Origin: Gemmatimonadota bacterium
Lineage (GTDB): Bacteria; Gemmatimonadota; Gemmatimonadetes; Gemmatimonadales; Gemmatimonadaceae
Direction of reading: 5' to 3'
DNA: 64,000 nt
Assembly (NCBI GenBank): GCA_003134685.1
Contig: PLCA01000002.1
Span: 211,966-275,965 of the forward strand
In this document: positions 1-64,000 of the stretch, piece after piece
Position numbering within the stretch: position 1 is the first letter of the stretch
How the letters are laid out: every line of letters begins with the position of its first letter
Notes under the pieces: generated by a model
What the model saw: only the letters and a program-made list of their open reading frames with translations
What the model was told of the DNA's origin: nothing
Database searches by the model: none
Position numbers and translations under genes: made by a program

Positions 1-14
1 CACAATGAACTCTG

Positions 15-1076
15 TCATGCGGCAGCGCTTCTCTCGTCGGCTGCGCACAGGCTCAGTACTACAGTAGCCAGCAATTGTTCTTCGGACGAAACTCTGCTCT
101 CCTTCAGGGCTACATCTGCCTCGAGCAGGGAATCGAGTGCGCGATAGAGCAATTCGCGGTTCCAGCGTTCCGCGGCGCGAGCCCAGACGGCAGTGGCAGA
201 TCCCCACGGCCGGCCTGTAAAGGCTCCCGTCTCTTTCAGAAGATCGAAGTATTCCTGGGCCAGGTGAGCTCTCGAGAGACCTTCATCCAGTCTCGCACGC
301 CCCCACGAGATGGCGAGCATCTGTGTCGATAATGCCATGACGATTGAAACACCCGTTGTTTTCGGCTGGGTAAGGACATGAGAGATCAGCCCAAGGGCGC
401 GAGGGGCGTTACGATCGGCTACCGCGTCTAGGAGGTCAGCTTGGGTCTCGCCACGCCGCACCCCCACGACTGCCGCCACGGCATCCTCACCAATCTCGTC
501 GGTATGGCCTTCGATGTAGCTCGCAAGCTTGTCGAGCTCTCCTGACAGTTGATGCAGGTCACTGCCTACTGCCGCCTGCAGGAGCTCGACAGCCGACTCA
601 CTAATCTTGACTCCCAATTCACTGGTCGCCCGGTGAGTGATCCACTTGGGAATCCGATCGCCGGTGAGGAGGTCGAATTGGAGCGATGTGCTAGATGCTG
701 AGAGTGTCGCATCTGCCTTGGATCCGGCAGCTCCGGTCATGAGGAGCAGTAGATCGGGCTCGGGGTGCGTCAGATATTGATCGAGGACCTTGCGCGCATC
801 TTTCTTGAGCGCTCCGACCTCACGAAGCACGATTACGCGCCTGTCCGCCATCATCGGTGGTGTGGAGAGGAGCACTCCGAGGGTCTCGGCGTCGAGCTCG
901 GAAGATCGCCGCGTGTCCAGATTAAAGTCCCTGGCTCCGGGATCCAGCGCGGCGTCGATGATCTGCCGGATCGCGCCGTCCTTTTGATAGTCATCCTCTC
1001 CCCAGATGTAGTAAACGCCGTCGAATGACCGGCGTTTGATCGCATCACGAACTGTTTTGAGAGAGGATGCGGACAT
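15..1076 (-). CDS. holA: DNA polymerase III subunit delta
   Basis: Clamp-loader delta subunit, which opens the beta sliding clamp and acts in the cytoplasmic replisome. The 353-residue length is usual for HolA. The N-terminal region (about residues 18-130: YYIWGEDDYQK, then the MMADRRVIVLREV stretch) matches the delta AAA+-like domain I, which has no intact Walker A motif; the C-terminal helical collar domain (about 210-345) ends in the LKESRVSSEEQLLATVVL type helix. The gene is complete, with its stop 14 bases inside the window. It lies 48 bp downstream of the anti-sigma gene on the same strand and may be read from the sigma operon. The beta clamp it loads is encoded here too (dnaN). Confidence 0.88.
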   Translation of the reverse strand: MSASSLKTVRDAIKRRSFDGVYYIWGEDDYQKDGAIRQIIDAALDPGARDFNLDTRRSSELDAETLGVLLSTPPMMADRRVIVLREVGALKKDARKVLDQYLTHPEPDLLLLMTGAAGSKADATLSASSTSLQFDLLTGDRIPKWITHRATSELGVKISESAVELLQAAVGSDLHQLSGELDKLASYIEGHTDEIGEDAVAAVVGVRRGETQADLLDAVADRNAPRALGLISHVLTQPKTTGVSIVMALSTQMLAISWGRARLDEGLSRAHLAQEYFDLLKETGAFTGRPWGSATAVWARAAERWNRELLYRALDSLLEADVALKESRVSSEEQLLATVVLSLCAADERSAAA

Positions 1077-1124
1077 CCTCCAAATATACGGCCGCTCTAC
1101 TGGGCTGCCGATGGCTCTCGAGCG

Positions 1125-1661
1125 CTAACGCGTGTAGTTCGTCAACTCGAGCCTGGAGTGCGCAAACCGCACCGGAGCCTGCTCCGCAAACAGAGCCGCT
1201 GGCCATATAGTCAGCCCTGCTGTAACGGAGGCGACGATCGCCGGTGTCGAGGTTGTAATGGGGCTGAGCTCAGGCTCGGGAATTGTTGCGACCACTGGGG
1301 GCATCATGAGATCGCGTGGAGCATCAGTACGGTGGTACAGCGTCATTCCTATGTACCCAAGCATGGCAGCGCTGGCGAATGTCGCCGCGATTGCGCCACG
1401 TCTGAGATTGCGCTGGGTGGCTGCAAGCAAATGGCCGCTGTCACATTCCCTGAGACGCGCTTCGAGGCGCCGGGAGAAATCTTCGGATGGCTCTATTCTA
1501 GGAAGGTTTCTGAAGAGCAGAAGCGCTCGGCGGATCTTCGCATCTTGCTTCGCGCAGTTCTCGCACTCAGCGAGGTGTCGCTGCATGCGAACCAGCTCGA
1601 TCCCGGCAAGGGTATCGTCTACAAAAGCAACGTGCTGATCACAAAAATCGCGACAATCCAT
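1125..1661 (-). CDS. zinc-finger anti-sigma factor, membrane anchored
   Basis: Predicted inhibitor of the ECF sigma factor encoded directly upstream. The N-terminal 40 residues carry the ZAS zinc-binding pattern H-x3-C-x2-C (HLAECENC, about residues 30-37) with an earlier Cys/His pair, as in RsrA/ChrR/zf-HC2 anti-sigma factors. One membrane helix is visible at about residues 90-110 (GAIAATFASAAMLGYIGMTLY), followed by a short proline/threonine-rich part without a recognised sensor domain. No Shine-Dalgarno sequence precedes the ATG; the start codon lies in the outer arm of a long inverted repeat, so translation is probably coupled to that of the sigma factor. The function is inferred from motif and position; the signal sensed is unknown. 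Confidence 0.75.
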   Translation of the reverse strand: MDCRDFCDQHVAFVDDTLAGIELVRMQRHLAECENCAKQDAKIRRALLLFRNLPRIEPSEDFSRRLEARLRECDSGHLLAATQRNLRRGAIAATFASAAMLGYIGMTLYHRTDAPRDLMMPPVVATIPEPELSPITTSTPAIVASVTAGLTIWPAALFAEQAPVRFAHSRLELTNYTR

Positions 1662-1738
1662 GTAGATAGGTTGAGGGTTCGGTAACAGGTACCCACCAGG
1701 GGGGCGCCTGTTCCCGAACCGTCGGAGCTAATCTACAT
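1660..1738 (-). promoter_or_regulatory. nested inverted repeat between sigma and anti-sigma genes
   Basis: On the minus-strand mRNA the 66-base gap can fold into a long hairpin. Inner arms are 1676-1682 with 1714-1720 (7 bp), 1685-1689 with 1707-1711 (5 bp) and a C3/G3 core; outer arms are 1660-1667 with 1731-1738 (8 bp). The outer 5' arm is made by the last sense codons of the sigma gene and the outer 3' arm contains the first two bases of the anti-sigma ATG. There is no U-run, so it does not look like a terminator. A role in coupling or limiting anti-sigma translation is inference. Confidence 0.6.
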
Positions 1739-2366
1739 ATGGGGCAATGATTTCCGCGAACGAATTCCTTGCCCGGTTAAGACGGGATTTGACCGTCCCA
1801 AGATTGCAATCAGTGATCTCAGCGATCTCTTCGTACGACTTGCCCTCAAGCTCGCGCAGGACAAACACATTCCTGTGGTGCTCGGGGAGCTTGGCCACGC
1901 TCTCTTCGACGATCTCCCTCAGATGGCGCTTACGGTACATGTCATCCGGACGAGACGTGGTGTCCTCGAACTGCAGAGGACGGTCGTCGTCCTGAAAATT
2001 CTTCTGGACCGTCTGAAAGAGAACTAGCGGGTTGCGCGAGCGGTTGCGTAGCTCGTTCTTCGCCAGATTCGAGGCAATCGTATAGACCCAGGTCGAGAAC
2101 TTCTTCGAGCGGTCAAAGCGATGCAGGTGGCGGTAGACCCGGATGAAAACCTCCTGCACCAGATCTTCTGCCTTCTCCCGATCACCGATCGTGCGATATA
2201 CGAAGTTCAGGAGACGGGTCTGGTAGCGTGTGACCAGTTCCGAGAAGGCGCGCTCCTCTCCACCAAGGAATGCAGTCACGACGGCTGAGTCATCCATCGC
2301 CTGCAAGCGCTCCCTTACGCTCAGCCCTTCCACCGATACCGCTTGCTTACGGACGATGTTAGACAT
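1728..2366 (-). CDS. ECF sigma factor (RpoE-like)
   Basis: RNA polymerase sigma factor of the extracytoplasmic-function group. Region 2 is seen at about residues 30-100 of the 212-residue product (FSELVTRYQTRLLNFVYR, then DREKAEDLVQEVFIRVY and the FSTWVYTIASNLAKNELR segment that recognises the -10) and region 4 at about 145-205 (LPEHHRNVFVLRELEGKSYE plus the helix-turn-helix EIAEITDCNLGTVKSRLNRAR). A longer frame opens at 2396, but the ATG at 2366 has a strong ribosome-binding site (GAGGAGAG, 5-6 bases upstream), so that start is chosen. It is followed by its likely anti-sigma factor. The 243-bp gap upstream (2367-2609) must hold the operon promoter; I see small palindromes at 2511-2520 and 2560-2569 but no convincing promoter. 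Confidence 0.88.
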   Translation of the reverse strand: MSNIVRKQAVSVEGLSVRERLQAMDDSAVVTAFLGGEERAFSELVTRYQTRLLNFVYRTIGDREKAEDLVQEVFIRVYRHLHRFDRSKKFSTWVYTIASNLAKNELRNRSRNPLVLFQTVQKNFQDDDRPLQFEDTTSRPDDMYRKRHLREIVEESVAKLPEHHRNVFVLRELEGKSYEEIAEITDCNLGTVKSRLNRARNSFAEIIAPYVD

Positions 2367-2609
2367 TTTTCTCTCCTCTAAATAAGAGACACTCACGACA
2401 CGGAATCGTGCACATCTCTACTGGAACATTCTGCGGTTTCATGTAATGCACGGGGTGTGCCCAGTGCCAGCCTGGAGTAACCCCTTGTCAGTAAAGGACT
2501 TATGGTATCTGGCTTAAGCCGGGACTTGTCCAGATTCTGCCACTTCTGTCCTATTTACATGACATGTCAGCGTCTTTTCATTGATTAGACGCCAATTTGG
2601 CCCGAAGGG

Positions 2610-3170
2610 TTAACGACCTGCGCGAAAACCCGCGGCGAACAGGAGCCCAAGTGCAGTCTTGGCATCCTGAATTCCACCTGCCTCCACCATCTCCAACGCT
2701 CGGGACAGCCGCATCGGATGGAGATCCAGAAATTCATCCGCCTCATGCTTAGTCTCACCGGCGACCAATCCGGTTGCCATGAAGAGATGGATTTTTTCGT
2801 CCGTGAACCCGGGCGTCGTGTACATGGTGAGCAAGTGGTCAAACTGCTCAGCTGTGCACCCGGTCTCCTCTTTCAGCTCCCGCGCGGCACAATCGCGCGG
2901 ACTTTCTCCCTGATTGAGTCTTCCTGCCGGAATCTCGTAGAGGTAGCCCTCAGCCGCATACCGGTACTGACGGATCATCAGCACCTGTGGATCTTCCCCT
3001 CGTGGGTCGCTCAGGAAGGGCACGATTGCGCTCGCGCCTGAATGCCGGATCATTTCCAGCTCACCGATAGATCCGTCGGGAAACCGCACGGTGTCGGTAT
3101 CGAGCGAGATGACCTTCCCGGTATAGACCCGCCTGGATTCTATCCGCCCGGCGCCTTTTTCTCCTTCCAT
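2610..3170 (-). CDS. NUDIX hydrolase, probable ADP-ribose pyrophosphatase
   Basis: Hydrolyses a nucleoside diphosphate linked to another group, most likely ADP-ribose to AMP and ribose 5-phosphate. The NUDIX box is perfect at residues 83-104 (G-x5-E-x7-RELKEETG), and the preceding YRYAAEGYLYEIPAG segment is the typical NudF/ADPRase lead-in. The 186-residue length fits the family. It starts 11 bp after the stop of the non-catalytic M16 peptidase gene, so it is the third gene of that operon; the reason for this linkage is not clear. The family-level call is firm, the exact substrate is inferred. Confidence 0.85.
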   Translation of the reverse strand: MEGEKGAGRIESRRVYTGKVISLDTDTVRFPDGSIGELEMIRHSGASAIVPFLSDPRGEDPQVLMIRQYRYAAEGYLYEIPAGRLNQGESPRDCAARELKEETGCTAEQFDHLLTMYTTPGFTDEKIHLFMATGLVAGETKHEADEFLDLHPMRLSRALEMVEAGGIQDAKTALGLLFAAGFRAGR

Positions 3171-3181
3171 CGCGGCTGAAC

Positions 3182-4531
3182 CTAGGAGCCGTGAACGTGC
3201 ATGTCCCCAACATTCAAATCGGAAACAGAAGCACGAATGACCCGCGCGTCGCCGACCACGATCGTCTGCAGCTCGTCAGGATGCAGATGTGACCTGGCTG
3301 CCTGGAGGACTGCGTCCGCTGACACGTCACGGACGTTCTTTCTGTAGGAGTCGTAGTAGTCAGCAGGCAGATCGTAGATCACGAGGGTCGCGAGAGCGGA
3401 TGCGATTGCGGCAGTAGTCTCATATCGAATGGGGAACACTCCATCGAGATAATCTCTGGCTAGCGACAGCTCCTCTTCCGAAATTCGCTCGCCGCGGATT
3501 CGATCGATCTCGAGAAGAATCTCGCGCAGCGCCGGCGCTGTCACCTCGCTCTGCACAGCTGTCGATACGACGAATGGACCAGGGCCACGCCGCCAGTCGT
3601 AGAACGACGAAGCCCCATACGTGTACCCGTGTGCCTCGCGGAGATTCAGGTTGATTCGCGAGCCGAAGAGGCCGCCAAGAACGGCGTTCATCACGAGCGT
3701 GGGGAAAAAATCGGGATGGTTGCGCGGCAGGCCGACATGCCCGGCCCGTAGCTCCGACTGCGGTGCTTCCGGCTTATCCACGATGTGAATGCTCTTCCGA
3801 ATCGTCCGCGCCGCCGCGATCAGCTGTCGATGCGGTGCCCGTCCGGAAGGCCAGTGCTGAAACGCGCGCGTGACCAGTGCGCGTGCCGCCTCCGTCGATA
3901 TGTCCCCTGTGATGATCACGGTCGTCGATCCGGACCGATATCCTGATCTATAAAACTCCTCAACGTCTTTCCCCGACAACGCGCTTACACTCTCGGAGCT
4001 TCCCTCATCGGGCTTGGAGTACCGGGATTCTTCCGTGTAAAGAAACTCCGAGAATTTCTCGTCGGCCAATCCGCGCGGCTCTGTCTCGAGCTGAAGAATC
4101 TCCGCGAGACGTTCCGCCTTGGCCCGCTCGATCTCACGCTCGGGGAAAACCGGACTACTGATGGTTTCGCCAAGGAGCTTCGTCGCTTCGTCCACCTGAT
4201 CTGACAGCACCGTGATCTTGATGAATGCGCTGTCCCAATCAGCGCCGGACTCGACTGCTGTCCCGAGCTGCTCGAACTTCTCCGCCAGCTCCGCGCCATC
4301 GAACCGCTTGCTGCCCTCGAGAAGGGTGCCGGCAGTCAGGGCGGCGACACCCTCCTTGCCCTTTGGATCGTTTGTGGAGCCAGCGTCAACGACCACCAAA
4401 ATTGTGACCACTGGTAGCTTTGCAACCGGAGCGGTAACGAGACGAATTCCACTGGGCAATATCTCGTCGTGGAAATTTGGGAAATGGTAGTTCCGAGTTG
4501 GTCCTGGTTTCGGACGGAGGGCGGTGACCAT
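3182..4531 (-). CDS. M16 peptidase, non-catalytic subunit
   Basis: Insulinase/pitrilysin-fold protein of 449 residues with both M16 half-domains but without the HXXEH zinc site: the position is occupied by ALTAGTLLEG (about residues 66-75). It keeps the C-terminal substrate-binding R/Y-type motif (NLREAHGYTYGA, about 300-311) typical of the non-catalytic partners in two-subunit M16 enzymes such as MPP-like and BhP-like peptidases. It overlaps the catalytic gene upstream by one base (TAATG), so the two are translationally coupled and probably form a heterodimer. No signal peptide is evident, unlike the second and third pairs in this window, so it may be cytoplasmic. Confidence 0.85.
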   Translation of the reverse strand: MVTALRPKPGPTRNYHFPNFHDEILPSGIRLVTAPVAKLPVVTILVVVDAGSTNDPKGKEGVAALTAGTLLEGSKRFDGAELAEKFEQLGTAVESGADWDSAFIKITVLSDQVDEATKLLGETISSPVFPEREIERAKAERLAEILQLETEPRGLADEKFSEFLYTEESRYSKPDEGSSESVSALSGKDVEEFYRSGYRSGSTTVIITGDISTEAARALVTRAFQHWPSGRAPHRQLIAAARTIRKSIHIVDKPEAPQSELRAGHVGLPRNHPDFFPTLVMNAVLGGLFGSRINLNLREAHGYTYGASSFYDWRRGPGPFVVSTAVQSEVTAPALREILLEIDRIRGERISEEELSLARDYLDGVFPIRYETTAAIASALATLVIYDLPADYYDSYRKNVRDVSADAVLQAARSHLHPDELQTIVVGDARVIRASVSDLNVGDMHVHGS

Positions 4532-5841
4532 TAACCTGTGCCGGCGGCGGCGGCTAGTACGCTCTCAGGTTCGACTCCTTCCTTCGGAACGTAAAGAAGA
4601 CTTGCCCTGTTCTCTTCGCCGAATCGCTCGGAGATGAGCTCGTTGACTCTCTGGGTGGTTACCGAGCGGTAGCTGTCTGCCTGCTCATTGACCAGCTCCG
4701 GCCGCTTGAAATAGGTGGCAAACATCGAGAGCCTGTCTGCTCTCTCGCCTGCTGACTGAAGGGACGCGAGCAGATCGGTCTCGATGAGGGCGATGGCTCT
4801 TTTCACTTCCGTCTCCGTAACACCTTCGCGATGGATCAGGTCAATTTCACGCTCGACCTCTTCCTCGAGCCTGGCGACGGAGGTTTCCGGCCGCGCAGTG
4901 ACGTCGACGACCAGGATATCGGTACCCTTGGCCAGGTCGAGCGTGAATGCACCGGCATCTGCGGCTATCTGCCGCTCCCGCACCAAAGAGCGATGAAGGC
5001 GGCTTCCCTTCCTCATCCCAAGCACGGCGGAAGCCACGCTGGCAGCGTAGTACTTCTCGCTCCCAAAAACCGGCGACCGAAACGCCATGAACAATCGCGC
5101 GAGACTGACGTTATCATAGACGACCTCCCGCAATCGACTTCCGAACACAGGCGGGAGATTCATCGGTGGCAACGCGGGTCTCCCTTCCCCACTCCGAATC
5201 GGTCCGAAGTACTCCGCGACCAGCTTGCGCGCCTCCGTCGAATCAAAATCACCTGCAATCGAGAGAACCGCGTTATCCGGCGTATAGTAGGTAGCAAAAA
5301 ACTTGGCTATGTCATCCAGCGATGCAGCCGATAGATCCTCCATTGATCCAATGAGCGAATGCTGGAAGGGGTACGACGGGGGAAACACCAGCTCCTGCAT
5401 CTTTTCGAGCATAGTGCCGTACGGCTGGTTGTCTACCGACCATCGTCGCTCATTCTTAACGACTTCACGCTGCGTATCCAGCTTCTCCTGCGTCATCGCC
5501 GGAAGCAGCTCCCCCATGCGATCCGCTTCCAGCCAGAGAGCAAGCGCCAGCTCGTTTGATGGTACCGTCTCGAAGTAGTTCGTTCGCTCTAGCCATGTCG
5601 AGCCGTTTAATGTTCCACCCGCGCGTTGTATCAGCTCAAAATGCTCGTTCGATCCAACGTGCGCTGAGCCCTGGAAGAGCATGTGTTCGAAGAGATGCGC
5701 GAATCCGGTTCTGCCGGCCTTTTCGTTCGCCGACCCGACGTGATACCAGAGGTTCACAGCCACGATTGGCGTAGTGTGATCCTCCGAGAGCGTCACGAAC
5801 AGACCGTTATCGAGGTGGAAGGTTTCTACCGGAATTCGCAT
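4531..5841 (-). CDS. M16 zinc peptidase, catalytic subunit
   Basis: Zinc metallopeptidase of the insulinase family. It has the inverted zinc motif HLFEH (HXXEH, about residues 51-55 from the chosen start) and the downstream third ligand Glu in VVKNERR. The LGMRKGSRLHRSLVRER stretch belongs to the second M16 domain. The frame is open to a GTG at 5871, but the product from ATG 5841 begins MRIPVETFHLDNGL, the usual family start; neither start has a clear ribosome-binding site. No signal peptide is seen. It is the first gene of an operon with the non-catalytic partner and a NUDIX gene. The frame 5' end comes close to the divergent alpha/beta hydrolase gene at 5895. Confidence 0.88.
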   Translation of the reverse strand: MRIPVETFHLDNGLFVTLSEDHTTPIVAVNLWYHVGSANEKAGRTGFAHLFEHMLFQGSAHVGSNEHFELIQRAGGTLNGSTWLERTNYFETVPSNELALALWLEADRMGELLPAMTQEKLDTQREVVKNERRWSVDNQPYGTMLEKMQELVFPPSYPFQHSLIGSMEDLSAASLDDIAKFFATYYTPDNAVLSIAGDFDSTEARKLVAEYFGPIRSGEGRPALPPMNLPPVFGSRLREVVYDNVSLARLFMAFRSPVFGSEKYYAASVASAVLGMRKGSRLHRSLVRERQIAADAGAFTLDLAKGTDILVVDVTARPETSVARLEEEVEREIDLIHREGVTETEVKRAIALIETDLLASLQSAGERADRLSMFATYFKRPELVNEQADSYRSVTTQRVNELISERFGEENRASLLYVPKEGVEPESVLAAAAGTG

Positions 5842-5894
5842 TGTCTTAAATTGCCCGCCATGCAAACCCACTGGAACCCCCTCGACACCCGCAT

Positions 5895-6740
5895 GTGATC
5901 GCCGCGTTTGCCGTTCTCGCTCTGCTGGTCGGGTCGCTGTCTCTGCTTTGGTGGTCGCAGGAACGAATCCTGTTTCAGCCGCCCCCGTTGCTCGAAGCGC
6001 TGCCCGAGTCCGGGCGTGTCTCTTACGACGCTGTAGACGGACAGCGGCTCACCGGCTTCTTGATCGGGGATCCCAGAACTGCGCCTGGCGTTCTGCTCTG
6101 CTTCCATGGAAACGCCGACCTTGCCGTATGGCAGCTCAACTGGGCACGGGCTGTTGAGCGCCATACCAGATTCGCCGTTTTTCTCGCCGAATACCGTGGT
6201 TACATGTCGCTTGATGGGAGTCCCACCTATTCGAGCACCAAGCTTGACGCCCGCGCGGCCTATGACCATCTGCGAATCGCATTCGGTGTCGATCGCACGC
6301 GTATGGCTTACTTCGGTCATTCGCTCGGCAGTGGCGTGGCAGCCGAGTTAGCCGAAGTCCATCCGCCTGGTGCGTTGCTTCTGCAGTCGCCGTTTTCTTC
6401 TGCTCGCGCGATGGCAAGGCTCATCGTGTGGCCGCCTATTGATCTCATCTGGAAAGCCATTTCTCGAATTCACTTCGATACAAGGCGGGTTGTCTCGGAG
6501 CTCGATGTTCCGGTCTCGGTGGCCCACGGTAAGCGCGACCGAATCGTGCCTTTCAGAATGGGGATTGAGGTCTACAAAGCTGCCAATCGAAAAGGGGGGG
6601 TCCTGCTCGTAGACAAAGCCGGACACAGCGACGTTGCCGAGATTGCCGGCGAGGATTACTGGCGTTGGATTGTCGAGGCGCTGAACGCCGGCGCGAGCCC
6701 GCAACCGGTAGCGGGCACGCCGACGGCTCCTGGCAGCTAG
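5895..6740 (+). CDS. alpha/beta hydrolase, membrane-anchored
   Basis: Serine hydrolase of the alpha/beta-hydrolase fold, 281 residues, related to the BEM46/YfhR group. An N-terminal hydrophobic segment (residues 1-18) should anchor it in the membrane. The oxyanion segment is CFHGNADL (about 68-75), the nucleophile elbow is GHSLGSG (about 140-146), the acid is the Asp in GKRDRIVPF (about 214) and the base the His in KAGHSDV (about 243). It starts with GTG (an ATG two bases earlier is followed at once by TGA). The substrate is not known. It ends at a strong bidirectional terminator shared with the convergent M16 operon. Confidence 0.83.
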   Translation: MIAAFAVLALLVGSLSLLWWSQERILFQPPPLLEALPESGRVSYDAVDGQRLTGFLIGDPRTAPGVLLCFHGNADLAVWQLNWARAVERHTRFAVFLAEYRGYMSLDGSPTYSSTKLDARAAYDHLRIAFGVDRTRMAYFGHSLGSGVAAELAEVHPPGALLLQSPFSSARAMARLIVWPPIDLIWKAISRIHFDTRRVVSELDVPVSVAHGKRDRIVPFRMGIEVYKAANRKGGVLLVDKAGHSDVAEIAGEDYWRWIVEALNAGASPQPVAGTPTAPGS

Positions 6741-6754
6741 TCGTCAGTTCACCC

Positions 6755-6797
6755 AAAAAAGAGGGCACGACCCAGGATCGGATCATGCCCTCTTTGA
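6755..6797. terminator. bidirectional intrinsic terminator
   Basis: A 10-bp perfect stem (6758-6767 with 6786-6795, AAAGAGGGCA arms) is flanked by an A-run on the left and a T-run on the right, so it can stop transcription in both directions between the convergent hydrolase gene and the second M16 operon. Confidence 0.85.
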
Positions 6798-6809
6798 TTG
6801 GACCAGTTG

Positions 6810-8246
6810 TTACGGAATAGGCTGCCCTGATATGTCTCTGATCGCGATCGGGCCAACGTTGACGGCTTTCAACCCCTGTTCGATTGTCTTCCGGTCACCG
6901 ACGATTACGACGGCAAGAGAACCGGGATTGATGTACTGCTGCGCAACCCTGGCCACGTCGGCCTGGGTGACCCCCTCAATGTTCTGCACGTAATTGTTGA
7001 AGTAGTCGAGCGGGAGTCCGTACAGCGCCACCGGCACTAACGCGGCTGCGATTTGCTGTGTTGTCTCGAAATTTCCCGGAAGCTGTAGCTGCAGATAGCG
7101 CTTGGCACGGGATAGCTCGCTAGGTGGAACGGCTTGGCGAATTCCATTCAGCTCTTTCATGAACTCCAGAAGAGCGGAATCGGTCTTCGCCGAGACGATC
7201 TCCGCTGATGCCGTGAAGGGCCCTGCCGCACGTCGCATGTCGAAGCGGGAGCCGGCACCGTAGGTGTAGCCCCGCACCTCGCGAAGGTTCTGGTTGAGTC
7301 TGCTGCTGAAGGATCCACCCAGGATCGTGTTCATCACCGTCAGCGCGAAGTAGTCCCCGGTTGAACGTGGTACGCCGACGGAACCGATGCGAAAGGACGA
7401 CTGGGTAGCACCTGGTTTGTCGATCAGATAGATCGTCGTGGTGCCCGACTTGGGCGGCTCGCTGTAGTTGAGCTGCGGAATATCTCCGCGCTGCCAGTTG
7501 CCGAAGAGCGCATTGATCTTCTGCTCTACCTGGGCGGGGCTCACGTCACCCACAACGATCAGGGTCGCATTGTTCGGCCTGAAGTTCGTCTGGTAATACG
7601 ACTGCAGATCGGCGGGCGTGAGTGACTTTACGGAGGCTTCCGTGCCAATTAATGGAACACCGTAAGGATGTGCGCTGCCGTAGATGATCGCCGGAAATGC
7701 GATGTTCGCGATCGCTGGTCCCTGGTCGCGCAACTGGAGAAGCTCGGTCAGACGGGTTTTTCTTATCCTTTCAAACTCGTTTGCCGGAAACGATGGATGA
7801 AGGGCAACGTCGGCAAATAGAGCCAACGCGCTGTCCAGCTGCGCCGTCGGGGTGTGGAGCGACAGCGTGCTGGATTCCCAGCTGCTTGTCGGAGAGAGGT
7901 TGATACCGAGGAATGCAATCTGATCGGCAATGTCCAGGCTCCTACGGCTCGTCGTGCCTTCGCGCAGCATGGACGAAGTGAGGTTTGCGACTCCCGTCTT
8001 GCCCGCCGGGTCGACCGTGCCGCCGCTCCCGACAAGGAGAACAAAATCCGCGAGCGGAAGCTCGTGCTGCTCGACGATCATCAGTCTCAGACCGTTCGGG
8101 AGCTGCCTCGTGAGAATCGGGGGAAGCGATACCCGAGGGGGAGGACCCAGCTCAGGTGGCTTGCTTCTGTCAAACGTTCCTTGCGCAGAAGCGATCGACT
8201 GGACGGCGAGCAGAGCCAGTGCGCTCGTAGCTCCGATAACCTTCAT
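6810..8246 (-). CDS. secreted M16 peptidase, non-catalytic subunit
   Basis: Second non-catalytic M16 protein, 478 residues. A signal peptide is clear (MKVIGATSALALLAVQSIASAQ, cleavage after about residue 22), so it works in the periplasm. The zinc motif position reads NLTSSMLREG instead of HXXEH, while the R/Y motif NLREVRGYTYGAGS is kept in the second half. It overlaps the catalytic gene upstream by four bases (ATGA) and has a strong ribosome-binding site (GGAGGTGG) inside the end of that gene. A heterodimer with the upstream product is expected from the family. Confidence 0.87.
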   Translation of the reverse strand: MKVIGATSALALLAVQSIASAQGTFDRSKPPELGPPPRVSLPPILTRQLPNGLRLMIVEQHELPLADFVLLVGSGGTVDPAGKTGVANLTSSMLREGTTSRRSLDIADQIAFLGINLSPTSSWESSTLSLHTPTAQLDSALALFADVALHPSFPANEFERIRKTRLTELLQLRDQGPAIANIAFPAIIYGSAHPYGVPLIGTEASVKSLTPADLQSYYQTNFRPNNATLIVVGDVSPAQVEQKINALFGNWQRGDIPQLNYSEPPKSGTTTIYLIDKPGATQSSFRIGSVGVPRSTGDYFALTVMNTILGGSFSSRLNQNLREVRGYTYGAGSRFDMRRAAGPFTASAEIVSAKTDSALLEFMKELNGIRQAVPPSELSRAKRYLQLQLPGNFETTQQIAAALVPVALYGLPLDYFNNYVQNIEGVTQADVARVAQQYINPGSLAVVIVGDRKTIEQGLKAVNVGPIAIRDISGQPIP

Positions 8247-9622
8247 CGACCACCTCCGCTTGCGGTTAGCATCATGTCCTTCTTCCCCTCTGGAACGACG
8301 GTAAGAACGATCTTCGGACGGCCGAGGTAGGTCTTCGCTACTCGCTGGACATCGGCAGCGGTGACGCGCTCGTAGCGCGCGGCATCCTGCTGCACGTAAT
8401 CGGGATTGCCGATGAAGTAATTGTACGAGTTGAGCACTTCGGCCTTACCTAGCACGCTTGCCAGCCGGTTGAGGAAGCTCGCTTTGTACAGGTTCTGGGC
8501 CCGCTGGAGCTCCCGCGGTGCCACGCCGGTGTTGATGACATTGGCGATCTCTGTCTGAACGATCCGATCGATGTCCGCGACCTTCTGACCTGGTTTCGGA
8601 GTGATATCGATCTGGAACTTTCCATCTAGGCGCGATCCATCCTGGAACGCGCCCACGTTCTGTGCGATTTGCAGGTCGTAGACGAGCTTCTTGTACAGGC
8701 GCGAATTCTTGTCGTTGGCGATGATCTGAGCGAGGATGTCGAGGGCGGCATCATCTTTCGAGAATCCCTTTACCGAGTGCCACGTATAGAAAATGCGAGG
8801 CAGCTGAACCTTGTCCTCGAGAACGAGGAACGTGTCATGTGGGATCGTAACGCTGGGAACGGTGAGCCTCCTCTTCACTTCCGGCCCCCGGGGAATGCTC
8901 CCAAAGTACTGGGCCACCAGTTTCTTCACCGTCGCCGGATCGAAATCTCCGGCAATCGTCAGGGTCGCATTGTTCGGTGCATAGTAGGTCTTGAAGAAGT
9001 TCTGCACGTCCGTCAGCGATGCGGCACTGAGGTCGGACATCGAGCCGATGACCGGCCACGAGTACGGGTGTGTTTTAGGATAGAGCGCGGCAAGGATGAT
9101 TTCGTCCGCCCGTCCGTAGGGCACGTTGTCGACGCGCTGCCGCCGCTCGTTCTTCACCACGTCGCGCTGAAGATCGACCTTGGCGAGATCCATCGTCGGC
9201 AGGAGAAATCCCATCCTGTCCGCATCGAGCCACAGCGCCAGGGCCAACGCGTTCGACGGCAACACCTCATAGTAGTTGGTGCGGTCTTCCGTCGTCGAGC
9301 CGTTGTTGTTGGCACCGGCTGATTCAAGAAGCTGGTCGAACGTGCCGACTGGAACGTGCTGCGAGCCCATGAACATTATGTGCTCGAACAAATGAGCAAA
9401 TCCGGTTCGCCCGACCTGTTCGTCACCCGAGCCGACGTGATACCACGTGTCGACCGCGATGATCGGAGTCGAGTGATCCTCGTGGAGAATGACCTCGAGA
9501 CCATTTGGGAGATGATACTTCTCGAACTGGATACGAGGGGTGGCTTGCGCATTGGCGCGCGGCCCCGCCAGAATGCCGAGAATTAAGTAGCACAGTGCCA
9601 CTAAAGGAGTTCTCTTCTTCAC
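8243..9622 (-). CDS. secreted M16 zinc peptidase, catalytic subunit
   Basis: Catalytic M16 peptidase of 459 residues with signal peptide (MKKRTPLVALCYLILGILAGPRANA, about 25 residues), zinc motif HLFEH (about residues 78-82) and third-ligand segment VVKNERR. Start is GTG at 9622, overlapping the YdcF stop as GTGA, with GAGAGGAAG as ribosome-binding site. Periplasmic peptide degradation is the likely role. It belongs to an operon DUF4177, beta-CASP nuclease, YdcF, M16 catalytic, M16 non-catalytic. Confidence 0.9.
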   Translation of the reverse strand: MKKRTPLVALCYLILGILAGPRANAQATPRIQFEKYHLPNGLEVILHEDHSTPIIAVDTWYHVGSGDEQVGRTGFAHLFEHIMFMGSQHVPVGTFDQLLESAGANNNGSTTEDRTNYYEVLPSNALALALWLDADRMGFLLPTMDLAKVDLQRDVVKNERRQRVDNVPYGRADEIILAALYPKTHPYSWPVIGSMSDLSAASLTDVQNFFKTYYAPNNATLTIAGDFDPATVKKLVAQYFGSIPRGPEVKRRLTVPSVTIPHDTFLVLEDKVQLPRIFYTWHSVKGFSKDDAALDILAQIIANDKNSRLYKKLVYDLQIAQNVGAFQDGSRLDGKFQIDITPKPGQKVADIDRIVQTEIANVINTGVAPRELQRAQNLYKASFLNRLASVLGKAEVLNSYNYFIGNPDYVQQDAARYERVTAADVQRVAKTYLGRPKIVLTVVPEGKKDMMLTASGGGR

Positions 9623-10242
9623 AACTTCCTCTCGAAAAAGAAGGCGAGCGGTGCTTTCAGCGATTCGCTAAAAATATACTTCCAGCGCTCTTCCCGGTTC
9701 GGTGAGATGGGGCTGGTTTGCGTGGGAGATGTATAGGGGGTAAACCCGAAACGCCTCGCCAGGATTCGCAGGCGTAGCATGTGAAAGGGATCACTTACGA
9801 GAAGAGCCGTTTGAAGCCCGCGTACTTCGAGCATGCCCGCGACTGCGCGCATTGACTCGCTGGTCGTCCGACCTTCGTTCTCCACCAGAATTGCGCTGTC
9901 CGGAACGTCGTGTTTCCGGGCGTAGTTTCTTCCCACCGCCGCCTCACTGGTAGTGTCGCCTGATCCCGTTCCGCCTGTAAGTATCAGCAGCGACGCTAGA
10001 TGGCGGTTCCAGAGATCGAGTGCATGATCGAGCCGGGCGCGAAGCACAGGCGATGGTTTGCCCGCATACTGCGCGGCACCCAGTACGACTATCGCCTGTG
10101 CTGGCTGTGCCTCATCCCTTGAGCTCCAAATGAGAACGGCAGTAGCGGAAGCGATCCAAAGCGCGAATGCCGCGACAACCAGGACCGTCAGGATTCGCCG
10201 AACGATCTTTAGGGCATGTTTTGCTTTCGCAGCACGCTTCAT
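9619..10242 (-). CDS. YdcF/ElyC (DUF218) family protein
   Basis: Inner-membrane protein with one N-terminal helix (about residues 14-38) and a DUF218 domain. Typical marks are AIVVLGAAQYAGKPSPVLRARLDHAL (start of the domain), ILTGGTGSGDTTSEA and the VENEGRTTSESM and VSDPFHMLRL segments. Relatives such as E. coli ElyC and SanA affect envelope biogenesis, but the biochemical reaction is not established. It sits between the beta-CASP nuclease gene (15-bp gap) and the M16 catalytic gene (4-base overlap), consistent with an envelope-related operon. Confidence 0.85.
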   Translation of the reverse strand: MKRAAKAKHALKIVRRILTVLVVAAFALWIASATAVLIWSSRDEAQPAQAIVVLGAAQYAGKPSPVLRARLDHALDLWNRHLASLLILTGGTGSGDTTSEAAVGRNYARKHDVPDSAILVENEGRTTSESMRAVAGMLEVRGLQTALLVSDPFHMLRLRILARRFGFTPYTSPTQTSPISPNREERWKYIFSESLKAPLAFFFERKL

Positions 10243-10256
10243 TCGTAGAAGCTACG

Positions 10257-11639
10257 CTAGAAAGGACGCCTCGTGTGAGGCTCCGGACACTCGACGGAAT
10301 ACCCCTTTGCTACCAGAGCAGCCTTGAATTCGTCCTGCACTGGAGCTTCGCCGTGTACCAGCCATACCGACCCCATCTTCGGGGACTTGTCCCTGACGCG
10401 CCCCAGCCAGGCTGTCAACTCGGTTCGGTCGGCGTGCGCGCTGTACCCATCGATGACCTCGACACGCGCATGGAGGGCGACATCCTCGCCAAAGATCCGG
10501 AGAACCGGTTGTCTCTCCACGACTCTCCGACCGAGCGTATGCTCAGCCTGAAACCCCACGACAAGAATCGTATTCCGTGGATCGCCTGCGCCTTGCGCCA
10601 GGTGATGAAGAATTCGCCCGTTCTCCATCATCCCCGATGCGGCAATTACCACCATCGGGCCGTGAGACCGCGATATAGCCTTTGATTCCTCCACATCACG
10701 CGTGTAGTGAAGAAGGTCGAAGCGGAAAAGCTCCTTCGCGATCCGTACCATTTCTTCGGATCGATCGAAGCTTTCCGGGTGCATCTCGAACACGGTCGTT
10801 GCATCAATCGCCAAAGGGCTGTCGACATAGATTGGAATCGCCGGGATTGCGCCTTCCCTGACGAGACCATGAAGTACGTAGATCATTTCCTGCGTTCGAC
10901 CAATCGCGAACGCGGGGATGAGAACTCGCCCTCCCCGCGCGGCGGTCTCGCGAACCACATGGGCCAGCTGCGCTCGGGCACCTGCTACGGATTCGTGGTC
11001 CCTGTTTCCGTAGGTCGATTCCATGATCAGGGCGTCGGCGCCCTCAGGCGGAATCGGATCCCTGACTATGGCGAGACCACTTCTCCCAACGTCTCCGGAA
11101 AAAACGAGCCGCTTTGTTTTCCCTCCCTCCGTGCAATCGACCAGGACAGACGCCGAGCCAAGGATATGACCGGCGTCGATGTAACTGGCGCGCACTCCGG
11201 GAACGACATCGAAAGGTCTGTTGTAGGGAACGCCGACCATCAAGTCCATCGTGCGTACCGCGTGTCGCATTCCGTACAGCGGCTCGATGAAGTCCTTTTT
11301 CCTCTTGGCCAGAAACTCGGCGTCTTTCTCCTGGATGTGGGCCGAATCCGCAAGCATTATCGCACACAGGTCTCGTGTTGCCGACGTTGCCCATATCGTC
11401 TTGGAGTAGCCTTCCGCGATCAGGTATGGAAGGCGCCCTGAGTGGTCGATGTGCGCGTGCGAGAGCACAACGGCGTCGAGATCCTTGATCGGCAGCGGAA
11501 GCTTGCGATTCTTCTCGGCTGACTCCTGCCGCCTTCCCTGAAACATTCCGCAATCGAGCGCTACGGTATAGCCGTTGACGTGAAGGAGATGACAGGACCC
11601 TGTGACTTCGCGCGCAGCGCCAACGAACGTTATCTCCAA
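10257..11639 (-). CDS. MBL-fold/beta-CASP RNA nuclease
   Basis: Metallo-beta-lactamase RNA-processing nuclease of the CPSF73/Ysh1-like bacterial group, 460 residues. The zinc motif HxHxDH is present (SHAHIDHSG, about residues 59-67); GDVGR and ESTYGNRDHE belong to the MBL/beta-CASP junction; the C-terminal part has the RMMBL-type IDGYSAHADRTEL and VWLVHGEAPVQDEF. Expected role: endo- or exonucleolytic RNA processing in the cytoplasm. Start is TTG at 11639 with ribosome-binding site AAGGA, which lies in the last codons of the small DUF4177 gene five bases upstream, so the two are probably coupled. Confidence 0.88.
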   Translation of the reverse strand: MEITFVGAAREVTGSCHLLHVNGYTVALDCGMFQGRRQESAEKNRKLPLPIKDLDAVVLSHAHIDHSGRLPYLIAEGYSKTIWATSATRDLCAIMLADSAHIQEKDAEFLAKRKKDFIEPLYGMRHAVRTMDLMVGVPYNRPFDVVPGVRASYIDAGHILGSASVLVDCTEGGKTKRLVFSGDVGRSGLAIVRDPIPPEGADALIMESTYGNRDHESVAGARAQLAHVVRETAARGGRVLIPAFAIGRTQEMIYVLHGLVREGAIPAIPIYVDSPLAIDATTVFEMHPESFDRSEEMVRIAKELFRFDLLHYTRDVEESKAISRSHGPMVVIAASGMMENGRILHHLAQGAGDPRNTILVVGFQAEHTLGRRVVERQPVLRIFGEDVALHARVEVIDGYSAHADRTELTAWLGRVRDKSPKMGSVWLVHGEAPVQDEFKAALVAKGYSVECPEPHTRRPF

Positions 11640-11643
11640 ACAG

Positions 11644-11820
11644 CTATCCTTCTGCTACTGCATCACGCTGAAACAGGATCGTGAGCCGTTGCTCATCCTG
11701 CGACATCAGCGCTGGCTCCCATCCTCCTCTGCTTCTCTCGTTCAGAAGATCGGTGAGGGTGTCTTCGTCCTCGCGCGTATGCCGCGTCAGCTTGACCACG
11801 ACAGCCTGGTATTCTTTCAT
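11644..11820 (-). CDS. small DUF4177-like protein
   Basis: A 58-residue product starting MKEYQAVVVKLTRH and ending FQRDAVAEG. The pattern (short beta strand YQAVVVKL, a helix TLTDLLNERSRGGWEP, then strand RLTILFQR) is that of DUF4177, whose members read YEYKVV...LNELGKEGWEL...LKR. A stop codon lies three codons upstream of the ATG, fixing the start; no clear ribosome-binding site. It is followed four bases later by the beta-CASP nuclease gene, and its last codons form that gene's ribosome-binding site. No function is known for the family. Confidence 0.72.
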   Translation of the reverse strand: MKEYQAVVVKLTRHTREDEDTLTDLLNERSRGGWEPALMSQDEQRLTILFQRDAVAEG

Positions 11821-11884
11821 CAGGGATTAGAGATTATGGGTCGGTGGGTGTTCACAGTGCTAATGCCGGAATCATGGGGCTAGA

Positions 11885-12535
11885 ATGATCGAGCGCGTCA
11901 AGGAATTCCCCTCTCTGACTATTATCCGGCATCCCCTCGTTCAGCACAAGCTGACGATCCTGCGGGACCGGCAGACGGAGACCAAAACCTTCAAGGAGCT
12001 CGTCGATGAGATTGCGATGCTCATGGCATACGAGGCCACCAGTGAGCTGAGTCTCGAGCCGAGAGAAGTAAACACTCCGCTCGAGAAAACCTCGGGATGG
12101 CATATCAGCGGGAAGAAGCTGACACTCGTTCCGATTCTACGCGCCGGACTCGGAATGGTAGAGGGAATTCTCCGCCTTGTGCCATCGGCGCGGGTGGGCC
12201 ACATCGGACTCTACCGGGACCACAGCACCTTGCAGCCAGTCGACTACTATTTCAAAGTGCCCGGGGACACGGCCGAGCGAGACTTCTTCCTCCTCGACCC
12301 GATGCTTGCCACCGGAGGAAGCGCTACTGCCGCTGTCGCCTCGCTGAAGAGAGCAGGCGCAAACCGGATTCGATTTCTTTGTTTAGTCGCCGCTCCCGAG
12401 GGAGTCCGGTTTCTCAGTCGCGCGCATCCAGATGTCCAGATCTATTGCGCGGCACTTGACCGGGAACTCAACAAGCAGGGTTATATCCTGCCGGGCCTTG
12501 GAGACGCTGGAGACAGACTGTTCGGCACCCGCTGA
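11885..12535 (+). CDS. upp: uracil phosphoribosyltransferase
   Basis: Makes UMP from uracil and PRPP (pyrimidine salvage). The 216-residue product has the PRPP-binding loop [10 protein letters not shown] (about residues 138-147), the conserved [13 protein letters not shown] segment (about 81-93) and the C-terminal uracil-binding [13 protein letters not shown]. It is a single gene, divergent from the DUF4177 operon and convergent with the DUF2225 gene (3-base gap). The ATG lacks a clear ribosome-binding site. Confidence 0.94.
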
Positions 12536-12538
12536 ACG

Positions 12539-13189
12539 CTAGCCGAACCATTCCCTGGGGTTCAGCTTCTGCTGGTCCGCGGCGTCGATGACCCATTGCT
12601 GGCTCTGAGCATCGGTCACCTCGCTGGCGACCAGCTCGAACCAGGTTGTCGCCTTCTTTACATCCCCGATTCGCCTCCAGAGCTCGCCGACCAGATAGGT
12701 GAGGATTGCTCGCTCTTCCCTCGGAACGGCGTCGTAGGCCTGGAGCGATTCCTCGAACATCCACGCGGCATGACGCCGGAAGTACCGCTCCGCTTCCGCA
12801 TCTCCCTCATCGACACAGCACCAGGCGGCACGAAGAAGGAGATCCGCAATGTGACGAGGATCGAGGCCTTGCCATTGAGCGACCTTGGCGGCGGCCTCAT
12901 ACTTTTCCGAGCCACAAACTAGCGACGGTCGAAGCGGAGCGAGCTCCGTGAGAACGTGCTGTTTCAGCCCCGGGCTTACATCCGTCGCGGGCGTAAAATC
13001 TGCCTCTCCACCAGAGTAGCCGCATTCGCTGCACATATGGATGAGATAGGCAAGTGGCTGCGTTCCGGCAGCCCGTTCGTGAAAATCGGTCCTTTTGCCC
13101 CCGAACGCATTCGTGGAAACTACGCTCTGGGACTTGAACTCGTTGTCACATACGGGACAACGAAGCTCGATCTGACGCAGCGTTGTCAT
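12539..13189 (-). CDS. DUF2225 family protein
   Basis: Cytoplasmic protein of 216 residues with an N-terminal zinc-ribbon-like region (CPVCDNEF and, about 40 residues later, CSECGYSG, two CxxC pairs) followed by a helical repeat region rich in TPR-like helices (about 85-215). This layout is DUF2225. The frame is open further upstream to 13315, but ATG 13189 has a near-perfect ribosome-binding site (AAAGGAGGAG) and is the family start. Function unknown; the CxxC pairs suggest metal or redox binding. Confidence 0.82.
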   Translation of the reverse strand: MTTLRQIELRCPVCDNEFKSQSVVSTNAFGGKRTDFHERAAGTQPLAYLIHMCSECGYSGGEADFTPATDVSPGLKQHVLTELAPLRPSLVCGSEKYEAAAKVAQWQGLDPRHIADLLLRAAWCCVDEGDAEAERYFRRHAAWMFEESLQAYDAVPREERAILTYLVGELWRRIGDVKKATTWFELVASEVTDAQSQQWVIDAADQQKLNPREWFG

Positions 13190-14298
13190 GGCTACTCCTC
13201 CTTTCAGCGCTTCGAAGCTCAGAAACACAGAAGGAATATCTGTGCCACGATTTTGAAATCGATGCGAAAGAGATCGGCCTTGTAGAGAGTTTCCGTGGAT
13301 TGTATCTTCTCGCATCGCAAAACCCGCGACTGGCTCACCACCCCGCGACCTGGTCGTTGATGCTCATCAACCTACTGCCTGACTTTTTCGCAGTTCACAA
13401 CAGTACAGACCGTGTCGCCGCCTATCTCCGCTACTTTGAAAATCACCGCCGCTTCCTAGAAGCCTACTGGCACAACTATGTGCTGGATCCGGCGGGGCCG
13501 CATTTTCTGGAAGTCGTTCGCTCTGCCGCACTTGCGAGCCGTGTAGACCTTCGCACGATGCTCGAAAGAATTGACGTCGTCTCGCTGGCTCGAAATACGG
13601 AAGAGCAATGCCGGACCCTTTTTGATGTTGACACGGACATCGACGTTGTGCTCATGGTCGGCGTCGGTGCGGCGAATGCCGGCGAGCTTGTGGTCGAGGG
13701 AAAGGGAATCGCATTCGTTTGCCTCGAGCATTTCACCAGCGTGACCAATCCGGAGACCCAGGGCCTCGGACTCGATCCGGAATTGATCCCGTTGTGGCTC
13801 ACCCACGAGATCGCGCACACAGTCCGCTATACCTCGCCTACCAGCCGGAGCGAGATGAAACAGCTGATCGACGATGCGGGCGGCTATTACTCGTATTGGG
13901 AAACCGGCAGGCGCGCCTCGCTCCGCGAGCTCATGATCAACGAAGGCCTGGCCACGATTGCCTCGAGAACCATTAGCCCCGGGCATGCAGCGTGGGAGTA
14001 CTACGGCTACACAAGACGCGAGTACGCCAGCGTCCGTGAGCTCGAGCCTTTGATGACGAGAGCGCTCAGCAATGATCTGGATCGTGCCGGTTTGGGACTG
14101 CGTCTCAGGTATCTCTCCGGCGGGATGAGTGATGACGCCCGAACCGTCGAACGTCATGTCTTCCCCGAGCGAAGCGGCTACTTTCTCGGCACGAAGATGG
14201 TTGAGGAGGCTGTCAACTCACGCGGTCTCTCGTGGGCGATACGTGCCGGTGCCGGCGAGATCACATCGCTTGCCAGCTCTGCCGCTGCCTCAGCTTAA
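13183..14298 (+). CDS. putative zinc metallopeptidase (HEXXH, DUF2268-like)
   Basis: Product of up to 371 residues with the zinc motif HEIAH (about residues 210-214) and, some 44 residues later, NEGLATIAS (about 250-258), whose Glu fits a third ligand in gluzincins; this spacing resembles the DUF2268/YjaZ-type predicted proteases. No signal peptide or membrane helix is seen. The start is unsure: the longest frame begins with TTG at 13183 and would overlap the start of the divergent DUF2225 gene; another TTG is at 13300. Substrate unknown. Confidence 0.68.
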   Translation: MSWLLLLSALRSSETQKEYLCHDFEIDAKEIGLVESFRGLYLLASQNPRLAHHPATWSLMLINLLPDFFAVHNSTDRVAAYLRYFENHRRFLEAYWHNYVLDPAGPHFLEVVRSAALASRVDLRTMLERIDVVSLARNTEEQCRTLFDVDTDIDVVLMVGVGAANAGELVVEGKGIAFVCLEHFTSVTNPETQGLGLDPELIPLWLTHEIAHTVRYTSPTSRSEMKQLIDDAGGYYSYWETGRRASLRELMINEGLATIASRTISPGHAAWEYYGYTRREYASVRELEPLMTRALSNDLDRAGLGLRLRYLSGGMSDDARTVERHVFPERSGYFLGTKMVEEAVNSRGLSWAIRAGAGEITSLASSAAASA

Positions 14299-14300
14299 AA

Positions 14301-15674
14301 TCACTTTCCAACACAGAAAGAGCTAAACACCCGGTCGAGCACATCCTCGACTTCCACGGCGCCGATCAACTCTTCGAGGGAATAGACCGCGGTCCGGAGG
14401 TGGACTGCAGCGACGGTCGCTGGAAGCTTCTCTTCCCGCCACGCTTCCGTGAATTGTTTGAGCTCTGAGCTGGCAGTACTGATCGCGTTTCGATGACGGG
14501 CTCTCGTTAGTATGGGCAAGTCGGGAATGATCTCCCCATGCCGTGTATCCAGCGCCTCGTCGATCGCACACAGCAGCTCCCGAAGACCGGTTCCTGTCTC
14601 AGCGCTAACCGGAATCACAGTCCGCGAGAGCAAACTTTCGTCGCGCTTTGATACTAAATCACTTTTGGTGAGAACCGCCAGAATCGGCGCCGTCGAGCTA
14701 CTACTGACCAGGCTTACTATCTCCTCGAGGCTTCTCGAATCCTCCGCGCATGCAAGCACTATCTGGGCACTTCGCATATAGCGCTCGCTCACCTCCATCC
14801 CGAGGCGCTCAATTCGGTCTTCCGTTTCCCGAAGCCCTGCGGTATCCACCAAACGGAGGGGCCACTTGCCGCTATCGATCACAGCCTCGAGAGCATCTCG
14901 CGTAGTCCCGGGCATTTCGGTCACAATCGCACGGGATCTGCCCAAGAGTGCATTAAAGAGAGAGGATTTCCCCGCGTTTGGCGGGCCCACGATTACGACA
15001 ATCGCGCCTTCGCGGATGACCTCCCCCGCTGGCACGGTAGAGAGGAGCGCTTCGAGAGAGCTCGCAATTCCCTCCGCGGCCTGATCAATCCTGCTTCGCG
15101 GAACTGGTCCGTCATCTTCTTCCGGGAAATCGACATCGTAGGCAATTAGCGCCTCGAGCCCGATGAGATCATTCCTGAGGCTCAGAAGGCGACGTGACAG
15201 CCCTCCATCCAGCTGGCGGAGAGCCGTTAGCTGCATGATGTGAGAGCTGGCATCTATCAGGTCACCGATCGCCTCAGCCTGAAGGATATCCAGCTTGCCG
15301 TTGAGTACGGCTCGACGCGTGAATTCCCCGGGCGTTGCTTGTCGCGCCCCCGACGAAATCAGAGCCGCGACAATGGTGCTCGGAACGAGGTAGCCACCAT
15401 GCGTCGAGAATTCGACCGTGTTGTCACCGGTGAAGGAACCAGGGCTCGGAAACAGCGTAACCAGCGCTTGATCGAGTTTCTGCTCCCCATCAAATACATC
15501 ACACAATTGGCTTACGCGCGGTTCCGGCGGTGGCAGTCGCAGATGCTTCGCGGCAATCGAAAAAGCATTCGGTCCACTGAGTCTGACAAGAGCGACTGCA
15601 CCACGCCCCGGCGCGCTCGCGACTGAGACGATCGTGTCCTCCAGTTGCACGGCACTCGTGCCGGCGGATATCAC
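14301..15674 (-). CDS. mnmE: tRNA uridine-5-carboxymethylaminomethyl modification GTPase MnmE
   Basis: With MnmG it installs the cmnm5 group on U34 of certain tRNAs. All parts are present: N-terminal tetrahydrofolate-binding domain (VALVRLSGP, GEFTRRAVLNGKLDL-type segment), G domain inserted in the helical domain with G1 GPPNAGKSS (about residue 214-222) and G3 DTAGLRE, and the C-terminal CVGK motif. 457 residues is usual. Start is GTG, overlapping the stop of the upstream MBL gene (GTGA). The partner mnmG lies at 39.9-41.9 kb. Confidence 0.95.
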   Translation of the reverse strand: MISAGTSAVQLEDTIVSVASAPGRGAVALVRLSGPNAFSIAAKHLRLPPPEPRVSQLCDVFDGEQKLDQALVTLFPSPGSFTGDNTVEFSTHGGYLVPSTIVAALISSGARQATPGEFTRRAVLNGKLDILQAEAIGDLIDASSHIMQLTALRQLDGGLSRRLLSLRNDLIGLEALIAYDVDFPEEDDGPVPRSRIDQAAEGIASSLEALLSTVPAGEVIREGAIVVIVGPPNAGKSSLFNALLGRSRAIVTEMPGTTRDALEAVIDSGKWPLRLVDTAGLRETEDRIERLGMEVSERYMRSAQIVLACAEDSRSLEEIVSLVSSSSTAPILAVLTKSDLVSKRDESLLSRTVIPVSAETGTGLRELLCAIDEALDTRHGEIIPDLPILTRARHRNAISTASSELKQFTEAWREEKLPATVAAVHLRTAVYSLEELIGAVEVEDVLDRVFSSFCVGK

Positions 15675-16459
15675 GCGGTCACCGCGGGAAGAACGAAGGT
15701 GGTGCCAGGCTCAAGAATTTTTACCGACGGATGGAGGGGGTGGTCCTGAAGCGTTGCTCTGAGTCTGTCGATCGCATCGAAAGCAGTCGACGTAACGTGG
15801 TTGAACGTCCCCCAGTGATATGGGATGAAGTACCGCGCGTTCAGCCTTTCGAAGAGAGTGAGCGCATCACTGCTCGTCAGGTGTCCTTTGCGAAATCCCG
15901 GCTTCCACCACGGGGCGTGCCCGATTGGAAGAAGGGCGAGATCAAGGTTGCGCCCGTTGGCGACCAGATGGTCCTCGACCAGATGTGTCGTGTCAGGGGT
16001 GAGGGCCGTGTCGCCGGCAAAGAAACACGACACCGTATTCGTATCAATAAGATACATATTGGTTGCGCTTCTCCAGCGATCCACGCCATAGCGGTTTCCT
16101 TTGTGCGTCGCCGAAGCTGCCCGGATTTTTACGCCATCGAGCTCGGCTCCCTCGCCTGCCGCAACCGCAACAGCGTGCCTATACCCCTGCTTTCTCAGCC
16201 ATTTGGCAATTGCCGGTGGAGCGAACAGAGGAATGTCTTCCGGAAGTGCGTCGAGGGAAGCAAAAGACAGGTGATCGGCATGCGCATGTGTCAGCAGGAT
16301 TGCATCGAGTTTTGGAAGTGCTTCGAGAGCGATGCCGGGTGGGCTCACGCGCGCCAGAAATTTCCCGAGCGCCGAATCGAAATTGGGATCCGTGAGGATT
16401 CGTCTTCCGCCAATTTCAATTAGTAGCGTTGCGTGACCAATGTATGTGACACGCAGCAT
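15671..16459 (-). CDS. MBL-fold hydrolase, UlaG-like
   Basis: 262-residue metallo-beta-lactamase-fold protein with the metal motif THAHADH (about residues 54-60) and N-terminal YIGHATLLIEIGG, typical of the UlaG / N-acylphosphatidylethanolamine phospholipase D-like group (COG2220). The later GDTALT and the PYHWGTFNH segments supply further ligands. It has a good ribosome-binding site (AAGGGGGA) and lies between yidC (9-bp gap) and mnmE (4-base overlap), where many bacteria have jag/khpB. Substrate unknown. Confidence 0.83.
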   Translation of the reverse strand: MLRVTYIGHATLLIEIGGRRILTDPNFDSALGKFLARVSPPGIALEALPKLDAILLTHAHADHLSFASLDALPEDIPLFAPPAIAKWLRKQGYRHAVAVAAGEGAELDGVKIRAASATHKGNRYGVDRWRSATNMYLIDTNTVSCFFAGDTALTPDTTHLVEDHLVANGRNLDLALLPIGHAPWWKPGFRKGHLTSSDALTLFERLNARYFIPYHWGTFNHVTSTAFDAIDRLRATLQDHPLHPSVKILEPGTTFVLPAVTA

Positions 16460-16468
16460 GTATCCCCC

Positions 16469-18166
16469 TTACCCCGCCGGACGCGTCTTTGCGCGTTCCC
16501 TCGCCAGCAACCACTGCTGTGGAAGTGCCGCGATGTTTTGCGCCGTGTAGTAAAGATTGAGGCCTGAGGCCATGTTGAGCAGCACCACCGTCATCATCAC
16601 GGGGAACATGTAGCCCATCATTTTCGCCTGTGGATTCGGAGGAGCATTGCGCATTCCAATCCAGGACAGCAGGTACATGGACGCACCCATGAGTAGGGGC
16701 AGAATATAGAGCGGATCCTTGATCGAGATATCGTGCAGCCACATGAATGGCACACCGCGGAACTCGATCGTATTCTGGAAAACGAAGAACAGCGCGAAAA
16801 GAATCGGCATTGGGAGGAGCGCCGGCAGGCATCCGGTCAATCCAGCGAACGGGCTCACTCCTGCGTCATGGTAGACTTTCATTATCGCTTCGCGCTGCTG
16901 TACCGGATCCTTGTACTTCTTCTGCGCAGCTGCCAGCTTCGGTTGCAGCTCCTGCATCTTGAGGCTCGAGCGCATGGTGCTCTGATTGAGCGGCCATAGT
17001 GCGAACCGCACCAGAATTCCCAGAATGACCAGCACCCACCCATAAGTCAGATTGAGGCGATTGTGCATCCAGAGCAGAGCCTGGATAACCTTCGATGCAA
17101 TCGGATGCACTACACCCTGAAGGAAGCGCCAGCCATAGGGGTTTACGTGGTCGAAGTCCTGACCCATTCGCTGGAGGCGCTGTGACTCCTGCGGTCCTGC
17201 GTAGACCTCGAACGAAAAGCTGCCATTGCGAACTTCTTCCACCACGCTTGCCGATGCACTTGTCGCGATCTTCGAAGTGCGTGTCCCACCAGCCAGAGTC
17301 ACCTCGCTGAACGGTGTACCATTCGGCAGCGCCAGGATTCCAAACACGAAGTACTTGTTCTTTATGGCCACCCAGTTGAGCGGCCCGGCTTCGAGCGTTT
17401 TTTCCCCGGGGTCCAGACTGCCGAAGAGCACGCTTCGAGCATGGTCTCGCTGTGGCTTGAAGCTATAGGCTAGAGTCCGATGATCCCCAATGGTATCGGC
17501 CTCGGTTGGTTGTAACGTTTTGGGAAGCTCCGTAATCAGATACGCCGGGCCCTGTGCTCCTCCAATTCGGCCCTCGACACGGATCGCATAGCTTGCCGCC
17601 GTGTCCTGGGAAACCGTGTATGAAATCGAGACGTCGCGATTCTTTACCGATGCGCTGTAGGTAAGAGTCTCGTCTCCTTTGGCATTCCTGACTCGCGTGA
17701 GCGTAAACGGTGCCTGCGACAGATCCGTGGTATCAGTAGGCGTAACGAGCTGATAACTCAGAAGCGGCGAGCTGGGAATTCCGAGATCAACCAGGCCGCC
17801 TGTGGTCGATCGATTCTTGTAGTCTCGAATCACAATCGACACTGGAGCCGCACCGATGTTGCTGAACCTGTAGATCGTTTTCGGCGTGGTGACCACAGTC
17901 GTTTCAGCAACTGGTCGCGTCTGGGCGTTGCCTGGAGTCGCCTTTGTTGCTCGACCTTGTGAGCTCGCCGTTGCCGGAACTTGCGTCACGGGAGACTGCG
18001 TGGCCAACGGCTGCGTTGAAGACGCGGCGGTTTTCAGCCCTGAGATCGAGTCCTTTCCGATCGCACTGTTGCTCGAAGGCGGCCGCTTGACCGGTGGAAA
18101 CAACAGCTGAGAAATCGCAATGACTACGAGCGAGAGAAAAAGAGCTAGAAAGAAACGCTTATCCAT
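16469..18166 (-). CDS. yidC: membrane protein insertase YidC
   Basis: Inserts proteins into the inner membrane, alone or with SecYEG. 565 residues: first helix at about 4-23, a long periplasmic beta-rich domain (about 50-345) as in Gram-negative YidC, then the five-helix 60KD_IMP core (YGWVLVILGILVRFALWPL at about 375, with RSSLKMQELQPKLAAAQKKYK cytoplasmic hairpin) and a short basic tail. The core keeps the hydrophilic-groove Arg in ILVRFALWP. Directly follows yidD with no gap. Confidence 0.95.
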   Translation of the reverse strand: MDKRFFLALFLSLVVIAISQLLFPPVKRPPSSNSAIGKDSISGLKTAASSTQPLATQSPVTQVPATASSQGRATKATPGNAQTRPVAETTVVTTPKTIYRFSNIGAAPVSIVIRDYKNRSTTGGLVDLGIPSSPLLSYQLVTPTDTTDLSQAPFTLTRVRNAKGDETLTYSASVKNRDVSISYTVSQDTAASYAIRVEGRIGGAQGPAYLITELPKTLQPTEADTIGDHRTLAYSFKPQRDHARSVLFGSLDPGEKTLEAGPLNWVAIKNKYFVFGILALPNGTPFSEVTLAGGTRTSKIATSASASVVEEVRNGSFSFEVYAGPQESQRLQRMGQDFDHVNPYGWRFLQGVVHPIASKVIQALLWMHNRLNLTYGWVLVILGILVRFALWPLNQSTMRSSLKMQELQPKLAAAQKKYKDPVQQREAIMKVYHDAGVSPFAGLTGCLPALLPMPILFALFFVFQNTIEFRGVPFMWLHDISIKDPLYILPLLMGASMYLLSWIGMRNAPPNPQAKMMGYMFPVMMTVVLLNMASGLNLYYTAQNIAALPQQWLLARERAKTRPAG

Positions 18167-18376
18167 TCAGGGAACCGGGTCGTAACCGCCCGGCCGAAAG
18201 GGGTGGCATCGAAGAATTCGGCTCACAGTGAGCCTCAATCCCCTCATCACTCCGTGTCGCTCGAAGGCTTCGAGTGCGTAGGCCGAACATGTTGGATAGT
18301 AACGGCAGCTCGCCGGCAATAGTGGTGAAATGGCTAGCTGATAACCGCGAATCAGAACGATAAATGTGGACCGCAT
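18167..18376 (-). CDS. yidD: membrane protein insertion efficiency factor YidD
   Basis: 69-residue protein with the family core [26 protein letters not shown] and the C-terminal [14 protein letters not shown]; the Cys residues and the HPF-GG-DPVP end are hallmarks. Start is taken at ATG 18376, two bases after the rnpA stop; an in-frame start at 18403 would overlap rnpA by 25 bases. Part of rpmH-rnpA-yidD-yidC. Confidence 0.93.
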
Positions 18377-18378
18377 CG

Positions 18379-18843
18379 CTAGCGCGACATTCGCGAAGCC
18401 CACTCACCGATCGCACCTAAATCGCCGGCAAGCTGTGCGAAGGTCGATTCATAAGCTGCAGGTTTCGCACGAATCAAAACGTCAATCCCTTGCAGCTCAG
18501 GCAGCAGTTCGATTCTTACGAGCTCACGCAAGCGACGTTTTACTCGGTTCCGATCGACAATCTTATGCCGGTGCTTCGGAACGACTACTCCAACTCTCGG
18601 ATGCAATAACAGGGAAGCAGATGCCCGGGCCTCCAGACGCTCGGTTTGCATTCGCTTCCCTGTACGCCTTACTGTTTCCAGATCGGTTTCGCTCGTCAGC
18701 CGGCGGCTGCGAGGAAAGGCGAGCGTTTTAGGCGCCAGCGTATTTGGTCGGCAGTTGGACAGTAAGCCGTTTGCGTCCCTTCTTGCGACGGCGGCTAAGA
18801 ACTTCACGTCCCCATCTGGTAGCCATCCGCAATCTGAAACCAT
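18379..18843 (-). CDS. rnpA: ribonuclease P protein component
   Basis: Protein subunit that helps the RNase P RNA mature the 5' ends of tRNAs. The conserved core runs from [17 protein letters not shown] through [26 protein letters not shown] (the RNR motif) to the C-terminus. The family core begins only after about 40 residues. The canonical starts in frame are ATG 18843 and GTG 18807, both inside rpmH in another frame; a start giving the usual length would need CTG near 18736. The true start is therefore open. Its RNA partner rnpB is at 22.7-23.1 kb. Confidence 0.88.
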
Positions 18844-18892
18844 GGGTGCGGATACGGCGCTTATTGCGGGGACGGTAGGTGGGCTTGCCCAT
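18728..18892 (-). CDS. rpmH: 50S ribosomal protein L34
   Basis: 54-residue basic protein: [18 protein letters not shown] followed by [25 protein letters not shown] and a short tail ending KYAGA. The TYxPxxxRRxRTHGF...GRxVLxRRRxKGRxxL pattern is that of L34, with a C-terminal extension of about eight residues. GGAG lies about eight bases before the ATG. It overlaps the upstream part of rnpA out of frame. Confidence 0.95.
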
Positions 18893-18940
18893 TACAATGC
18901 TCCAGAAACAAAAAAGAACAGGTGCAGTACAGAGCCGGTA

Positions 18941-18969
18941 AAACTATTCCAGCATTGAAGATAGTTCAA
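18941..18969 (-). promoter_or_regulatory. putative rpmH promoter
   Basis: On the minus strand TTGAAC (18964-18969) and TAGTTT (18941-18946) are spaced 17 bp apart, 48 bp before the rpmH start. The -10 match is modest, so this is a likely but not certain promoter. Confidence 0.45.
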
Positions 18970-18999
18970 GGCAGGTGAAGGAGTTAACGTCCTGCTTGT

Positions 19000-19028
19000 T
19001 TGACTTTTCCACATAAACCGGGTAGGGT
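19000..19028 (+). promoter_or_regulatory. putative dnaA promoter, leaderless layout
   Basis: TTGACT at 19000-19005 and TAGGGT at 19023-19028 are separated by 17 bp. The dnaA ATG follows the -10 by eight bases and has no ribosome-binding site, so transcription may begin at or next to the start codon. Confidence 0.55.
19005..19013 (+). promoter_or_regulatory. DnaA box
   Basis: TTTTCCACA fits the relaxed DnaA-box consensus TTWTNCACA. It sits between the -35 and -10 of the putative dnaA promoter, where bound DnaA would repress its own gene, a known mode of autoregulation. Confidence 0.55.
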
Positions 19029-19036
19029 AGCGTGTC

Positions 19037-20467
19037 ATGTCGCTCAGCCCCGCAGAAGTCTGGAAACGCCTCCTCGACCGCGCCCGTCAGGAGCTCCCCG
19101 ATCAAACCTTCCAAGCGTGGCTTGAGCCTACTGAAGCTCTTTCCATCGAAGGCAGTACCATTTTTGTAGGGGCTCCAGATCAGTTCACAGCTGACTGGAA
19201 TGACTCCAAACACTCTGAACTACTGTCGAGCTACGCTCCGATCGTCCTCGGCTATCCTCTCAGCGTTGCGTTCCGAGTCAACGAAGAGCGAAAAAAGCGT
19301 TCTCAGATGGATTTTTTCGTCAGCCCGCCTCCCATATCAGCCAAACCATCATCAGCGCAGAACGGAACCAGTTCACCGCCACTGAGTGAACGGTATACGT
19401 TCGATCTTTTCGTAATTGGGAAGTCAAATGAGCTCGCCGCCGCAGCCGCACATGCGGTCAGTCAGGCACCTGGAAAGGTCTACAATCCACTCTTCATATA
19501 TGGTGACACAGGTCTCGGAAAGACCCACCTAATGCAGGCGGTAGCACATGAAACACTTAAGCGCAGTCCGAAGACCCGGATCACATATGTGGGAACAGAG
19601 CAGTTCATGAACGAGTTAATCGGCTCCATCATGGATCGAACCGGACCTGAATTTCGCCGGCGATACAGAGAGACTGACCTGCTCCTTATCGACGACGTGC
19701 ATTTCCTGAAAGGAAGAAAGGAAACGACCCAGGAAGAGTTCTTTCATACCTTCAACGCACTTTACGAAGCCGGGCGCCAAATTGTGCTCACGAGCGATCG
19801 GCCTCCATCAGAGATCGCGGGCCTCGAAGCACGGTTAATCAGCAGATTCCAGTGGGGAATGGTAGCTGACATTGGATTGCCTGATTTCGAGCACCGGGTC
19901 GCAATCCTGAAGCAGAAGGCACAGCTCGACCGACTGGAACTCACAATACCGGATGATGTTGTTCACTTCATTGCGGAGCACGTTCGATCAAACGTGAGAG
20001 AGCTCGAGGGATCCATTATCAAGCTTCTCGCCTACGCTTCCCTCAAGCACAAGGACATTACGGTTGACGTCGCACGTGAAGCTCTCCGAGATAAGCTTCG
20101 CGCAATCGAAGGGCTCGAGCAGGAAGGAAATACCTCCCTCACCATCCTCACGATTCAACAAGCTGTCGCCAAGGAATGGGGCGTCACCGTAGATGGACTT
20201 CGCTCTAAAACAAGAACGAAAACACTTACCACACCACGGCAGATAGCCATGTACCTGGCGCGGGAGCTTCTTGCCACCCAGCTCGTCGAGATTGGAAATG
20301 CCTTTGGAGGACGTGACCATTCTACCGTGATTCACAGTCTCGAGAAAGTTCAACAAACCATGCTTCATGATCCACAACTAAAATCCCGCATTAATCGAAT
20401 TCGTACTTTGCTCGAAACTATCAACTTTCGCCCCACCTCATATGTGGAAACCATCAGAGTTTCCTAG
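19037..20467 (+). CDS. dnaA: chromosomal replication initiator DnaA
   Basis: Binds DnaA boxes at oriC and melts the origin. 476 residues with all four domains: N-terminal DnaB-interacting domain I (about 1-85), a linker, AAA+ domain III with Walker A GDTGLGKTH (about 156-164), Walker B LLIDDVHFL (about 215-223) and sensor RLISRFQWG, and domain IV with helix-turn-helix and the signature GGRDHSTVIHSLEKV (about 426-440). The start codon follows a promoter-like element by eight bases. Gene order rpmH-dnaA-dnaN is the usual one near the origin. Confidence 0.97.
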   Translation: MSLSPAEVWKRLLDRARQELPDQTFQAWLEPTEALSIEGSTIFVGAPDQFTADWNDSKHSELLSSYAPIVLGYPLSVAFRVNEERKKRSQMDFFVSPPPISAKPSSAQNGTSSPPLSERYTFDLFVIGKSNELAAAAAHAVSQAPGKVYNPLFIYGDTGLGKTHLMQAVAHETLKRSPKTRITYVGTEQFMNELIGSIMDRTGPEFRRRYRETDLLLIDDVHFLKGRKETTQEEFFHTFNALYEAGRQIVLTSDRPPSEIAGLEARLISRFQWGMVADIGLPDFEHRVAILKQKAQLDRLELTIPDDVVHFIAEHVRSNVRELEGSIIKLLAYASLKHKDITVDVAREALRDKLRAIEGLEQEGNTSLTILTIQQAVAKEWGVTVDGLRSKTRTKTLTTPRQIAMYLARELLATQLVEIGNAFGGRDHSTVIHSLEKVQQTMLHDPQLKSRINRIRTLLETINFRPTSYVETIRVS

Positions 20468-20660
20468 GGTTGATGTCGACAGGCTCTCACAACTCATATT
20501 GCTCACATCCGACTGCACATCACCCAGCATAGCGGAAATCCTGCTCCTGCCATAAGTTAGACCCATTCAACCGAAGTCCACAAAACCTGCTACAGCTACT
20601 ATTCTAAGTCTCTTATAAAAGACTACTTAGTACGCCACCTGAATCTCCACAGGGGAAGGG
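20468..20660. other. dnaA-dnaN intergenic region, candidate oriC part
   Basis: 193 bp with an AT-rich stretch (about 20598-20630, including the imperfect palindrome AGTC..TTATAA..GACT) and two weak DnaA-box-like sites ending TCCACA (near 20576-20582 and 20646-20654, six or seven of nine bases). The position between dnaA and dnaN is common for oriC, but the boxes are too weak to be sure. The dnaN ribosome-binding site (AGGGGAAGGG) is at its end. Confidence 0.35.
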
Positions 20661-21773
20661 ATGCGCTTTACGATCTCTCGTGAAAAACTTCAAGAAGGAC
20701 TGGCTGCAGTGGCAGCAAGCATCCCGGCAAAGACGACGTTGCCAGTGTTGGCGAATATTCTTCTGGAGACGACGGATAAGGGCATCAAGCTATCAGGTAC
20801 GGATCTAGATATCGCAGTTAGCACTGAAGTGATGGCTGATGTAGAGACGGCAGGGGCTGTAACAGTCCCGGCGAAAAAACTGAGCGAGATTGCCCGGGAA
20901 TTGCCGCCAGCTCCGGTCAAAATCGCCGCAGTTGGGGAACAACGGGTAACGCTCGATTGTGGACGCTCTCGGTTCAAACTACTTGGACTCCCGAGAGATG
21001 AGTTTCCGACCTTTCCATCGGTGCGGTTTAACGAGAGTTGGAGAATCAGGTCGGGTGATCTGCAGCAGCTGATTTCTCACACGTCATTCGCGGTCTCTTC
21101 TGAAGAAAGCAGACCGATCTTGAATGGTGTTCTGTGGGAATTGAGGCCGGATAAAATGCGCATGGTGGCAACTAATGGTCATCGGCTGGCAAAGATGGAG
21201 ATGCCGATTAATTCAGCCAATGCGCCAGCCAGCGATCTGATCGTTCCTCCGAAAGCTCTGGAACAGGTGAGAAGGCTCTTTCCCGCGGAAGAGGAGCTCG
21301 AGATTGCGCGCGGGGATAATCATATCGGTTTTAGATCGCCATTCACGGCAGTCTTTACCAGGCTTATAGAAGGACCATATCCGAACTATGAACAGGTCAT
21401 TCCGAAGGACAATGATCGAGTAGCAATTGCGGACAAACTTGCTCTTGCAAGCGCTCTGAAGAGAATGTCTGTAATTGCTTCTGACCAGACTCATCGGATC
21501 CGACTCTCGTTCAACTCGGGTATGCTCAAATTCAGCGTGCAGACTCCAGATTTGGGCGAAGCCCAAGATGAACTTCCAATTCGCTACACCGGTGATCAGC
21601 TTGATATTGGTTTTAACGCGAGCTATCTCCTCGAGATTCTACGCTATATCCCGACCGATGAAGTGCGTCTGACGTTCAAAGCGCCAGAACGTGCGGCAAC
21701 AGTGGAGCCAGAAGGCTGGAAGGATCCTGCGTCGTACATGTGCCTCGTGATGCCCCTTCGGCTCGTCGATTAG
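20661..21773 (+). CDS. dnaN: DNA polymerase III beta sliding clamp
   Basis: Ring-shaped processivity clamp, 370 residues, three repeats of the clamp fold. Typical features are the N-terminal MRFTISREKLQEGLAAVA, the TVPAKKLSEIARELP-type segment (about residues 73-87), the central RPILNGVLWEL and ATNGHRLA segments (about 150-178) and the C-terminal YMCLVMPLRL (the VMPMRL-type end that closes the peptide-binding pocket). Good ribosome-binding site. It overlaps the convergent lipoprotein gene by four bases. Confidence 0.96.
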   Translation: MRFTISREKLQEGLAAVAASIPAKTTLPVLANILLETTDKGIKLSGTDLDIAVSTEVMADVETAGAVTVPAKKLSEIARELPPAPVKIAAVGEQRVTLDCGRSRFKLLGLPRDEFPTFPSVRFNESWRIRSGDLQQLISHTSFAVSSEESRPILNGVLWELRPDKMRMVATNGHRLAKMEMPINSANAPASDLIVPPKALEQVRRLFPAEEELEIARGDNHIGFRSPFTAVFTRLIEGPYPNYEQVIPKDNDRVAIADKLALASALKRMSVIASDQTHRIRLSFNSGMLKFSVQTPDLGEAQDELPIRYTGDQLDIGFNASYLLEILRYIPTDEVRLTFKAPERAATVEPEGWKDPASYMCLVMPLRLVD

Positions 21774-22633
21774 CGCACAGCTGCGAAGTCCTGCTTTGAG
21801 GTCTGCTTGAAGCGATGGATCTTGCCTGACACCGTGATTGCCAAGTCGAGATCCTGTCCTGTGTTGAGCCGCACGATGCGTCCGTCTCTCGGGCTCACAT
21901 AATAAACCGCATTCCCGGTTCCCTTCGCATCGAGCGTCAGCGGATGCTGTTGTTGGGCTCCTTCCCCATGGGCCTGGATCGAATCAGTGCGTTGCACCAC
22001 CAGCACCAAGTCACCCTGATATGCAATTTCGCCTGACACGATATACGATCGGGTAATACGCGCTGTCGTTGGAATCATCCCCTGGCATGCTTTCAACTCC
22101 ACGGAATCCCTCCAGCTACTTCCCTGTGAAACTGGAGTGGGAAAGCGTACGAGCAGATTGTGAAGGTCTGCTAAAAGTGCCGAGCTGACAGAACTGCATT
22201 TTTCAGGAATGCTATCGGTTTCCACTATCAGACTGTCACTCACGAGTGTCCCGGAGAGTTGAATCGGCAGTTGTACGAATTGTGTGGGACCGATCGTACC
22301 CTGGGTTGTCGTTGAAAATGTGTCGACAGCAGCGGTGAAATGAACTGTGTCGCCGACACGCTCGAGCGAGAGCGACTCGTGTGTAGTGTTCGTGGGAAAT
22401 TCCTGGTGGGAGCCAGAGTCTGAGTTACTCTCTATCCTCGCACTTCTGGATATCTGGTAGAGAATAGCGCCCGGCGCATAGTTGAAAGTCCACGAGCCGG
22501 CTGTGGGCGGCAGAGGCGCTGGATTCGGTAGCGAAGGCGATGGTATTGGCCGCCCAACCGGGGGTACAGTGGACGCTGTGCAGGCGGCCGCGAGGTAAGC
22601 GAGGAAATACCAGTTGCTGGCTTTTCGGCGCAT
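21770..22633 (-). CDS. putative secreted lipoprotein, unknown function
   Basis: 287 residues. The N-terminus (RRKASNWYFLAYLAAAC) looks like a signal peptide ending in Cys18 with a non-ideal lipobox, followed by a proline-rich linker (about 22-45). The rest is beta-strand-rich with many Ser/Thr residues and resembles no family I can name. Two later Cys residues may form a disulfide. The gene is flanked by convergent dnaN and by the rnpB terminator. Confidence 0.6.
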   Translation of the reverse strand: MRRKASNWYFLAYLAAACTASTVPPVGRPIPSPSLPNPAPLPPTAGSWTFNYAPGAILYQISRSARIESNSDSGSHQEFPTNTTHESLSLERVGDTVHFTAAVDTFSTTTQGTIGPTQFVQLPIQLSGTLVSDSLIVETDSIPEKCSSVSSALLADLHNLLVRFPTPVSQGSSWRDSVELKACQGMIPTTARITRSYIVSGEIAYQGDLVLVVQRTDSIQAHGEGAQQQHPLTLDAKGTGNAVYYVSPRDGRIVRLNTGQDLDLAITVSGKIHRFKQTSKQDFAAVR

Positions 22634-22665
22634 CGTCTCGCTCTTTTATCGAGCGCGTGGTTGAG

Positions 22666-22706
22666 AAAAACGAACAACCTCCGACGGAATAGCGTCGGAG
22701 GTTGTT
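22666..22706 (-). terminator. intrinsic terminator of rnpB
   Basis: A perfect 14-bp stem (22673-22686 with 22693-22706) with a six-base loop, followed on the minus strand by a U-run (22666-22670). It lies just after the 3' end of the RNase P RNA. Confidence 0.88.
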
Positions 22707-22714
22707 GCATCGTC

Positions 22715-23099
22715 GGCAAACGGTCTATAAGCCGGGTTCTGTCGGGCTACTCGCGTAACCCGGACGATCATTTCTCTACGAGCATGGTCACCCATGCTCT
22801 CTAGCAGCCTACCCGCGGTGTCTTGATCGAGGTGGACGCCTCTCGCCGCATATTTGGCCTTGCTCCAGCTGGGGTTTGCCATGCCGCACATGTTGCCATG
22901 CGCGCGGTGGGCTCTTACCCCACCGTTTCACCCTTGCCACCCGTGAAGATGGCGGTCTGTTCTCTGTGGCACTTTCCGTCGCGAACGGCTCTCGCTGTTC
23001 GCGCCCAGGCGTTACCTGGCAGCCTGCCCACCGGAGCCCGGACTTTCCTCGAATAGGTACCACATGGATACCAATGCGCGATCGTCCGACCGTTTGCCT
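22715..23099 (-). ncRNA. rnpB: RNase P RNA, bacterial type A-like
   Basis: Catalytic RNA of RNase P. The universally conserved segments are present on the minus strand: GAGGAAAGTCCGGGCTCC at 23050-23033 (5' part of P4 and flanks) and ACAGAA plus CCCGGCTTATAGACC ending at 22722 (3' part of P4). The 11-base termini are perfectly complementary (23098-23088 with 22725-22715) and form helix P1, which sets the ends to within a few bases. Length about 385 bases. It is preceded by an extended -10 promoter and followed by a strong terminator. Confidence 0.95.
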
Positions 23100-23105
23100 C
23101 CTCAA

Positions 23106-23134
23106 AATATAGCAGACTGACGAAGCAGGGTGAA
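23106..23134 (-). promoter_or_regulatory. rnpB promoter with extended -10
   Basis: On the minus strand TTCACC (23129-23134), 17 bp, then TATATT (23106-23111) preceded by TGC. The predicted start point lies next to the 5' end of helix P1. Confidence 0.65.
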
Positions 23135-23232
23135 TCCTGGTTTCAGCCTCACTCGTGAAGGACGACATTCTGACAGTCGGATGGTATTCTGCCCCATCAA
23201 CGCGGTCTTACCTGTAAACCGTGAGGTTCAGT

Positions 23233-24135
23233 ATGCCTTCCGACCCAAAGCGTGGCACCCGCACTCCCGTCTCGACTGTCCTCACTCCTCTTGAACGTTC
23301 GAGCGTCGATGCGGCAGCGCATGGATTGTGCGACGCGTTGCACAGGGAATCGCTTGACGAAGTTCTTTCGGATCTGAGGCAACAGAAAGCGGGTCTGGTC
23401 CTGATCTCGGTCACCAAGTATGGCTCACAGAACTCGGGTCATGTCGCGGCAATGGTTCGTGAATTTCCTAGAGTCCCAGCGGTGGCACTGCTGACTGAAA
23501 CGCAAAACTCCACCCCGCACACGACGCTGGCTCTTGGGCAGCTCGGGATTCGCACGCTTGTAGACGCGAGAATGCCAGCTGGGTGGCAGACGCTGAGGAA
23601 TATTCTCGCATCGCAAGGTTCGAGCGATCTCCAACGTTCGGCGCTGGCGCAGATAAGTCTCGACCTACCGGGGATATCAAAGGACGGGTGGCGTTTCTTC
23701 GAGCTGCTTTTTGAATCGTCGCCGAAGATCTCCACCGTCCGACAGCTCGCGCGCCACCTCAATATTCTGCCGAGCACGCTGATGAGTCGTTTCTTCCGTG
23801 CGAAGTTGCCGGCTCCGAAACGTTATCTCTCACTGGCGAGACTCATACGGGCGGCACGGCTTTTTGAGAATCCGGGATTATCTGTCGCGCGAGTGGCAAA
23901 CCATCTCGATTACTCGTCCCCTCAGAGCTTTGGCCGGCACGTACGCACGATCATGAAAATGTCCCCTGTGAAGTTCAGGATCACGTACGATGGTCAAGGA
24001 ATGCTTCAGCTATTCAGGACGGAGCTGATTCTTCCATACATCGATGTCCTGTGCGCATTCCGTCCCTCAGCGGCATATCCAGGATGGATGCCGAAGACTC
24101 AATCAAGTGAAAGTTCTAGCTCTCGAGAACCTTGA
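23233..24135 (+). CDS. AraC-type DNA-binding protein with receiver-like N-terminus
   Basis: About 300 residues. The C-terminal third (about 175-265) is an AraC/XylS double helix-turn-helix (VRQLARHLNILPSTLMSRFF and LSVARVANHLDYSSPQSFGRHVR). The N-terminal part (about 35-130) alternates strands and helices like a response-regulator receiver but has no Asp-containing phosphorylation pattern that I can assign. ATG 23233 is chosen because TGAGG precedes it; a GTG lies at 23221. It overlaps the convergent pyrE by 20 bp. Targets unknown. Confidence 0.72.
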   Translation: MPSDPKRGTRTPVSTVLTPLERSSVDAAAHGLCDALHRESLDEVLSDLRQQKAGLVLISVTKYGSQNSGHVAAMVREFPRVPAVALLTETQNSTPHTTLALGQLGIRTLVDARMPAGWQTLRNILASQGSSDLQRSALAQISLDLPGISKDGWRFFELLFESSPKISTVRQLARHLNILPSTLMSRFFRAKLPAPKRYLSLARLIRAARLFENPGLSVARVANHLDYSSPQSFGRHVRTIMKMSPVKFRITYDGQGMLQLFRTELILPYIDVLCAFRPSAAYPGWMPKTQSSESSSSREP

Positions 24136-24673
24136 TGATCTGGCTTGCAGAGACGAGGCTGATGACCGGAACACCAGCTGCTTCAATTGCCTGTCGCCCA
24201 CCTTCTTCACGGTCCACCAGAGCGAGCACGCCCGCTACGATTCCATTCGCGGCGCGCACGGCTTCAATGGCGCGAAGTGCTGATCCACCGGTAGTGATCA
24301 CATCCTCTATCACAGCTACTCGATCGCCTTCCTTGAAAGGTCCTTCGATGGTTTTCCCCGTTCCGTGAGATTTTGCTTCTTTTCGTACCGTAAATGCTCG
24401 CAGAGGACGAAAAGAGTCGGCACTGGCGTAGCTGATAGCATAGGAGATCGGGTCAGCACCGAGGGTGAGGCCGCCTATTGCATCGATTTCCCATCCCGAT
24501 TGCCGGAGGATAGAGAGCGCCAGCGGACCGATAACTGATAAGCCCTCCGGACTCATCGTCGTCAATCTTGCGTCGACGTAATACTTCGACTGCTTGCCGG
24601 AAGCGAGCGTAAACTGGCCTCGTTTAGCGGAACGTTCGGCAAGCAGTGCGACAAGCAAGGAGTGATCAGTCAT
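24116..24673 (-). CDS. pyrE: orotate phosphoribosyltransferase
   Basis: Converts orotate and PRPP to OMP in pyrimidine synthesis. 185 residues with the PRPP loop VIEDVITTGGSALRAIE (about 118-134), the catalytic-loop segment VRKEAKSHGTGK (about 92-103) and FTLASGKQSKYYVDAR at the N-terminal substrate site. The gene stands alone; a good promoter ends eight bases before the ATG, and no ribosome-binding site is present. Confidence 0.94.
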   Translation of the reverse strand: MTDHSLLVALLAERSAKRGQFTLASGKQSKYYVDARLTTMSPEGLSVIGPLALSILRQSGWEIDAIGGLTLGADPISYAISYASADSFRPLRAFTVRKEAKSHGTGKTIEGPFKEGDRVAVIEDVITTGGSALRAIEAVRAANGIVAGVLALVDREEGGRQAIEAAGVPVISLVSASQIIKVLES

Positions 24674-24681
24674 GGTGCGGG

Positions 24682-24710
24682 AGGTTATGGATTCTTATGA
24701 TTGGAGTCAA
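24682..24710 (-). promoter_or_regulatory. putative pyrE promoter, leaderless layout
   Basis: On the minus strand TTGACT (24705-24710), 17 bp, TAACCT (24682-24687), then eight bases to the pyrE ATG. This is the same geometry as for dnaA. A TATGAT at 24696-24701 on the plus strand, eight bases before the histidine kinase ATG, overlaps it, so the two divergent promoters are interlaced. Confidence 0.55.
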
Positions 24711-25657
24711 TGCATTTGCTTTCGGGAATCGAGTTCGATCACTGGACTGGTTTCGTCGGGTGGATCGTCTCCCTTGCAACCGTACTCGGTCTTGCTCTCA
24801 TTCTTCGTCACGAGCGGCGCCAGGCTCGTAGTCTGGTTGAGCGGTCAAAGGAGCTCGAAAGGCTTTCCTCCGAGCTACTGCGGGTGAACCGCATGAAGAG
24901 CGAGTTCCTTGCAAATGTGTCCCATGAACTTCGAACGCCACTGAACGCCATTGTTGGCTTTGTGGACCTGCTGCGAGAGGGCGTATATGGGGAGCTTGCT
25001 CCCCGGCAGGTAAAACCGGTCGAGCGGATAGAAGCCTCAGCAAATCATCTCCGGCATCTCGTCGATCAAGTCCTCGATCTTGCCAAGATGGCTGCCGGCC
25101 GCCTCGAGATTCATACCGAAAGTATTGATCTGCGCCCCTTCGTTCTCGATGTGGCGAGCGAGATTGAATCGCTGGTTAGCGAGAAAGGTCTGAGCCTATC
25201 GCTCGTAATGGGCGCGGCTCTTCCGCGTATCAGAACGGACCCGACCCATTTGCGACAAGTGCTCGTTAATCTGCTGGGGAATGCGGTGAAGTACACGAAC
25301 GAAGGCGGAATCATCATTCGGACTCGCCTCGTCGACTCCCTCCCGGATAGCGAGTCTGCTTCCGTCGACCGGAGCTCGTATCCGACGAACCCCTGGATCG
25401 GTATCCAGGTAATTGATACCGGAATTGGGATTGACCCAGCGGACCGGAGTCGGATTTTCGAGGAGTTTGAGCAAATAAATGCAGGCCCTCGAGGCAACTC
25501 CGCGGAACGGGGCACGGGACTGGGGCTCGCGATTTCTCGCCGCCTTGCCGCATTGATCGGCGGAATGGTGGAGCTCGATAGCGAGCTCGGGAAGGGTTCG
25601 ACTTTTACGCTTTGGCTGCCAGTCGACCCCGACGATTTACCGGTTGCGCCTAAGTAA
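24710..25657 (+). CDS. sensor histidine kinase (orphan)
   Basis: 315 residues. One membrane helix near the N-terminus (about 13-32), a short coiled coil (about 40-60) and then a full kinase core: H-box FLANVSHELRTPLNAIVGF (phosphorylated His about 72), N-box LRQVLVNLLGNAVKYTNEGG, G1 DTGIGI, F-box and G2 GTGLGLAISRRL. There is almost no periplasmic part, so the input may be membrane-borne or cytoplasmic. No response regulator is next to it. The ATG at 24710 is preferred over TTG 24701 because a -10-like TATGAT ends eight bases before it. The last 21 bp overlap the convergent Ser/Thr kinase gene. Confidence 0.88.
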   Translation: MHLLSGIEFDHWTGFVGWIVSLATVLGLALILRHERRQARSLVERSKELERLSSELLRVNRMKSEFLANVSHELRTPLNAIVGFVDLLREGVYGELAPRQVKPVERIEASANHLRHLVDQVLDLAKMAAGRLEIHTESIDLRPFVLDVASEIESLVSEKGLSLSLVMGAALPRIRTDPTHLRQVLVNLLGNAVKYTNEGGIIIRTRLVDSLPDSESASVDRSSYPTNPWIGIQVIDTGIGIDPADRSRIFEEFEQINAGPRGNSAERGTGLGLAISRRLAALIGGMVELDSELGKGSTFTLWLPVDPDDLPVAPK

Positions 25658-26542
25658 TCCCTTGAACTTATCCAAAATCTTGGGCAGTTCTGGCGTGATG
25701 TTGGCCGCTGCAGCAAAAGCGTTTGCAAAGGCCATTACACTCGGATACCGCGCCGCCGGCGACCGGGAAAGAGCACGCATGACTACGGCGTCGAGTTCTG
25801 GCGCGAAATCGAACCCCCCCTCTCCTGCGTCCTTCAGTGGGATGGGAGGCATGGTCAGCAGCTGAGTGAACATCTCACGCGGCGCCTTGGCGGTATAGGG
25901 CAAACACCGCGTCAGCAGGAAGTACGCGATCGTGGCGAGGCTGTATTGGTCAGCCGCGGTTGTTACTATCTCGCCCGACAGGGCTTCGGGGGCGATGTAC
26001 ATGAGCGTGCCGACAAAGAATCCAGCCCGGGTCAGACGCTCGTCGGTCGGAGCCTGCGTGTCGGTCGCAATTCCGAAGTCGAGCAGCTTCACGCGCCTGG
26101 TTTTCGGGTCGTACATCACGTTTTCGGGCTTCAGATCGCGATGTACGATGTTGGCGTCGTGAGCGGCCTGCACGCCGGCTGCTATCTGTGTGACAATGTT
26201 TGCGACGTCATCTCTTGGAAGGGGCGCATTCTGCTTGGCATAGCGGTCCAGGATTTCACCCTCGGCCCACTCGATGGCGAGAAAATGGAGACCGTCCGCT
26301 TCTCCAATCTCGATCGTCTCGACGACATTGGGATGCTTTACCCTGGCACCGTACTCTGCCTCGCGGACGAAACGGGCTACAGCCGTCCTGTCCTGGCGCA
26401 GTTTTTCCCGTAGCACTTTGACTGCCACGGTGCCATGATTGGGATGATCGGCAAGGTACACGGCGGATGTACCGCCTTCACCTACCTCTTTCCTGATCGC
26501 ATAGCCGGCAACCGAAGCTCCGACCATTTGTTCTCGAGACAC
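25637..26542 (-). CDS. serine/threonine protein kinase (PknB-like)
   Basis: 301 residues, essentially a bare Hanks-type kinase domain: glycine loop EVGEGGTSAVYLA (about 17-29), the AVKVL lysine (about 42), the catalytic loop HRDLKPEN (about 134-141), DFG (about 153-155) and APEALSGE (about 176). All catalytic residues are kept. There is no membrane helix or PASTA/sensor domain; the C-terminus is short and basic. The 3' end overlaps the histidine kinase gene on the other strand. Substrates are unknown. Confidence 0.9.
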   Translation of the reverse strand: MSREQMVGASVAGYAIRKEVGEGGTSAVYLADHPNHGTVAVKVLREKLRQDRTAVARFVREAEYGARVKHPNVVETIEIGEADGLHFLAIEWAEGEILDRYAKQNAPLPRDDVANIVTQIAAGVQAAHDANIVHRDLKPENVMYDPKTRRVKLLDFGIATDTQAPTDERLTRAGFFVGTLMYIAPEALSGEIVTTAADQYSLATIAYFLLTRCLPYTAKAPREMFTQLLTMPPIPLKDAGEGGFDFAPELDAVVMRALSRSPAARYPSVMAFANAFAAAANITPELPKILDKFKGLLRRNR

Positions 26543-26580
26543 GCCGCGAAGCTAATAGAAACCGGCAAGACCGGATAGGG

Positions 26581-26586
26581 TATAAC
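26581..26586 (+). promoter_or_regulatory. -10-like element before the GWxTD gene
   Basis: TATAAC ends five bases before the ATG at 26592 and there is no ribosome-binding site, so a leaderless transcript is possible. The -35 region is weak. Confidence 0.35.
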
Positions 26587-26591
26587 TTCTC

Positions 26592-27974
26592 ATGCTGATT
26601 TCTGCCAAATACTGTTTGGGACTGTTCGTCGTTGGGGCCACGGTCGTCAATGGCTGCAGCTCCGCTCCTTCGCGTGCCAACCCCCCCAATCCGAGGGTAC
26701 TTCCTCCAGCAGGAACCGCAACGCCGGATGTGAGCGAGCTATATCGGGACATCGGGCTACTCGCTGCTCCCAGTCCTGTCGCGTTCGTCGGAAAGGTCTC
26801 CTCCTTTGCAAGCGCATTTCCGGACACGACGCTCGTTCTGGTGAGCATTTCGATCCCCAACCGCGCGCTCACGTTCACCAGAGAAGGCGATCGGTATCGC
26901 GCGCCTTACGAGGTAAAGCTCAGCCTCAATCGTGGTGAGATCGAGGCAGCAAGCGTCAACGCAATGGAGATAGTTCGCGTTGGATCATTCCGGGAGGTAA
27001 ACCGCACCGACGAGAGCATCATCTTCCAGCACTATTTTCATGTGCCGCCAGGCGTTTATGTGATTTCGGCAATGGTGCGTGATGTAGGCGGCTCACGAGG
27101 TGAGACTCAACAGGATACGATCACGGTTCCCGCGTTGGGAATGGGGCGCCTCTCTACTCCAGTCATAGTCTACGAAGCGACCGGAAGATCCAGGCTCGAC
27201 TCTGCCCCAGGCCTGCTCGTAAGTCCCCGCTCGAGTGCAGTCTTCGGTCGCGACAGCACGGTGGCGATTTATGTGGAAGCCTATGGGCAGGGAACTCGCC
27301 TGCCAGTCGATTTTGTTGTTCGCAATGAGAGGGGAGTGCAGCTGTTGCGTGACTCTGCTACACTGGCGCGACGGGGAGCACTGTTCAGCGGCGTTGTGAG
27401 CGTTCCTATCTCGACCGTGGGTGTCGGCATTGCTCAGGTCTCCTTTACCCGGCGAGACGCCCCAGACAGTGTGAAAGCTGCACTGTTCGTGAGCTTTGGC
27501 GAAGACATTCCTCTAATGTCGTTCGAGGACATGCTTGGCTACCTGCGATTCTTTGCGAGCGCTAGCCGTCTCAGTGTGCTTCGAAATGCTCCGCCGGAGA
27601 GACGAGCAACCGCATGGGCAGAATTCCTTCGTGCAACTGACCCGATACCCGAAACGTCAATAAACGAAGACATGCAGTCGTATTTTGGCCGGATTCAGGT
27701 CGCGAACGCTCAGTTCAGGATGGATCGGAATCCGGGTTGGCTCTCCGACCGCGGAATGGTGTTCGTAGCATTGGGAGAGCCCGATCAAATCCTTGAGCGG
27801 AACGTGAATCAGCAGATCTCAACTACCCAAATGGGAGCTTCAACGCGGCTTCAGATCTGGCAGTATCGCAATTACAACTCGCAGCTGGTCTTCTATGAAG
27901 ACACCGGAAGATGGAGACTGACCAGACCTAGCGAGACCGAATTTCTCGGGCTCAACAGCCGGCGGCAGCGATAG
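26592..27974 (+). CDS. GWxTD domain-containing lipoprotein
   Basis: 460 residues. Lipoprotein signal with lipobox VNGC (Cys22), a proline-rich linker, two beta-rich regions (about 60-300) and a C-terminal GWxTD-type domain whose signature reads GWLSDRGMVFVALGEPDQI (about 387-405), a variant with Ser in place of Thr. The domain is found mainly in Gemmatimonadota, Acidobacteriota and related groups; its function is unknown. It should be bound to the periplasmic face of a membrane. polA follows 85 bp later with its own promoter. Confidence 0.82.
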   Translation: MLISAKYCLGLFVVGATVVNGCSSAPSRANPPNPRVLPPAGTATPDVSELYRDIGLLAAPSPVAFVGKVSSFASAFPDTTLVLVSISIPNRALTFTREGDRYRAPYEVKLSLNRGEIEAASVNAMEIVRVGSFREVNRTDESIIFQHYFHVPPGVYVISAMVRDVGGSRGETQQDTITVPALGMGRLSTPVIVYEATGRSRLDSAPGLLVSPRSSAVFGRDSTVAIYVEAYGQGTRLPVDFVVRNERGVQLLRDSATLARRGALFSGVVSVPISTVGVGIAQVSFTRRDAPDSVKAALFVSFGEDIPLMSFEDMLGYLRFFASASRLSVLRNAPPERRATAWAEFLRATDPIPETSINEDMQSYFGRIQVANAQFRMDRNPGWLSDRGMVFVALGEPDQILERNVNQQISTTQMGASTRLQIWQYRNYNSQLVFYEDTGRWRLTRPSETEFLGLNSRRQR

Positions 27975-28029
27975 AAACGCTTCACCGAGTACCGCACAAC
28001 TCATCGTCCAATGAACGCTCTCGTGCTCC

Positions 28030-28038
28030 TGCTAAAAT
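28030..28038 (+). promoter_or_regulatory. polA extended -10 promoter element
   Basis: TGC followed by TAAAAT (28033-28038), 21 bp before the polA ATG; the -35 region is poor, as is common with an extended -10. Confidence 0.45.
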
Positions 28039-28059
28039 GAGGGCGTTTATATTGACTCT

Positions 28060-31011
28060 ATGAAAGGTCCAGACAGCCCGCGACTGTTTCTGGTCGATGG
28101 TTACGCCCTCATATACCGTGCCTTTTTTGCGCTCATTTCACGGCCCCTGACTACAAGCAAAGGCGAGAATACTTCTGCCAGCTGGGGGATCGCGAATTTT
28201 CTGCAGCGCCTTATTACGAAGCACCAGCCGGATTACCTGGGCTGGGTGCATGACTCTGGTCTCTCGTTTCGGCACGAGCGTTATCCCGCCTACAAGGCAA
28301 CCCGCGAAAAGCTGACAGAAGAGCTTCAGTCTGATTTCGATCGTGGCATGGAGCGTATCTCCCAGATACTGGATGCCTACCGGATCCCGATCTTGTCGCT
28401 GCCCGGGTACGAAGCCGACGATGTAATAGGGACACTCGTTGCAAGGAGCGTCGAAGCCGGGGTGAACGTAGTTGTAGTGTCCGGCGACAAGGACTTTCAG
28501 CAGCTGGTGAAGCCTGGGGTCTGGTTGCTAAACCCCGGGCGCGGCGGGCCCGCGAATGTCGAGGAGCACTGGGTAGGAGTTGAAAACGCGGAAGAGCGCC
28601 TTGGCGTCCCTCCAGAATTCGTTACCGATTATCTCGCGCTTGTTGGTGATTCGTCGGACAATGTGCCCGGAGTGCGCGGAATAGGTGACAAGACAGCCTC
28701 CGAGCTGGTGAAACAATATGGCCACCTCGAGTCGATTCTCGCGCACGCGTCGGAGATCACCAAAAAACGCCCCCGTGAAGCCCTTCTCGAGCACGCCGAC
28801 AATGCTCGGCTATCGAAGGAATTAGTAACAATTCGCACCGATCTGGAGGTTCCATTCGAGCTCGATTCGCTCGGGATAAAAACGCCGGATCACCGCCGCC
28901 TGAGAGATCTATTCATCGAGCTGGAGTTTCACGCGCTGGCGAAGGACAGCGCTTTGCTGGCGCCGCAGACTGAGGAAGAGCCGAAGAAACTGGTCAACTA
29001 TGTGACCGTCGATTCGGTTGAAGGATTGCAAGATGCGGTCAACCGCGCACACGCGGCAAAGGTGATTGCTCTGGACACCGAAGTCGTGATTGACTCCGAC
29101 AGCCCGCAAGCAGTCGATCCACTGCGCTCCTCCATCATCTCAATATCAATTGCCGTCGGTGAGGGAGAGGCGTACTACTTTCCGCTCCGCCATCGACTGT
29201 CACGAAGTGGACAGGGGGAGCTTCTTGTCGATGCCGCGGGAGATCGGTCCGCGACGGATGCGTCCGAAGAACGTGGCCTCATTAGAGGTGGGGACGAGGT
29301 CTTCCCGGAAGTGCCCTCAAAAAAGAAGAAAACGAACGGTGATTCGACAAGCATCGCGGCCAGGGCGTTACGCCAGAACCGCCCGACACAGGTCCGCAAT
29401 CTTCCAGCGCTTGACTCGCCGGAGATGAAATCCCTCAAGGACCTTCTCGAAGATCCATCGGTGCGAAAGACCGCTCAGAATGGAAAGTTCGACCAGCTGG
29501 CGCTTCGCTGTGCTGGTGTTCGGCTCGCGGGGTTGGATTTCGACCCAATGCTGGCGAGCTATGTGCTTGACCCGGGCCGCCGGTCCCATGGCCTTGATGT
29601 CTTGGCGCTCGAGTTTCTCGATCACACAATGACATCCTACGCGGATCTTTGCGGCAAGGGTCGCTCGGCGATTCCGTTCGATGAATGCCCTGTTGAAGCC
29701 GCTCGTGACTACTCGTGCGAAGAAGCCGACATGGCCCTGCGTCTTCGCCAGGTATTCGAGCCCCAGCTCGAATCGCACGAGCTGACACGCCTTCTGGATG
29801 GCATTGAGATTCCTCTCATCAACGTCCTGGCTGAAATGGAATGGACGGGAATCGCGATTGATTTGCCATGGTTCTTGTCCCTTAAGCAGCGCTTTCAGGC
29901 AGAGCGCGAAGCCGTTGAGAAGCAGATCTACGAAACTGCGGGAACAGAATTCAACATCAACTCGAACCCCCAGCTACGCGAGATACTCTTCGATAAGTTG
30001 AATCTGCCGATCCTGAAAAGAACGAGCACCGGTCCGTCTACCGACGCTAGCGTTCTCACGGAGCTGGCCGAAGAGGGCCACGTCCTGCCAACGCTCCTGA
30101 TGGAATACCGGGAGCTGTCAAAGCTCGAGAACACCTATCTCGATACCTTGCCACGCCTTGTCAACCCGAAGACTGGACGGCTACACACCTCGTTCAATCA
30201 AACCGTCGCCTCAACGGGCCGACTCTCGTCTGGCGATCCGAATCTTCAGAATATTCCAATTCGGCGAGAATTGGGTCGCGACATCCGACGCGGTTTCATT
30301 CCGCGCAAAAACTGGCAGCTAATGTCGGCCGATTATTCGCAGATTGAGCTCCGCCTTCTCGCCCACCTCTCGCGGGACCCTGCATTTGTGGAAGCCTTCC
30401 AGGCTGGCGGTGACATCCACCGTCAGACAGCGGCGCTCATCTTCGATGTGCCGTTGGCGGACGTAACAGGCACAATGCGAAGCCGTGCAAAAACGATCAA
30501 CTTCGCTACGATCTACGGTCAGGGTCCACACGCGCTCTCGAGGCAACTTGGCATCGAGCACGCCGAGGCAAAGGAGTTCATTGCTCGGTACTTCGAGCGC
30601 TTTCAGGGCGTGCGGAATTACCTGGATGCGATGGTCGCCTTCGCCCGCGAGAATGGATACGTGCAAACGATCTTCGGAAGGCGGCGCTACATCCCGGAGC
30701 TTCGTGAGCGGAACTTCAACGTCCGGGCTTTCGGAGAGAGAGTTGCCGCCAATTCACCGATACAAGGTTCAGCGGCCGATCTGATCAAGATCGCAATGAT
30801 CAGGATCGATGACGGATTCCGGACGAAAGAACTCCAGAGCAAGATGCTGCTGCAGGTTCATGACGAGCTCGTCTTCGAAGTATTGCCGAGCGAAATGGAT
30901 CAGGTGCAGGAGTTGGTGAAGTACGAGATGGAACATGCCGCCCAACTGTCCGTCCCTCTCGTAGTCGATCTTGGTGTCGGAAAAAACTGGCTCGACACCA
31001 AAGCGTCCTGA
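28060..31011 (+). CDS. polA: DNA polymerase I
   Basis: 983 residues with three activities. The 5' nuclease domain (about 1-290) has the acidic motifs GYEADDVIG, VSGDKDF and GDSSDNVPGV. The 3'-5' exonuclease domain keeps Exo I (DTE, residues 339-341), Exo II (NGKFD, 474-478) and Exo III (YSCEEAD, near 548), so proofreading looks intact. The polymerase domain has motif A SADYSQIELR, motif B RSRAKTINFATIYGQG and motif C QVHDELVFE. Between Exo I and Exo II there is an extra segment of about 70 residues (about 378-450) that is charged and lysine-rich (KKKK) and unlike the E. coli enzyme. It converges with the acyltransferase gene, one base apart. Confidence 0.95.
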   Translation: MKGPDSPRLFLVDGYALIYRAFFALISRPLTTSKGENTSASWGIANFLQRLITKHQPDYLGWVHDSGLSFRHERYPAYKATREKLTEELQSDFDRGMERISQILDAYRIPILSLPGYEADDVIGTLVARSVEAGVNVVVVSGDKDFQQLVKPGVWLLNPGRGGPANVEEHWVGVENAEERLGVPPEFVTDYLALVGDSSDNVPGVRGIGDKTASELVKQYGHLESILAHASEITKKRPREALLEHADNARLSKELVTIRTDLEVPFELDSLGIKTPDHRRLRDLFIELEFHALAKDSALLAPQTEEEPKKLVNYVTVDSVEGLQDAVNRAHAAKVIALDTEVVIDSDSPQAVDPLRSSIISISIAVGEGEAYYFPLRHRLSRSGQGELLVDAAGDRSATDASEERGLIRGGDEVFPEVPSKKKKTNGDSTSIAARALRQNRPTQVRNLPALDSPEMKSLKDLLEDPSVRKTAQNGKFDQLALRCAGVRLAGLDFDPMLASYVLDPGRRSHGLDVLALEFLDHTMTSYADLCGKGRSAIPFDECPVEAARDYSCEEADMALRLRQVFEPQLESHELTRLLDGIEIPLINVLAEMEWTGIAIDLPWFLSLKQRFQAEREAVEKQIYETAGTEFNINSNPQLREILFDKLNLPILKRTSTGPSTDASVLTELAEEGHVLPTLLMEYRELSKLENTYLDTLPRLVNPKTGRLHTSFNQTVASTGRLSSGDPNLQNIPIRRELGRDIRRGFIPRKNWQLMSADYSQIELRLLAHLSRDPAFVEAFQAGGDIHRQTAALIFDVPLADVTGTMRSRAKTINFATIYGQGPHALSRQLGIEHAEAKEFIARYFERFQGVRNYLDAMVAFARENGYVQTIFGRRRYIPELRERNFNVRAFGERVAANSPIQGSAADLIKIAMIRIDDGFRTKELQSKMLLQVHDELVFEVLPSEMDQVQELVKYEMEHAAQLSVPLVVDLGVGKNWLDTKAS

Positions 31012-31012
31012 G

Positions 31013-31987
31013 CTAGTAATGGCGAGGATGCTGCTCGAACGCCGCCCAGTATGCGCCGCTGAGCAATCCCGCGAGATAGAGAAAGCTGATCCAGAACGAA
31101 TGGACGAGTGCGCCAAGGATCGTGAGGTGAATCGCGTATGTGAGAAGCACGAATCCGATTCCAAACATTATCGTCAGCATCGCAGGCTGATCAGCATCGG
31201 TACTCCGCTTCACCGCGATGCTCCTTGCGACTCTCACTGGTAATTGGTGAGTGAGACGGCCCCACGAAGCTGCGATGGTAATGAGCCTTTCTTTCAGCGA
31301 GTTCTTACTTTCCCTGACGACACTCGCTTCGGGTTGAGGCAGCCCGGCCTCTTCCGATACGGCACGAAGCCGTTTGGCGATTTCTTCCGTCAGGGCAACG
31401 TGGTCGGTGTTCGGCCACGAGTCCATCTCGATTGGTTCTGCGACGTGCACTCCGGCGATTGTGCCCGGTACGCCCTTGTCTTCGAATACGAGTCCGAGCG
31501 GAAGAATCGTGACTCCCTTGATTGAACGCTCATCCCTGGCTTGGAGAGCGAGTCTTGCGAGCCCTGTCTTCAGCGGCTCGAGACCGGCTTCATTGTGGCT
31601 TTTTCCTTCTGGGAAAATGAGTACCGCTCCACTCTTGCCAAGAAGATTCAGAATCTCTTCGAAAGCTCCGAAGTTGCGGGACCGGTCAACCGGAGGTCCG
31701 TTCGATTCTCGGGCCTCGTCGCTTACCCTGCGAAGTGGAACGACTCCGATAACTCTGAATACCAAAGCAATCAGAGGATTGTTAAGTAGGGTTGCCTTTG
31801 CGGTCATGACTATCCGGCGAGGTACGACCCACCCTACGATCAGCGAATCAACAAGGGCATTCTGATGATTCACCGCGATGAGAAGTGGAGCACTGACAGG
31901 AATTCTGTTCCTGCCAGTGACACGGATGTCGCGATAGAACCAGTGAAGCGCGATTCCATTGACCCACCTCAGCCCGTGGTAGATCAT
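31013..31987 (-). CDS. lysophospholipid/glycerol-phosphate acyltransferase
   Basis: 324-residue membrane protein of the LPLAT superfamily. The catalytic motif is NHQNALVD (about residues 38-45), that is HX5D rather than the usual HX4D; this form occurs in the Gpt2/Sct1- and DHAPAT-like branch. The substrate-binding motif is FPEGKSHNE (about 120-128). Two or three C-terminal hydrophobic helices (about 265-315) anchor it. Expected role: acyl transfer in phospholipid synthesis. It overlaps the upstream permease gene by four bases (ATGA). Confidence 0.82.
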   Translation of the reverse strand: MIYHGLRWVNGIALHWFYRDIRVTGRNRIPVSAPLLIAVNHQNALVDSLIVGWVVPRRIVMTAKATLLNNPLIALVFRVIGVVPLRRVSDEARESNGPPVDRSRNFGAFEEILNLLGKSGAVLIFPEGKSHNEAGLEPLKTGLARLALQARDERSIKGVTILPLGLVFEDKGVPGTIAGVHVAEPIEMDSWPNTDHVALTEEIAKRLRAVSEEAGLPQPEASVVRESKNSLKERLITIAASWGRLTHQLPVRVARSIAVKRSTDADQPAMLTIMFGIGFVLLTYAIHLTILGALVHSFWISFLYLAGLLSGAYWAAFEQHPRHY

Positions 31988-33453
31988 CGTGATCGGACAG
32001 TTCGAATGAAGTTGTCAGGAACGCGGCGTAGCATCCAAAGCGCGAATGCCATTCCAATCGCAACCGTCATTACGCCAGCTCGATAAGCGAAACCGATTCC
32101 CATTGAAGGCGAAAATCCATCTACGGTGAACGCCCACACGAACGGACCTACTACCGCCGCGGCTCGCGAAGAGAGAACCATGAGGCTGAAGAAACGGCCC
32201 GCCTCGACATCAGGGACCAGACTGAGAAGCAGAGGACGCTCCGCTGTGGCGACGCCCCCGTAAATCAGGCCGATACAGGCGCCGACAACCCAGAAAGCGG
32301 TTCTCGTCGGAACGAGGATCATTGAAATCAGCAGCAGGATCCAACCCGCAATGACCCACGAAAGAGTTCTCTTGGGCCCAAATCGGTCTACAAGTCGTCC
32401 GATACCGTAGCTCCCGATAACCGCAGGTACAGTGAGAATGACGAACAGCGTCGCCTCGGAGCCCTTCACGAATCCCATCGCCTTAATTGCGTAAAGTGCC
32501 ATGTTTGCGATGATCGTTCCCATGGCATCCTGGTACAGGAATGCCGTGAGAATGAATCTCAGCGTTCCGGGGTACTTCTTTGCTTCGTCCAATGTGTGCC
32601 GAACATCGCGAAATGCTTCACGCCATGCGATGCGCTTCTTTCCGTGGATGACGTTATGATCTCGACAAAAGAGAAAGAGCGGTAGGGAAAAAAGCAGGAA
32701 GAGAATTGCGGTTGGTACGAATGTGGAAACACGGCCGCCATGTGTCGTGAAGGGAACGACGCTTCTCAGGAAACCGATAACCCGATCCGGAATTGTTCCC
32801 AGTATCGGCATTTCGCCTGTGAAAAAAGGAAATGTCAGCAGCACACCGGTGATCGAGCCGACGTATCCTAGTGCGGCGCCCATGCCGGAAAGCCGGCCAC
32901 GGTGGTCAACCGGAACCAGCTCCGGCATCATCGCATTGTAGAATGGCTGTGCCCCTTGATACGCGTAGTTCGCGATCGTAAAAGCCGCGAGCACTCCGAA
33001 AAGAGCGATGCCAGGTGATAAGAACTGACGAGAAACGGTTGCAGTTACACCCTCTCCAATCAGTGGCAACCCTGTCTCGCCGAGGATGGCCATTACGACC
33101 GTTGATAAACACGCTATCAGTGTAAAGCCGACTACCCACGGCTTCCGTTTCTGGGTCGCATCAGAAATTGCGCCGAATATGGGGATCGATACGACAACGA
33201 GCGCTGAGGCAATTCCATTCACTGTTGCGTATAGCGTATTCGAGTGTCCCAGATCATCTATGAGCCACACGGAGAAGTAGAGCGTGGCGATGTTCATGGA
33301 GAACACCGTATTGGCGAAATCGTAGAGCGCCCAGGCTATTCGCTCCCTGAACGGCGCGAGCGGTGGGTTGAAATCGCCTGCAGGGGTGACGCTGAGACTT
33401 ACGCCGCCGTTTTCTTCCGTCTTGTTGATCAAACCCCTTGTCACCGCTTCCAT
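31984..33453 (-). CDS. MFS permease, UMF1/Atg22 family
   Basis: About 489 residues with some 12 membrane helices and the family start RERIAWALYDFANTVFSMN (about 35-53). UMF1/Atg22 relatives are MFS transporters, Atg22 exporting amino acids from the yeast vacuole; the bacterial substrate is unknown. Start ATG 33453 is preferred over GTG 33480 because AAGAGG lies about nine bases before it. Co-transcribed with the acyltransferase. Confidence 0.85.
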   Translation of the reverse strand: MEAVTRGLINKTEENGGVSLSVTPAGDFNPPLAPFRERIAWALYDFANTVFSMNIATLYFSVWLIDDLGHSNTLYATVNGIASALVVVSIPIFGAISDATQKRKPWVVGFTLIACLSTVVMAILGETGLPLIGEGVTATVSRQFLSPGIALFGVLAAFTIANYAYQGAQPFYNAMMPELVPVDHRGRLSGMGAALGYVGSITGVLLTFPFFTGEMPILGTIPDRVIGFLRSVVPFTTHGGRVSTFVPTAILFLLFSLPLFLFCRDHNVIHGKKRIAWREAFRDVRHTLDEAKKYPGTLRFILTAFLYQDAMGTIIANMALYAIKAMGFVKGSEATLFVILTVPAVIGSYGIGRLVDRFGPKRTLSWVIAGWILLLISMILVPTRTAFWVVGACIGLIYGGVATAERPLLLSLVPDVEAGRFFSLMVLSSRAAAVVGPFVWAFTVDGFSPSMGIGFAYRAGVMTVAIGMAFALWMLRRVPDNFIRTVRSR

Positions 33454-33585
33454 TGTTAGCCTCTTTGCAGTGGGCCTCACGCGTGTACTCTACACCCGCT
33501 AGCGTCGGCACTCAAATACGTATGGTGACGTAGCAGGCGATACGTACTCTCGACGCTGTAGGTAGTCGACGACAAATTACCCCCC

Positions 33586-34509
33586 ATGATGCTTCGTGCG
33601 GCTCGCCTCTCCCTTCCGATACTGCTGCTTGTCGGCACGGTCGCGTGTCGGGACAAGGGACAAGACAAGGCCGACTCGGCTGGAGCATCGCTCTCTCCGG
33701 TTTATCCCTCGAATCCATTGGGGAATACGAATTGGGATATGGATGCCGGACCGCTGATGATCGTCGCCATCGGAAGCGGCGGTGATAGCGTTGCCGTCGT
33801 GCTTCCCGAAGCAACCGACAGCACCGTTGCGTCGTTTCAAGGCATCAATCCACCAATTTCAGGTCTGACGTTCGATCTATTTGGAAGGGGTGGGAGAATC
33901 GGATCGTCCGTTGCCGCCTCACCACTTCCACCAGTGGATACGAAGCAGGAGTGTTACTCATGGCCTCTGGCCAAACTTCAGTCGGCGCGTTCAAACTGGC
34001 GAGTCGGGTTTGTAAATGGGCATGTTCACGCAATCATGCTTGACTCAATCGAAGCAATGCCGAGCGCGGATTCAGCCGCGCTCGCTGTGTCTCTTGCGCA
34101 AACAGCGGCAACTCTGCCCTTCGCCTCGGACCCGACGTTCAGAGGACTGCCGTTCAGAGTGCGTTCGGCGTACACGTTCAGCCTGGATTCAGTCGACGTA
34201 GTGATCGCCGATGTGGTGCGAAGCGTGAACGAGGAAGCGAACCCCAGACTCGAGCATCTCTTCCTCATCGGTGAACGACCAGCGAAAACGAGTGGCAAAT
34301 ACAATCTCGGCTACTACAACAGGACGGCAGGCGCAGAAGAATCCACGCAAGCGACGGAGGTTCTGACGGCGGTGGAGATCGGAGCGGCAAGACGTCCTGC
34401 CATCATAGTCAACATCGAATATGACGATGGTGGTAAACTCGGGCTGATCGAGCGAACCGGTTATGGCCAGTGGCGCGCTACGTGGAAAAGCGCCTACACA
34501 GATTGCTGA
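33586..34509 (+). CDS. hypothetical lipoprotein
   Basis: 307 residues starting MMLRAARLSLPILLLVGTVAC; lipobox TVAC puts the lipid on Cys21. The mature part begins with a charged linker (RDKGQDKADSAG) and is followed by mixed alpha/beta sequence without a family I recognise. Gemmatimonadota encode many such orphan lipoproteins. It is divergent from the permease gene, with a 132-bp gap in which I see no convincing promoter. Confidence 0.6.
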   Translation: MMLRAARLSLPILLLVGTVACRDKGQDKADSAGASLSPVYPSNPLGNTNWDMDAGPLMIVAIGSGGDSVAVVLPEATDSTVASFQGINPPISGLTFDLFGRGGRIGSSVAASPLPPVDTKQECYSWPLAKLQSARSNWRVGFVNGHVHAIMLDSIEAMPSADSAALAVSLAQTAATLPFASDPTFRGLPFRVRSAYTFSLDSVDVVIADVVRSVNEEANPRLEHLFLIGERPAKTSGKYNLGYYNRTAGAEESTQATEVLTAVEIGAARRPAIIVNIEYDDGGKLGLIERTGYGQWRATWKSAYTDC

Positions 34510-34543
34510 TCTCCCTGCTGTCGCTCGATGCAGAGACAGTCAG

Positions 34544-35317
34544 CTAGAGACCCGTTGGTGCGCTGACAAAACTAGATGGAATGCTGTACCTCTTTCCGAG
34601 ATGCTCCGCCAGCGCACGGACTCCAAGTGTCTCTGTTGCGTAGTGTCCCGCATAGATGATCGTGAGCTCGGTCTCCTCAGCGTAGACAGCGGTCCAATGC
34701 GGTCCCTCACCAACGATGAGGGTGTCGATTTTCATCTCGCGTACTTCCTTGAGAGTTTCAGCCGACGCCCCGGCACCGGTGCAGATTGCCCATCGCTTAG
34801 TCTTGCGGTCTCGTTCGATTGGCGTCGTTCGTACCTCGCTCCCGTAATCCTTCACAAATTTCCGAGCTCGCTCAGTAAGGGTGATAGTCTCGATTTCACA
34901 CTCCCCGCTCACGCCGATGAAGATTCCCTCGAATCCAGCGAAGGGCGCCTTTGGCGTAAGGCCCAACCGCTTTGCGAGCAACACGTTGTTGCCAAGTGTT
35001 GGATGCCGATCGAGCGGCAAGTGGGATGAATAGACGGCGATATCATTCTCGATCAGAAGTCTGAGTCTTCTGTACGAAGGCCCTCTGAGTGGATTGGGAC
35101 CGTCCCAAAACATTCCATGGTGAACAACAAGCAGATTGGCTTTGTGTGAAATAGCCCCATTTATAGCTCGGGTTGAGAGATCCACTGCCGCTGCAATTCC
35201 CGCGATTTCTGACCGATTCTCCAGTTGGAGACCGTTCAAAGCGCTGGGATAGTCTGGAGTCGTTTCAGTCTCCAGGAGATCGTCTGCGTACCGCGTGATT
35301 TCATGAATTGTCGTCAT
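34544..35317 (-). CDS. Nif3-like dinuclear metal center protein
   Basis: 257 residues of the Nif3/YbgI (GTP cyclohydrolase I type 2-like) family. Metal-ligand segments are VVHHGMFWDG (about 65-74), SSHLPLDRHPTLGNN (about 98-112) and, near the C-terminus, the YAGHYATETLGV segment. ATG 35317 is the family start; a further in-frame start lies at 35350. The biochemical role of the family is unsettled. It follows parB after about 108 bp on the same strand. Confidence 0.87.
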   Translation of the reverse strand: MTTIHEITRYADDLLETETTPDYPSALNGLQLENRSEIAGIAAAVDLSTRAINGAISHKANLLVVHHGMFWDGPNPLRGPSYRRLRLLIENDIAVYSSHLPLDRHPTLGNNVLLAKRLGLTPKAPFAGFEGIFIGVSGECEIETITLTERARKFVKDYGSEVRTTPIERDRKTKRWAICTGAGASAETLKEVREMKIDTLIVGEGPHWTAVYAEETELTIIYAGHYATETLGVRALAEHLGKRYSIPSSFVSAPTGL

Positions 35318-35425
35318 CGAAAACCGGCATATATTTGTGTGGAGAACCAAAGATCCAATCTGAGTTCTACCAAGCTAACTCATTATATACCAAGGGGTTG
35401 TAGCCAAAGTTTATAACTCTGTTGA

Positions 35426-36322
35426 TTAGTCAGGAACTCCCAGTAGCTCGAGCAGTCTTTCCAGGTCGTCGGCCGAATAAAAGTGAACTGTCAGCGTTCC
35501 CCTATTGCGGGATCCGATCTTGATCGCCGCATCGGTTTGAAGGAAACGGCGCAAGCGATCTTCGATTCGCTTCAGCTCTGGCGACTGTCGATCTACAGCC
35601 CTCGGACGTCCTGCCTTCTTCCCAGCTCTAGTCCCGATAACTTCACGAAGTCTTTGTTCAACCTCACGCACAGTCAGGCCCTCTTTCACGATTTCGTGCG
35701 CGAGGCTCGCAATCTTGTCGGGATCCTCGAGGCCGAGCAGGACTTTCGCGTGGCCCATCGTGAGATGCCCTGCCTGAAGGAGTTTTCTCACGGACTCAGG
35801 CAATTGAAGAAGTCGCAGCATGTTTGCGATCGTCGTGCGGTCCTTTCCGACCGTTTCAGCGATCTGTTGCTGAGTCAGCCCAAACTCCCGCGACAGTTGA
35901 TGATATCCTTCTCCTTCTTCGATCGGATTGAGGTCAATCCGCTGAAGGTTTTCGACGAGTGCCAGGGTGAGGATCGTCTTGTCGTCGATCTCCTTGATGA
36001 TGGCAGGTATCTCTTTCCAGCCGAGCTTTGTGGCCGCACGCAAGCGGCGCTCACCGGCGATGAGCTCGAATCCATCCTTACCGGGCCGGCGGCGAACAGT
36101 TATCGGCTGTAGAAGTCCGCTCGCCTTGAGACTCTCCTGCAACTCGCCAAGATCCTCGGCATTGAACGCCTGTCGTGGCTGAAACGGGTTCCGCCCGATC
36201 TGCGCGATTGGGATTGATTTCAGCGCGCCGTCATCGCTTAAGGCGAGTCCGGTGGCGCTACCCAATAGCGCTTCGAGTCCTCGGCCGAGTCGGCGCGGTG
36301 TTTTCTCAGAGGCCACCGTCAT
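35426..36322 (-). CDS. parB: chromosome partitioning protein ParB
   Basis: Binds parS and spreads on DNA as a CTP-dependent clamp; needed for origin segregation and SMC loading. 298 residues: N-terminal [10 protein letters not shown] (the ParA-interacting tail), CTP-binding/ParB core with [14 protein letters not shown] and [12 protein letters not shown] (about 90-101), helix-turn-helix [24 protein letters not shown] (about 150-173) and a C-terminal dimerisation region rich in Arg/Leu. It overlaps parA by 17 bases. Confidence 0.95.
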
Positions 36323-37094
36323 CTCCTTGCGCGGTTCGTTCGATTAACTCCTTCGCGACATTCATGTAGGCTTGTGCTCCCACGGAGGCGACATCGTAAA
36401 GGATGATAGGCTTTCCAAAACTTGGTGCTTCCGCCAGGCGGACATTCCTTGGTACGACGTTCTTGAAAACCTTCGGGCCGAAGTATTCTCTCGCGTCCTC
36501 GGCAACTTGTCTCGAGAGATTTAGGCGAGAGTCATACATGGTTAGAAGAACGCCGTCGATGCCGAGCTTCTCATTCGCGCTGTGTTGAACTCGGTGCACG
36601 GTGTTCAGAAGCTGCGACAGACCCTCGAGCGCGTAGTACTCACATTGGAGAGGAATGAGAAGAGCATCAGCTGCCACGAGCATATTGATCGTGATGAGGC
36701 CAAGCGAAGGCGGGCAGTCGATTATGACGAAGTCGTAGTCTTGCCGGAGTGATTCGACGGCGCCTCGCATGACGAGGTCGCGGTCGCGTTTGTCCACCAG
36801 CTCCACTTCCGCGGCTGCTAAATCCGGGGTTGCACCCACCACATCCAGTTTCTCGAACTGAACGGAAGCCTGTCTCGACGACCTGAGGTCTGAGTTTCCG
36901 ACCAGGACGTCGTAAAGAGAGAGCGGAACGTTTTCCCTCTGGAGTCCCATACCGCTTGTAGCATTGGCTTGTGGATCGGCGTCGATGAGGAGTGTGCGTT
37001 GTTCAGCAGCAGCGAGACTCGCAGCGAGGTTTACCGCAGTAGTCGTTTTACCGACCCCACCCTTCTGGTTTGCAATTGCGATTATTCGAGCCAA
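36306..37094 (-). CDS. parA: chromosome partitioning ATPase ParA (Soj)
   Basis: 262-residue Walker-type ATPase with deviant Walker [16 protein letters not shown] (about 10-24), switch I/Walker A' [12 protein letters not shown] and Walker [12 protein letters not shown]. It starts with TTG at 37094 and has no clear ribosome-binding site. Two parS sites lie 50-90 bp upstream. Together with ParB it moves the replicated origins. Confidence 0.95.
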
Positions 37095-37143
37095 GATATG
37101 CCGGTGAGGGTACCAGCGCCTAATCTACCCACCGACAAGAGGG

Positions 37144-37159
37144 GTTTCCACGTGGAACG
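37144..37159. promoter_or_regulatory. parS site 1
   Basis: GTTTCCACGTGGAACG, a palindromic core TTCCACGTGGAA close to the parS consensus TGTTNCACGTGAAACA (11 of 16 positions). It is just upstream of parA. Confidence 0.82.
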
Positions 37160-37169
37160 AAAATCCGAT

Positions 37170-37185
37170 TGTTCCACGTGGAAAT
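37170..37185. promoter_or_regulatory. parS site 2
   Basis: TGTTCCACGTGGAAAT, with the same core as site 1, centre 26 bp away (about 2.5 helical turns). Two adjacent sites next to parAB are typical nucleation points for ParB. Confidence 0.85.
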
Positions 37186-37188
37186 AGC

Positions 37189-37911
37189 CTATTGCCCAGC
37201 TATGAACCTCCACCGGGTGCTGACTTCGACTGAGAGGGTCTCCTCTCCCGGATTGATTGGTGTATCTGCCTGTGCGACGCCGGCTGCGCGAGCCATCATC
37301 ATCATCGGGCGTGGTGGCGGAGGGGAATAAGCTCCAATATTGATTTCGAGCAGAGTGCCAAGAGATCCACGTGCCGCATGTGCAGCTGTCTCAGCATCGG
37401 CGCGGGCTTTCTCGATTGCCGTCGCAATCGCAGCCCTGCGGGCGGTCTCAGTATTGGAGGCGTAAAACTGAAGCGACGTGATCATGTTGGCTCCGTGGGA
37501 GAGCGCCGCATCGATGACCGGGCCCACCTGGTCTAACTTTCGAACGTCGACGAGAATCGTATTCGTCACGTTATAGGCAACGATCACCGGCTCCTTCCCC
37601 TGGTCATAACGCTGCTCAGGATAGACGTTGTAGTTAACGGTCGATAGCTGATCGTTCCCCAATCCAAGCGCGCGAAGTGCTCCCATAACTGACTGCTGCC
37701 TGGTCGCGTTCTCAGCTGCTGCGGCGGCGGCAGTAGTCGCGCGAGTCTGAACACTCACCTGGATGGTTGCCCTGTCGGGTGAGACCTTTACCTCGCCGCG
37801 TCCTGTGACCGCAATCTGGGGAATGAGCTCATTTGTCGCATTACTGTTCTGCGCCTGTACTATTAATGGCGCCAAAATCGCCGCGAAAGTTAGTCCAAAT
37901 ACGATTTTCAT
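37189..37911 (-). CDS. SIMPL (DUF541) domain periplasmic protein
   Basis: 240 residues with a signal peptide (MKIVFGLTFAAILAPLIVQAQ) and a SIMPL/DUF541 domain starting IAVTGRGEVKVSPDRATIQVSV, the family hallmark. The frame is open upstream to 38031, but ATG 37911 gives the signal peptide at the N-terminus. Relatives include the periplasmic YggE and BP26; the function is unclear, possibly oxidative-stress related. The C-terminal proline/methionine-rich loop (PPPPRPMMMMA) is unusual. The stop is close to the parS sites. Confidence 0.85.
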   Translation of the reverse strand: MKIVFGLTFAAILAPLIVQAQNSNATNELIPQIAVTGRGEVKVSPDRATIQVSVQTRATTAAAAAAENATRQQSVMGALRALGLGNDQLSTVNYNVYPEQRYDQGKEPVIVAYNVTNTILVDVRKLDQVGPVIDAALSHGANMITSLQFYASNTETARRAAIATAIEKARADAETAAHAARGSLGTLLEINIGAYSPPPPRPMMMMARAAGVAQADTPINPGEETLSVEVSTRWRFIAGQ

Positions 37912-37975
37912 ATGCAAAGTGTCTCGAAAAGAGTGAGATGCTAATAGAGAGTTGGAATGCGCTAAGGAAAGACGT

Positions 37976-38986
37976 CTATTCTCGCATACCTTGCACAGCC
38001 GAGTCAGGGCGATATACAGGCTCAATGTCATGAATCTGGCTCAGATTCATTCCGATGATCCCGTCGGCTTCGGTGCGCATGAACATGTTCGTGAATCTCG
38101 CGCTCCACACAATCTCGTCGGCTTGATATGAGGACCTCGAGTGAACTGTCTGTGACACCGTCTCGTCGCTTCCGATGAGAAGAACCAGAAGCTCCGCATC
38201 GCCGTCGACGAGATCGGCATGCGACAGGCCCCAGATCGGACTCGCCGAATCGATCGGATGGACCACGGTCCAGCTCAGTGGGAAGAACACCACTCGATTC
38301 CGCTCGAGGTTGAGCTCGTAAAATTTCCGTACTGGTGATCCGCTCACACGCTCAACCTTGGTGAGAATTGCTTGGACCTGCACGTCAATCAGCTGATTTC
38401 GTCTGGCGTTGGCGATTCGAAACTCGAGAGCGGTCTTGTCACGATAAGGCGCGATGATGGCATTGCGACTGTAAATGATTCTGGTGGATGGCCGAGAGAA
38501 ACGGGCAAACATCAACCCGGTCGCAAGTGCAACACCGACGATGTTCAGGAGCGCCTCGATAGTCACAAGGATGTTCGCCGCGACCCCGACGGGGATGATG
38601 TTCCCGTAGCCGATTGTAGCAAACGTGTCAACGCTGAAGAAGAACGCCCGATAGAACGGCTGCCCTGAGAAACTCCCCGCGCTCGATTGAAGCGCATCTG
38701 GTCCAAGGAGGAGAAACGCAAACGCGAAGAGACCGTTGATGGCGATATAGGAGCCTGCAATGAAGGCGAGGAACCGCGGCCACGACATTGTGAGCAGCCA
38801 GTGATAGAGACTCAGCGAAGACAGAGGGTTGAGCCCATCGAGAATTACATTGAAACTCCCATCTCGATTCAGCAGGCGACGGCGTGTGCCTTTCGCTACC
38901 TCGGAGCCGAAGCCGAGATCCTTGAATTCTTCCTGCGCTGTCGCTGCAGGGGAGGGTGGCTGTCCGGCGAGTGTTGGAGAGGTCAT
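37976..38986 (-). CDS. inward-rectifier-type potassium channel (KirBac)
   Basis: About 336 residues. Two membrane helices flank a pore loop with selectivity filter TIGYGN (about 105-110), and the C-terminal cytoplasmic beta-rich Kir domain runs from about 165 to the end (IRNARRNQLIDVQV-like strand, VWSARFTNMF). The slide-helix region DGSFNVILDGL precedes the first helix. Start is ATG 38986; a TTG at 39025 is also possible. The protein should form tetrameric K+ channels in the inner membrane. Confidence 0.9.
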   Translation of the reverse strand: MTSPTLAGQPPSPAATAQEEFKDLGFGSEVAKGTRRRLLNRDGSFNVILDGLNPLSSLSLYHWLLTMSWPRFLAFIAGSYIAINGLFAFAFLLLGPDALQSSAGSFSGQPFYRAFFFSVDTFATIGYGNIIPVGVAANILVTIEALLNIVGVALATGLMFARFSRPSTRIIYSRNAIIAPYRDKTALEFRIANARRNQLIDVQVQAILTKVERVSGSPVRKFYELNLERNRVVFFPLSWTVVHPIDSASPIWGLSHADLVDGDAELLVLLIGSDETVSQTVHSRSSYQADEIVWSARFTNMFMRTEADGIIGMNLSQIHDIEPVYRPDSAVQGMRE

Positions 38987-39052
38987 CTGATACGGGTTCG
39001 ATCGAGAGCGAGAGTTACAGTCCAAAAAATGGCCCGGAATATCTAGTAAAGC

Positions 39053-39058
39053 TACATT
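39053..39058 (+). promoter_or_regulatory. -10-like element before the DMT gene
   Basis: TACATT ends six bases before the ATG at 39065; no ribosome-binding site is present. Fits the leaderless pattern seen for dnaA and pyrE, but the hexamer alone is weak evidence. Confidence 0.3.
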
Positions 39059-39064
39059 CGTTCG

Positions 39065-39958
39065 ATGGAATCCTCAGGCACCTCGGTCGGGCGGGCCACA
39101 CTGCTGATCGTCGTATCAGCGCTCAGCTTCGGATCGATATCCGTCCTGACGGTTCTGACCACGAGCGCCGGCGTTTCTCTCCTGACGGCGATGGCCTGGC
39201 GTTATGTCGTGGGAGCAGTGCTTCTTGGCGCGGCGGCTCCGATAAAGCAGATCCGCTCACTCCCCAGGCAGCGGATCATTCAGCTCATGCTTATAGGTGG
39301 AGTCGGGCAGGCGTTGATTACTTACCTGAGCCTTCACGCCCTTGAGTACATACCGGTTGGGCCACTCGCTTTTTTATTCTACACGTATCCGGCGTGGGTA
39401 GCGCTACTCGCAGCTGTCCGAAGAACCGAGAGACTGACACTCATACGCGTTTTCGCTCTGGTGCTGGCTCTTGTGGGTGTCACGATCATGGTCGGAACAC
39501 CAACAGAGAAGCTCAACCCGGTTGGTGTGATGCTCGCTCTCGGGTCGGCTCTGCTCTACTCCGTGTATCTACCGGCTCTCGAGCGCGTGCAGGATGGAAT
39601 ACCTGCCCTGCTCTCGACTTTCCTGCTGATAGTTGGAGCAGCAATCTCGTTTGTGGCGGCGGCGCTTCTGGCCGGCGAGCTGTTTGTCCCCAGGGGAACA
39701 GCAATCTGGTCGAATATTTTCCTGCTGGCGCTCGTGTCTACCATGATTGCGTTTTCGACGCTCATCAAGGGTCTATCGGTCCTCGGCCCGGTCAGGACTG
39801 CAATCATCGCGACGGTGGAGCCTTTCTTTACGGCGATCCTTGGTGCGCTGGTGCTCGGGAATCAATTCGGTGCGGCAACGCTCATTGGCGGCGTCTTCAT
39901 CGCCACCGCAGTGCTGGTGATCGAGTGGAGCTCCACTCGAATCATGGCTAGTGCGTGA
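39065..39958 (+). CDS. EamA/DMT family transporter
   Basis: 297 residues, ten predicted membrane helices in two EamA halves (about 12-135 and 150-290), with the typical SLHALEYIPVGPLAFLFYTYPAWVALLAA and GPVRTAIIATVEPFFTAILGALVLGN segments. Such proteins export metabolites or amino acids. The substrate cannot be told from sequence. The 3' end overlaps mnmG by 11 bases (convergent). Confidence 0.87.
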   Translation: MESSGTSVGRATLLIVVSALSFGSISVLTVLTTSAGVSLLTAMAWRYVVGAVLLGAAAPIKQIRSLPRQRIIQLMLIGGVGQALITYLSLHALEYIPVGPLAFLFYTYPAWVALLAAVRRTERLTLIRVFALVLALVGVTIMVGTPTEKLNPVGVMLALGSALLYSVYLPALERVQDGIPALLSTFLLIVGAAISFVAAALLAGELFVPRGTAIWSNIFLLALVSTMIAFSTLIKGLSVLGPVRTAIIATVEPFFTAILGALVLGNQFGAATLIGGVFIATAVLVIEWSSTRIMASA

Positions 39959-41879
39959 CTGCCAGACGTCGACGTCGCTCGATCTCGATCACGAGGTTCT
40001 GCAGATCGCTGGGACTTACACCCGGAATTCGTGAAGCCTGAGCGAGCGAATGGGGCTTGAGATTCGAAAGCTTCTGACGCGCCTCGAGCGACAGTGAGCG
40101 CATGTCGCCGTATTCCAGATCGGGGTCCAGAGAAAAATCACCCATCCGGCGCATCCTCTCGGCTTGCGCTCTCTCACGCTCGAAGTAGCCCGCGTACTTG
40201 ATCTCGAGATCTACCGTGACGAGCGCCTCGCTGTCGAGGTCTGCTCCCAAGCCGACAGCCCGCAACAGCCCATCGAGAGCAATCTCCTGACGTCTCGCTA
40301 CTTCGACGATTCGCACCGCATGCGAGAGTGGAGCGCTACCGGCGCCAGAGAGAATTTGCGCGGCCTGATCGGGTCGTATGCTGCTCGTCTCAGCCAGGCG
40401 CAGGGCAGCGTCTTCGTGCTCCAATCGCGCTTTGATTGCCGAGTCCTCGAGCTCCGAATAAATACCGAGCCGGATGCCAATGTGACCTAGACGTCGGAGC
40501 GCGTTATCCTGACGGACAGTAAGTCTGAACTCCGATCGTGAAGTGAAGAGTCTGTAGGGCTCATCTACCCCTCGAGTGACGAGGTCATCGACCAGCACGC
40601 CGATGTACGACGTCTCTCTGCCCAGCACGATGGGTTGTTTCCGCTGTATCGAGAGAGCAGCGTTAAGCCCTGCGACCAGACCCTGCCCCGCAGCTTCCTC
40701 GTATCCAGTGGTCCCGTTTATCTGGCCGGCGAAGTAGAGACCCGGAATAACCTTGACCTGCAGCGACGGATCAAGCTGGGTTGGTGGGTAATAGTCGTAC
40801 TCGATAGCGTAGCCTGCGCGATTCATTCTTACGTTCGTCAGTCCGCGAACAGATCGCAGAATTTCGAGCTGCACGGCAACAGGAAGTGAAGTGGACAGGC
40901 CGTTGACGTAGAGCTCCGTTGTATCGTGTCCCTCGGGCTCGAGGAAGATCTGGTGTCGTTCTGCGTCGGGGAACTTTACGATCTTGTCCTCGACCGAAGG
41001 GCAATACCGTGGGCCGCGGGACGAGATGGCGCCACCGTACATTGCGGATTTCGCGATGTTGTCCTTGATGATTTTCTTGCCTTCTGCTTCGAGGTACGTG
41101 ATCCAGCAGGGCATTTGAGCAGGATGCCGGATAGAGGAGCCCTGCCGGCGCTTCGCGCCCCAGAAGTGGGACCAGGAGTAATCGAACTGCTCGATCTCGC
41201 TCTCTTGGATTTCGAGAGCGGAATAATCCACGGAACGCCCATCGATGCGTGGCGGTGTCCCTGTCTTGAAGCGCGCCACCGTAAGACCGGCTTGCTCGAG
41301 CTGCTCCGCAAGATGCGTGGTGGCCGTTTCACCAGCTCGTCCCCCGGGAATACGAGTCTCGGTGCCGATATGAATCCGACCGCGCAGGAAAGTGCCCGTG
41401 GTGATCACAACGCTTTTTGCGCCGAAGCACCTTCCCTCGATGGTCTCGACACCGAGTACCCGCCGTTCATCCGGCGTGAGAAGGAGACGGGCGACCGTGC
41501 CTTGCACAGTCTGGAGTTGCGTATGTTGCTCGAGGAGAGATCTGACCGCGCGCCGGTACAGTCCGCGATCGCACTGCGCACGCGGAGACCAGACAGCGGG
41601 GCCCTTGCTGCGGTTCAGCATCCGAAACTGGATCATGGCGAGATCAGTGGCCCTCCCCATGATTCCTCCCAGCGCATCGACTTCGCGAACGACAGTGCCC
41701 TTTGCGACGCCTCCAATTGCCGGATTGCATGACATCTGACCGATCGTTTCGAGTGCGCTCGTGATCAAGCCGACTCGAGCGCCGAGACGCGCCGCTGCGA
41801 CCGCCGCCTCCGTCCCAGCGTGACCAGCGCCTATGACGACAACGTCAAATTCGGTTTCGAAGCCCGGCAATTGCGACAT
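39948..41879 (-). CDS. mnmG: tRNA uridine-5-carboxymethylaminomethyl modification enzyme MnmG
   Basis: FAD protein that works with MnmE on U34 of tRNA. 643 residues with the FAD fold GAGHAGTEAAVAAARLG (about 17-33), the GidA signatures SCNPAIGGVAKG (about 49-60) and GQINGTTGYEEAAGQGLVAG (about 375-394), and the C-terminal helical domain for MnmE/tRNA binding (ending VIEIERRRRLAV). No ribosome-binding site before the ATG. It is about 20 kb from dnaA, still in the origin-proximal set. Confidence 0.96.
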   Translation of the reverse strand: MSQLPGFETEFDVVVIGAGHAGTEAAVAAARLGARVGLITSALETIGQMSCNPAIGGVAKGTVVREVDALGGIMGRATDLAMIQFRMLNRSKGPAVWSPRAQCDRGLYRRAVRSLLEQHTQLQTVQGTVARLLLTPDERRVLGVETIEGRCFGAKSVVITTGTFLRGRIHIGTETRIPGGRAGETATTHLAEQLEQAGLTVARFKTGTPPRIDGRSVDYSALEIQESEIEQFDYSWSHFWGAKRRQGSSIRHPAQMPCWITYLEAEGKKIIKDNIAKSAMYGGAISSRGPRYCPSVEDKIVKFPDAERHQIFLEPEGHDTTELYVNGLSTSLPVAVQLEILRSVRGLTNVRMNRAGYAIEYDYYPPTQLDPSLQVKVIPGLYFAGQINGTTGYEEAAGQGLVAGLNAALSIQRKQPIVLGRETSYIGVLVDDLVTRGVDEPYRLFTSRSEFRLTVRQDNALRRLGHIGIRLGIYSELEDSAIKARLEHEDAALRLAETSSIRPDQAAQILSGAGSAPLSHAVRIVEVARRQEIALDGLLRAVGLGADLDSEALVTVDLEIKYAGYFERERAQAERMRRMGDFSLDPDLEYGDMRSLSLEARQKLSNLKPHSLAQASRIPGVSPSDLQNLVIEIERRRRLAVTH

Positions 41880-41936
41880 ACATTAAAGATAAGGAGAGCC
41901 CTGGTACTGTCGTCCGTTTCCCAACGAATCTAATTC

Positions 41937-42236
41937 ATGCCTCTCGAGCTTTCTCACGGCCGCGCCGTTGTTCTCATTCGTCAGAGTGCATTCGAGCAGG
42001 GCGGACTTACTCGTCAAGCGATTGACGAGCGGTACAACCTCACGGACGACGAGTTTCGGGTCGAGGATGGCTTGATCGGACTAGGGCCGTTGCCGTCAGA
42101 CGATATGCTTCCGGATCTGATCGCGGATCTCGAGGAAAGCGGCTTGACATACTTCGACGATTTTTTCGAGTTAAGCGGCAACTGGCCGGATTGGCTCACA
42201 CTCTACGCGCGTGGATCGAAAGGTCGAGAAACCTAG
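41937..42236 (+). CDS. hypothetical small acidic protein
   Basis: 99 residues, acidic, without signal peptide or membrane helix. It reads as helix-rich in the middle (LPSDDMLPDLIADLEESGLTYFDDFFEL) and ends in Trp-rich NWPDWLTLYARG. I do not recognise a family. Codon usage looks coding, and it overlaps the convergent membrane-protein gene by only four bases. Divergent from mnmG. Confidence 0.6.
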   Translation: MPLELSHGRAVVLIRQSAFEQGGLTRQAIDERYNLTDDEFRVEDGLIGLGPLPSDDMLPDLIADLEESGLTYFDDFFELSGNWPDWLTLYARGSKGRET

Positions 42237-42769
42237 AGGCGCTGTTCGACGACCGCCCATTCTTCGACGAAAGCCACTCCGTCCTCGATTCGATCGATAA
42301 CGACATCACCACCAGTGGGCAGCAGCTTCGTTCCGAGAGTCCGAGCTGGCGCTCTCAGTTGCTTGCCAAGATACTCGTACGAAATCTCCCCTGGTGCGGA
42401 AACCGCGATATCCCGCGTAACTACGGCGAGCTGGCCCTGAATCTCCTGCTCATCGCCTGTTGAAGTAGCCGAGATTCCACGGAAGGCCCATTGCGCGAGA
42501 AGCGTGATCATGCCACTGATCGCGAGTGCTCCAGCTGCTATCGCGATCAGCAGGATGCCCCACACCGGCAGTCGCGTGCGCGACGCCAGCGGGTACCCGG
42601 CGGCGCCGAAGCCGATGGCAAAGGCGGCCACCGCTGGAAGATTGAAGAACGCTGATGGCGCACGCGAGCGGTTTCGGCGAGTGTGCCCCACACCGTTCAG
42701 CATTGCGAACACCGCCAGCAACAGGCCGCCAATGAAGGCGGTGAGAAAGACTATCGGAAGAATTACCAC
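42233..42769 (-). CDS. membrane protein with NfeD/YqiJ-like C-terminus
   Basis: 178 residues: an N-terminal helix (2-24), two further helices (about 42-60 and 66-92), then a soluble beta-rich domain (about 105-175: QGQLAVVTRDI, GEISYEYLGKQLRAPA, GDVVIDRIEDGVAFVEEW) that looks like the OB-fold of NfeD/YqiJ proteins. Those work with flotillin-like or membrane proteases; none is next to this gene. The family call is tentative. Confidence 0.55.
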   Translation of the reverse strand: MVILPIVFLTAFIGGLLLAVFAMLNGVGHTRRNRSRAPSAFFNLPAVAAFAIGFGAAGYPLASRTRLPVWGILLIAIAAGALAISGMITLLAQWAFRGISATSTGDEQEIQGQLAVVTRDIAVSAPGEISYEYLGKQLRAPARTLGTKLLPTGGDVVIDRIEDGVAFVEEWAVVEQRL

Positions 42770-42815
42770 AAGCTCGATAGGTCCTTTGGACCAAAGTCAA
42801 ATTCCTGCGCGCTAG

Positions 42816-43721
42816 TCAAGATCCAAGGTACTTCTTGAACCAAGCTATCGTTGCCGGCCACGCGGCCCGTGTGGCTGCCAAGTTAGCTCCATCCATTCCC
42901 GTCTGTTGCCGCAGGAATCCGTGGCCGGCGCCAGGGTAAATGCTGTAGGTGTAGGTTCGGCCGAGAGCACGGAGCGCCGAGTCAGCGGGTGGAATCGTGG
43001 CATCTACGCGAGCGTCGTTCCCTCCATACAAGCCCAGAACTGGCGCGCGAACCGAGGGCAAATCTGCCGTCGTTGGAGCGACGCCGTAGTAGACGACTGA
43101 TGCCCCAAGGCCCGGAGCATGTGCCGCGTGCGCGAAAGAAACACCGCCGCCCCAACAGAAACCGACGATGCCGTATTTTTTCTGGGCAGCCGGCAGAGAC
43201 ATTCCATATTGACCAACGGTGTCCAGCTGTTTTTGAACCCAGGTTGGATCGAGAGTTCTGATCGCGGCGGTGGCTAGCGGCCCAACAACGCTATCGGGAC
43301 CATCGGGGAGATTCTTCATCGTCAGAAGGTCCGGCGCGATCGCAATAAAACCATCCGCTGCGAGCTGGTCCGCGACACCGCGGATCCATGACGACAGTCC
43401 GAAGATTTCGTGAACAACTACAACCACCGGAGCCTTGGTGCTTCGCTCAGGATACACCACCCAGGCCCGGAGGCTATCTCTATCACCTGTGCGGATGATG
43501 ACCCACTCCCCGTGCCGGGGGGAAGCGCCCAGCCGCGCTAGCGCTCCCGATGCGTCGGGCGGAAGTCGCGGATCGTTGGGTGCGCTGACGATAGCAGCGG
43601 GCAGAGGCACGGCGTGGTCGGTGTGAGAATCCGCCGCGGGAGCCATTTTGCTGGTCGTGCACGCCGTACCCGCGAGTGAAAGGGTCAACCCGAGTCTGAT
43701 TCCCGCCGCTTGAACACGCAT
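42816..43721 (-). CDS. dienelactone hydrolase family protein, exported
   Basis: About 301 residues. N-terminal signal with Cys (RLGLTLSLAGTACTTS) suggests a lipoprotein. The alpha/beta-hydrolase triad of the DLH family is complete: Cys in GFCWGGGVSF (about 178), Asp in GGNDARVD and His in GAGHGFLR. The motif VVHEIFGLSSWIRGVADQLAADG is family-typical. ATG 43721 is taken as start (GAGGAG about eight bases upstream); it lies one base after the stop of the YheT-like gene, so the two form an operon. Substrate unknown. Confidence 0.83.
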   Translation of the reverse strand: MRVQAAGIRLGLTLSLAGTACTTSKMAPAADSHTDHAVPLPAAIVSAPNDPRLPPDASGALARLGASPRHGEWVIIRTGDRDSLRAWVVYPERSTKAPVVVVVHEIFGLSSWIRGVADQLAADGFIAIAPDLLTMKNLPDGPDSVVGPLATAAIRTLDPTWVQKQLDTVGQYGMSLPAAQKKYGIVGFCWGGGVSFAHAAHAPGLGASVVYYGVAPTTADLPSVRAPVLGLYGGNDARVDATIPPADSALRALGRTYTYSIYPGAGHGFLRQQTGMDGANLAATRAAWPATIAWFKKYLGS

Positions 43722-43722
43722 G

Positions 43723-44742
43723 TCACGGACTCCTCTGTTTGGCTGGTTGCTGAAGCGCTGCATTCTCGAACTGCTGAGCGAAGAATTCTCCAACACGATA
43801 TTCCGCATAATAAAACGGCCGCCACGGCCACGAGCCAGCGATGAAGCCGGCATGACCACCCCTTTCCACGAATTCAAGGTGCAAATTCGGGTTTCGCCGA
43901 GCAACATCCCGAACCTCTTCGAGAACTACCGGTGGCAGCATCGGGTCGTCGACCGCGCTTAATAGTAGCGTTGTGAGTCTAATTTGCTCCAAGCGTGGCA
44001 GTGAGCTCGATCGCTCGTAGTAGTCCTGCGCATCCCGGAACCCGTGCAACGGACCCGTGATCAAGTTGTCGAAATCCTCGAGAGTTCGTAGCCCAGCGAT
44101 CTTATCCGCGGGAGCGAGATCGGGAAACCGGCGGGCTTTTTCCCGGGCTTTTCTCCGCAATGAATTCAGGAAGAACTGCTGGTAGAATCGGGAGAATCCG
44201 CGGTTGATCCGCGTGGAAGACCGAGCGAGGTCAAAAGGAACCGAAATGGCGGCAGCCGCCCGCAGGTGGAGCGGCAAGTCAGTACCCCGCTCTCCGAGAA
44301 ACTTGAGCAGCACGTTACCACCGAGCGATACCCCGGCAATGGCAAGAGGAGACGTCGGATGCTCGCGCAAAATTCTTTCGAGGACGAACGCAGTGTCCGT
44401 TGTCTCGCCTGAATGATAGAATCTGCGGGTACGGTTCGGTTCCGAGCCGCACGAGCGGAAAATCAGAAGGTCGGCACCCCATCCCCGTCTGGCCGCTTCG
44501 TTGAGCAGCCCCTGCGCGTAGTGCGAGCGAACAGTCCCTTCGAGACCATGGAGCAATAGGACGCGAGGTGCCCCCACCGCCGCAGACAGGCGATGCAGCT
44601 CGACAAAATCTCCATCCGGCGTTTCCCAGCGCTCGAGGGCAGTCGGCGCTGGTGGCTGCCGCCTGAACAGCTTACCCCAAAGTGTCTGCAAATGACCGCC
44701 CGGAATCCACCAGGCGGGCGAATAGATTATTTCACTCGGCAT
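43723..44742 (-). CDS. alpha/beta hydrolase, YheT family
   Basis: 339 residues related to E. coli YheT. Typical features are WWIPGGHLQTLWGKLFRR at the N-terminus, LHGLEGTVRSHYAQGL (about 64-79), the nucleophile elbow GVSLGGN (about 143-149), Asp in SAVDDPMLPP and His in ERGGHAGFIAG. Such hydrolases act on esters or lipids; the substrate is not known. First gene of a two-gene operon with the DLH-like gene. Confidence 0.88.
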   Translation of the reverse strand: MPSEIIYSPAWWIPGGHLQTLWGKLFRRQPPAPTALERWETPDGDFVELHRLSAAVGAPRVLLLHGLEGTVRSHYAQGLLNEAARRGWGADLLIFRSCGSEPNRTRRFYHSGETTDTAFVLERILREHPTSPLAIAGVSLGGNVLLKFLGERGTDLPLHLRAAAAISVPFDLARSSTRINRGFSRFYQQFFLNSLRRKAREKARRFPDLAPADKIAGLRTLEDFDNLITGPLHGFRDAQDYYERSSSLPRLEQIRLTTLLLSAVDDPMLPPVVLEEVRDVARRNPNLHLEFVERGGHAGFIAGSWPWRPFYYAEYRVGEFFAQQFENAALQQPAKQRSP

Positions 44743-44804
44743 CGATCATGGCACCGGGTCGATCCTCATCCTTTACTTCTCCGCTGACAAGTCAGGGCGA
44801 CACG

Positions 44805-45152
44805 TTGGAAGTACAGATCTTTGGAGTCAAGAAAAGTGCGGATACGCGCAAGGCTCTTCGCTTCTTTTCGGAGCGAAGGGTAAAAACCCATTTCGTCGAC
44901 CTTTTGGAGCGTCCGGCATCCCTCGGGGAGCTTCGCCGATTCGCCCAGAAGTTTGGCGTAGCCGCGCTCGTTGATCGAGATTCGAAGCGTTTTAGCGAGC
45001 TTGGTCTTCAGTATGCGCAACTTTCGGACGAACGCTGGCTGGAGAAGCTTTCCGACGAGCCGTTATTGCTTCGGCTTCCACTCGTCCGGAATGCAAACCA
45101 GGTCGTCATCGGAGCTGACGAAGGGACATGGAAATCCTGGATGGAGGCGTAA
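44805..45152 (+). CDS. ArsC/Spx-fold protein without cysteine
   Basis: About 115 residues with the glutaredoxin-like ArsC/Spx/YffB fold: IFGVKKSADTRKALRFFSERRV at the N-terminus and the conserved LPLVRNANQVVIGADEGTWKSW at the C-terminus. The position of the catalytic Cys (GIPNCDT in YffB) reads KKSADT, and there is no Cys in the whole protein, so it cannot reduce arsenate in the known way. Start is probably TTG 44805; an ATG lies at 44748. Divergent from the YheT gene and 95 bp before serA. Confidence 0.72.
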   Translation: MEVQIFGVKKSADTRKALRFFSERRVKTHFVDLLERPASLGELRRFAQKFGVAALVDRDSKRFSELGLQYAQLSDERWLEKLSDEPLLLRLPLVRNANQVVIGADEGTWKSWMEA

Positions 45153-45247
45153 GTCACCGCCCTCGCTTGTGGGCGCGAGCCCGGGCAAGCGATATTGCAG
45201 ACTCGTCCCGCCCTCCTCAGCGACCAGCTCAAACCGGCTCACCAACA

Positions 45248-46852
45248 GTGACTTATCGCGTTCTCGTCACCGATGAGATCGACGCCGAAGGTGTGGCGCT
45301 CCTTTCCGCCGATCCAAGGATCGTCGTAGACGAAGTGCCGACGCTACCAAAGGACGAACTGCTCGCCCGTATCGCCGACTATGACGCAATCGTTGGTCGC
45401 AGCGCGACAAAGATTTCCGCGGATCTGCTGGAGAAGGCTCGCAAGCTCAAGGTGGTCGGGCGAGCGGGCGTCGGAGTCGACAACATCGCTCTTGAAAGGG
45501 CGACGTCTCTGGGCGTTGCCGTCATCAATGCCCCAGCCGGCAACACGATTGCGGTAGTCGAGCTGTTCTTCGGAGCAATCATTTCCCTGCTTCGCCATAT
45601 CCCGCGCGCGGATACATCGATGCATGCGGGTAAATGGGAGCGGTCGGGCTTACTCGGGTCCGAGTTGAAAGGCAGGACACTTGGAATTGTCGGCCTTGGG
45701 CGAATCGGAGGAGAAGTGGCAACGCGTGCCCGGGCATTTGGGATGAACGTTGTCGCTTACGATCCGTACATCGCCCAATCCCGTTTCGAAGCTTTGCGCG
45801 TTCAAGAGGTCAAGTCCCTCGATGCTCTGCTCGAGCAATCGGATGTCCTGACTGTTCACACTCCGCTGACTGACGAAACGAAGGGTATGATCGGCAAGCG
45901 GGAGATCGCGCGGCTCCCCCAGCGGTCTATCGTGGTGAACATGGCTCGCGGCGGCATCGTCGATGAAAAGGGGCTGGTGGAAGCGTTGGGAAAGCATCTC
46001 CTCGGGGCGGTCGTCGATGCCTATGAAAAGGAGCCCTTGGCTGCCGACCATCCCCTGCGATCCCTGCCGAACGTGCTGCTTACTCCGCACATCGGCGCGT
46101 CAACCACGGAAGCGCAGCGCAACGTCGCGGTGGATGTCTGCATGGCAGTACGTGACGCACTTCTCAGCGGTGAGCTATCTCGCTCCATCAATGTCGCGGA
46201 CGTCGGTGGACAGTGGGCGGATGTCGAGCCGGCGCTGACGTTGGCGCGGCGTGCGGCGGCTGTTGGCAGAGCGATACTCGCAACCCAGGGTACGCGCGCA
46301 GTACAGCGGATTGATGTGCGCTCGGGTTCCGCGCTGAGCGCCGCAAAGAGCGCGCTGCTCGCTTCGGCCGCACGCGGACTGCTGGAGGGTACGGTAGAAC
46401 AGGAGCGCCTCAATCTCATCAACGCTCGCACGATGGCCGAAACTCGTGGAATAGATCTTTCGATCACGGAGACTCCGATCCAGGACAATCCTTATGCGGT
46501 TGAAGTGAGACTGAGTGGCGGAATGCAGGAAATCGCGGTCGCTGGAACGGCGCAACCAGGCGCAGCTGCGCGCTTTACACGAATTGGCGCCTTCCATGTA
46601 GACATTCAGCCACGCGATACTCTGCTGATCCTCACCAATAACGATGTTCCAGGAGTGATTGGCCGCGTAGGAACCCTACTCGGCGAGGCGGGCGTGAACA
46701 TCGCCGAATACCACCAAGCGCGCCTGGCTCAGGGAGGCCAGGCTCTCGCCGCCGTGTCGGTCGATGGAGACGTAAGCGAGGCAATCCGCGAATCGCTGCT
46801 AAGTCTTCCCGATGTGTCGTCTGCAGCTGTCGTCTGCTTTCATTCAGGGTGA
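45248..46852 (+). CDS. serA: D-3-phosphoglycerate dehydrogenase
   Basis: First step of serine synthesis: oxidation of 3-phosphoglycerate to 3-phosphohydroxypyruvate with NAD. 534 residues (long, type I form): substrate domain, NAD fold with GLGRIGGEVATRARAFG (about 146-162), catalytic Arg/Glu/His segments (MARGGIVDEKGL, LTPHIGASTTEA), intervening ASB domain (about 320-455) and C-terminal ACT domain (ILTNNDVPGVIGRVGTLLGE), which usually mediates serine feedback. GTG 45248 is the family start. It overlaps the next gene by GTGA. Confidence 0.95.
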   Translation: MTYRVLVTDEIDAEGVALLSADPRIVVDEVPTLPKDELLARIADYDAIVGRSATKISADLLEKARKLKVVGRAGVGVDNIALERATSLGVAVINAPAGNTIAVVELFFGAIISLLRHIPRADTSMHAGKWERSGLLGSELKGRTLGIVGLGRIGGEVATRARAFGMNVVAYDPYIAQSRFEALRVQEVKSLDALLEQSDVLTVHTPLTDETKGMIGKREIARLPQRSIVVNMARGGIVDEKGLVEALGKHLLGAVVDAYEKEPLAADHPLRSLPNVLLTPHIGASTTEAQRNVAVDVCMAVRDALLSGELSRSINVADVGGQWADVEPALTLARRAAAVGRAILATQGTRAVQRIDVRSGSALSAAKSALLASAARGLLEGTVEQERLNLINARTMAETRGIDLSITETPIQDNPYAVEVRLSGGMQEIAVAGTAQPGAAARFTRIGAFHVDIQPRDTLLILTNNDVPGVIGRVGTLLGEAGVNIAEYHQARLAQGGQALAAVSVDGDVSEAIRESLLSLPDVSSAAVVCFHSG

Positions 46853-48216
46853 GTGTCACCCTAAGCAGCGACAGGAGCGTAAGGGAAGCTTATGCAGCCG
46901 ATGCATCCGGTCTTCATCTAGTTCCAGAGTTGGTGTCTCGACCTGAATCGATAGAGGAAGTCGTCGATCTGCTGCGTCGAGCGACCGCTGACCGCACGCC
47001 GATCACGTGTGCGGGCGCACAGACGAGCACGACGGCAGCATCCATTACCGACAAGGGGGCGCTCCTCTCCCTACGCGCGCTCGATAGCATTTCAGCGGTC
47101 GACGAAAGAACAAGAACGATCAAGGTTGGACCGGGGGCGCTCGTCGGCGAAGTAAAGCGAACAGCGGCAGCAGGTGGCCTTCTCTTCGCTCCCGACCCGA
47201 CCAGCGAGGAAGAGTCCACCATTGGAGGGGCAATTGCGTGCAACGCTTCCGGCGCTCGCACGTTCAAGTATGGCGCAACGCGAAAGCACGTGCAGGCACT
47301 CAAGGTGGTAATGGCGAACGGCGAACTGATGGAGTTTCGGAGAAGCAATCTCGAGAAGAACACTGTGGGCTACGCATTCGCCCATGATCCCATCGATTGG
47401 TTCATCGGGAGCGAGGGGACGCTCGGAGTAGTCGTGGAAGCCGAGCTCACTTTGCTGCCACTCCCGGCTCACGTTGTCGGACTCGCAGTCTTCTTCACGA
47501 CGGAGGAGGAAGCGCTGAGATTCGTGGTGGCGACGCGAGACTCAGCGACGGTAGCCCCGCGGTGCATCGAGTACTTCGACAATCAGGCAATCGGAATCGC
47601 GCGCACTGTGGCTCACGGCGGAGTATTGCCGGACGGAGCGGCGGGGATGATCTACGTGGAAGAAGAGATTGGCGATGATCTCGATTCCACACTTGGCAGG
47701 TGGGGTGAGCTCATCGAGTCGATAGCTCCGGATTTCGACCCGCTCGTTTTTGATGGTGAGGCAAGGTTGAGAGAAGCCCGAAGGATTCGTCATAGCGTTC
47801 CAACGACGATGAATGAGCGGGGAACCAGGCACCGCGATGCAGGTGGAAGAAGGGTTTCTACTGACTGGGCGGTGCCGTATCATAAAGTCGCGGAGGCAAT
47901 TCGAACTGCACGTGCATTTGCCGCGGAGCGTGGTGTCGAACAGGCCGTGATCTATGGTCACGTCGGCAACGGGCACCCTCATCAGAATTACATTGCTCGT
48001 AATGCGCGAGAGCTCGCTACCATAGAAGAAGTTGTCGAACAGACGCTAAAACGCGTGCTTGCCTTTGGCGGTACGGTGGCAGCGGAGCATGGGATCGGAA
48101 AGGTCAAGCGCAGGTGGCTTCCACTCCAGATGAGTGGGCTGCAGATCGCAATGATGACGGCAGTGAAAAGAGAACTGGACCCTCTTGGAATTCTCGCCCC
48201 CGGGAATATCCTGTGA
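46849..48216 (+). CDS. FAD-linked oxidase (GlcD/D-2-hydroxyacid dehydrogenase type)
   Basis: 455 residues of the VAO/PCMH FAD family: PP-loop region with GAQTSTTAAS and ATIGGAIACNASGARTFKYG-type FAD-binding segment (about 125-145), FAD-oxidase C domain with GHVGNGHPHQNYI (metal/substrate His, about 365-377) and AAEHGIGKVKR at the end. Relatives oxidise glycolate, D-lactate or D-2-hydroxyglutarate. It sits between serA and serB with four-base overlaps on both sides. Since SerA can reduce 2-oxoglutarate to D-2-hydroxyglutarate, recycling of that product is a likely role (inference). Confidence 0.85.
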   Translation: MSVTLSSDRSVREAYAADASGLHLVPELVSRPESIEEVVDLLRRATADRTPITCAGAQTSTTAASITDKGALLSLRALDSISAVDERTRTIKVGPGALVGEVKRTAAAGGLLFAPDPTSEEESTIGGAIACNASGARTFKYGATRKHVQALKVVMANGELMEFRRSNLEKNTVGYAFAHDPIDWFIGSEGTLGVVVEAELTLLPLPAHVVGLAVFFTTEEEALRFVVATRDSATVAPRCIEYFDNQAIGIARTVAHGGVLPDGAAGMIYVEEEIGDDLDSTLGRWGELIESIAPDFDPLVFDGEARLREARRIRHSVPTTMNERGTRHRDAGGRRVSTDWAVPYHKVAEAIRTARAFAAERGVEQAVIYGHVGNGHPHQNYIARNARELATIEEVVEQTLKRVLAFGGTVAAEHGIGKVKRRWLPLQMSGLQIAMMTAVKRELDPLGILAPGNIL

Positions 48217-48857
48217 GCCGTTTTAATTCCGTTGTCTTCGATGTTGACTCGACATTGAGCGGAATCGAAGGAATCGACTGGCTGGCCGCATTGCGTGGTG
48301 CCGACGTCGAAGCATGGAGCGCGGCGCTGACGGCAAGAGCGATGGAGGGGGAACTTCCGATCGAAGCCGTTTATCGCGAAAGGATGCACGCGGTGAAGCC
48401 AGCCATGGAGGAAATCGAGCGATTGGGGCGAGTGTACATCGAACGCATTGCGCCGCGCGCACTGGAAACACTAACCGAGCTTCGAGCACGTGGGATAGAT
48501 CTGGTGATGGTCAGCGGCGGACTGCGTGAGGCGATATTGCCTCTCGCCAGAGAGTTGGGAGTCGATGAACGGCGAGTCCACGCGGTGTCCGTTTTCTTCG
48601 ATGAAGAGGGAAATTACGCCGGGTTTGATGAAGGATCTCTTCTGACACGACAGGACGGGAAACGGCAGACTGTACGCGACATGGGTCTCAAGGGTCCGAT
48701 ACTGGCAGTCGGAGATGGCATGACGGACTGCGCAATCAGGCCCGTCGTGGACAGTTTCGCGGCCTTCACTGGATTCATGCGTCGCGAGCCCGTGGTGCAA
48801 CGGGCTGATTTTGTGATCGAGAATTTTGACCAACTGAGAGAACTCATACTGGAATGA
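48213..48857 (+). CDS. serB: phosphoserine phosphatase-like HAD hydrolase
   Basis: 214 residues, HAD superfamily. The nucleophile motif is VFDVDSTLSGIEGIDW (DxDST, about 7-22), motif II is VMVSGG (about 99) and motif III/IV KRQTVRDMGLKGPILAVGDGMTD. The cap region carries RERMHAVKPAMEEIE. GTG 48213 is chosen because the frame before it repeats the end of the upstream gene. Position in the serine operon supports the removal of phosphate from phosphoserine as last step. Confidence 0.9.
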   Translation: MSRFNSVVFDVDSTLSGIEGIDWLAALRGADVEAWSAALTARAMEGELPIEAVYRERMHAVKPAMEEIERLGRVYIERIAPRALETLTELRARGIDLVMVSGGLREAILPLARELGVDERRVHAVSVFFDEEGNYAGFDEGSLLTRQDGKRQTVRDMGLKGPILAVGDGMTDCAIRPVVDSFAAFTGFMRREPVVQRADFVIENFDQLRELILE

Positions 48858-49951
48858 GCCCCACAACAGCCTTCGGCACTTTTTTTCTGCCAGGACCGAC
48901 CGAAGTTCGCGAAGAAATCATGACGGCGATGCTTCAGCCGATGATTCCACATCGCGGTCCGGAATTCGAAAGACTATTCGAGCGGTTACAACAGGGCCTT
49001 CGTCCCATATTCAAGACGGAGCGTCCCGTTTACATCAGCTCATCGTCGGGGACCGGAATGATGGAGGCTGCGATCCGCTGCGCTCCTTCGGGCCGGATTC
49101 TCTGTCTGGTGAACGGAGCGTTCTCGGAGCGATTTGCGCACATCGCGTCGATGTGCGGGCGCGATGTCGATCGATACGAAGTCGCTTGGGGACAGGTGCA
49201 TGCGATTCCCCAGCTAGACGAGCGTCTCTCGATGCGAAAGTACACGGCGATTACAGTAGTTCATTCCGAGACATCGACCGGCGCGTTGAACGATGTGCGC
49301 GCGATCTCGGATTGCGCGCACCGCCACAGCATTGCCTGCCTGATCGATAGCGTGAGCGGGCTTGGCGGAGCAGAGCTGCATTTCGATGAATGGAAGCTCG
49401 ATTACGTTCTAACCGGCTCGCAAAAAGCGCTGGCCCTTCCACCGGGTCTTTCTTTCGCGGCTGCATCGGCGAGCTTCATCGATCGGGCCAATGGCACCCA
49501 CGACCGCGGCGTCTATTTCGACCTTGTCGAACTGGATGCGTACGCGCGGCGGAACCAGACTCCGAGTACGCCCGCGCTCACTCTTTTCTACGCGCTGGAA
49601 GCGCAGGCCAAATCGATTGCGGCAGAGGGGCTCGAGACCCGCTGGGCGCGGCACAAGGCAATGGCTGTCCGTACCCAGGAATGGATCACGAAGATCAGCG
49701 ACGAAACGGGAAAGAAGTTGGGTAACATCGCTCCTCTCGGATCTCAATCCCCGACAGTGTCCACCATCCGGCTTCCGTCGGACACCCCGGCGGAAGCCTT
49801 CACTGCCGCGGTGGCAAAGCACGGGATCGTAGTCGGAGCCGGCTATGGCAAGTTGAAGAGTTCCACCTTTCGCATTGGCCACATGGGTGACCACACCATG
49901 GAATCGCTCGAGCGCTGCCTTGCAGCGTGTTCGAGCGTGCTGCGTTCTTGA
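48854..49951 (+). CDS. class V aminotransferase, probable phosphoserine or serine transaminase
   Basis: 365 residues, PLP fold type I of the alanine-glyoxylate/serine-pyruvate aminotransferase group. N-terminal FLPGPTEVREEI, HSETSTGALNDV (about 137-148), DSVSGLGG (about 167-174) with the PLP Asp, and the Schiff-base Lys in TGSQKALALPPG (about 195). In several bacteria and archaea such proteins replace SerC, and the position between serB and the end of a serine operon suggests this. Overlaps serB by ATGA. Confidence 0.85.
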   Translation: MSPTTAFGTFFLPGPTEVREEIMTAMLQPMIPHRGPEFERLFERLQQGLRPIFKTERPVYISSSSGTGMMEAAIRCAPSGRILCLVNGAFSERFAHIASMCGRDVDRYEVAWGQVHAIPQLDERLSMRKYTAITVVHSETSTGALNDVRAISDCAHRHSIACLIDSVSGLGGAELHFDEWKLDYVLTGSQKALALPPGLSFAAASASFIDRANGTHDRGVYFDLVELDAYARRNQTPSTPALTLFYALEAQAKSIAAEGLETRWARHKAMAVRTQEWITKISDETGKKLGNIAPLGSQSPTVSTIRLPSDTPAEAFTAAVAKHGIVVGAGYGKLKSSTFRIGHMGDHTMESLERCLAACSSVLRS

Positions 49952-51900
49952 CTCAGGTATCAGTCTCGAATGCCGGTGTCGAGTTCGGCGCGTCAAAGAT
50001 CTTCGGGGGAATAACTTTCACCGTAGGGCGGGGCGATCGCTGGGGCATCCTTGGCCGGAACGGAAGCGGCAAGACGACTCTCTTTCGTCTGATTACAGGC
50101 ACGCATCAGCCGACCGAAGGGGTCGTCACGCGCCAGCCCGGCCTGCGTTTCGGGCTCCTCGAGCAACACCGCGACTTCGGCGGGGCCAAGACAGTGTGGG
50201 AAGCCGGCGCAGGGGAGTTCGCCGACCTGCTCGCGCTGGAGCTCTCCCTTGCCGAACAGGCGAACCTTCTGTCGCAGGTGGGTGAGTCCGCTACGCCGCA
50301 AATGCTCGCCAAGTATGATCGCGACCTCGAGCGATTTGATCGCGAAGGCGGTTACACTTTCACTCCGCGTGTGGATGCCGTCCTGCAGGGACTTGGTTTC
50401 GACGCGGAGAAAGCCCGCACCCAGCCGCTCGAACAGTTGAGTGGTGGTGAACGCGGAAGGCTTGGTTTGGCGAGGCAGCTGGTGAGTGCCGCCGATGTCC
50501 TGCTTCTGGATGAGCCAACAAATCACCTCGACCTGGAAACGACGCGCTGGCTGGAGGACTACCTTCGAAATACCGACAAGTCAGTCTTGTTGATCAGTCA
50601 TGATCGTGCATTCCTCGCCAACGTAGTGGATCACGTGCTCCATCTCGAAGGCGGAAGCGCGGTCGCGTACTCGGGAAGCTATGAATCATTCGTCGTGCAA
50701 CGGGAAGAACGAAGGCTGAGTCAGCGCCGCGCCTACGAAAAACAGCGCAAGGTGATAGCCGACGAGGAAGACTACATCAGGCGCAACATCGCCGGCCAGA
50801 ACACGAAACAGGCGAAAGGTCGCCGCAAAAGACTCAACAGGGCTCCGCGGCTCAGTTCTCCCACTGCGGAAGAAGGGAGCGCCCTGGGACTGAGACTCGA
50901 TGTCTCGGCGCGAGGGGGCGATCAGGTCGCGATAGCGCGGGGTGTAACGCTCGGGGTCGAAGGAAGGACCCTTATCTCGGACTTTAGCGCGACCATTCAG
51001 CGTGGCGATGTCGTCGGCTTCGTCGGCCCGAACGGCAGCGGAAAATCAACGTTCCTGCGCGCTCTCATGGGCGAGCGTGAGGTCTCGAGTGGAGAGTTGA
51101 GGATTGGAGGGTCGGTCGAGGCGAGCTATTACCGCCAGGACATGGCTCAGGTGCCGTTGGATCGAACGCTATATGACGTCATAAGCGATCTCAGGCCACA
51201 ATGGGAGCGCCGCATGGTTCAGGGTCACCTCGCCAGATTCGGGTTTTCCGGCGACGAAGCTCAACGTCGAGCCGACACGCTGTCTGGTGGAGAGCGAGCA
51301 CGGGTCGCGCTCGCGATGATGGTTCTCGGCCGAGCGAACTTCCTTCTGCTCGACGAGCCGACCAATCACCTGGATATCGAATCGGTGGAAGCGCTCGAAG
51401 ATGCCCTCGCGGAGTACGAAGGAACGATACTACTGGTGAGCCATGACCGCGCGATGCTGGAGGCGCTGACGTCAAGGGTGTGGATTCTCCATGAACGCCA
51501 CGTCACCGATTTTCCCGGATCCTTCACCGAATGGGAGGAGCAGAGCCGGGAGCGCGAGCACGCGGCCGCTGTCACTGCCGCGGAGCGGGAATCGTTGCGG
51601 CGGGTCAAGGAGCACAAGACGACCAAACGGCGGGAAACAGAGGGCGTCGAGAATCGGGCAGCCCTTCGGGAAGTACGCCGGCGGGTGGAAGACTCGGAGA
51701 AAGAGGTTGCTGCACTCGAGAAAAAGGTCGTGGAGCTGACAGCACTGCTCGAGGATCCGGAGCTCTACACGACCCGCGCAGGAACCGGCAAATCGCTTCT
51801 CGCCGGCAAGGAGCTGGACGAAGCACGTCGCAAGCTCGACATCGCTCTTGAAAAGTGGACAGCAGTGACGGAACAGGCGGAGCTGCTATCGGCGACCTGA
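49948..51900 (+). CDS. ABC-F family ATPase
   Basis: About 650 residues, two ABC domains without membrane helices. Walker A: GRNGSGKTT (about 37-45) and GPNGSGKST (about 362-370); signatures LSGGERGRL and LSGGERARVAL; Walker B LLLDEPTNHLD in both, with the linker (P-site) region between. A charged coiled coil closes the protein (about 535-650), as in Uup/EttA relatives. ABC-F proteins act on the ribosome. Probable start TTG 49948, which overlaps the stop before it as TTGA; GTG 49927 is an alternative. Confidence 0.92.
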   Translation: MTQVSVSNAGVEFGASKIFGGITFTVGRGDRWGILGRNGSGKTTLFRLITGTHQPTEGVVTRQPGLRFGLLEQHRDFGGAKTVWEAGAGEFADLLALELSLAEQANLLSQVGESATPQMLAKYDRDLERFDREGGYTFTPRVDAVLQGLGFDAEKARTQPLEQLSGGERGRLGLARQLVSAADVLLLDEPTNHLDLETTRWLEDYLRNTDKSVLLISHDRAFLANVVDHVLHLEGGSAVAYSGSYESFVVQREERRLSQRRAYEKQRKVIADEEDYIRRNIAGQNTKQAKGRRKRLNRAPRLSSPTAEEGSALGLRLDVSARGGDQVAIARGVTLGVEGRTLISDFSATIQRGDVVGFVGPNGSGKSTFLRALMGEREVSSGELRIGGSVEASYYRQDMAQVPLDRTLYDVISDLRPQWERRMVQGHLARFGFSGDEAQRRADTLSGGERARVALAMMVLGRANFLLLDEPTNHLDIESVEALEDALAEYEGTILLVSHDRAMLEALTSRVWILHERHVTDFPGSFTEWEEQSREREHAAAVTAAERESLRRVKEHKTTKRRETEGVENRAALREVRRRVEDSEKEVAALEKKVVELTALLEDPELYTTRAGTGKSLLAGKELDEARRKLDIALEKWTAVTEQAELLSAT

Positions 51901-51906
51901 TCGGAA

Positions 51907-52863
51907 TCAGAACTCGCCGATAAACCCGATCTCCACCTCGAGATTCTGGTCGAACCGCTCACGCACCTTGCTCTGCGCCATCGTAATCAGCTCGCGGACA
52001 TCCTTCGCGGTCGCCTTCCCGAGGTTGACCATGATGTTCGCGTGGATGTGAGAGATCTGGGCATCACCATTTCGGAAACCCTTCAATCCGACCTGATCGA
52101 TCAGGCGGCCGGCTCCAACGCCTTCGATCTTCTTGAAGATCGAACCTGCGCTTGGATGATACTCGAGCCAGGGATGCTTGCCGCCGCGCCAGCTTAGATT
52201 TTCCTGCATAATGCGATGCATCACCGACTTGTCCCCAAGCTCGAGCTGGAAGGTCACTGCCAGCGCGATATCCCGCTGCTTATGAAGCGTGCTCGTGTCG
52301 TAGCCGAATTGCATGTATTCCCTGTCGACGGTTTTTCGCTTCCCGTCATAAGTGAGCAGCTCGGCCGTCTGAAAGACCTCGGCAATGAACATTGTTCTCT
52401 CACGGTCCGGGGCAGGTGAGAGAAAGTGCAGATTCTGCCAGACGGCCCCACCGACTGTGCTTGGGATTCCAACATAGTGCTCCAGCCCCGACAGCCCGCG
52501 CTCGACGGCCTGGGGTATCAACTTCGCCATCACCGCGCCGCTCTCGACCCAGAGCCTTCCGTCATCGAAGAACTCGAGATGGCTCGAGGTATTGCGGATG
52601 ATAAGGCCGCGAAACCCCTTGTCGCCGATGAGAATGTTGGCGCCGAGTCCGAGGACGAAATACTCGAGTCCAAGCTCTCGCGCGGCAGTAACTGCCCCTG
52701 CCAGATCCTCGACCGATGTTGCATCGTAAAAGAGATCGGCTGGACCACCAATCCTGAATGTGGTGTATTGAGCAAGAGGCTCATTGCGTTTGAGCCTCTT
52801 GGCGTCGAGCCGAGTTATCAATTGCCCGTAGTAGTCCGAGCGGGCTTTCCCAGAATCTGACAT
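51907..52863 (-). CDS. murB: UDP-N-acetylenolpyruvoylglucosamine reductase
   Basis: Peptidoglycan precursor enzyme, 318 residues. FAD-binding region TFRIGGPADLFYDA and LGLGANILIGDKG (about 30-85), catalytic Ser in SAGSIFKKIEG (about 226-236) and the C-terminal ISHIHANIMVNLGKATAKDV with the second catalytic Glu in EVEIGFIGEF. Its ATG shares CATG with the ATG of the divergent M16 gene; TTG about 14 codons later is an alternative start. No ribosome-binding site is clear. Confidence 0.92.
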   Translation of the reverse strand: MSDSGKARSDYYGQLITRLDAKRLKRNEPLAQYTTFRIGGPADLFYDATSVEDLAGAVTAARELGLEYFVLGLGANILIGDKGFRGLIIRNTSSHLEFFDDGRLWVESGAVMAKLIPQAVERGLSGLEHYVGIPSTVGGAVWQNLHFLSPAPDRERTMFIAEVFQTAELLTYDGKRKTVDREYMQFGYDTSTLHKQRDIALAVTFQLELGDKSVMHRIMQENLSWRGGKHPWLEYHPSAGSIFKKIEGVGAGRLIDQVGLKGFRNGDAQISHIHANIMVNLGKATAKDVRELITMAQSKVRERFDQNLEVEIGFIGEF

Positions 52864-54262
52864 GTCCGAAAGAAAAGGTGTCCTGCGCTACTGCGCCACT
52901 CTTGTGCTCTTCGTATTGGTACTCGCTCCGATGCAGGCACGGGGCCAGCGAGCCGAGCTCGCGAAGATAATTCAGCGCAAGGTTCTGGCTAATGGCCTCG
53001 AGGTAATCGTCGTCGAGAACCACGGGGTCCCATTAGCGACGATCGAGATCGACGTAAAGAACGGATCGTTTACGCAGACCCCCGAGTACGAAGGACTGGC
53101 TCACATGTACGAGCACATGTTCTTCCGCGCCAATTCCAAATATCCGGAGCCCAATCAATTCTGGGACAGGGCATCCGACCTCGGAGCGGTGTTCAACGGA
53201 ACCACCCAGGAAGAAAGAGTCAACTACTACATGACCGTCCCCGCTGAAAAGCTTGGAGAGGGAATCGAGCTGCTGGCCACGGCGCTGAAGGGTCCGCTGT
53301 TCCGTCGCGACGAGCTGGAGCGGGAGCGGCAGGTTGTAATCGGCGAGTACGACCGAAATGAATCGAGCCCGTTCTTCGAACTCTCGCGCCAGGCGGATGC
53401 GAAGCTCTATCCCGGCAACTTCAGCAGAAAAGATGTGATCGGTGACCGGCAGATAGTTCTGACCACGACGCCCGAAAAAATGCGCTTCATTCAGAACAAG
53501 TACTATGTCCCGAACAACTCTGTTCTGATCGTCGCGGGCGATGTGAGCCCGGCGACCGTGTTTGCTCTCGCCGAGCGGGAGCTGGGGCATTGGGGTCGCG
53601 GCGCCGATCCATTCGTTACTGATCCGATTCCGAATATTCCCCCTCTTCAGAAAAGCCAGGGAGTGCTCGTCGAGGCACCCGTGGGCGCGGTGACCGTGCA
53701 GGTTCAGTGGCAGGGTCCGAGCGTGGGACTGGATCCCAAGTCCACTTACGCGGCGGATGTGTTCTCGGACGTGATGAACGACCCACGATCACAGTTCCAG
53801 CAGCGGCTTGTCGATAGCGGACTATGGCAAGGGGTGGGCGTCAATTATTACACCCTCAATCACACCGGACCGATCACAATCAGCGGACAGACATCGCCCG
53901 AACAGCTTCGCGAAGCACTGGCGGCCCTCTACGGCGAGATAGCAAAGTTCGATACGCCGGGCTACTTCACATTGGACGAACTCGAAGCGGTCAAGGCGCA
54001 TCGAGCCGTAACTTCCGCATTCGATCGTGAACGGGCCTCGGGGTTCGCGCACACGCTGGGGTTCTGGTGGAGCGTCGCCAGCCTCGAGTACTACATGGGT
54101 TACGTTGACTTCATGGCACAGCAGACACTTGAAGATCTCCGCGCGTACGCGCGCCGCTACATCGTCGGGAAGCCGCACATTGCGGGAGTTCTCATCGCAC
54201 CCGATGCACGGCAGTCGCTGAAGCTCGCTCCGGAAGACCTGGTAATGGCGGGGACACGCTGA
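52862..54262 (+). CDS. secreted M16 zinc peptidase, catalytic subunit (third pair)
   Basis: 466 residues with a signal peptide (residues about 1-28, LRYCATLVLFVLVLAPMQARGQ). Zinc motif HMYEH (about 80-84) and third ligand in VVIGEYDRNES (about 155-165). The second half has the usual M16 domain. This pair differs more in sequence from the first two pairs (MYEH instead of LFEH; GEYDR instead of NERR). It overlaps the next gene by one base (TGATG). Confidence 0.88.
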   Translation: MSERKGVLRYCATLVLFVLVLAPMQARGQRAELAKIIQRKVLANGLEVIVVENHGVPLATIEIDVKNGSFTQTPEYEGLAHMYEHMFFRANSKYPEPNQFWDRASDLGAVFNGTTQEERVNYYMTVPAEKLGEGIELLATALKGPLFRRDELERERQVVIGEYDRNESSPFFELSRQADAKLYPGNFSRKDVIGDRQIVLTTTPEKMRFIQNKYYVPNNSVLIVAGDVSPATVFALAERELGHWGRGADPFVTDPIPNIPPLQKSQGVLVEAPVGAVTVQVQWQGPSVGLDPKSTYAADVFSDVMNDPRSQFQQRLVDSGLWQGVGVNYYTLNHTGPITISGQTSPEQLREALAALYGEIAKFDTPGYFTLDELEAVKAHRAVTSAFDRERASGFAHTLGFWWSVASLEYYMGYVDFMAQQTLEDLRAYARRYIVGKPHIAGVLIAPDARQSLKLAPEDLVMAGTR

Positions 54263-55524
54263 TGCTGCTTTCAATTGCGCTGGCTCTGGCAACGGCCACT
54301 ACCAGCTTTGATGTATCCGGCGTGCACGTCATACTGCGGCAGAACGACGCCAACAACGTTGTCGCGGCGAATCTCTATCTGTTGGGGGGAGCCCGCCAGG
54401 TCACTGAGGCGAATGCGGGGATCGAGCCCATCCTGCTGGACGTCTCCGAGCGTGGAACCCAAAAGTTTCCTAAGAATTCGCTACGTCGCGCGATGTCGCT
54501 TCTGGGGAGCGAGATAGTAGTTGCTCCGAGTGCGGACTGGACGATGTTTGGAATCCGCTCGAGCACTGAAGTATTCGATTCTACCTGGTCGATATTCGCC
54601 GATCGAGTAATGCACCCGAATCTGGCCAAGTCGGAAGTAAATCTGGTGAAGGCCCAATACCTGTCTGGAATCAGGCAGCGGAGAGATGATCCAGATGCGC
54701 TGGCAGATTATCTCGCTGACAGCATCACCTATGTGGGCCATCCGTATGCGGTCTCGGTCGTAGGCAACGAGAAATCGATTCAGGCTCTCGACTCGGCGTC
54801 ACTGCGTGAATATCACCGGACACAATTCGTAACGTCCCGAATGCTGCTGGTGGTGGTGGGGAACGTCGACCGCGCACACATCGAGCGGCTCGTGAGCCAA
54901 TCGATCGGGCAGCTTCCTCGCGGCAGTTACAAGTGGACTGCGCCTCCGCGCATTCCCGAGGCGCCGACGGCCGTCGTGATCGAGCGTCGCCAGCTTCCCA
55001 CCAACTACATACTCGGCTACTACAGTGGCCCGCTCGCGAGCGGCGAAGACTATCAAGCGCTCAGGGTCGCGACATCGGTTCTCACCGGCCGTATGTTCGC
55101 GGAGATCCGGACCCGGCAGAATCTTACCTATGATGTGCACGCACCTTTTGTCGATCGTGCGGCAACTACGGGAGGACTTTACGTCTCGACAGCTTCGCCG
55201 GATACGACGCTGAAGCTGATGCGCGCTGCAGTCGTGGATCTCCAACAGGGGATGCTCGACCCAGCGGGGCTCAAGCAGCTCGAAGAACAATTCATAACTG
55301 AATACTTCCTCGACAACGAGACCAACGCGGCCCAGGCGGATTTCCTTTCGCGATCGCAGCTCTATGAAGGCGACTATCGAGAAGCCGATCGCTTCGTGGA
55401 CGAGTTGAAGAGCGTAACCCCGGAAGCGGTTCAAAGGGTGGCGAGGAAATACATGAAAGGATTCCGCTTCGCGTATGTCGGCGATCCCTCGAAGCTGGAT
55501 CCGCGCACGATCAGTTTGTTCTAA
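54262..55524 (+). CDS. secreted M16 peptidase, non-catalytic subunit (third pair)
   Basis: 420 residues. The zinc-motif position reads PILLDVSERG and has no HXXEH. The second half has the EIRTRQNLTYDVHA segment that corresponds to the R/Y substrate motif. A short N-terminal hydrophobic stretch (MLLSIALALATATTSF) may be a signal peptide. Coupled to the catalytic gene by TGATG, so a heterodimer is expected. Confidence 0.84.
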   Translation: MLLSIALALATATTSFDVSGVHVILRQNDANNVVAANLYLLGGARQVTEANAGIEPILLDVSERGTQKFPKNSLRRAMSLLGSEIVVAPSADWTMFGIRSSTEVFDSTWSIFADRVMHPNLAKSEVNLVKAQYLSGIRQRRDDPDALADYLADSITYVGHPYAVSVVGNEKSIQALDSASLREYHRTQFVTSRMLLVVVGNVDRAHIERLVSQSIGQLPRGSYKWTAPPRIPEAPTAVVIERRQLPTNYILGYYSGPLASGEDYQALRVATSVLTGRMFAEIRTRQNLTYDVHAPFVDRAATTGGLYVSTASPDTTLKLMRAAVVDLQQGMLDPAGLKQLEEQFITEYFLDNETNAAQADFLSRSQLYEGDYREADRFVDELKSVTPEAVQRVARKYMKGFRFAYVGDPSKLDPRTISLF

Positions 55525-55556
55525 CGACCGCGGAGCGTCAGCGCGGCGACGAGCGC

Positions 55557-56270
55557 CTACTCCGCAAATTCCTCGGCCACGGCCCGTGGATCCATCGCGC
55601 CACTATAGAGCGCCATCCCAACGATAGCGGCCGCGACACCGCGGTCTGCCAGGGCGCGCAAATGATCGAGGCTCCCGAGCCCGCCCGATGCAAAGACCGG
55701 AAAATCCGCCGTCTCAGCTACATCTTCCATGAGCGGCAAGTCTGTTCCCCACATTGCTTCCTCCCGATGGACGGCGGTGACCAGCACCCCCGCGAGAGGC
55801 AGCCCATTGAGCTCTTCAACGAGGTCCAGCACGAGCTTGGGATGGGTGCGCGTCCAGCCGTGAGACAGAATCCTCCGATCCCGGACATCGGCGGCCACGA
55901 CGATGCAGCCCGGGAACAGGCCACTCATCTCGGCGAGCCAATCGGGGTCCTCCAACGCACGCGTGCCTATGACTACGCGCTGTGCTCCATCATCGAGCGA
56001 GCGCTGAATCAACTCCCTGCTTCGTATTCCTCCGCCCAGCTGTACCTCAACGTCTGTCGCTAAGAGAATCGCCTGAATTTCAGGGGCATTGTTCCCGCGT
56101 CCGGCCACCGCATCAAGGTCGACCACGTGGAGATGTCGGAACCCGTATTGCCTCCAGGCAAGAGCAACCCCGACAGGGTCTGGGATTCGGATAAGCTCCT
56201 GGTCATAGGATCCCGCAGCGAGCTGAACGCAGGCACCGCCTCGCAGATCGAGCGCAGGAATTGCGATCAT
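55557..56270 (-). CDS. HisA-like phosphoribosyl isomerase
   Basis: 237 residues with the HisA/HisF TIM barrel: MIAIPALDLRGGACVQL, VVDLDAVAGRG, VQLGGGIRS, VIGTRALEDP and ASGGLGSLDHLRAL. The catalytic Asp8 and Asp128 and Thr165 line up with those of HisA. However, the loop after Thr165, normally DGT-like, is HREEAMWGTD. No other his gene is in the window, so it may be the only HisA or a paralogue. ATG 56270 is chosen as family start. Confidence 0.78.
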   Translation of the reverse strand: MIAIPALDLRGGACVQLAAGSYDQELIRIPDPVGVALAWRQYGFRHLHVVDLDAVAGRGNNAPEIQAILLATDVEVQLGGGIRSRELIQRSLDDGAQRVVIGTRALEDPDWLAEMSGLFPGCIVVAADVRDRRILSHGWTRTHPKLVLDLVEELNGLPLAGVLVTAVHREEAMWGTDLPLMEDVAETADFPVFASGGLGSLDHLRALADRGVAAAIVGMALYSGAMDPRAVAEEFAE

Positions 56271-56341
56271 CCGGCGCGCGTCGGCGTCAGGGCACAAATC
56301 ATGACAGCCGAAGGTGCCGCATTAATTGCATGTTAGCGAGC

Positions 56342-56376
56342 TTGTGAATAAATTCACAATCTCTGAAGTGAATAAA
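56342..56376. promoter_or_regulatory. operator-like palindrome and repeats
   Basis: TTGTGAAT-AA-ATTCACAA (56342-56359) is a perfect 8-bp inverted repeat. GTGAATAAA occurs at 56344-56352 and again at 56368-56376, 24 bp apart. It is in the 155-bp gap between the divergent HisA-like and cupredoxin genes, where it could control either. A minus-strand TTGTGA-18-TAACAT can be fitted over it. Confidence 0.5.
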
Positions 56377-56425
56377 CTACTTTAGCAAAGCGCACCACTG
56401 TACGGCTCTGGGAGGCCTCAAAAAG

Positions 56426-56953
56426 ATGCGGTTCTACGGATTCGCGGTTGCAGTTGGCATAATTTCGCTAGGCGCCTGCGCAGGCGGAGAAAAGAAGCCT
56501 GCTGACACGACGCACGTTGCGGTGGATACGAGCTCGACGACAACGACAACTACCGCTGGGGCGACGACGACCCCTGCCACAGCAGGCGGAGCCGTAGCAA
56601 TGGCTCCGATCACTGGTACCATCAAAACGGTCAATATGGTCGGAGATGCGAAGGGCTATCGGTACGAGCCCGCCAACTTCACGATCAAGCAGGGAGATGG
56701 TGTCAAGTTCGTCGTGGTGAGCATGGGTCCGCACAACGTCGCATTTGACCCCGCGACGATTCCGCCTGATGTAAAAGGCCAGCTCGATGCGAACATGGGC
56801 ACGGACAAAATGGGTGAGCTTTCCAGCAACATGAAGATGAATCCCGGCGAGTCGATCACGATCTCGTTCGGCAACATTAAACCCGGCCAGTACCCGTATC
56901 ATTGCGTTCCGCACCTTGCTCTGAACATGAAGGGAGTCATCACGGTTCAGTAG
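56426..56953 (+). CDS. cupredoxin (plastocyanin-like) lipoprotein
   Basis: 175 residues. Lipobox LGAC (Cys18), then a Thr-rich low-complexity linker (about 27-55). The C-terminal blue-copper domain (about 62-175) keeps the type I copper ligands His103 (GPHNVAF) and Cys160, His163, Met168 (HCVPHLALNM). It should carry electrons or bind copper at the membrane. Good ribosome-binding site (GGGAGG). The gene ends at a strong terminator. Confidence 0.87.
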   Translation: MRFYGFAVAVGIISLGACAGGEKKPADTTHVAVDTSSTTTTTTAGATTTPATAGGAVAMAPITGTIKTVNMVGDAKGYRYEPANFTIKQGDGVKFVVVSMGPHNVAFDPATIPPDVKGQLDANMGTDKMGELSSNMKMNPGESITISFGNIKPGQYPYHCVPHLALNMKGVITVQ

Positions 56954-56973
56954 GCTGATTTGGATGACAGGAA

Positions 56974-56999
56974 CGGCGGGGCGAAGGCCCCGCCGTTTT
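56974..56999 (+). terminator. intrinsic terminator of the cupredoxin gene
   Basis: Perfect 9-bp GC stem (56974-56982 with 56987-56995), loop GAAG, followed by TTTT. Confidence 0.9.
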
Positions 57000-57136
57000 C
57001 TTATCGTCCCGTTAGATCCGAGCGGCGCTTAGATTGCGTTGTTGACGGGAAAAGTAGCGCGCCTCGGTCTGTCGGCCGGGATGCCCCAGGAACGGACCCT
57101 CTCGCGCGCGCGCCATACAAAGTGAATCTTTGACGC

Positions 57137-58861
57137 ATGAACGTTCATTACATGGCACGGATGAGCGGCGGCTCGGCCTACCTCTGGATGGCAGCACGCG
57201 CCAGAAACGCGCTTCGCCGGGTCGTGGTATTTGGCATCGTTGGGGGCGTGGTCTTTATCGGGGCATTGATCGCGTTCGTCCTCGTTCCGAGGAATGCTTC
57301 GCGAAGGGCGTTAGCAGTAGCCTCGAAAATCGAAGCCCGCACGGATTCCACGCCGACCGTCGCGGCGAGGGACCGCTATCTCGCTGAGCTTAACGCGACG
57401 GACTCGGTGTTGAATGCCACACGCCGCGCTCTGACGCCCGTTCCGGCAGCGGTAATAGATACCTTCCCGCCGGCGGTGCGCGCGCAGCGTGATTCGTTGG
57501 GGGCGGAGCTGGCAACGCTCAATCGCTTGATCGACAGAGCCGAGAACGCTCCCCTTCCCACCTCGTATCGCGCGCTTGCCGCATCGCCAGTAGTCGGCGC
57601 CGATCCCAGAGTGCGCATGCTGCTCGACTCTTTGGCGGACGTTGAGCGCGACAGAAACGCGTTTGGGGCAGTGGGTGGAGTCGACCCGGTATATCTGTCA
57701 CTGACGTCCAGGGCAAATGCGATTGGCCGTCAAATACAGGGAATCGCCGACGCAAAACGCGGTGAAGTTCGTGGGAAGCTGGCGCTGATACGCCCTACCC
57801 CCGCTCCGGTAGTGAAGCCTGTCATAACGGTCGATACAATAAAGCTCGTCGCTCAGCGCGCGACCGCCCAACAAAACTATACGGCAGCGACAGCGCAGCT
57901 GGATCAGATAAACCAGAAAAACACTCGCATCGACCGTGAGTCCGCGCATGCCCGCGAGCTTGCTAACGTAGGTGCTCCACCGTGGGCGATGCTCGCCGCC
58001 GCGGTGGTGCTCGCACTTGCGGTTGGATTTGCGGCCTCGTTCGGAACGGAGCTCAAACGGCCGCACATAGCTGACCCGCGCGAGGCGGAGCAGATAAGCG
58101 GATCGCGTGTGCTCACCGTGATCAAGCCGCCGGAAGTCGTCGTGGAAAGAAGCCGTCGACAGGCGGATGTCGAGGCGCCGCCGCTGATCGATGTCGTGTC
58201 GGAGAGTTACAGAACTCTCTACCTGCACATCGCGTCGGTGGAAGCGAGCGTCCCAATCGTCACGATCACCGGCGACGACCCGGGCATTGTCGCGACTGTC
58301 GCGGCGAACCTTGCCGCGTCCGCTGCGTATGAAGCGCGCAGCACGCTGCTCGTCGACGTCGATCCGACCACGTGCAGCGTCGCGAGCGTCCTGCGAATCC
58401 GACCCGACCCCGGGCTTTCGGGAATCATCATGGGCAGCTCGACCTGGCCGGAAGCCATCGTTCCGACGACAATTGGCCGCGACCGTCCGCTCGATGTGCT
58501 TCCGAGCGGCACGCGTCGCTCCGGACTTCCCGAAGCAAGTGTCGTCGAAGATGTGCGCAAAGAGCTGGCTCGCATGCAGCGGCGCTATGATTTCATCATC
58601 ATCGCGGCTCCAACCAGCTACGTTCAGCGGAGCGCCAGCAGCATCATCCCGGCTCCTGACGTGATCCTCTGTGCGCGAATCGCCCACACCACTGTGGATG
58701 GGCTCAAGACCGCCGTAGCCAGTCTCCGCGGAGCTGACATGCGCATTCACGGTCTCGTGCTGTGGGACGCGGAAATGCCGCAGCTGGAAACGCGCGAAGA
58801 AATGCTCGGGGCGACGCGACAATCAGGAGCGTTTCAGCCGGAGCTCGCGACAGCGCGGTAA
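57137..58861 (+). CDS. Wzc-like bitopic protein with degenerate ATPase domain
   Basis: 574 residues. Two membrane helices (about 28-50 and 278-302) flank a helix-rich periplasmic part with coiled-coil tendency, as in chain-length/tyrosine kinase proteins of capsule synthesis. The cytoplasmic part (about 350-560) has the BY-kinase/MinD fold (ESYRTLYLHI, then strands in order), but Walker A reads TGDDPGIVATVAANLA (residues 378 on; no Lys), and Walker B IIIAAP (487-492) lacks Asp. The middle motif VDVDP is kept. No C-terminal Tyr cluster. Catalytic activity is unlikely. The gene is followed six bases later by the fRMsr gene. Confidence 0.72.
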   Translation: MNVHYMARMSGGSAYLWMAARARNALRRVVVFGIVGGVVFIGALIAFVLVPRNASRRALAVASKIEARTDSTPTVAARDRYLAELNATDSVLNATRRALTPVPAAVIDTFPPAVRAQRDSLGAELATLNRLIDRAENAPLPTSYRALAASPVVGADPRVRMLLDSLADVERDRNAFGAVGGVDPVYLSLTSRANAIGRQIQGIADAKRGEVRGKLALIRPTPAPVVKPVITVDTIKLVAQRATAQQNYTAATAQLDQINQKNTRIDRESAHARELANVGAPPWAMLAAAVVLALAVGFAASFGTELKRPHIADPREAEQISGSRVLTVIKPPEVVVERSRRQADVEAPPLIDVVSESYRTLYLHIASVEASVPIVTITGDDPGIVATVAANLAASAAYEARSTLLVDVDPTTCSVASVLRIRPDPGLSGIIMGSSTWPEAIVPTTIGRDRPLDVLPSGTRRSGLPEASVVEDVRKELARMQRRYDFIIIAAPTSYVQRSASSIIPAPDVILCARIAHTTVDGLKTAVASLRGADMRIHGLVLWDAEMPQLETREEMLGATRQSGAFQPELATAR

Positions 58862-58867
58862 CCGGCA

Positions 58868-59362
58868 ATGGCCGATACAATTCCTGATCTGAGAAACGTG
58901 CCGAAGGCTCGCGCCTACGCCGAGCTGAAAGGACACAGCGATGCCATTCTCGAGGGAGTGGATGACGATGTCACGGCGATGGCCACGATGGCCGCTCTGG
59001 TGCATCATGCGTTCGGCCATCTATGGACCGGCTTCTATCGTGTGGTCGTCCCCGGACAGCTTCTCCGAGTCGGGCCGTATCAGGGAAGCCTCGGCTGCCT
59101 CGACATTGCGTTTGGCCGGGGAGTATGTGGGACGGCCGCCGCGGAAATGAAAACCCTAATTGTTGCGGACGTCGAAAAATTTCCCGGTCATATCGCCTGT
59201 GATGCACGAGCACGGTCCGAAATCGTCGTCCCCGTTCTCGATCGACGGGGTGATTTAATCGCGGTTCTCGACGTAGATTCTGGCCAGCTGAATACGTTCA
59301 AGGCAGAAGACCAACAGGGGCTCGAACGACTCGTATCCTGGTTCGCGACATTGAAGCAATGA
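58868..59362 (+). CDS. free methionine-(R)-sulfoxide reductase (GAF type)
   Basis: 164 residues, a single GAF domain. The three Cys residues of fRMsr are in place: Cys77 (GCLDI), Cys87 (GRGVCGTA) and Cys111 (HIACDA), plus SEIVVPV. It reduces free Met-R-sulfoxide using thioredoxin; cytoplasmic. Overlaps the next gene by four bases (ATGA). Confidence 0.92.
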   Translation: MADTIPDLRNVPKARAYAELKGHSDAILEGVDDDVTAMATMAALVHHAFGHLWTGFYRVVVPGQLLRVGPYQGSLGCLDIAFGRGVCGTAAAEMKTLIVADVEKFPGHIACDARARSEIVVPVLDRRGDLIAVLDVDSGQLNTFKAEDQQGLERLVSWFATLKQ

Positions 59363-59967
59363 CAGTCACCGGCTATTCCGACGCGATCAACCACGCACTA
59401 GCGTTCGCGGCCAAGCATCACGACCGCCAGGTGCGAAAGGGAACGAAGCTTCCGTACCTCACGCATCCCGCAAACGTGGCTTTGATCCTCACTCGATATG
59501 ACCGCGACAACGACACGGTCGTCGCCGGAATCCTGCACGATGTGATCGAGGATTGTGTCGGAGAGGGTTATACCAGGGAGATGCTGGAGCAGCGAATCGG
59601 CGACAAGTTCGGTTCGAGGGTTCTGGATACGGTGTTGGCTGTCACCTACCGCAAAGTCGACGACGACGGAGTGGACCTGTCGGGCGAAGACCGCAAATCA
59701 GACTATCTGGAGCGACTCGAAGGGGCGAGCGAAGAAGCGCGCTGGGTTTGCGCGGCCGACAAGATTCACAACGCGTCATCTATCGTTGCGGATTTGCGGA
59801 GAACTGTGGATGCCGAGACGATCTGGGGCCGATTCGGCGGGGGCAGAGCCGGAACAGGAAGATGGTATCGCCAGGTCTACGAGCGACTTCGCGACGTCGG
59901 ATTCGATGCTCCAATCATGGCGGAGCTCGACAAGACTTCCGCCGAGCTTCAGGAACTCGCCGGCTGA
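59359..59967 (+). CDS. HD-domain hydrolase (SpoT/MESH1-like)
   Basis: 202 residues. HD-domain ligands are His in YLTHPANVA (about 34), HD in ILHDVIED (about 56-61) and Asp in CAADKIHNAS (about 134). The pattern resembles the hydrolase half of RelA/SpoT and small MESH1-type enzymes, which cleave (p)ppGpp or NADPH. The substrate is not proven. No synthetase domain. Co-transcribed with fRMsr. Confidence 0.8.
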   Translation: MTVTGYSDAINHALAFAAKHHDRQVRKGTKLPYLTHPANVALILTRYDRDNDTVVAGILHDVIEDCVGEGYTREMLEQRIGDKFGSRVLDTVLAVTYRKVDDDGVDLSGEDRKSDYLERLEGASEEARWVCAADKIHNASSIVADLRRTVDAETIWGRFGGGRAGTGRWYRQVYERLRDVGFDAPIMAELDKTSAELQELAG

Positions 59968-59972
59968 ATCAG

Positions 59973-61265
59973 TCAGTATCCGGGCGTAGCCGCGGTGTCC
60001 ACGGTGTAGGTTTTCTCGACGTATTCCTCGAGTATCGCCAGGAACTCAGGCACAATCGCCTCCCCTTTGAGGGTGACCCTCAGCTTGCCGTCGACGTATA
60101 CCGGCGCCCTGGGATCCTCCGAAGTTCCGGGGAGTGAGATACCGATATTCGCGTGCTTCGATTCTCCCGGCCCGTTCACGACGCAACCCATCACAGCCAC
60201 CTTCATTTCTATCACGCCCGGATACCGCTCACGCCACGACGGCATTTGCTCGCGCAAATAGGTCTGAATGTCTTCCGCCATATGCTGGAAGAAAGTCGAT
60301 GTCGTGCGGCCGCACCCCGGACACGCGGTAACCTGCGGATTGAAGCTCTGTAGCTCGAGTGACTGAAGGATCTGCTGTGCGACATTGACCTCTTCGGTCC
60401 GATCTCCTCCCGGACGCGGAGTCAGGGACACACGAATCGTGTCGCCAATTCCCTCTGACAACAGGATCGAGAGAGCGGCCGTGCTGGCTACGATCCCCTT
60501 CGAGCCGAGCCCTGCTTCGGTAAGACCGAGATGCAGCGGGTAATCGCATCGGGCCGCGAGCTGGCGGTAGACCTCCAGGAGATCCTGAACGCCCGACACC
60601 TTCGCGGAAATGATGATGCGGTCATGACCAAGTCCCATCTCTTCGGCGATGAATGCGGAGCGCAGTGCGCTTTGGAGCATTGCCTCGATGTAGACTTCCT
60701 TCGCCTCACGCGGCTCGGTGCTACGCGCGTTTTCGTCCATCAGCGTGGTGAGGAGATCCTGGTCGAGCGAACCCCAGTTCACACCGATCCTGACGGGCTT
60801 TTCGCTGTCGAGAGCTATCTGGATGATCGTTCGGAAATTCTCGTCACGCCGCTTTCCACCCACATTGCCCGGATTGATCCGGTATTTGGCGAGTGTCTTC
60901 GCCGTCGCGGGATATTTCGCGAGCAGCAAATGACCGTTGTAGTGGAAATCGCCGATCAGCGGAACCGACACGCCCATATCGGCGAGTCTGCTCGCGATCT
61001 CGGGAATCGCACGGGCAGCGTCGTCGTTGTTGACCGTTATGCGGACCAGGCGGCTTCCCGCCCTAGCCAGCTCCGCTACCTGGAGAGCCGTCCCCGAGGC
61101 GTCGCCGGTGTCGGTATTTGTCATGGACTGCACGACAATAGGATGGGCCGACCCAACGGGTACGCCACCTACGATGGCAGTCGCGGTCTTTCTGCGCGCG
61201 ATAATGGTCAACGGTTCTTGCGTGTGTTGAATTTGAAAGCTAATTCCCTCTCGCGAGCGCTGCAT
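59973..61265 (-). CDS. ispG: 4-hydroxy-3-methylbut-2-en-1-yl diphosphate synthase
   Basis: MEP-pathway iron-sulfur enzyme of 430 residues. N-terminal TIM barrel ([11 protein letters not shown], then [14 protein letters not shown]) and C-terminal [4Fe-4S] ligands in CPGCGRTTS and [10 protein letters not shown]. The last residues are an acidic tail. The start is likely within the first 20 residues; ATG 61265 is the longest. Ends five bases from the convergent HD gene. Confidence 0.95.
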
Positions 61266-61300
61266 GAAGCGCCGCGCGGCATCCCCTCCACGGAGCTCAG

Positions 61301-61735
61301 ATGGCTGATACCCCGGAAACTACGGAAACCACGGAGACCCCGACTGCTCCCACTCCGGCAAGAAAGACACGAAACAAGGCGTTGATCGCGTTGCTCATTC
61401 TTGTCCTCGTTCCAGTGGTCATCATTGCTCTCTGGATCTGGATAGCGCTCGGCTACACTTACGCGTTGGGTGAACGCGCAGGCTACATCCAGAAGATTTC
61501 CAAGAAAGGCTGGCTCTGTAAGACGTGGGAAGGCGAGCTCGCCATGGCCAATCTGCCCGGAACAATGCCTCAAATCTTCAGTTTTACGGTCCGAAGCGAC
61601 TCGATTGCTCATGTGATCGAGCAGAACGCTGGCAAACAAGTGTCGCTGACCTACGAGCAACACCGGGGAGTGCCAACTTCGTGTTTCGGGGAGACCGAGT
61701 ATTTCGTAATGGGGGTGCACAAGACGGGGCTCTGA
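61301..61735 (+). CDS. single-pass membrane protein, unknown function
   Basis: 144 residues: Thr/Glu/Pro-rich N-terminus (1-22), basic stretch, one membrane helix (about 28-50: [25 protein letters not shown]), then a soluble part with [23 protein letters not shown] and two Cys. The [17 protein letters not shown] pattern recurs in proteins often mislabelled as 6-phosphogluconate dehydrogenase; nothing supports that activity here. Ribosome-binding site GGAG. Confidence 0.65.
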
Positions 61736-61743
61736 ATTGTCTA

Positions 61744-61772
61744 TTGTCTGCTCAGCCGGTCCTTGCTATTTT
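61744..61772 (+). promoter_or_regulatory. csp promoter with extended -10
   Basis: TTGTCT (61744-61749), 17 bp, TGC-TATTTT (hexamer 61767-61772). It gives a leader of about 135 bases, as for many cold-shock genes. Confidence 0.5.
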
Positions 61773-61778
61773 TCCGCC

Positions 61779-61915
61779 AAGTCGAGCCAGGGGTAAGGGT
61801 GAAAGTCCTTGCTACGGGCTCAAGTCCAATGCGGGGTTTAAGAGACCTGCGTATCAGATTGTCGAGGGTCGGGCGTGTTTCAGCTCCCCAAGACACAATT
61901 TTACAGGAGTAGGGA
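61779..61915 (+). promoter_or_regulatory. long structured 5' leader of the csp gene
   Basis: The leader can form a stem GAGCC (61784-61788) with GGCTC (61817-61821) and AAGG/CCTT inside. GTCCTTGCTA occurs twice (near 61759 and 61805). E. coli cspA has a temperature-sensing leader of similar length; whether this one works so is not known. Ribosome-binding site AGGAG at its end. Confidence 0.4.
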
Positions 61916-62125
61916 ATGCGTACGACCGGCAAAGTGAAGTGGTTCAACGACGCGAAGGGCTTTGGATTCATCACACCTGACAACGGGCAGAAGGATTGCT
62001 TCGTTCACTACAGCGCGATCTCCGGCTCGGGCTTCAAGTCCCTTGCTGAGGGTGATGCTGTAGAGTTCGACATCGTCGAGGGTCAGAAGGGTCCAGCTGC
62101 CGAGAACGTGACGAAGGCTTCTTAA
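61916..62125 (+). CDS. cold-shock protein (CspA family)
   Basis: 69 residues, one cold-shock domain with RNP1 KGFGFI (about 14-19) and RNP2 DCFVHYSAI (about 28-36; Asp-Cys in place of the usual Asp-Val/Ile). A single-stranded nucleic-acid chaperone. Good ribosome-binding site (AGGAG) and a strong terminator 30 bp downstream. Confidence 0.95.
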
Positions 62126-62154
62126 GCCACGTCCGCTTCACTGGCACAATCTGG

Positions 62155-62184
62155 CGGGGCGTCTCAATCGAGGCGCCCCGTTTT
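62155..62184 (+). terminator. intrinsic terminator of csp
   Basis: 11-bp GC-rich stem with one G-T pair (62155-62165 with 62170-62180), loop AATC, then TTTT. The end of the convergent hypothetical gene lies inside it. Confidence 0.85.
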
Positions 62185-62556
62185 GTTTTCCGGGGGACGA
62201 CCGCGTCGTGGAACCGGTGCCATCTCCACAGCGTTCTCGAGTCGTTCGAGCAGGCCGGCTATGAGTTCCTCGAGATTCAACTCGAGGCTCACGCCCTGGG
62301 GAGACGCGTAGCGCCCGCCGCTGGCGATGAGCTGTCCAGCTATTTCGATCGCTCCCGCCAGCGAGATTCTGAATTCATTGATGAGCACGATTGCGACCGC
62401 GAGAATCAGCAACCCATCGATTGTGATGCGACGAGCTACGCCTTGCCTTTCCTGTTGAACGCCCCGGACCATGATGTGGGAAAGTGTATTGTCGAGCCAC
62501 TTTACTGGCATTTCCAACGTAAGTGCAGCAGTAGCAATGGTATAGGCGCGAGCCAT
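62164..62556 (-). CDS. hypothetical protein, possibly DNA-binding
   Basis: 130 residues, mostly helical: an N-terminal part YTIATAALTLEMPVKWLDNTLSH that could be a helix-turn-helix, a basic RRITIDG stretch, one hydrophobic helix (about 49-60) and a tail with basic end GRPPENKTG. I do not recognise a family. The gene ends within the csp terminator and runs against the csp gene. Confidence 0.5.
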   Translation of the reverse strand: MARAYTIATAALTLEMPVKWLDNTLSHIMVRGVQQERQGVARRITIDGLLILAVAIVLINEFRISLAGAIEIAGQLIASGGRYASPQGVSLELNLEELIAGLLERLENAVEMAPVPRRGRPPENKTGRLD

Positions 62557-62681
62557 TAATTATCCTATTAGAAAAGGATCATTAATGCAAGCGCCCGGAC
62601 CGCTTACTAGCACTGGCTTGATCATTATATTGCCGCTCCAGTAGGTGACCTTGGCGGCTCCAACACCTTCCAGATAACAGC

Positions 62682-63230
62682 ATGAAGCGGCTTCTTCGGG
62701 CAACACCGATATTTCTTTCCCTCATCCTCTCCGTCTCATCGGCCGCTTTTGGGCAAAAGACGTATGCAGTTGTTTTGGGGGGCGGAGCCGCTATCCCAGT
62801 GGCCAAGCTCAACGATCTCCAAAAGACCGGTTACAGCGCCATCGCTGCGCTCGCAATTGGGGTGGCTGACTTGCCGCTCGGTGTGCGCTTCGATGCTGTC
62901 TACAACAACCTGCGCGCTAAGACCCAGAGCGGTGCTACAGCCAGTTCGGACTTCCGCGTGATGGGCGCGCTCGCGAATCTGATTTTCGCGTTTCCGGGAA
63001 CGAGTGCGAAGCCCTACGTGATTGTCGGCGGGGGCCTCTATAACTCAAAAGCCGATGTGCCGGGTGCAAGATCGCAAAACAATGTCGGCGTCAACGCCGG
63101 CTTGGGAGCTACCTTCGGCATTGGCCCGTTCGCAATATTTCTCGAATCCAGGTATCACAGCATCTCGCGAGGTGTCAAAAAGGGTGGCGTGTTTCAATTT
63201 GTTCCGATCACTTTTGGTGTGATGTTCTAG
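62682..63230 (+). CDS. outer-membrane beta-barrel protein
   Basis: 182 residues with a signal peptide (about 1-24, ending SSAAFG). The mature part has eight or so amphipathic strands with Gly/aromatic patterns (YAVVLGGGAAIPV, GVRFDAVYNNL, KPYVIVGGGLYNS, GPFAIFLESRYHSI, FVPITFGVMF), ending in Phe as in outer-membrane barrels. Likely an eight-stranded OmpW/OmpX-like barrel; function unknown. Ends at a terminator. Confidence 0.75.
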   Translation: MKRLLRATPIFLSLILSVSSAAFGQKTYAVVLGGGAAIPVAKLNDLQKTGYSAIAALAIGVADLPLGVRFDAVYNNLRAKTQSGATASSDFRVMGALANLIFAFPGTSAKPYVIVGGGLYNSKADVPGARSQNNVGVNAGLGATFGIGPFAIFLESRYHSISRGVKKGGVFQFVPITFGVMF

Positions 63231-63250
63231 CAGCTGGTCGATCGTAAGTA

Positions 63251-63285
63251 AGAAAAGGGGGCGCATTGATGCGCTCCCTTTTTTG
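63251..63285 (+). terminator. intrinsic terminator of the barrel gene
   Basis: Stem AAAAGGG.GCGCA with TGCGC.CCCTTTT (about 12 bp with one mismatch), loop TTGA, followed by a T-run; A-run on the other side, so it could also serve argH on the minus strand. Confidence 0.85.
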
Positions 63286-63352
63286 CTTACGTGTTTCTTT
63301 TTGGCCGGGGCCGTTCCTGATGCGTGTACTAGCGGAACGACATTGAACTGGG

Positions 63353-64000
63353 CTACACGGCGCGAAGAACCAGCTCATTTCCGCGTGCCGCGTCCGTTAC
63401 TGGTCGGAGCGCCTCAGCCGCGGAACGAAGCTGCGCGCTGACGGCGGTCGGCCCCGTACCGCCCGGAACGTCGCGACGGGCCACCGAACGCCCCGGCTCG
63501 AGCCAGTCGAGAACGTCGTCGCCGAATAGTGAATGCGCCGCCTTGAACGAGGCAATGGGCAGAGCATCGAGCTCGCAATCCTCCCGCTCACTCTCGCGGA
63601 TCAGTGACCCGATTGCAGAGTGGGCTTCGCGAAAGGTGGCCCCCTTCTCTACCAGATAGTCGGCGAGGTCAGTCGCCATCATACTGCTCGAGAGCGCGGC
63701 GCGCATTCGCCTGGCGTTGAACCGAATTTCCTGGAGCGCCCCGGCCACGGCCGGCAGCACGAGCAGAATCGTGTCCACCGCGTCGAACAACACCCGCTTG
63801 TCGTCCTGCAGATCCTTGTTATAGCCGCTGGGCAACCCCTTGAGAGTGGCCAGAAGCGTCGTCAGATCACCAATGGCCCGCGCACCCGATCCACGCGCAA
63901 GCTCCAACGCGTCGGGATTGCGCTTCTGCGGCATCATGCTCGAGCCCGTCGTGAACGCGTCACCGAACTGAACGAATCCGAACTCGCTCGAGCCGTAAAT
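63353..64000 (-). CDS. argH: argininosuccinate lyase, C-terminal part (cut by window end)
   Basis: Last step of arginine synthesis, splitting argininosuccinate to arginine and fumarate. The reading frame is open to the window edge. The signature of the fumarase/aspartase/ASL superfamily, GSSMMPQKRNPD, is at 63925-63960, and the flexible catalytic-serine loop is included. The C-terminal ASL domain follows (DLADYLVEKGATFREAHSAIG). The first part lies beyond 64000. Confidence 0.92.
   Translation of the reverse strand: MYGSSEFGFVQFGDAFTTGSSMMPQKRNPDALELARGSGARAIGDLTTLLATLKGLPSGYNKDLQDDKRVLFDAVDTILLVLPAVAGALQEIRFNARRMRAALSSSMMATDLADYLVEKGATFREAHSAIGSLIRESEREDCELDALPIASFKAAHSLFGDDVLDWLEPGRSVARRDVPGGTGPTAVSAQLRSAAEALRPVTDAARGNELVLRAV

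Follow-up and report, generated by a model that had tools for sequence, protein, structure and literature searches.

The open reading frame at positions 57137..58861 (+ strand) of the window, i.e., the 64,000-nucleotide stretch of a Gemmatimonadaceae genome analyzed here, encodes a 574-residue membrane protein that, by sequence, profile searches, and a structural model, is a degenerate Wzc/PCP-2a-type relative of the bacterial tyrosine (BY) kinases. It is a variant BY pseudokinase, fused to its membrane part, stripped of the co-polymerase core, conserved across a bacterial family, and encoded in a non-polysaccharide locus, and we consider it reasonably probable that it is a non-catalytic, phosphorylation-independent membrane scaffold. 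To our knowledge, few bacterial tyrosine pseudokinases have been described, and those we found all act within polysaccharide pathways; an open literature search returned EcpK and inactive CapB1 and no paper joining Gemmatimonadota (or Gemmatimonas) with a BY-kinase.

An earlier note, made from the DNA sequence, had proposed a BY-kinase fold for this protein and named structure comparison to Wzc/CapB as a check. In Pfam, the protein matched AAA_31 alone, at a borderline 27.0 bits against a cut-off of 27.0, and the NCBIfam BY-kinase models matched well under their cut-offs (TIGR03018, 51.7 bits with a cut-off of 230.65; TIGR01007, 43.3 bits; Wzc, 39.9 bits). When a 19-member profile was searched against the PDB, Wzc, BceF, CapAB, Etk, and VpsO ranked ahead of MinD/ParA, with E values of 2.9e-17 for Wzc 3la6 and 1e-6 for MinD, and the window protein used as a single query found CapAB 2ved at an E value of 2.9e-9. 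An AlphaFold2 model built from 17 sequences (mean pLDDT of 79.1, full-length pTM of 0.53) was superimposed by VIA on CapAB 3bfv with a Z score of 25.6 and an rmsd of 2.4 over 222 residues and on Wzc 3la6 with a Z score of 23.3; model residues 15-546 matched full-length Wzc 7nhr_B with a Z score of 23.3 and an rmsd of 4.2 over 276 residues. Foldseek gave a BY-kinase match of the model at an E value of 7.5e-14, and Soj/MinD/ParA structures scored lower in the model comparison, in rows from a Z score of 14.3. BY-kinases came first in both the profile and the single-sequence searches, and the proposal stands that this reading frame has the predicted BY-kinase Rossmann-type fold of CapAB/Wzc rather than an unrelated one.

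The protein has a cytoplasmic juxtamembrane segment around WMAARARNALRR (57179..57223), in which W17 and R21 are nearly invariant. Two transmembrane (TM) helices, placed by hydrophobic stretches and by model helices 29-65 and 282-307, would flank a periplasmic domain: TM helix 1 covers residues ~30-51 (57224..57289) and TM helix 2 residues 282-307 (57980..58057), and the short part between them, residues 52-281 (57290..57979), is all-helical in the model. A conserved linker (58058..58186) containing P309, E316, R338, R340, and R341 follows; it is the equivalent of the CapA/Wzc juxtamembrane region, with the CapAB alignment starting at residue 308. The pseudo-BY-kinase domain comprises residues 351-546 (58187..58774), as placed by profile searches and the structure match, and is followed by a C-terminal tail without a Tyr cluster (58775..58858). 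All of these features lie on the + strand. The protein shares with Wzc/Etk/BceF and CapAB the BY-kinase fold (Z scores of 22 to 26), the two TM helices, the linker, the domain order, and a clear sequence relation. Unlike Wzc/CapAB, it has no Walker A Lys, Walker B Asp, Tyr tail, Wzz, or GNVR, its P-loop is one residue shorter, and its gene lies outside a polysaccharide cluster.

We then compared the motifs among 112 fetched loci holding the pseudokinase, 90 of which were left at an 80% identity cut. The set excludes a 144-residue remnant (L037), two duplicates (L019 and L020, of L039 and L038), and true-kinase and ParA loci, and it omits at least 18 profile hits (G089, G093, G095, G097, G105, G107, G108, G111, G122, G125, G128, G142, G159, G174, G178, G187, G195, and G196), as well as a weak second match in G157. 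The P-loop remnant TGDDPGIVATV (58268..58300), which reads TGDDPGIVATVAANLA in the window, contains no Lys; in L040, a true kinase encoded by the window genome, the corresponding loop is TSPMPGDGKTTSAANLA. Lys was found in this loop at 0 of the 112 loci, as was any insertion or deletion. Both HMMER and HH-suite required one gap here, indicating that the loop is one residue shorter than that of Wzc/CapB. Gly is kept at G379 in 94 loci, Asp at D380 in 85, and Asp or Glu at D381 in 76, and the acidic GD[DE] occupies the site where phosphates would be expected. In the Walker B remnant YDFIIIAAPT (58586..58615), Asp is replaced by A490, and no locus among the 112 has Asp at this position (Val in 49, Ala in 28, Ser in 13, Thr in 10, and others and gaps in 12, of which 2 are gaps). 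No Tyr is present in the last 35 residues of the window protein or at 108/112 loci, with a single Tyr at the other 4; as a control, 18 of 20 frames picked as true kinases had 4 to 9 Tyr in their last 60 residues, 2 of the 20 (L207 and L218) being probably wrong frames. The EX2RX2R motif, described as a ring-interface motif of CapB in PMC3795738, survives as ESYRTLY (58202..58222), with Tyr instead of Arg at the last position. It has largely turned into [ED]xxRxxY: of 110 loci, 100 have an acidic residue at the first position, 76 an Arg at the second, and 77 a Tyr at the third. ExxRxLR was found in 15 of the 20 true-kinase frames.

The earlier note had read from the window a Walker A motif without Lys, a Walker B motif without Asp, no Tyr cluster, and a kept A'-type VDVD; each of these readings was confirmed, and the orthologue check that it had proposed recovered the motif loss at 112/112 loci, with no intact-motif orthologue found. 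A local accident or sequencing error as the source of the motif loss is ruled out by the same count. On these grounds, normal ATP binding and phosphorylation switching would not be possible for the pseudokinase. The retained A' motif, LLVDVD (58346..58363; D407 and D409), could still bind some ligand or metal, with Asp at D407 in 107/112 loci. This residue and D409, which is Asp in 90/112 loci, would have to serve an unconventional nucleotide or metal site if the protein were an enzyme after all on a P-loop fold; we find this very unlikely, given the shortened, Lys-less loop with acidic residues at the phosphate site, the universal loss of the Walker B Asp, and the change of D409 to Ala in 16/112 loci.

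In a tree that includes 18 true BY-kinases of the phylum, has no fixed root, and contains some long rows, the pseudokinase rows formed one side of a branch with a support of 100/99. HH-suite aligned residues 111-545 with residues 314-765 of the true fused BY-kinases (probability of 99.8, E value of 3e-30), spanning the periplasmic helices, TM2, the linker, and the kinase, and residues 112-281 matched the second half of the true BY-kinase periplasmic region. No Pfam Wzz or GNVR match was found in 19/19 pseudokinases at E values up to 10; as a control, Wzz was found in 4/5 and GNVR in 5/5 true BY-kinases of the phylum. The presence of these domains in the true relatives indicates that the co-polymerase core was lost along with catalysis. 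Altogether, the ancestor of the pseudokinase was a fused protein of the Wzc type (PCP-2a), and the losses (the P-loop Lys together with one residue of that loop, the Walker B Asp, the Tyr tail, and the Wzz/GNVR core) are common to the entire family clade. The chain-length-protein topology claimed earlier stood with regard to the two TM helices and the domain order and failed with regard to the periplasmic part, which lacks Wzz and GNVR. This part is predicted to be all-helical (mean pLDDT of 85.6). Examined alone, it gave no Foldseek match with an E value of <0.001, and VIA-align returned generic helical bundles (best Z score of 9.2), with Wzc not among the matches listed. In one locus, L033 (G034:C37), TM1 is followed almost immediately by TM2, the periplasmic part being gone and the pseudokinase domain retained. 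The L037 remnant (G024:C180; 5389-5821 of its locus) consists of TM1, TM2, and the last pseudokinase strand and sits between the cupredoxin and HD genes.

We examined selection in seven same-genus comparisons, in which dN/dS was 0.031-0.127 for the whole gene, similar to the values of neighbor genes, and 0.017-0.138 for the pseudokinase domain. In 6/6 comparisons giving both values, dN/dS of the pseudokinase domain was below that of the periplasmic part. Since most pairs are close to saturation at synonymous sites, the closest pair, with L003, is the safest; its dS is 0.39 and its dN/dS is 0.095, with 0.055 for the pseudokinase domain. The open frame is kept in 18/18 same-genus loci. Among the 90 non-redundant rows, conservation peaks outside the old catalytic loop: in the juxtamembrane segment (W17, 98%; R21, 100%; 83-84 rows), around TM2 and the linker (E305, 100%; P309, 99%; E316, 97%; R338/R340/R341, 91-94%), at D70, D164, G197, and D233 in the periplasmic helices, at R401, D407, and T518, and at W543 and P548. 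The juxtamembrane helix, the two TM helices, the helical periplasmic part, and the BY-kinase fold are under purifying selection, mostly at one locus. The eroded motifs, the loss of the gene in some lineages, and the 144-residue remnant would suit a decaying pseudogene; the dN/dS values, the open frames, and the distribution described below make decay exceedingly unlikely, and we rejected that reading on dN/dS and distribution.

The 19-row profile matched 156/179 genomes of the family at an E value of 1e-12, true kinases included, and pseudokinases were separated from true kinases at E < 1e-33, plus one fragment. Among good genomes, defined as at least 90% complete and at most 5% contaminated, 77/105 carried the pseudokinase and 28/105 had none by this criterion; the gene is dispensable, and some lineages lost it. 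In genome G100, it lies at 172734-174440 (locus L112). Across 249 genomes of the phylum, the matches listed outside the family aligned to the latter half of the profile model only and lay almost all in frames of ~700-1030 residues, and the best of them (G040; E value of 5.2e-32) has an intact Walker A. Among 19 named records, 16 were titled Gemmatimonadaceae, Gemmatimonadetes, or Gemmatimonadales, the remaining 3 being L128 (unidentified bacterium), L136 (labeled Omnitrophota), and L140 (a weak partial hit, Longilinea). A horizontal origin via Candidatus Omnitrophota was rejected for L136, which shares a stretch of 6091 bases with Gemmatimonadetes L135 at 100% identity; its contig is probably mislabeled or mis-binned in the public genome.

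This distribution bears on the question of polysaccharide export. With true BY-kinases called at a TIGR01007 E value of 1e-25, 62/77 carriers had one, compared to 16/28 non-carriers, and an OPX exporter was detected in 63/77 carriers, compared to 16/28 non-carriers (Fisher p of ~0.02 in each case, uncorrected for relatedness). That carriers are richer in both leaves room for an envelope-glycan role, and this weak positive association, the PCP-2a descent, and the precedents of EcpK and HfsB (PMC12004946) would fit a non-canonical polysaccharide co-polymerase that is encoded off-cluster and supports Wzx/Wzy without phosphorylation, like EcpK/EpsV or HfsB/HfsA. We nevertheless hold this to be unlikely: Wzz and GNVR are missing in all members scanned and present in true relatives, no OPX was detected in 14/77 carriers and neither OPX nor BY-kinase in 5/77 (G001, G002, G023, G083, and G107), the neighbors are not polysaccharide genes, and the L033 orthologue has no periplasmic part. 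Together, the Wzz/GNVR loss and the carriers without BY-kinase, OPX, or both weaken a direct capsule-export role, and since the pseudokinase persists where a true BY-kinase and OPX were not found, it probably performs some task other than the catalytic step in exporting capsule.

Comparison with known pseudokinases sharpens these distinctions. According to PMC12004946, the Myxococcus xanthus protein EcpK and the Caulobacter protein HfsB are stand-alone BY pseudokinases in polysaccharide pathways; the authors' data and models have each of them binding a PCP-2 that lacks a kinase and serving as a scaffold. The same text mentions non-canonical PCP-2a proteins without catalytic residues. Like EcpK/HfsB, the Gemmatimonadaceae protein has the BY-kinase fold without working Walker motifs or a Tyr tail. 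Unlike them, it carries a membrane part in the same chain, from which the PCP core has been lost, and its locus has redox/stress-type neighbors; the A' motif, absent in EcpK according to that paper, is kept. CapB1 and PtkB are described in PMC3795738 as inactive BY-kinases with a proposed regulator role, and the window protein resembles them as a BY-kinase relative without activity, judged here from its sequence. In CapB1, however, the nucleotide site is preserved, and the structure 4jlv contains ADP-Mg, whereas the site of the Gemmatimonadaceae pseudokinase is lost. The modulation proposed in that source would, if applied here, have the pseudokinase inhibit or modulate the true BY-kinases of its own cell through mixed rings. 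Two true BY-kinases in the window genome (G000:C6 and C11) and the partly retained ring motif agree with this; 15/77 good carrier genomes without a detected true BY-kinase argue against it, and we judge it decidedly unlikely.

A scaffold accommodates these observations best. Assembly of the Wzc octamer is governed by phosphorylation of its Tyr tail, according to PMC11986026; a protein that has lost the loop Lys, the catalytic residues, and the Tyr tail should be unable to use this phosphorylation/octamer cycle. Lacking the usual ATP binding and phosphorylation switching, the pseudokinase would act through binding: it may be an oligomeric or docking scaffold and couple the helical domain in the periplasm to a partner in the cytoplasm via the conserved linker and the pseudokinase surface. 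Oligomerization is a candidate property only, given the altered EX2RX2R motif, with Tyr at the last position in 77/110 loci. The earlier suggestion of a pseudokinase acting as a scaffold or regulator is still the best reading; the scaffold function itself we infer. The protein belongs to a large natural family (77/105 good genomes) in which the kinase was inactivated a single time, along with loss of the co-polymerase core, and everything else was retained. Such a family would show that the function of the BY-kinase fold and membrane part is separable from phosphorylation and chain-length control, and it provides a natural alignment for locating function-bearing surfaces.

The genes around the pseudokinase are, in order, a cupredoxin gene, the pseudokinase, a GAF-domain gene, a RelA/SpoT-type HD gene, and an opposite-strand gene that we take to be ispG. 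As had been claimed, no polysaccharide cluster was found among the neighboring genes, and fRMsr-like and HD genes follow directly. The cupredoxin/plastocyanin-like protein (56426..56953, +; domain search), with a lipoprotein-type signal by reading, is a conserved upstream neighbor; in 85/99 loci with enough room, its gene immediately precedes the pseudokinase gene in the same orientation. In the intergenic region between it and the pseudokinase lies a GC-rich hairpin with a T-rich tail (56974..57003, +), terminator-like, with a z of -6.4 for 56955-57015; a consensus terminator scan listed no site at 56974-57003 despite this strong hairpin. The GAF-domain protein (58868..59362, +; domain search), fRMsr-like by its motif, starts 6 bp after the pseudokinase and overlaps by start/stop with the small HD hydrolase (59359..59967, +; TIGR00691, 60.4 bits, below cut-off). 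By their spacing, the pseudokinase, GAF, and HD genes look like one transcription unit. Within 2.4 kb downstream, HD was found in 68, fRMsr in 28, and either in 71 of the 89 loci with room.

In other genera (e.g., L026, L045, and L102), a small membrane protein, DUF6992 (PF22503), is encoded between the pseudokinase and fRMsr/HD, at 21/25 sampled loci and 50/118 in a wider count. DUF6992 was rejected as an obligate partner; it is still at 4/5 pseudokinase-less loci and absent from 18/18 same-genus loci. At L172-L175, the cupredoxin and HD genes remain at the locus with no pseudokinase, indicating that the gene is dispensable and its neighbors are independent of it. HD homologues of other families (L176-L181) had no adjacent cupredoxin, fRMsr, or pseudokinase in the fetched stretch, and the locus thus yielded no intact ancestor. 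The cupredoxin, DUF6992, and HD/fRMsr products are candidate partners of the proposed scaffold, by position only. We advance more tentatively the idea that a whole Wzc-type protein moved out of polysaccharide export, lost its kinase and co-polymerase functions, and may now serve the family as a membrane-spanning scaffold or sensor within a locus for envelope redox/alarmone functions, formed by the cupredoxin lipoprotein, DUF6992, the fRMsr-like protein, and the HD hydrolase. The HD gene of the window, possibly a small alarmone hydrolase, neighbors ispG across a large part of the family, and in L027 and L032 a gene between the cupredoxin and pseudokinase genes presumably encodes a UV damage endonuclease, as read from its motif.
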